Source of the DNA: Rhizobiaceae bacterium
Lineage (GTDB): Bacteria; Pseudomonadota; Alphaproteobacteria; Rhizobiales; Rhizobiaceae
Length of the DNA: 11,068 nt
Direction of reading: 5' to 3'
Assembly (NCBI GenBank): GCA_028865845.1
Contig: JAGWJK010000065.1
Span: 1-11,068, forward strand
The notes under the pieces were generated by a model. That model was not told the DNA's origin. It saw only the letters and a list, made by a program, of their open reading frames with translations, and searched no databases. The first letter of the stretch is position 1, and each line of letters opens with the position of its first letter. This document shows positions 1-11,068 of the stretch, one piece after another. Position numbers and translations under genes: made by a program.

Positions 1-395
1 AGCACAAGCAAGATCAGATAGGCAAGCCCTTGGCCGAGGCAGGATGCGCAAAGTGCCAGTCCAAGCGCTTCATTGTGTTTGCCGGCCTGTGCCATGGGGA
101 AGCCGTCGAAGGTGGTCCCGACGGCCGCAGCCGAGCCTGGAACGTTCAGCAGAACTGCCGGGATGGCCACCCCGAACAGTGCGCCGCCATACATCGCCGT
201 CATGAAGATCAGCGCCTGCAGGAAATCCATGTAGGGTATAAGCGGAAGGCAAATCGCCAGTGCCATCGAAGTGGTCAAGCCCGGCACCGCATGAACCGCG
301 AGGCCGATCAGGATTCCGGGTATCACGACCATCCAAGGCTCCCAGGAACTACCCAGGAGATGGAATGCCGACATGAGTGCGTCGAAATCGATCAT
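1..395 (-). CDS. tctA: TctA family tripartite tricarboxylate transporter large membrane subunit (partial, N-terminal 131 residues)
   Basis: This is the start of the large permease subunit of a tripartite tricarboxylate transporter (TTT family), which imports citrate-like or other carboxylates across the inner membrane together with TctB and a periplasmic TctC receptor. The reading frame starts at ATG 395 and runs off the left edge. Visible family hallmarks are the first hydrophobic segment ending in a Pro-Gly-Leu turn (about residues 25-42), the MYGGALFGVAIPAVLLNVPG stretch (about 68-87) and the FDGFPMAQAGKHNEALGLAL segment (about 95-114), where TctA proteins have a Gly-tyr-Pro-Met-Ala-like motif. 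The ATG overlaps the tctB stop by one base (TGATG), so translation is probably coupled. No TctC gene is visible; it may lie beyond the left edge. The substrate cannot be read from this fragment. Confidence 0.9.
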   Translation of the reverse strand, partial: MIDFDALMSAFHLLGSSWEPWMVVIPGILIGLAVHAVPGLTTSMALAICLPLIPYMDFLQALIFMTAMYGGALFGVAIPAVLLNVPGSAAAVGTTFDGFPMAQAGKHNEALGLALCASCLGQGLAYLILLV

Positions 396-865
396 CAGTT
401 GTCTCCTCCGAAGAAGAAGAGCGGCAGCGGTGTATAGAGGATCTGGCTGAAGCAATAGATCGCCAGGCCGCAGAAAATCGCCGGAATCAAGATCAACGGG
501 ATCAGGCGTCGTTCGCCGAGAAACAGCAGCATGCCGCCGATATAAAGAAGACATGCAACGTCGAAACCGACCGTCGGCCCGACGATGACGAAAGCGATCA
601 GCATCGCCATTGTGCCGGCAATCTTCGGGCCTTTACCCTTTTCGAGCTTGCCGCGTTCGCACAAGACTTCGGCCTGGCCGGCCTTTAGACCGTGGAAGCA
701 TCCGAACGCTACGACCAAATACAGTATGAGGCCGCCGATGGTCGCCGGCACGATCATGATGAGATTAGCGACGGTCTGCTGAGCACGCCAGGCGTCGATC
801 CCGTACCAGATGCACCAGGCGGCAATCGCGGTCGCGAAGGCAAGATGAGGGAGATCGACGGCCAT
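395..865 (-). CDS. tctB: TctB family tripartite tricarboxylate transporter small membrane subunit
   Basis: This encodes the small membrane subunit of a TTT-family carboxylate importer. The 156-residue product is very hydrophobic, with about four to five membrane segments (roughly residues 6-24, 36-58, 83-118 and 120-142). It ends in a Leu-Pro-Leu stretch (TPLPLFFFGGDN) typical of TctB, and the length fits the family. I chose ATG 865 because it is preceded by a GGGAG ribosome-binding sequence four bases away. An upstream in-frame ATG at 931 would give 178 residues and overlap the OCD-like gene by 16 bases, but it has no good ribosome-binding site. The gene follows the OCD-like gene by 50 bases and overlaps tctA by one base. 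Recognition rests on hydropathy, length and the adjacent TctA, because TctB sequences are poorly conserved. Confidence 0.85.
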   Translation of the reverse strand: MAVDLPHLAFATAIAAWCIWYGIDAWRAQQTVANLIMIVPATIGGLILYLVVAFGCFHGLKAGQAEVLCERGKLEKGKGPKIAGTMAMLIAFVIVGPTVGFDVACLLYIGGMLLFLGERRLIPLILIPAIFCGLAIYCFSQILYTPLPLFFFGGDN

Positions 866-915
866 ACGTCTCCCTGCAATGCTGATCACAGGCAGAGGAG
901 CGCGTTCTGGCTGGT

Positions 916-2016
916 CTAGTTCTTTATGCATTGGACAAACCATTCTGTCGGCAATTCGCGACCGAGACCGCGGGCCTTGGCTTCGCGATAGGCAAGGGCG
1001 CCGCAGGCGGCGAACTGGATGCCCCAGTTGCCAACGGGCCGATATTGCGTGATCTGATCCGGGCTGGTCCGTCCGTTGGCCTTGCCGGAAATAACGTCGG
1101 CATAGAACGGCCATACGCGCGTGGAGCTCTGCTTACGCTTGACCGGCGGCAGGCGGCGCTGCTCCTCGGGACTTCCGCCAACGAAAGCGCTGCGGCTATG
1201 GCCGAGATCACGGCGAAACCAGCCACTCTCCGGCATATCGAAGGCCTCTTCGCCCTGACGCACGACGAGGTCGATACGCTCCTCGCATTCCGGCGCAAGA
1301 TCGAGAGGGCCGATTCCGACAACATGCATGCCCGGCTTTAGCCATTCGGCCTCCACGACGGGCGACATGCTATCGGTTGCAGCCCCTAGTATGTCAGCGC
1401 CCTCGGCAGCCTCGTACGCACTGTCGACCGCATCCATGCGAATGCCAAGCTTTTCGGCCATCCGCTGGGCAAACGCGCTGCGGTTACTTTCGCTGCGACT
1501 GTACACGCGCACCGTCTCAATCGGCCGGACAGCGACCATGGCTTCCAGCAGCGTTTCGGCCATGCCGCCTGATCCGATCAGCCCGAGTTGCCGCGACTCG
1601 GGCCGTGAAAGCAGTTTTGCGCCGAGGCCGGCGGCAGCGCCGACGCGCATATGCTGCAGATGCCCGTCGTTTATGATCGCCAGCGGTTCGCCGTTTGCCG
1701 TGCTGAACAAAAGCACCAGGCCGCAATATGTGCCGGGCTGGATGCAATACTTCTTTTCAGACGAACTCCCATCAGCTCGACTCGGCCAGCTCATGACATC
1801 GGATTTCAATCTGACGGCGTGAACACCTTCTGCGGCGCCCTCGACAGATCCAAAACGGTAATAGGAATCTTCGTCAGCCGCTGGCATGAAGGTATCGAGG
1901 CGCGGCCGCGAAACCGATGCACCGATCAGCACGCCCGCAAAGGCACGTTCCTGAATGTCGATGCAATCCTTGGTCGTCAGTACCTTGGCGACAACGTCGT
2001 TGTCGATCATCAGCAT
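916..2016 (-). CDS. Ornithine cyclodeaminase / mu-crystallin family protein
   Basis: This is a 366-residue NAD(P)-binding protein of the ornithine cyclodeaminase (OCD)/mu-crystallin superfamily, whose members interconvert imines, amino acids and N-substituted amino acids. The Rossmann dinucleotide loop is GSGGMA (residues 148-153). Ahead of it lie the conserved Lys in the HAVRLKSD stretch (Lys71) and the ANGEPLAIINDGHLQHMRVGAAAG block (108-130) with Arg124. The tail GLGRELPTEWF is a form I associate with an OCD subfamily that is not a proven cyclodeaminase. Where ornithine cyclodeaminases carry a catalytic Asp after the Gly-Ala of the second NAD segment, this protein has GIGPLDLAPE (234-243), so that position is altered. 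ATG 2016 was chosen because GGAGG lies nine bases upstream; ATG 2010 is an alternative. It overlaps the PrpD-like gene by seven bases. Family assignment is firm; ornithine as substrate is unlikely and the true substrate is unknown. Confidence 0.85.
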   Translation of the reverse strand: MLMIDNDVVAKVLTTKDCIDIQERAFAGVLIGASVSRPRLDTFMPAADEDSYYRFGSVEGAAEGVHAVRLKSDVMSWPSRADGSSSEKKYCIQPGTYCGLVLLFSTANGEPLAIINDGHLQHMRVGAAAGLGAKLLSRPESRQLGLIGSGGMAETLLEAMVAVRPIETVRVYSRSESNRSAFAQRMAEKLGIRMDAVDSAYEAAEGADILGAATDSMSPVVEAEWLKPGMHVVGIGPLDLAPECEERIDLVVRQGEEAFDMPESGWFRRDLGHSRSAFVGGSPEEQRRLPPVKRKQSSTRVWPFYADVISGKANGRTSPDQITQYRPVGNWGIQFAACGALAYREAKARGLGRELPTEWFVQCIKN

Positions 2017-3416
2017 GTGGGGTGGCCTCCGGTGCTCGCAAGGTCGAGGAGCGCGGACACCGTCGCAGCGTCCAGTTCCTCGATCTGGTCGCAGCCTTCT
2101 ACAAATCGATCGATGCTTTCGGGGGCCAGCCATGTGGCCAGGCAATCGCGAGCCTTGGCATGATGCTCCTCTTCTGTAATCGGCGGTGCACCCCAGGAGC
2201 CGCGTGGTCTCTCGCAACGGGTGGAAATGAGTTGCCCATCGTTCATCTCCACTTCGAGATCGAGGTGACGACCGTCGGTGTAGATGCTCGGGATCTCACG
2301 CGAAAGCGTCACGCGCATCTTGGCAAGGAGCGCCTGTATCTCCGGCCTCGCCAGCATATCGTCGGTGAAGCTCGCAAGACCGACATTGCCGTCCAGCAAG
2401 GCCGTCGCGGCGGTGTATTGCAGGCTGAATTTCCCGTCGAGGCCCGAGGCAGGATGAGGACGATCACTCGATGGCACGTCGGCCGCCTGGATGCGAATCG
2501 CCTTGATGGCGGTGATATTGGATATTTGCGGACGGGCCATCAGCGCTGCGGTGATCGCGTAATGGGTCGAGAATTTCGCCGGGAAGATCTTGATCGCATA
2601 GCTCGGATCAACGACGCGGAAAGGTTTTCCGAAGTTCAGAAGCTCGTCGCCATTAAAACCACGCGGATAGAAAGCCTCGCCGTAACTCTGGGGAGCGGGG
2701 TCGAAAAGGGTTTTGGTGCCGGTAAACCCGCGCCGGGTTAAAAGTGCTGCTTCGAGACCCATCGCGGCCGCATAGGCGCAATGGCTGGATTTGGTCATCG
2801 TGCCGAGATTGGTGAAAAGGCCGCCGCAGCGGGAGCCTGCGATGCCGATGGCATTGGCATATTGCCCGGCGTCGAAGTCGAGGAGATAACCGGCAGCGAC
2901 AGCTGCGCCGATCGGTCCAACGAAGCCCGGCGGATGAAAATGCAATTCATGTGATTGCAGCTTACCGGCGGCCTCGCGCAGACGCCCCTGGATCTCGATG
3001 CCGAGGACCATGGCTTTTAGCATTTTAGCGCCACTAGCGCCAAGCGCCTGCCCGAGCGCAAGGGTAGGGGCAAGCGCCGGAGAGAGGGCATGCGTGGCCG
3101 GAAGCCACATGGGCTCGAAGTCAAGGACGTGCATCGATGCACCGTTGACTAGCGCCGCAGGTACTGTGCCGAGTCTCCTGTTCAACCCGAGCACGCTGGC
3201 GCTGGTGCCCCCGCCATTGCCAGTCAGCGGATCCTCGAAATGCTCAAGCAGCACTCGCGGCGCCTCTTCAAGGCGCGCGCCGGCGACGGCGACGGAAACG
3301 CCGTCGAGGAAAAGCTGGCGCGCCGCGCGCAGAACCTCTCCACTCAGCGGAACATCCGCCGCGGCGACAATCTCGTTGCATATGCGGGAGGTTAGAGTAG
3401 GACGTGTTGAGGTCAT
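2010..3416 (-). CDS. MmgE/PrpD family protein (2-methylcitrate dehydratase-like)
   Basis: A 468-residue member of the MmgE/PrpD superfamily, which includes 2-methylcitrate dehydratase, cis-aconitate decarboxylase and iminodisuccinate epimerase. The length is close to E. coli PrpD (483). Family landmarks are LDF...PATH (residues 98-109), LALGQALGASG (119-129), GFVGPIGAAVAAGYLLDFD (164-182), the GTMTKSSHCAYAAAMGLEAALL block with Lys209 (205-226), GFTG (230-233), and KIFPAKFSTH with Lys276 and His285. Asp99, His109, Lys209 and His285 line up with the catalytic-site residues I recall for cis-aconitate decarboxylase. The usual D-F-D-D-T run is instead D-F-E-P-M (99-103), so the substrate may differ from the named enzymes. 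The ATG overlaps the aconitase stop by four bases (ATGA), and the downstream OCD-like gene overlaps by seven. The family is certain; the reaction is inferred. Confidence 0.9.
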   Translation of the reverse strand: MTSTRPTLTSRICNEIVAAADVPLSGEVLRAARQLFLDGVSVAVAGARLEEAPRVLLEHFEDPLTGNGGGTSASVLGLNRRLGTVPAALVNGASMHVLDFEPMWLPATHALSPALAPTLALGQALGASGAKMLKAMVLGIEIQGRLREAAGKLQSHELHFHPPGFVGPIGAAVAAGYLLDFDAGQYANAIGIAGSRCGGLFTNLGTMTKSSHCAYAAAMGLEAALLTRRGFTGTKTLFDPAPQSYGEAFYPRGFNGDELLNFGKPFRVVDPSYAIKIFPAKFSTHYAITAALMARPQISNITAIKAIRIQAADVPSSDRPHPASGLDGKFSLQYTAATALLDGNVGLASFTDDMLARPEIQALLAKMRVTLSREIPSIYTDGRHLDLEVEMNDGQLISTRCERPRGSWGAPPITEEEHHAKARDCLATWLAPESIDRFVEGCDQIEELDAATVSALLDLASTGGHPTC

Positions 3417-6055
3417 GCTGCTACCAACTGATTGAGTACATAAGGAAGGATACCTCCGTTGCAGACCCATTCGGCTTCTCGCCTGGTGTCGACACGAGAG
3501 AGGAGATGGATCGTATCGGTGTCTCCACCCGGCCTGTGAAGTATCACCGGCACAAACGCGCCGGGGATAAGAACCGCGGAGATATCGGCAATATCGAAAC
3601 TTTCCGACCCGGTAAGGCCAAGTGTCTTCCGGTTCACACCGGGCGGGAACTGCAGGGGCAGAACACCCATTCCGACGAGATTGGAGCGATGAATGCGTTC
3701 GAAGCTCTCGGCGATGACGGCCCTCACGCCGAGCAGGCGGGTACCCTTTGCCGCCCAATCGCGCGACGAACCGCAGCCGTAATTGCGACCAGCAACGACC
3801 ACGACAGGCCGGCCTTCCGCCGCATATCGTTCCGACGCCTGAAATATCGTCATGATTTCGCCGTCGGGCTGATGGCGTGTGTAGCCACCTTCTCGCCCAG
3901 GAAGCATCTCGTTCTTCAGTCGGAGATTGGCGAATGTTCCGCGGACCATGACCTCGTGGTTGGCGCGGCGGCTGATGTAGGTGCCGAACTTCTCCTGTGC
4001 GACCCCATGTTCGGACAGATAGATGCCGGCATCGGTATTGGCTGGAATGAGGTTTCCGGGAGAGATGTGATCGGTGGTGATATCGTCGCCGAGTAGAAGC
4101 AGGATACGAGCGCCTTCGATCGGCGCATCCGTCTCGCCAGGCAGATCGAGAAAGGGCGGAGCACGCAGGAACATGCTCTTCTCATTCCAAGGAAAGACGT
4201 TTTCCTTAGCGAGCTGAATACGCGACCATTCCGGTCCAGGATCTGCAAAAACATCATAGGCGTCGCGGAACAGATCCTCGGTCAGAGAGGCAGTGACAAC
4301 TTCCTGAATCTCTGCATCCGTCGGCCAAATGTCTGCAAGGTAGACGGCGCCTCCGGAGAGGTCTTGCCCAAGAGGCGAAGCGGTCAGGTCATGCAGGATT
4401 GAGCCGGCCAGAGCGTAAGCGATCACCAGCGGCGGCGATCCGAGGAAGGTGCCGCGTACAGACGCGCTGAGGCGTCCGTCGAAGTTGCGGTTGGTGGATA
4501 TGACGCCTGCCGTTACCAATTTGCGGTCGGCAATTTCAGCCGCTACATCGGCTGCAAGGGCGCCGGCGCTGCTGCCGCAGCTCATGCAGCCGAAGCCGAC
4601 GACGTTAAATCCCAGCGCGTCAAGCGCAGGGCTGAGACCTGCTTTGTCGAGCATGGCGGGCACTACGCGTGAGCCGGGCGAAAACGAGGTCTTGATCCAC
4701 GGTTTTGCTCGCAGGCCGCGTGCAACGGCGTTGCGGGCAAGCAGGGCAGCGGCAACCACCTGATGGGGGTTTGCCGTGTTCGTGCAGGAGGCGATCGAGG
4801 CAATGGCGATATCGCCGTGCTGCAAAGGCCGTGTGGTATATCCAACGGCGGGAGCCGGGGCTTCAGCCGTGCCCAAATCCGCGTAGGTACTGCGAAAGCG
4901 ATCTGGTACATCGGCGAGTGACACGAGGCTTTCAGGCCGCGAAGGTCCCGCCAAGCTCGGCTCGACGGTGGAAAGATCAAATTCCAGCAGCGTCTGAAAT
5001 GAGGGCTCATCGGTACGCCACAAACCCTGCGTTTTGGCGTAGCATTCGACAAGGTCGACATGCTCGGCGCTGCGGCCAGTCTGCCGGAGGTAGCGCAATG
5101 TCTCGGCGTCGACCGGAAAGAACCCCATCGTTGCCCCGTATTCCGCCGCCATATTGGCAATGGTAGCACGATCTGGAAGCGTTAGATGCTCCAGCGATGG
5201 ACCACAAAACTCGACGACGGCTGCCAGCACGTCGGAAGCGCGCAGAAAGCGCGTGAGCGACAAGACCATATCGGTGCACATCACTCCGGGTCGAGGGGTA
5301 CCGACGAGACGGCAGCCGATCACCCGCGGTGTCTGCAGGCCCACTGGCTGGTTGAACATCGCCGTCGCCGCTTCGATTCCGCCGACGCCCCAACCAAACA
5401 CGCCCATGCCGTTCACCATGGGCGTGTGGCTGTCCATCCCCACCAAGCTGTCGGGGAAGGCGATCCGACCTCCGGCGTACGGCGCGACTGAAACGACTTG
5501 CGCAAAATATTCTATATTCACTTGATGCACGATGCCGTTGCCAGGCGGCACAACGCGGAGGTTTTTGAATTGCGACATCGCCCAACGGACCACCCCGTAG
5601 CGCTCCTTGTTGCGCTCAAGTTCGTTGGAGAGGTTTCTGGCAAAGGCATCCGTCGTGCCGGTGTAATCGGCGCGCACGGAGTGGTCGATGACCATTTCGG
5701 TCGGCACCATGGGATCGACACGACGTGGATCGAGGCCTCGCGCGACCATCGCGTCGCGCATCGAGGCCAGATCGATCAGAAGCGGAACGCCGGACGAGTC
5801 CGGCATAAGGACGCGACCGGGATGGAAGGCCAGTTCACGGCTCAACGCCTCTTCTGCAGGCCAGTGGGCAAGTGCGGCAATGTCTTCGCGCGAAACGGTA
5901 ACATCGTCCTCATGGCGAAGCAGGTTTTCGAGAAGCACCTTCAGTGACACCGGCATCTTTTTGAGGTCGATGTCGAGCGCTTTGCCGAGCGCGTCCAGGC
6001 TGTGAAAGTGAATATCCGCAGTCAGGGTGCTGAGTGTTCGGAACGAATTGCCCAC
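3413..6055 (-). CDS. Aconitase-family hydratase, single-chain AcnA/AcnD type, with divergent active-site motifs
   Basis: An 880-residue aconitase-superfamily protein of the AcnA/IRP architecture, with domains 1-3 followed by a linker and a C-terminal swivel domain. It should use a [4Fe-4S] cluster to isomerise or hydrate a tricarboxylate by a dehydration-rehydration step. Cluster ligands are Cys424 (SCTNT), Cys490 and Cys493. Other hallmarks are VIDHSV (122-127), PPGNGIVHQVN (170-180), DSHTPMVNGMGVFGWGVGG (208-226), TTDHISP (660-666), RRANHEVMVRGTFAN (696-710) and YGCGSSRDWAAKG (759-771). Two spots differ from canonical AcnA as I recall it: GCMSCGSSAG (489-498) instead of GCTTCIGNSG, and GDDITTDHISPGNLIPA (656-672) instead of GDSVTTDHISPAG. 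I place the start at GTG 6055 because AAGGAG lies seven bases upstream. It follows the lyase gene by 16 bases and overlaps the PrpD-like gene by four. It is probably a dedicated paralogue, not the housekeeping aconitase. Confidence 0.92.
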   Translation of the reverse strand: MGNSFRTLSTLTADIHFHSLDALGKALDIDLKKMPVSLKVLLENLLRHEDDVTVSREDIAALAHWPAEEALSRELAFHPGRVLMPDSSGVPLLIDLASMRDAMVARGLDPRRVDPMVPTEMVIDHSVRADYTGTTDAFARNLSNELERNKERYGVVRWAMSQFKNLRVVPPGNGIVHQVNIEYFAQVVSVAPYAGGRIAFPDSLVGMDSHTPMVNGMGVFGWGVGGIEAATAMFNQPVGLQTPRVIGCRLVGTPRPGVMCTDMVLSLTRFLRASDVLAAVVEFCGPSLEHLTLPDRATIANMAAEYGATMGFFPVDAETLRYLRQTGRSAEHVDLVECYAKTQGLWRTDEPSFQTLLEFDLSTVEPSLAGPSRPESLVSLADVPDRFRSTYADLGTAEAPAPAVGYTTRPLQHGDIAIASIASCTNTANPHQVVAAALLARNAVARGLRAKPWIKTSFSPGSRVVPAMLDKAGLSPALDALGFNVVGFGCMSCGSSAGALAADVAAEIADRKLVTAGVISTNRNFDGRLSASVRGTFLGSPPLVIAYALAGSILHDLTASPLGQDLSGGAVYLADIWPTDAEIQEVVTASLTEDLFRDAYDVFADPGPEWSRIQLAKENVFPWNEKSMFLRAPPFLDLPGETDAPIEGARILLLLGDDITTDHISPGNLIPANTDAGIYLSEHGVAQEKFGTYISRRANHEVMVRGTFANLRLKNEMLPGREGGYTRHQPDGEIMTIFQASERYAAEGRPVVVVAGRNYGCGSSRDWAAKGTRLLGVRAVIAESFERIHRSNLVGMGVLPLQFPPGVNRKTLGLTGSESFDIADISAVLIPGAFVPVILHRPGGDTDTIHLLSRVDTRREAEWVCNGGILPYVLNQLVAA

Positions 6056-6071
6056 GTCGCTACTCCTTAAC

Positions 6072-6989
6072 TCAAGCCTCGCGCCGGATGGGCGTGAAGG
6101 TGTTTTGGAGTTCTTCGAGCTGCGTCAGACCCATCAGATCGTTGAGATCGTCGAAGGGCACGAGCAGATCGGGCCGCTCAATCACTCTCTCCTCGCGGAT
6201 GGATTGACCAAATATGTCGAGCGCGTTCTTCATGCCTTGGATAGCTGCCGCGGTCAGCATGCGCGGATAGGATACGGCCTTGACCCCCATATCTTCCAGC
6301 TGGCGGGCCGACAAAAGAGGAGTGGTCGACCGCTGGCGAATGCCGAAGCCCATGTTGACGGAAAGAGGCTTGCTGACATTGCGTGCGACCGTGGCAATGT
6401 CCTCGGCGGTACGCAGCGCGTCCGCAAACAACATATCGGCGCCGGCTTCAGCATACAGGTTCAGGCGGCGGATGGCTTCATCCAGGCCATAGATCGCCGT
6501 CGCGTCCGTGCGGGCCTTGATCACGAAATTTGGATCCTTGCGGGCTTCGGCCGCCGCCTGGATCTTCTCGACATGTTCTTCGGCGGAGATCACCTGCTTG
6601 CCTTCCATGTGGCCGCAGCGCTTCGGCCAGACCTGATCCTCGATCAGCAAGCAGGCGATGCCGGCACGCTCAAATCCCTGGACGGTAAAATAGACGTTGA
6701 GTGCATTGCCGTAGCCGGTGTCGCCATCGGCTGAAAGGGGGATGGTGCTGATGGCCGCGAGTGCAGCGGAAGCACGAACGTTTTCTGCATATCCCATAAT
6801 GCCGACATCGGCCCAGCCGAGATTGCTCTCACTTAGTCCCGCGCCGGTGATATTCGCCGTCTTGTAGCCCATTTGCTCGACGAGCCGGAGGCTATAGCCG
6901 TCGAACACGCCAGGGCATATGAGGATGCCGGGCTCGGCCAGCAGCGTGCGCAACCTCGCGGCTGCAGTTGGTGATTGCGGTGCAGTCAT
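6072..6989 (-). CDS. Isocitrate lyase/PEP mutase family lyase (2-methylisocitrate lyase-like)
   Basis: A 305-residue member of the ICL/PEP-mutase superfamily, most like 2-methylisocitrate lyase (PrpB), which cleaves methylisocitrate into pyruvate and succinate. It has the metal-binding loop DGDTGYGN (residues 88-95), the lyase signature KRCGH with catalytic Cys125 (123-127), IKARTDA (157-163) and the AGADMLFAD segment (182-190). The Cys marks it as a C-C lyase rather than an oxaloacetate decarboxylase or PEP mutase, which lack it. After Pro-Leu-Ser, where PrpB has NITEFG, this protein has VNMGFGIRQR (211-220), so the substrate pocket differs. ATG 6989 was chosen for its GGGAGG ribosome-binding site five bases upstream; an ATG at 7013 lacks one. 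It is the first gene of the operon, divergent from the GntR gene. Dimethylmalate lyase or another 2-hydroxy-acid lyase remains possible. Confidence 0.88.
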   Translation of the reverse strand: MTAPQSPTAAARLRTLLAEPGILICPGVFDGYSLRLVEQMGYKTANITGAGLSESNLGWADVGIMGYAENVRASAALAAISTIPLSADGDTGYGNALNVYFTVQGFERAGIACLLIEDQVWPKRCGHMEGKQVISAEEHVEKIQAAAEARKDPNFVIKARTDATAIYGLDEAIRRLNLYAEAGADMLFADALRTAEDIATVARNVSKPLSVNMGFGIRQRSTTPLLSARQLEDMGVKAVSYPRMLTAAAIQGMKNALDIFGQSIREERVIERPDLLVPFDDLNDLMGLTQLEELQNTFTPIRREA

Positions 6990-7033
6990 TGTATCCTCCC
7001 GATAGCTGGGCATATTCTACTGTCATCCTAATT

Positions 7034-7115
7034 TGTCAACACTTTTGGGGTGATTCATTCGAAAACTGATGATAAATACGCATTCAAGCATAGAAGTGTC
7101 AACACAATGGGGGTG
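7034..7115. promoter_or_regulatory. Divergent promoter region with two operator-like direct repeats
   Basis: Between the operon and the regulator lie two copies of a 19-base element, 7034-7052 and 7097-7115. They match at 16 of 19 positions: TGTCAACAC, four variable bases, then GGGGTG. Each core contains a short dyad (TGT-CA-ACA in the first; GTGT-CA-ACAC in the second), as expected for a dimeric GntR-family repressor. The copies are 63 bases apart, six helical turns. On the minus strand each core supplies a TTGACA -35-like hexamer (7039-7034 and 7102-7097) pointing toward the operon. Matching -10 boxes are only weak (for example TATTTA at 7078-7073). The second copy ends two bases before the regulator's ATG, so its GGGGTG tract is also the likely ribosome-binding sequence. 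Repeats are seen directly; the operator role is inferred. Confidence 0.6.
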
Positions 7116-7117
7116 GC

Positions 7118-7789
7118 ATGGAAACGACGGACAAGGAAATGACGTTGGCGGAGCAGGTCTACCGACGCCTCAGCGAGGCCATTCTCGGTGGCGAGCTCGC
7201 TCCAGGCTCGAAGATCAGCGAGCCGGCGTTGGCGCGCGCTTATGGCGTTAGCCGCGGCCCGCTTCGCGAAGCGCTGCATCGCCTTCAGGAAAGAAAGCTC
7301 ATTACGAGATCCGCCAATCAGGGGCCCCGGGTCATCAAGCCAACGGTCGAGGCTCTAGCTGAGCTATTCGTCGTTCGCGAGGCGCTTGAAGGCATGGCCG
7401 CGCGAATGGCGGCAATCAACGCCACCGAGGACGATATCGCCCGGCTTCGTGCTGCCGTTACCGGACCGGGCGCCGGCTCGAACGGCACCCAGGACACGAC
7501 TGACGGCGCTTATGAACAGCTTGACCAAGATTTTCACGTCGCCATCGCCCAATGCAGCCGAAATCCGATGCTGATCGACTTGCTCTGCGGCGAACTCTAT
7601 CCCCTGCTGAAACTTTACAGGGGTACTCCGGTCGGTCATAGGCCGCGCAGGCTGCGAGCCGTTGACGAGCATCGTCGTGTCGTTGACGCGATCGAAGACA
7701 AGGATCCGGAGCTGGCGGAAATGTTGATGCGGCGGCATATTCTTGCCGCCCGTCGCCGGCGGACCGATGCCCTCGAGGGGAATCGGTAG
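7118..7789 (+). CDS. GntR family transcriptional regulator (FadR/FCD subfamily)
   Basis: A 223-residue regulator with an N-terminal winged helix-turn-helix and a C-terminal FCD ligand-binding domain. The DNA-binding part shows the classic GntR pattern: EQVYRRLSEAILGGELAPGSKISE (12-35), recognition helix region ALARAYGVSRGPLREALHRL (37-56) and a wing ending near Ile73. The FCD domain covers about residues 78-215 and retains the metal-binding Asp/His set: Asp136 and His140 (LDQDFH), His185 (DEHRRV) and His207 (RRHI). FCD regulators usually sense small carboxylic acids, which fits the neighbouring carboxylate operon. The gene is divergent from that operon and shares its promoter region. A GGGGGTGG tract sits just before ATG 7118. 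It most likely represses both itself and the operon until the pathway substrate or an intermediate binds; this is inferred from context. Confidence 0.92.
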   Translation: METTDKEMTLAEQVYRRLSEAILGGELAPGSKISEPALARAYGVSRGPLREALHRLQERKLITRSANQGPRVIKPTVEALAELFVVREALEGMAARMAAINATEDDIARLRAAVTGPGAGSNGTQDTTDGAYEQLDQDFHVAIAQCSRNPMLIDLLCGELYPLLKLYRGTPVGHRPRRLRAVDEHRRVVDAIEDKDPELAEMLMRRHILAARRRRTDALEGNR

Positions 7790-7947
7790 GTATGCGATTG
7801 AATGGCGTTCCCCGTTTCCGGATTCACCCTACCTGTGGAGACCGAACATGGCTCATGTCTGGTCGGTGTCGGCGCTAGCTCCTTCGGCACCACTTGTTGT
7901 AAGCGCTGCAGGTGCTTCAGTGCCGTATCGACAGGAGGATGACTGCC

Positions 7948-8446
7948 ATGACGAATCTCAGCGTTCACCAGCATGGTGCCAATGGAAAAAGGGGGCTCTG
8001 CCGATCCTTGCATGGGACGTTCCCGCGGCGGCCTGACAACGAAGATCCATGCACTTGTTGATGCAGATGGCAGGCCGGTTAAGCTGGATCTCACAGCAGG
8101 TCAGGCCGCTGACGCGCTCATGGCAGAAAAGCCGTTGAGTGACCTGCAGCCTGGCGCGACAGTTCTGGCTGGCAAAGCTTATGATACCGACGCAATTTGT
8201 AACTTTGCCAAGCAACGGAAATGCTGGGCGAACATCTCCGCGAAAGCCACTCGCAAACAGATCTTCAGTTTTAGCAGTTGGGCCTATCGTCAGCGCAATC
8301 TCGTGGAGCGTTTCTTCAATCGCATCAAGCAGATGCGCGGCTTGGCCACACGTTATGATCGCCGCGCAGACAATTACCTTGCGGCACTCAAACTCGCAGC
8401 CACAAGGATATGGATCGCATCAGCCATGAGTCCGCAGCCTAATTAA
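7948..8446 (+). pseudogene. IS5-family transposase remnant, frameshifted and catalytically dead
   Basis: This is the C-terminal half of an IS5-family DDE transposase. One frame from 7948 carries SVHQHGANGK, the end of the N-terminal part. The next frame from about 7973 carries the C-terminal part: GRSRGGLTTKIHALVDADGR, then VLAGKAYDTDAI, then RQRNLVERFFNRIKQMRGLATRYDRRADNYLAALKLA, with a stop at 8446. The two parts are out of frame at an A5G5 tract (7986-7995). The catalytic Glu (LVERFF) is present, but the second catalytic Asp, normally in the LAD-x-x-YD motif, is Gly (codon GGC for GAC). The N-terminal half with the first Asp is missing. IS427-group elements can use programmed frameshifting here, so the frame break alone is not proof of decay, but truncation plus the lost Asp is. 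I could not find terminal inverted repeats. Confidence 0.85.
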
Positions 8447-8450
8447 GCGG

Positions 8451-8507
8451 GCTTACTTAAGCTTGGTGCTTATTTAAATAAAGGGCCGCTTGCTTAAATA
8501 ACGGGCG
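8451..8507. repeat. Short AT-rich tandem repeat array next to the IS remnant
   Basis: Two directly adjacent 20-base units, 8468-8487 and 8488-8507, agree at 16 of 20 positions with the plan GCTT-nn-TTAAATAA-n-GGGC-n. A shorter, more diverged unit starting GCTTACTTAA lies at 8451-8467. The middle unit contains a perfect 12-base palindrome, TTATTTAAATAA (8470-8481). The array begins five bases after the transposase stop codon. It may belong to the right end of the insertion sequence or be a local duplication. No other copies are visible in the window, and spacer structure is absent, so this is not CRISPR. Confidence 0.6.
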
Positions 8508-8688
8508 GAATTCATATTGGGTCATGTCTGATTCCGAACCTAATTTGGGCCTTGGCCGTTTTGTCGAAACAACAGCAGCCGGCAGGTTCGATCATGGTCA
8601 AATGCGCCGATGTTCCATAATAGAAAGTTATCCCACGCAATCGAAAGGCGCGGCCGACGTTTGCCGGAAATAAATCCTTGTTTGAATT
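8508..8688. other. Non-coding stretch between IS debris and higA
   Basis: Together with the repeat array this gives about 240 bases without a supported gene between the transposase remnant and the higA stop codon. No ORF, RNA gene or convincing terminator was seen. It could contain the unrecognised right boundary of the insertion sequence and the 3' untranslated end of the higBA transcript. Confidence 0.4.
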
Positions 8689-8988
8689 CTACGCGGCGTG
8701 CTGGAAAGGTTCAATTGCTGCAAGTGCGTCTGCAAGAGCTTCATTGGACTCGTCCAGATCATACTTTGATTGCATGTTCATGAACCAGCGCGGGTCGACA
8801 TTCAGGTATTTGCCGAGCCGTAGTGCGATAGGAGCCGTAATTCGATGCTCACCTCGGCAGATGTCGTTCAGCTGACTGCGTGAGACGCCGATTGCCTTGG
8901 CAGCCGCGTAAACGGAGATGCCCATGGGATCAAGGAATTCTTCTTTCAGCACTTCACCCGGATGAGGAAGGGGGATTTCTCTAGCCAT
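8689..8988 (-). CDS. higA: HigA family antitoxin (XRE-type helix-turn-helix)
   Basis: A 99-residue antitoxin of the HigA/VapI group. It opens with the typical IPLPHPGEVLKEEFLDPMGIS segment (about residues 5-25). The helix-turn-helix follows (about 27-66): YAAAKAIGVSRSQLNDICRGEHRIT, then APIALRLGKYLNVDPRWFMNMQ, both highly characteristic. It neutralises the HigB ribonuclease and, with the toxin, represses the operon. The ATG at 8988 follows AAGGAG by six bases, and that sequence begins within the higB stop (TAAGGAG). The genes are nine bases apart and surely co-transcribed. The toxin-first order is normal for HigBA and unlike most type II systems. Family assignment is firm. Confidence 0.93.
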   Translation of the reverse strand: MAREIPLPHPGEVLKEEFLDPMGISVYAAAKAIGVSRSQLNDICRGEHRITAPIALRLGKYLNVDPRWFMNMQSKYDLDESNEALADALAAIEPFQHAA

Positions 8989-8997
8989 AACTGCTCC

Positions 8998-9282
8998 TTA
9001 TCCGTGGTAATCCACAAACTCTACATAATACGCATCACCATCGAACCATTCGAAGCAAATGCGCCATTGATCGTTGACCCTTATCGAATACTGTCCGGAT
9101 CTGTCGCCGTCCAACCGTTCCAGCATATTGCCCGGAGGCACGCGAAGATCGTCGAGCCTGGTCGCAGTATCGATAAGGAAGAGCTTTCGTACCGCTCTTT
9201 TGGCAACATCAGCCGGGACACGCCTTGGCCTCTCCCCGTCGAATAGCCTTTGTGTATCATTGTCACGAAAGCTCAATATCAT
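8998..9282 (-). CDS. higB: HigB family toxin (RelE/ParE superfamily mRNA interferase)
   Basis: A 94-residue RelE-fold toxin of the HigB group, which cleaves mRNA in a ribosome-dependent manner. The sequence keeps the family pattern throughout: ILSFRDNDTQRLFDGERPRRVP at the start, AVRKLFLIDTATRLDDLRVPPGNMLERL in the middle and the conserved GQYSIRVNDQWRICFEW...YYVEFVDYH end. The length is normal and there is no sign of truncation, so the toxin looks functional. I start at ATG 9282; a TTG at 9288 would add two residues. There is no strong ribosome-binding sequence, which is common where toxin synthesis is kept low. The palindrome at 9290-9308 begins eight bases upstream. It is co-transcribed with higA. 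The pair probably stabilises this accessory segment or came in with it; that role is inferred. Confidence 0.93.
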   Translation of the reverse strand: MILSFRDNDTQRLFDGERPRRVPADVAKRAVRKLFLIDTATRLDDLRVPPGNMLERLDGDRSGQYSIRVNDQWRICFEWFDGDAYYVEFVDYHG

Positions 9283-9289
9283 ACGCAAA

Positions 9290-9308
9290 CGTACTAACTA
9301 TTAGTACG
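9290..9308. promoter_or_regulatory. Palindromic operator of the higBA operon
   Basis: A perfect inverted repeat with eight-base arms, CGTACTAA and TTAGTACG, around a three-base centre (CTA). It sits 8-26 bases upstream of the higB ATG, where HigA or the HigBA complex is expected to bind for autorepression. On the minus strand a possible -10 (ACTAAT) falls inside it, with a weak -35 (TTTTCA) upstream around 9327. The palindrome is seen directly; the binding role is inferred from known HigBA autoregulation. Confidence 0.7.
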
Positions 9309-9672
9309 CATTTCAAGGTCGGATGAAAACTTTTTGCGTTCGCATTTCACCGTCTGTCGGTGCGGCTTTGATGTGGAACAAAACCAGCGAGAAGAATTGA
9401 TCCCCGGTTCCGATGAGATCGCCCAAGATCCAAAGCCCGCAAACCGACCGGCAGTTAGATCAAAGGCTCCATGAAACGCTCGGTCGTAGCGGCGGCGCCA
9501 CAACGGGTTCGCGGTTCGATTCCGCTCAAGAGCAAACCGGATCCAATCTCGGCCGAGGGTCAGGCGCCCGTCCGCTTGAGACCATGTCGTACCGGTCCGT
9601 TTCATGAAGCTGATTTGAAAGGCCGCAAATCCCAAGTCGGCGGAGCTCACCAACATCACAATATAAACGCCA
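9309..9672. other. Gene-poor stretch upstream of the PAP2 gene
   Basis: About 360 bases (450 counting up to the chosen PAP2 start) between the higBA operator and the PAP2 promoter. Open frames here are short, lack ribosome-binding sites and resemble nothing I know. A tRNA T-arm-like hairpin occurs at 9511-9525, but no acceptor stem matches it. It may be degraded sequence left by insertion events. Confidence 0.4.
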
Positions 9673-9681
9673 TGGTATAAT
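9673..9681 (+). promoter_or_regulatory. Extended -10 promoter upstream of the PAP2 gene
   Basis: TGGTATAAT is a perfect TATAAT hexamer (9676-9681) with the TG-n extension just before it, a form that can work without a good -35. No convincing -35 is seen 16-18 bases upstream. Transcription would begin near 9688, giving a leader of about 75 bases before ATG 9764. It is the only strong promoter-like sequence ahead of this gene. Confidence 0.5.
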
Positions 9682-9763
9682 TGATCTCAATCTTACTCTC
9701 CGTATGCACGAAATATTTACGGGGAAACTAGTAGGAGTCAAACTTAAGTTTAGAGAGCGAAGC

Positions 9764-10711
9764 ATGAGCGAAACTTCGAGAGCGCGATATTTTCTGATGG
9801 GCCTTGTCTTGGCTTGTTACCCATCCGCTTTGGTCCTAGCGCGCGCGGTCGGTCTTAAAATCGATCCGATGGAATTCATCAAATTTTCCGCCTTCGCCCT
9901 CGCGGTCGTGGCTGTTTTCAGTCCCATCTGTTCGTGGCGCAAAATCCCTTCTCTTCGATCGGTAGTAGAAGCGATCGGCTTCGGCATGTTGATGACGGGG
10001 CCAATCATAGTGATGGCTTACGTGGCGGCGATGGCCAACCAGCCGCTGCAGGACCAGCGCCTGATAGCGATGGACCAAAATCTCGGTATCGATTGGCATG
10101 CGTTGATTGCGTTCATCGATGCGCATGCCATGCTCGCGCAGACGCTGTGGATCGCTTATAGGACGTTCGGTATGCAGCTTATCTTGTTGCCGGTCGTCCT
10201 CGGTGTATCGGGGCAATCAGCCCGCGCATATCAGATGATGGCCGCCTACGGGCTCATCTGCATCTTTGCCAATATTATCTCAATCTGGTATCCGGCGCTC
10301 GGAACCTACACTGCGCTCTCGATCGACATTCATCAATTCAAGAATATAGACGGCTCTTTGGGGGTGGATTTTCCCGCGCAACTTCTGGCGGTCAGAAACG
10401 ATCCGAATTTCGTTCTCGATCGCGGTCATGTCAGCGGCATCATTTCATTTCCATCCGTCCATGCCGCGGTCGCAATCCTTTGTGCCTGGGCGGCGTGGCC
10501 AATGAAGTTGTTTCGCTGGCCCGTCCTCATCCTGAATGTACTGATGTTATCTTCAGCCGTCCCCGAAGGCGCGCACTACGTTGTTGACCTGATTTCCGGA
10601 ATTGGCGTTGCGGGGTTCGTTGTTGCGCTCGTTCTGTGTGTAACACGCCCCTACGCGATGGCAAAAGAGCACGCTATGGCGAGCGACCCGATCATACTCG
10701 AACAATCGTAA
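9764..10711 (+). CDS. PAP2-superfamily integral membrane protein (phosphatase or phosphotransferase, AUR1-like)
   Basis: A 315-residue polytopic membrane protein with roughly six to seven hydrophobic segments (about residues 8-30, 38-58, 68-90, 128-150, 157-178, 225-246, 251-268 and 276-294). Two PAP2 catalytic motifs are clear: SFPSVHAA (228-235, His233) and GAHYVVDLISG (269-279, His271 and Asp275). The NLGIDWHAL segment (106-113) is common in this branch. The spacing and Ser-Phe-Pro-Ser-Val-His form resemble PAP2_3/inositol phosphorylceramide synthase-like proteins rather than BacA-type phosphatases. The usual first motif (Lys-x6-Arg-Pro) is not evident. Likely substrates are lipid phosphates or a lipid headgroup transfer in the inner membrane; none can be named. 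ATG 9764 begins a typical short cytosolic start with a weak GA-rich ribosome-binding sequence; ATG 9704 would add 20 residues without a ribosome-binding site. It appears monocistronic. Confidence 0.85.
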   Translation: MSETSRARYFLMGLVLACYPSALVLARAVGLKIDPMEFIKFSAFALAVVAVFSPICSWRKIPSLRSVVEAIGFGMLMTGPIIVMAYVAAMANQPLQDQRLIAMDQNLGIDWHALIAFIDAHAMLAQTLWIAYRTFGMQLILLPVVLGVSGQSARAYQMMAAYGLICIFANIISIWYPALGTYTALSIDIHQFKNIDGSLGVDFPAQLLAVRNDPNFVLDRGHVSGIISFPSVHAAVAILCAWAAWPMKLFRWPVLILNVLMLSSAVPEGAHYVVDLISGIGVAGFVVALVLCVTRPYAMAKEHAMASDPIILEQS

Positions 10712-10801
10712 TCGACCACGCTAAATAGGTAAGCAATTGAGTCACTGCACCAATGTCGCGCTGACGTAGCTGTAAACGGCAAGCGCTGTTTGCCTCGCAC
10801 C

Positions 10802-10830
10802 TTGACTATGCGTGTATTGAAGTTTCGAAT
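10802..10830 (+). promoter_or_regulatory. Candidate sigma-70 promoter ahead of a small ORF
   Basis: TTGACT (10802-10807, preceded by C, giving the rhizobial CTTGAC form) lies 17 bases before TCGAAT (10825-10830). The -35 matches five of six consensus bases and the -10 four of six. The start codon of the 27-codon ORF with a strong ribosome-binding site lies 28 bases downstream of the -10, a normal leader length. Position and spacing support it; strength is uncertain. Confidence 0.4.
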
Positions 10831-10857
10831 GATACTGCCGTGTCAAAGGAGATAACA

Positions 10858-10941
10858 ATGCGCCAGCTACCGAGATTGGTCGTCTTACGGAGCGGCATGT
10901 TAAAGTGCAATATTATGGCGAGCGCAACTCGTGCGGGTTAA
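10858..10941 (+). CDS. Putative 27-residue small protein
   Basis: A short frame from ATG 10858 to TAA 10941 encodes MRQLPRLVVLRSGMLKCNIM followed by ASATRAG, a basic peptide with no recognisable family. The case for translation is the upstream signal, not the sequence: AAGGAG lies six bases before the ATG, the best Shine-Dalgarno match in the right-hand 2 kb, and a promoter-like pair sits above it. It has no clear membrane segment or signal peptide. It could be a real small protein, a leader peptide for a gene beyond the right edge, or the start of a gene broken by frameshift. The frame 10833-11015 next to it is open but has no start codon. Confidence 0.35.
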   Translation: MRQLPRLVVLRSGMLKCNIMASATRAG

Positions 10942-11068
10942 CGAAGAGGTTCGGCCATGATCTAAGTCTACCGCTACAAAACTCAAAGCTCTTGTTTCTG
11001 CGCCGCCCCGAGTGAGGCAATAGTAGCTACCTTCGGCAGCATCGATCAATATGAAAGATTCTTTGGTG
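10942..11068. other. Right-edge stretch without a supported gene
   Basis: About 127 bases to the end of the window. An ATG at 11051 opens a frame that runs off the edge after six codons, but it has no ribosome-binding site, so no gene is called. Confidence 0.3.

Follow-up and report, generated by a model that had tools for sequence, protein, structure and literature searches.

The window, the 11,068-nucleotide stretch of Rhizobiaceae DNA analysed here, carries an operon that could well be a catabolic unit for an imported 2-substituted citrate or aconitate, fed by a tripartite transporter, a reading that we hold tentatively and in which we infer every reaction, direction and substrate. TctABC would import the tricarboxylate, an MmgE/PrpD protein would remove water to give a substituted aconitate, an altered Fe–S aconitase would re-add water at the isocitrate position, and a lyase would split the product into a 2-oxo acid and succinate, plain or substituted; the 2-oxo acid may then be processed by a ThDP enzyme and an OCD protein. 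An importer, an enzyme of dehydratase fold, a hydratase and a lyase are found together with no synthase, which suggests import, isomerization and cleavage of a tricarboxylate. The cluster is a variation on a known dehydrate–hydrate–cleave theme. No published description of it was found in the open-licence PMC literature, among the matches listed (titles and starts of abstracts).

The operon is composed of six genes on the − strand, all with open reading frames, in the order lyase, aconitase, MmgE/PrpD, OCD, TctB and TctA, with intergenic gaps of +16, −4, −7, +50 and −1, respectively. The lyase (6072–6989) belongs to the isocitrate lyase (ICL)/PEP mutase family and is of the NMGFGIR loop type (Pfam PEP_mutase, 162 bits); an alternative TTG/ATG start farther upstream, at 7013, is possible. 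The AcnA-like Fe–S aconitase, with a GTG start (3413–6055; NCBIfam aconitase_1, 1068 bits, cut-off 945), is followed by the MmgE/PrpD family protein (2010–3416; assigned by Pfam and by structure and profile comparisons) and by a protein of the ornithine cyclodeaminase/mu-crystallin (OCD) family (916–2016; Pfam OCD_Mu_crystall, PF02423, 135 bits). The last two genes encode membrane subunits of a tripartite tricarboxylate transporter: the small subunit TctB (395–865; Pfam TctB, 34 bits, cut-off 29) and the large subunit TctA (1–395; Pfam TctA, 100 bits), which is cut by the contig end and whose ATG begins at 395 and shares one base with the TctB stop. All operon gene families score above their own Pfam cut-offs. 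Divergent from the operon, on the + strand, lies a GntR/FCD transcriptional regulator (7118–7789; Pfam GntR, 66 bits; FCD, 101 bits). There is no citrate synthase between gntR and tctA, and a search of the window for RNA families and tRNAs found none. Coordinates and Pfam matches thus bear out the co-directional six-gene operon described in the sequence-only reading, with its order and gaps, as well as the claim that PrpC is absent between the regulator and tctA and an importer is present instead.

The gene order recurs in other genomes. A pattern scan of a genome collection with the PrpD-like protein gave 110 confirmed stretches, from which 79 loci were kept. Lyase, aconitase (>300 bits), PrpD-like protein and GntR occur together in six of the 79 (L002, L003, L004, L005, L007 and L008). 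The set also occurs in L098, whose genome belongs to the same family as the window. The window order, gntR / lyase–acn–prpD, here called type I, is present in 4 of the 79 loci: those of Achromobacter sp. HZ34 (L002), Acidisphaera sp. L21 (L003) and two Rhodospirillales MAGs (L004 and L005). In all four, a GntR orthologue is divergent from the lyase gene, and the three enzymes are 68–84% identical to those of the window. This recurrence of the type I order exceeds chance. OCD follows prpD in L003, L004 and L005 and is absent in L002; TctB, TctA and TctC lie downstream in L002 and L005, no Tct genes were found in the L003 stretch, and the L004 stretch has TctC without TctA or TctB. In type II (L007, Ancylobacter; L008, Microvirga; and L098), TctC–acn is divergent from lyase–prpD–gntR–Gfo/Idh–TctAB, the enzymes are 44–56% identical to those of the window, and OCD is absent. 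Two looser loci, L134 and L135, have lyase, aconitase and GntR joined to other enzymes. Only 13 of the 79 loci have any lyase match, so most PrpD-like relatives sit in other contexts; those of L006 and L009–L011 gave no functional clue. The PrpD-like gene itself is rare in sampled genomes (family 2/394, class 2/385, order 1/397 and phylum 1/398, at E ≤ 1e-115, or 1e-100 in one sample; the samples overlap and the source genome is included each time). Taken overall, the set is rare, although in close relatives the enzymes and the transporter do travel together, as expected.

At its left edge, the window begins with base 1 of contig C1156; the source genome (6.1 Mb; 82% complete) is split into 1324 contigs. 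A search with the L005 TctC found contig C326 of the same genome (L097; 6073 bp), the right end of which encodes the remaining TctA, then a TctC (76% identity to the L005 protein, itself a PF03401 match), then a ThDP enzyme. No overlap was found between the ends of the two contigs, and about 27 TctA residues are missing between them (judged by eye against the L002 protein). We base their adjacency on the continuity of the TctA gene and on the gene order in L002 and L005, and the operon likely continues from C1156 onto C326. Through this predicted join, TctA, TctB and TctC would all be present, completing the tripartite transporter; the TctC sought to the left of the window is located on the putative next contig. 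The ThDP gene (3897–2218 of L097) is on the same strand as tctC, has an MFS transporter gene next to it, and encodes a PRK08199 protein (849.2 bits, NF006052 cut-off 539); its counterparts in L098, L008 and L005 score 887.6, 913.4 and 722 bits against the same cut-off. Such a gene adjoins the cluster in four of the eight type I and II loci (the source genome, L005, L008 and L098); the L002, L003, L004 and L007 stretches lack it.

The order tctC–ThDP enzyme also bears on the synthase, for which the position directly downstream of tctA had been singled out as a test: these two genes follow on the putative next contig, and together with a PrpC query they led us to reject a prpC after tctA. That query, with the E. 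coli protein, gave no match in the window, the 79 loci, L097, L098, L134, L135 or the Labrenzia locus L150, and matched in all four prp operons used as positive controls. The absence of PrpC applies to the surroundings of the cluster; three further contigs of the source genome carry citrate synthase matches, which could be of GltA or PrpC type, and PrpC may be encoded elsewhere in it. As the operon contains a carboxylate importer and no PrpC, the substrate probably comes from outside the cell, and the earlier proposal of an external substrate is supported at that strength.

The aconitase passes the AcnA cut-off, and plain aconitase activity is therefore possible; with the AcnD model it scores 757 bits (cut-off 1419.85). 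The Fe–S cluster and catalytic motifs are kept. Compared with AcnA, however, the protein has PDSSG for QDFTG, CG for CI after CxxC and Y[IV] for YG before RR. The residues P, G and I/V thus stand at three positions that are Q, I and G in canonical AcnA and H, N and A in AcnD, and that we take, from mitochondrial aconitase, to line the pocket. Among the closest homologues (best 120 of 8000 scored), CG is present in 119 of 120, Y[IV].RRAN in 120 of 120, and P in all 116 that matched the pattern, with 4 outside it; the L134 and L135 aconitases have CS in place of CG. A quick IQ-TREE tree, with long branches, separates types I–III, AcnD and the Labrenzia L143 enzyme from six rows named AcnA (SH-aLRT 92, which is under the starred level), and a single clade of types I–III is rejected (p-AU 0.012). 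A FastTree tree that grouped type I, but not type II, with AcnA hinted at convergence of the pocket in types I and II, and this was not upheld by IQ-TREE with more rows. According to the available part of a report on these enzymes, AcnA and AcnB act on 2-methyl-cis-aconitate with kcat/Km of 3.4 and 1.9, compared with 170 and 123 on cis-aconitate, and AcnD is suggested to have a different active site (PMC5690661).

These changes weigh on an alternative that we regard as unlikely, namely that the cell takes up plain citrate, aconitate or isocitrate and cleaves it to glyoxylate and succinate by a dedicated, transporter-linked route of the glyoxylate type. Canonical AcnA rows are conserved at the three positions where this aconitase is altered, which is evidence against plain citrate as the substrate, even though the enzyme passes the AcnA model and the lyase belongs to the ICL/PEP mutase fold family, as such a route would have it. 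A housekeeping AcnA fragment was found in the source genome, which also counts against it. So does the adjacent ThDP enzyme, which retains the usual Glu, unlike glyoxylate carboligase, which we take to lack it. In favour of the alternative is a locus on an Agrobacterium pAt plasmid (L101), where TctC, TctB, TctA, GntR and an aconitase are clustered as here; unlike here, there is no MmgE/PrpD, OCD or lyase gene in the stretch, and H and I occupy two of the three changed positions in the aconitase.

The MmgE/PrpD protein is not a true PrpD, a candidate ruled out by its score with the PrpD model (32.3 bits, cut-off 458), with which E. coli PrpD scores 928.9. Among solved structures it comes closest to IDS-epimerase (175 bits) and to cis-aconitate decarboxylases (172 bits), and the best 2-methylcitrate dehydratase structure scores 34.5 bits. 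No second MmgE/PrpD match was found in the source genome, 82% complete, and no gene is labelled prpF in L002–L005, L007, L008, L097 or L098. These similarities point to another alternative, which we consider improbable: the protein could be an epimerase or decarboxylase and not a dehydratase, epimerizing the imported acid or a substituted succinate at one stereocentre, or decarboxylating an aconitate to an itaconate. We take D93, T97, H103, H159, K207, K272 and H277 to be the active-site residues of cis-aconitate decarboxylase. Five of the seven are kept, which speaks for a decarboxylase, yet T97 is replaced by M and H277 by K in eight of eight type I and II proteins, so the residue set is not complete; moreover, after decarboxylation the aconitase and the lyase would be superfluous. 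An epimerase has a precedent in a bacterial MmgE/PrpD protein described, in the available part of its report, as an (S)-(R)-methylsuccinate isomerase; the authors ascribe to known members of the family a common 1,4-dicarboxylate substructure and an enolate mechanism (PMC12290011). Given this characterized isomerase, dehydration by the MmgE/PrpD protein is not a given, and an epimerase role is possible.

The lyase, in turn, is not PrpB, which is ruled out by its score with the curated PrpB model (229.5 bits, cut-off 354.4; E. coli PrpB, 457.8) and by a different active-site loop. It retains KRCGH. NMGFGIR.R.TTP and F[AP]DA are found in all lyases of type I, type II and L134/L135, in place of the N[IL]TEFG and F.EA of PrpB (the loop of the L106 PrpB falls outside the search pattern). 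In a quick tree that left out the L002 lyase, the NMGFGIR lyases fall within a 13-row clade (starred at 98) that is separate from three PrpB rows. The methylcitrate-type trio named in the sequence-only reading therefore stands as far as the three enzyme types go, but not as methylcitrate enzymes, given that the lyase and the PrpD-like protein are below the curated cut-offs. Because both miss these cut-offs and the PrpD-like protein is nearer to decarboxylases and epimerases, we offer the dehydrate–rehydrate–cleave sequence as a hypothesis.

Exogenous 2-methylcitrate as the substrate, with the operon acting as a scavenging half of the methylcitrate cycle that yields pyruvate and succinate, is for the same reason hard to favour and in our judgement quite improbable. 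The lyase and the PrpD-like protein are far under the PrpB and PrpD cut-offs, which the E. coli proteins pass, the lyase loop is unlike that of PrpB, and pyruvate needs no dedicated ThDP enzyme; on the other side stand the three enzyme types in common with the cycle, an aconitase altered at the positions changed in AcnD, and the absence of PrpC from the loci. We compared prpBCDE of E. coli (L099), prpBC–acnD–prpF (L102 and L106) and prpC–acnD–prpF–lyase (L107). Like the operon described here, 2-methylcitrate cycle operons contain an ICL/PEP mutase lyase and an aconitase-family enzyme, and prpBCDE an MmgE/PrpD enzyme; unlike it, they contain prpC, and TctABC genes are absent in the stretches examined.

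The OCD protein is below the cut-off in all 15 NCBIfam models, and its nearest solved relatives are pyrroline-2-carboxylate reductase and alanine dehydrogenase. OCD proteins normally act on C=N bonds. The gene is dispensable, being absent from L002 and the type II clusters. It is very unlikely that the substrate is a nitrogen-containing polycarboxylate with the OCD protein as the central reductase or deaminase: the similarity of the MmgE/PrpD protein to IDS-epimerase, the action of OCD relatives on imines and the Gfo/Idh oxidoreductase in the place of OCD in type II would fit, but neither L002 nor type II has OCD, and we know of no role for aconitase and isocitrate lyase homologues in iminodisuccinate breakdown.

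Several observations count against the reading of the operon as a unit for import and cleavage of a 2-substituted citrate or aconitate. The C=N chemistry of its relatives gives the OCD protein no obvious task, the ThDP gene is missing in four stretches, the Tct genes are incomplete in L003 and L004, and 66 of the 79 PrpD-like loci have no lyase match. If that reading is true, the operon would be a methylcitrate-like cleavage route that is fed externally and has no synthase, with aconitase and lyase clades of its own and a shared operator pair. It would also provide a substrate class for MmgE/PrpD, isocitrate lyase/PEP mutase, PRK08199 and TctC proteins, the present names of which, such as aconitate hydratase AcnA for the hydratase and isocitrate lyase/PEP mutase family for the lyase, are generic or misleading.

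A reduced version of the set is found on a Labrenzia plasmid (L150), in the order lyase–gntR / tctC–tctB–tctA–acnA with nothing else of the set. As here, TctC, TctB, TctA, GntR, an aconitase and an ICL/PEP mutase gene are present, and the aconitase has PDSSG, together with YIGRRGN; unlike here, there is no MmgE/PrpD or OCD gene, and the lyase is in another clade, which makes the parallel a loose one. By analogy, its content suggests that import, hydration and cleavage may be the core of such systems.

Two described pathways use related enzymes on branched acids. The fungal akc genes of Aspergillus niger include homologues of 2-methylcitrate dehydratase and cis-aconitate decarboxylase acting on alkylcitrates and alkylaconitates, acids that an overexpressing strain released into its medium; unlike the operon studied here, the akc genes are biosynthetic and include a citrate synthase, and the available part of the report mentions neither an importer nor a lyase (PMC7338620). 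A cluster for itaconate and methylsuccinate degradation is catabolic, as we propose here, and employs an MmgE/PrpD protein on a branched dicarboxylic acid, but it uses CoA-ester chemistry with a citramalyl-CoA lyase, and neither an aconitase nor TctABC is named in the portion of the report available (PMC12290011).

A more specific proposal, for which we see only a slim chance, is that the operon serves growth on alkyl-substituted citric or aconitic acids of fungal origin, for example hexylcitrate or hexylaconitate. An alkylisocitrate would be made from the acid by the MmgE/PrpD protein together with the re-shaped aconitase, and the lyase would split it into a medium-chain 2-oxo acid and succinate; PRK08199 would decarboxylate the 2-oxo acid, and OCD or Gfo/Idh could be redox partners. 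The one observation behind this proposal is that an A. niger strain overexpressing a regulator released hexylaconitic acid into its medium, as stated in the part of the report available (PMC7338620), so acids of this class do occur extracellularly. If the proposal is true, the operon would mirror the fungal akc pathway in the catabolic direction, and PRK08199 and the NMGFGIR lyase clade would gain a first role.

Regulation of the proposed tricarboxylate operon may involve the gap between gntR and the lyase gene, which contains two operator-like sites. Both are exact matches to GTGTTGACA on the − strand (7097–7105 and, 63 bp from it, 7034–7042) and they are the only two in the window, where 0.04 are expected; two copies were found in 0 of 200 shuffles. 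A pair of [GA]TGT[TC]GACA sites in the same orientation, 62–63 bp apart, is present in the gntR/lyase gaps of the window and of L002–L005 (five gaps), and the bases between the paired TGTYGACA sites are poorly conserved. We infer that the GntR protein binds these two sites, through which it would control the divergent promoters. The second site contains TTGACA, but a sigma-70 promoter there was discarded, as the promoter scan scored none. Over 143 records, overlapping records included, the pattern occurs at 0.055 per kb, but in some loci it is far from rare. L008 and L098 have no match to the TGTYGACA pattern. In L134, it is present upstream of gntR and upstream of the lyase gene, and L135 has 12 matches in 18.5 kb, located in the acn/gntR, gntR/prpD and pre-lyase gaps, with several inside genes. 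Finally, inspection by eye of the type II gaps reveals sites resembling CTGTCAACAGT or CTGTTGACAGT.

Tripartite tricarboxylate transporter genes also accompany aconitase genes where the full enzyme set of the window operon is absent. On a Labrenzia plasmid (L150:7610-15058), tctC-tctB-tctA-acnA is divergent from a GntR gene and an isocitrate lyase/PEP mutase gene, and this cluster contains neither an MmgE/PrpD nor an OCD gene. It is a minimal relative. An Agrobacterium pAt plasmid carries a TctC-TctB-TctA-GntR-acnA cluster (L101:7847-14589), a stretch within which no lyase gene is found; this cluster is possibly an uptake unit for citrate or aconitate.

An Acidovorax plasmid has a prpC-acnD-prpF operon and, after it, a gene of the isocitrate lyase/PEP mutase family (L107:6761-7621), which clusters with the Labrenzia lyase and apart from PrpB, the methylcitrate-cycle lyase. 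In Acidisphaera, a second gene of the MmgE/PrpD family (L003:3121-4584) adjoins the type I cluster and neighbours a sugar-transporter-family gene; its product has a signal-like N-terminus. A looser related locus (L135:1-9737) combines in a single stretch an NMGFGIR lyase, an aconitase, GntR, an MmgE/PrpD protein, a flavoprotein and ABC transporter genes; the flavoprotein matches the tricarballylate dehydrogenase TcuA only weakly (158.6 bits, below the cut-off of 369).

Just past the GntR gene of the window lies a DDE transposase fragment (7973-8446, + strand), a hint that the surroundings of the operon were once mobile. Further right, a HigB-like toxin gene (8998-9288, - strand; PF05015, 79 bits) and the adjoining gene for an HTH_3 protein (8689-8988, - strand) look like a type II toxin-antitoxin pair (8689-9288), followed by a gene for a PAP2 superfamily membrane protein (9704-10711, + strand; PF14378, 121 bits).
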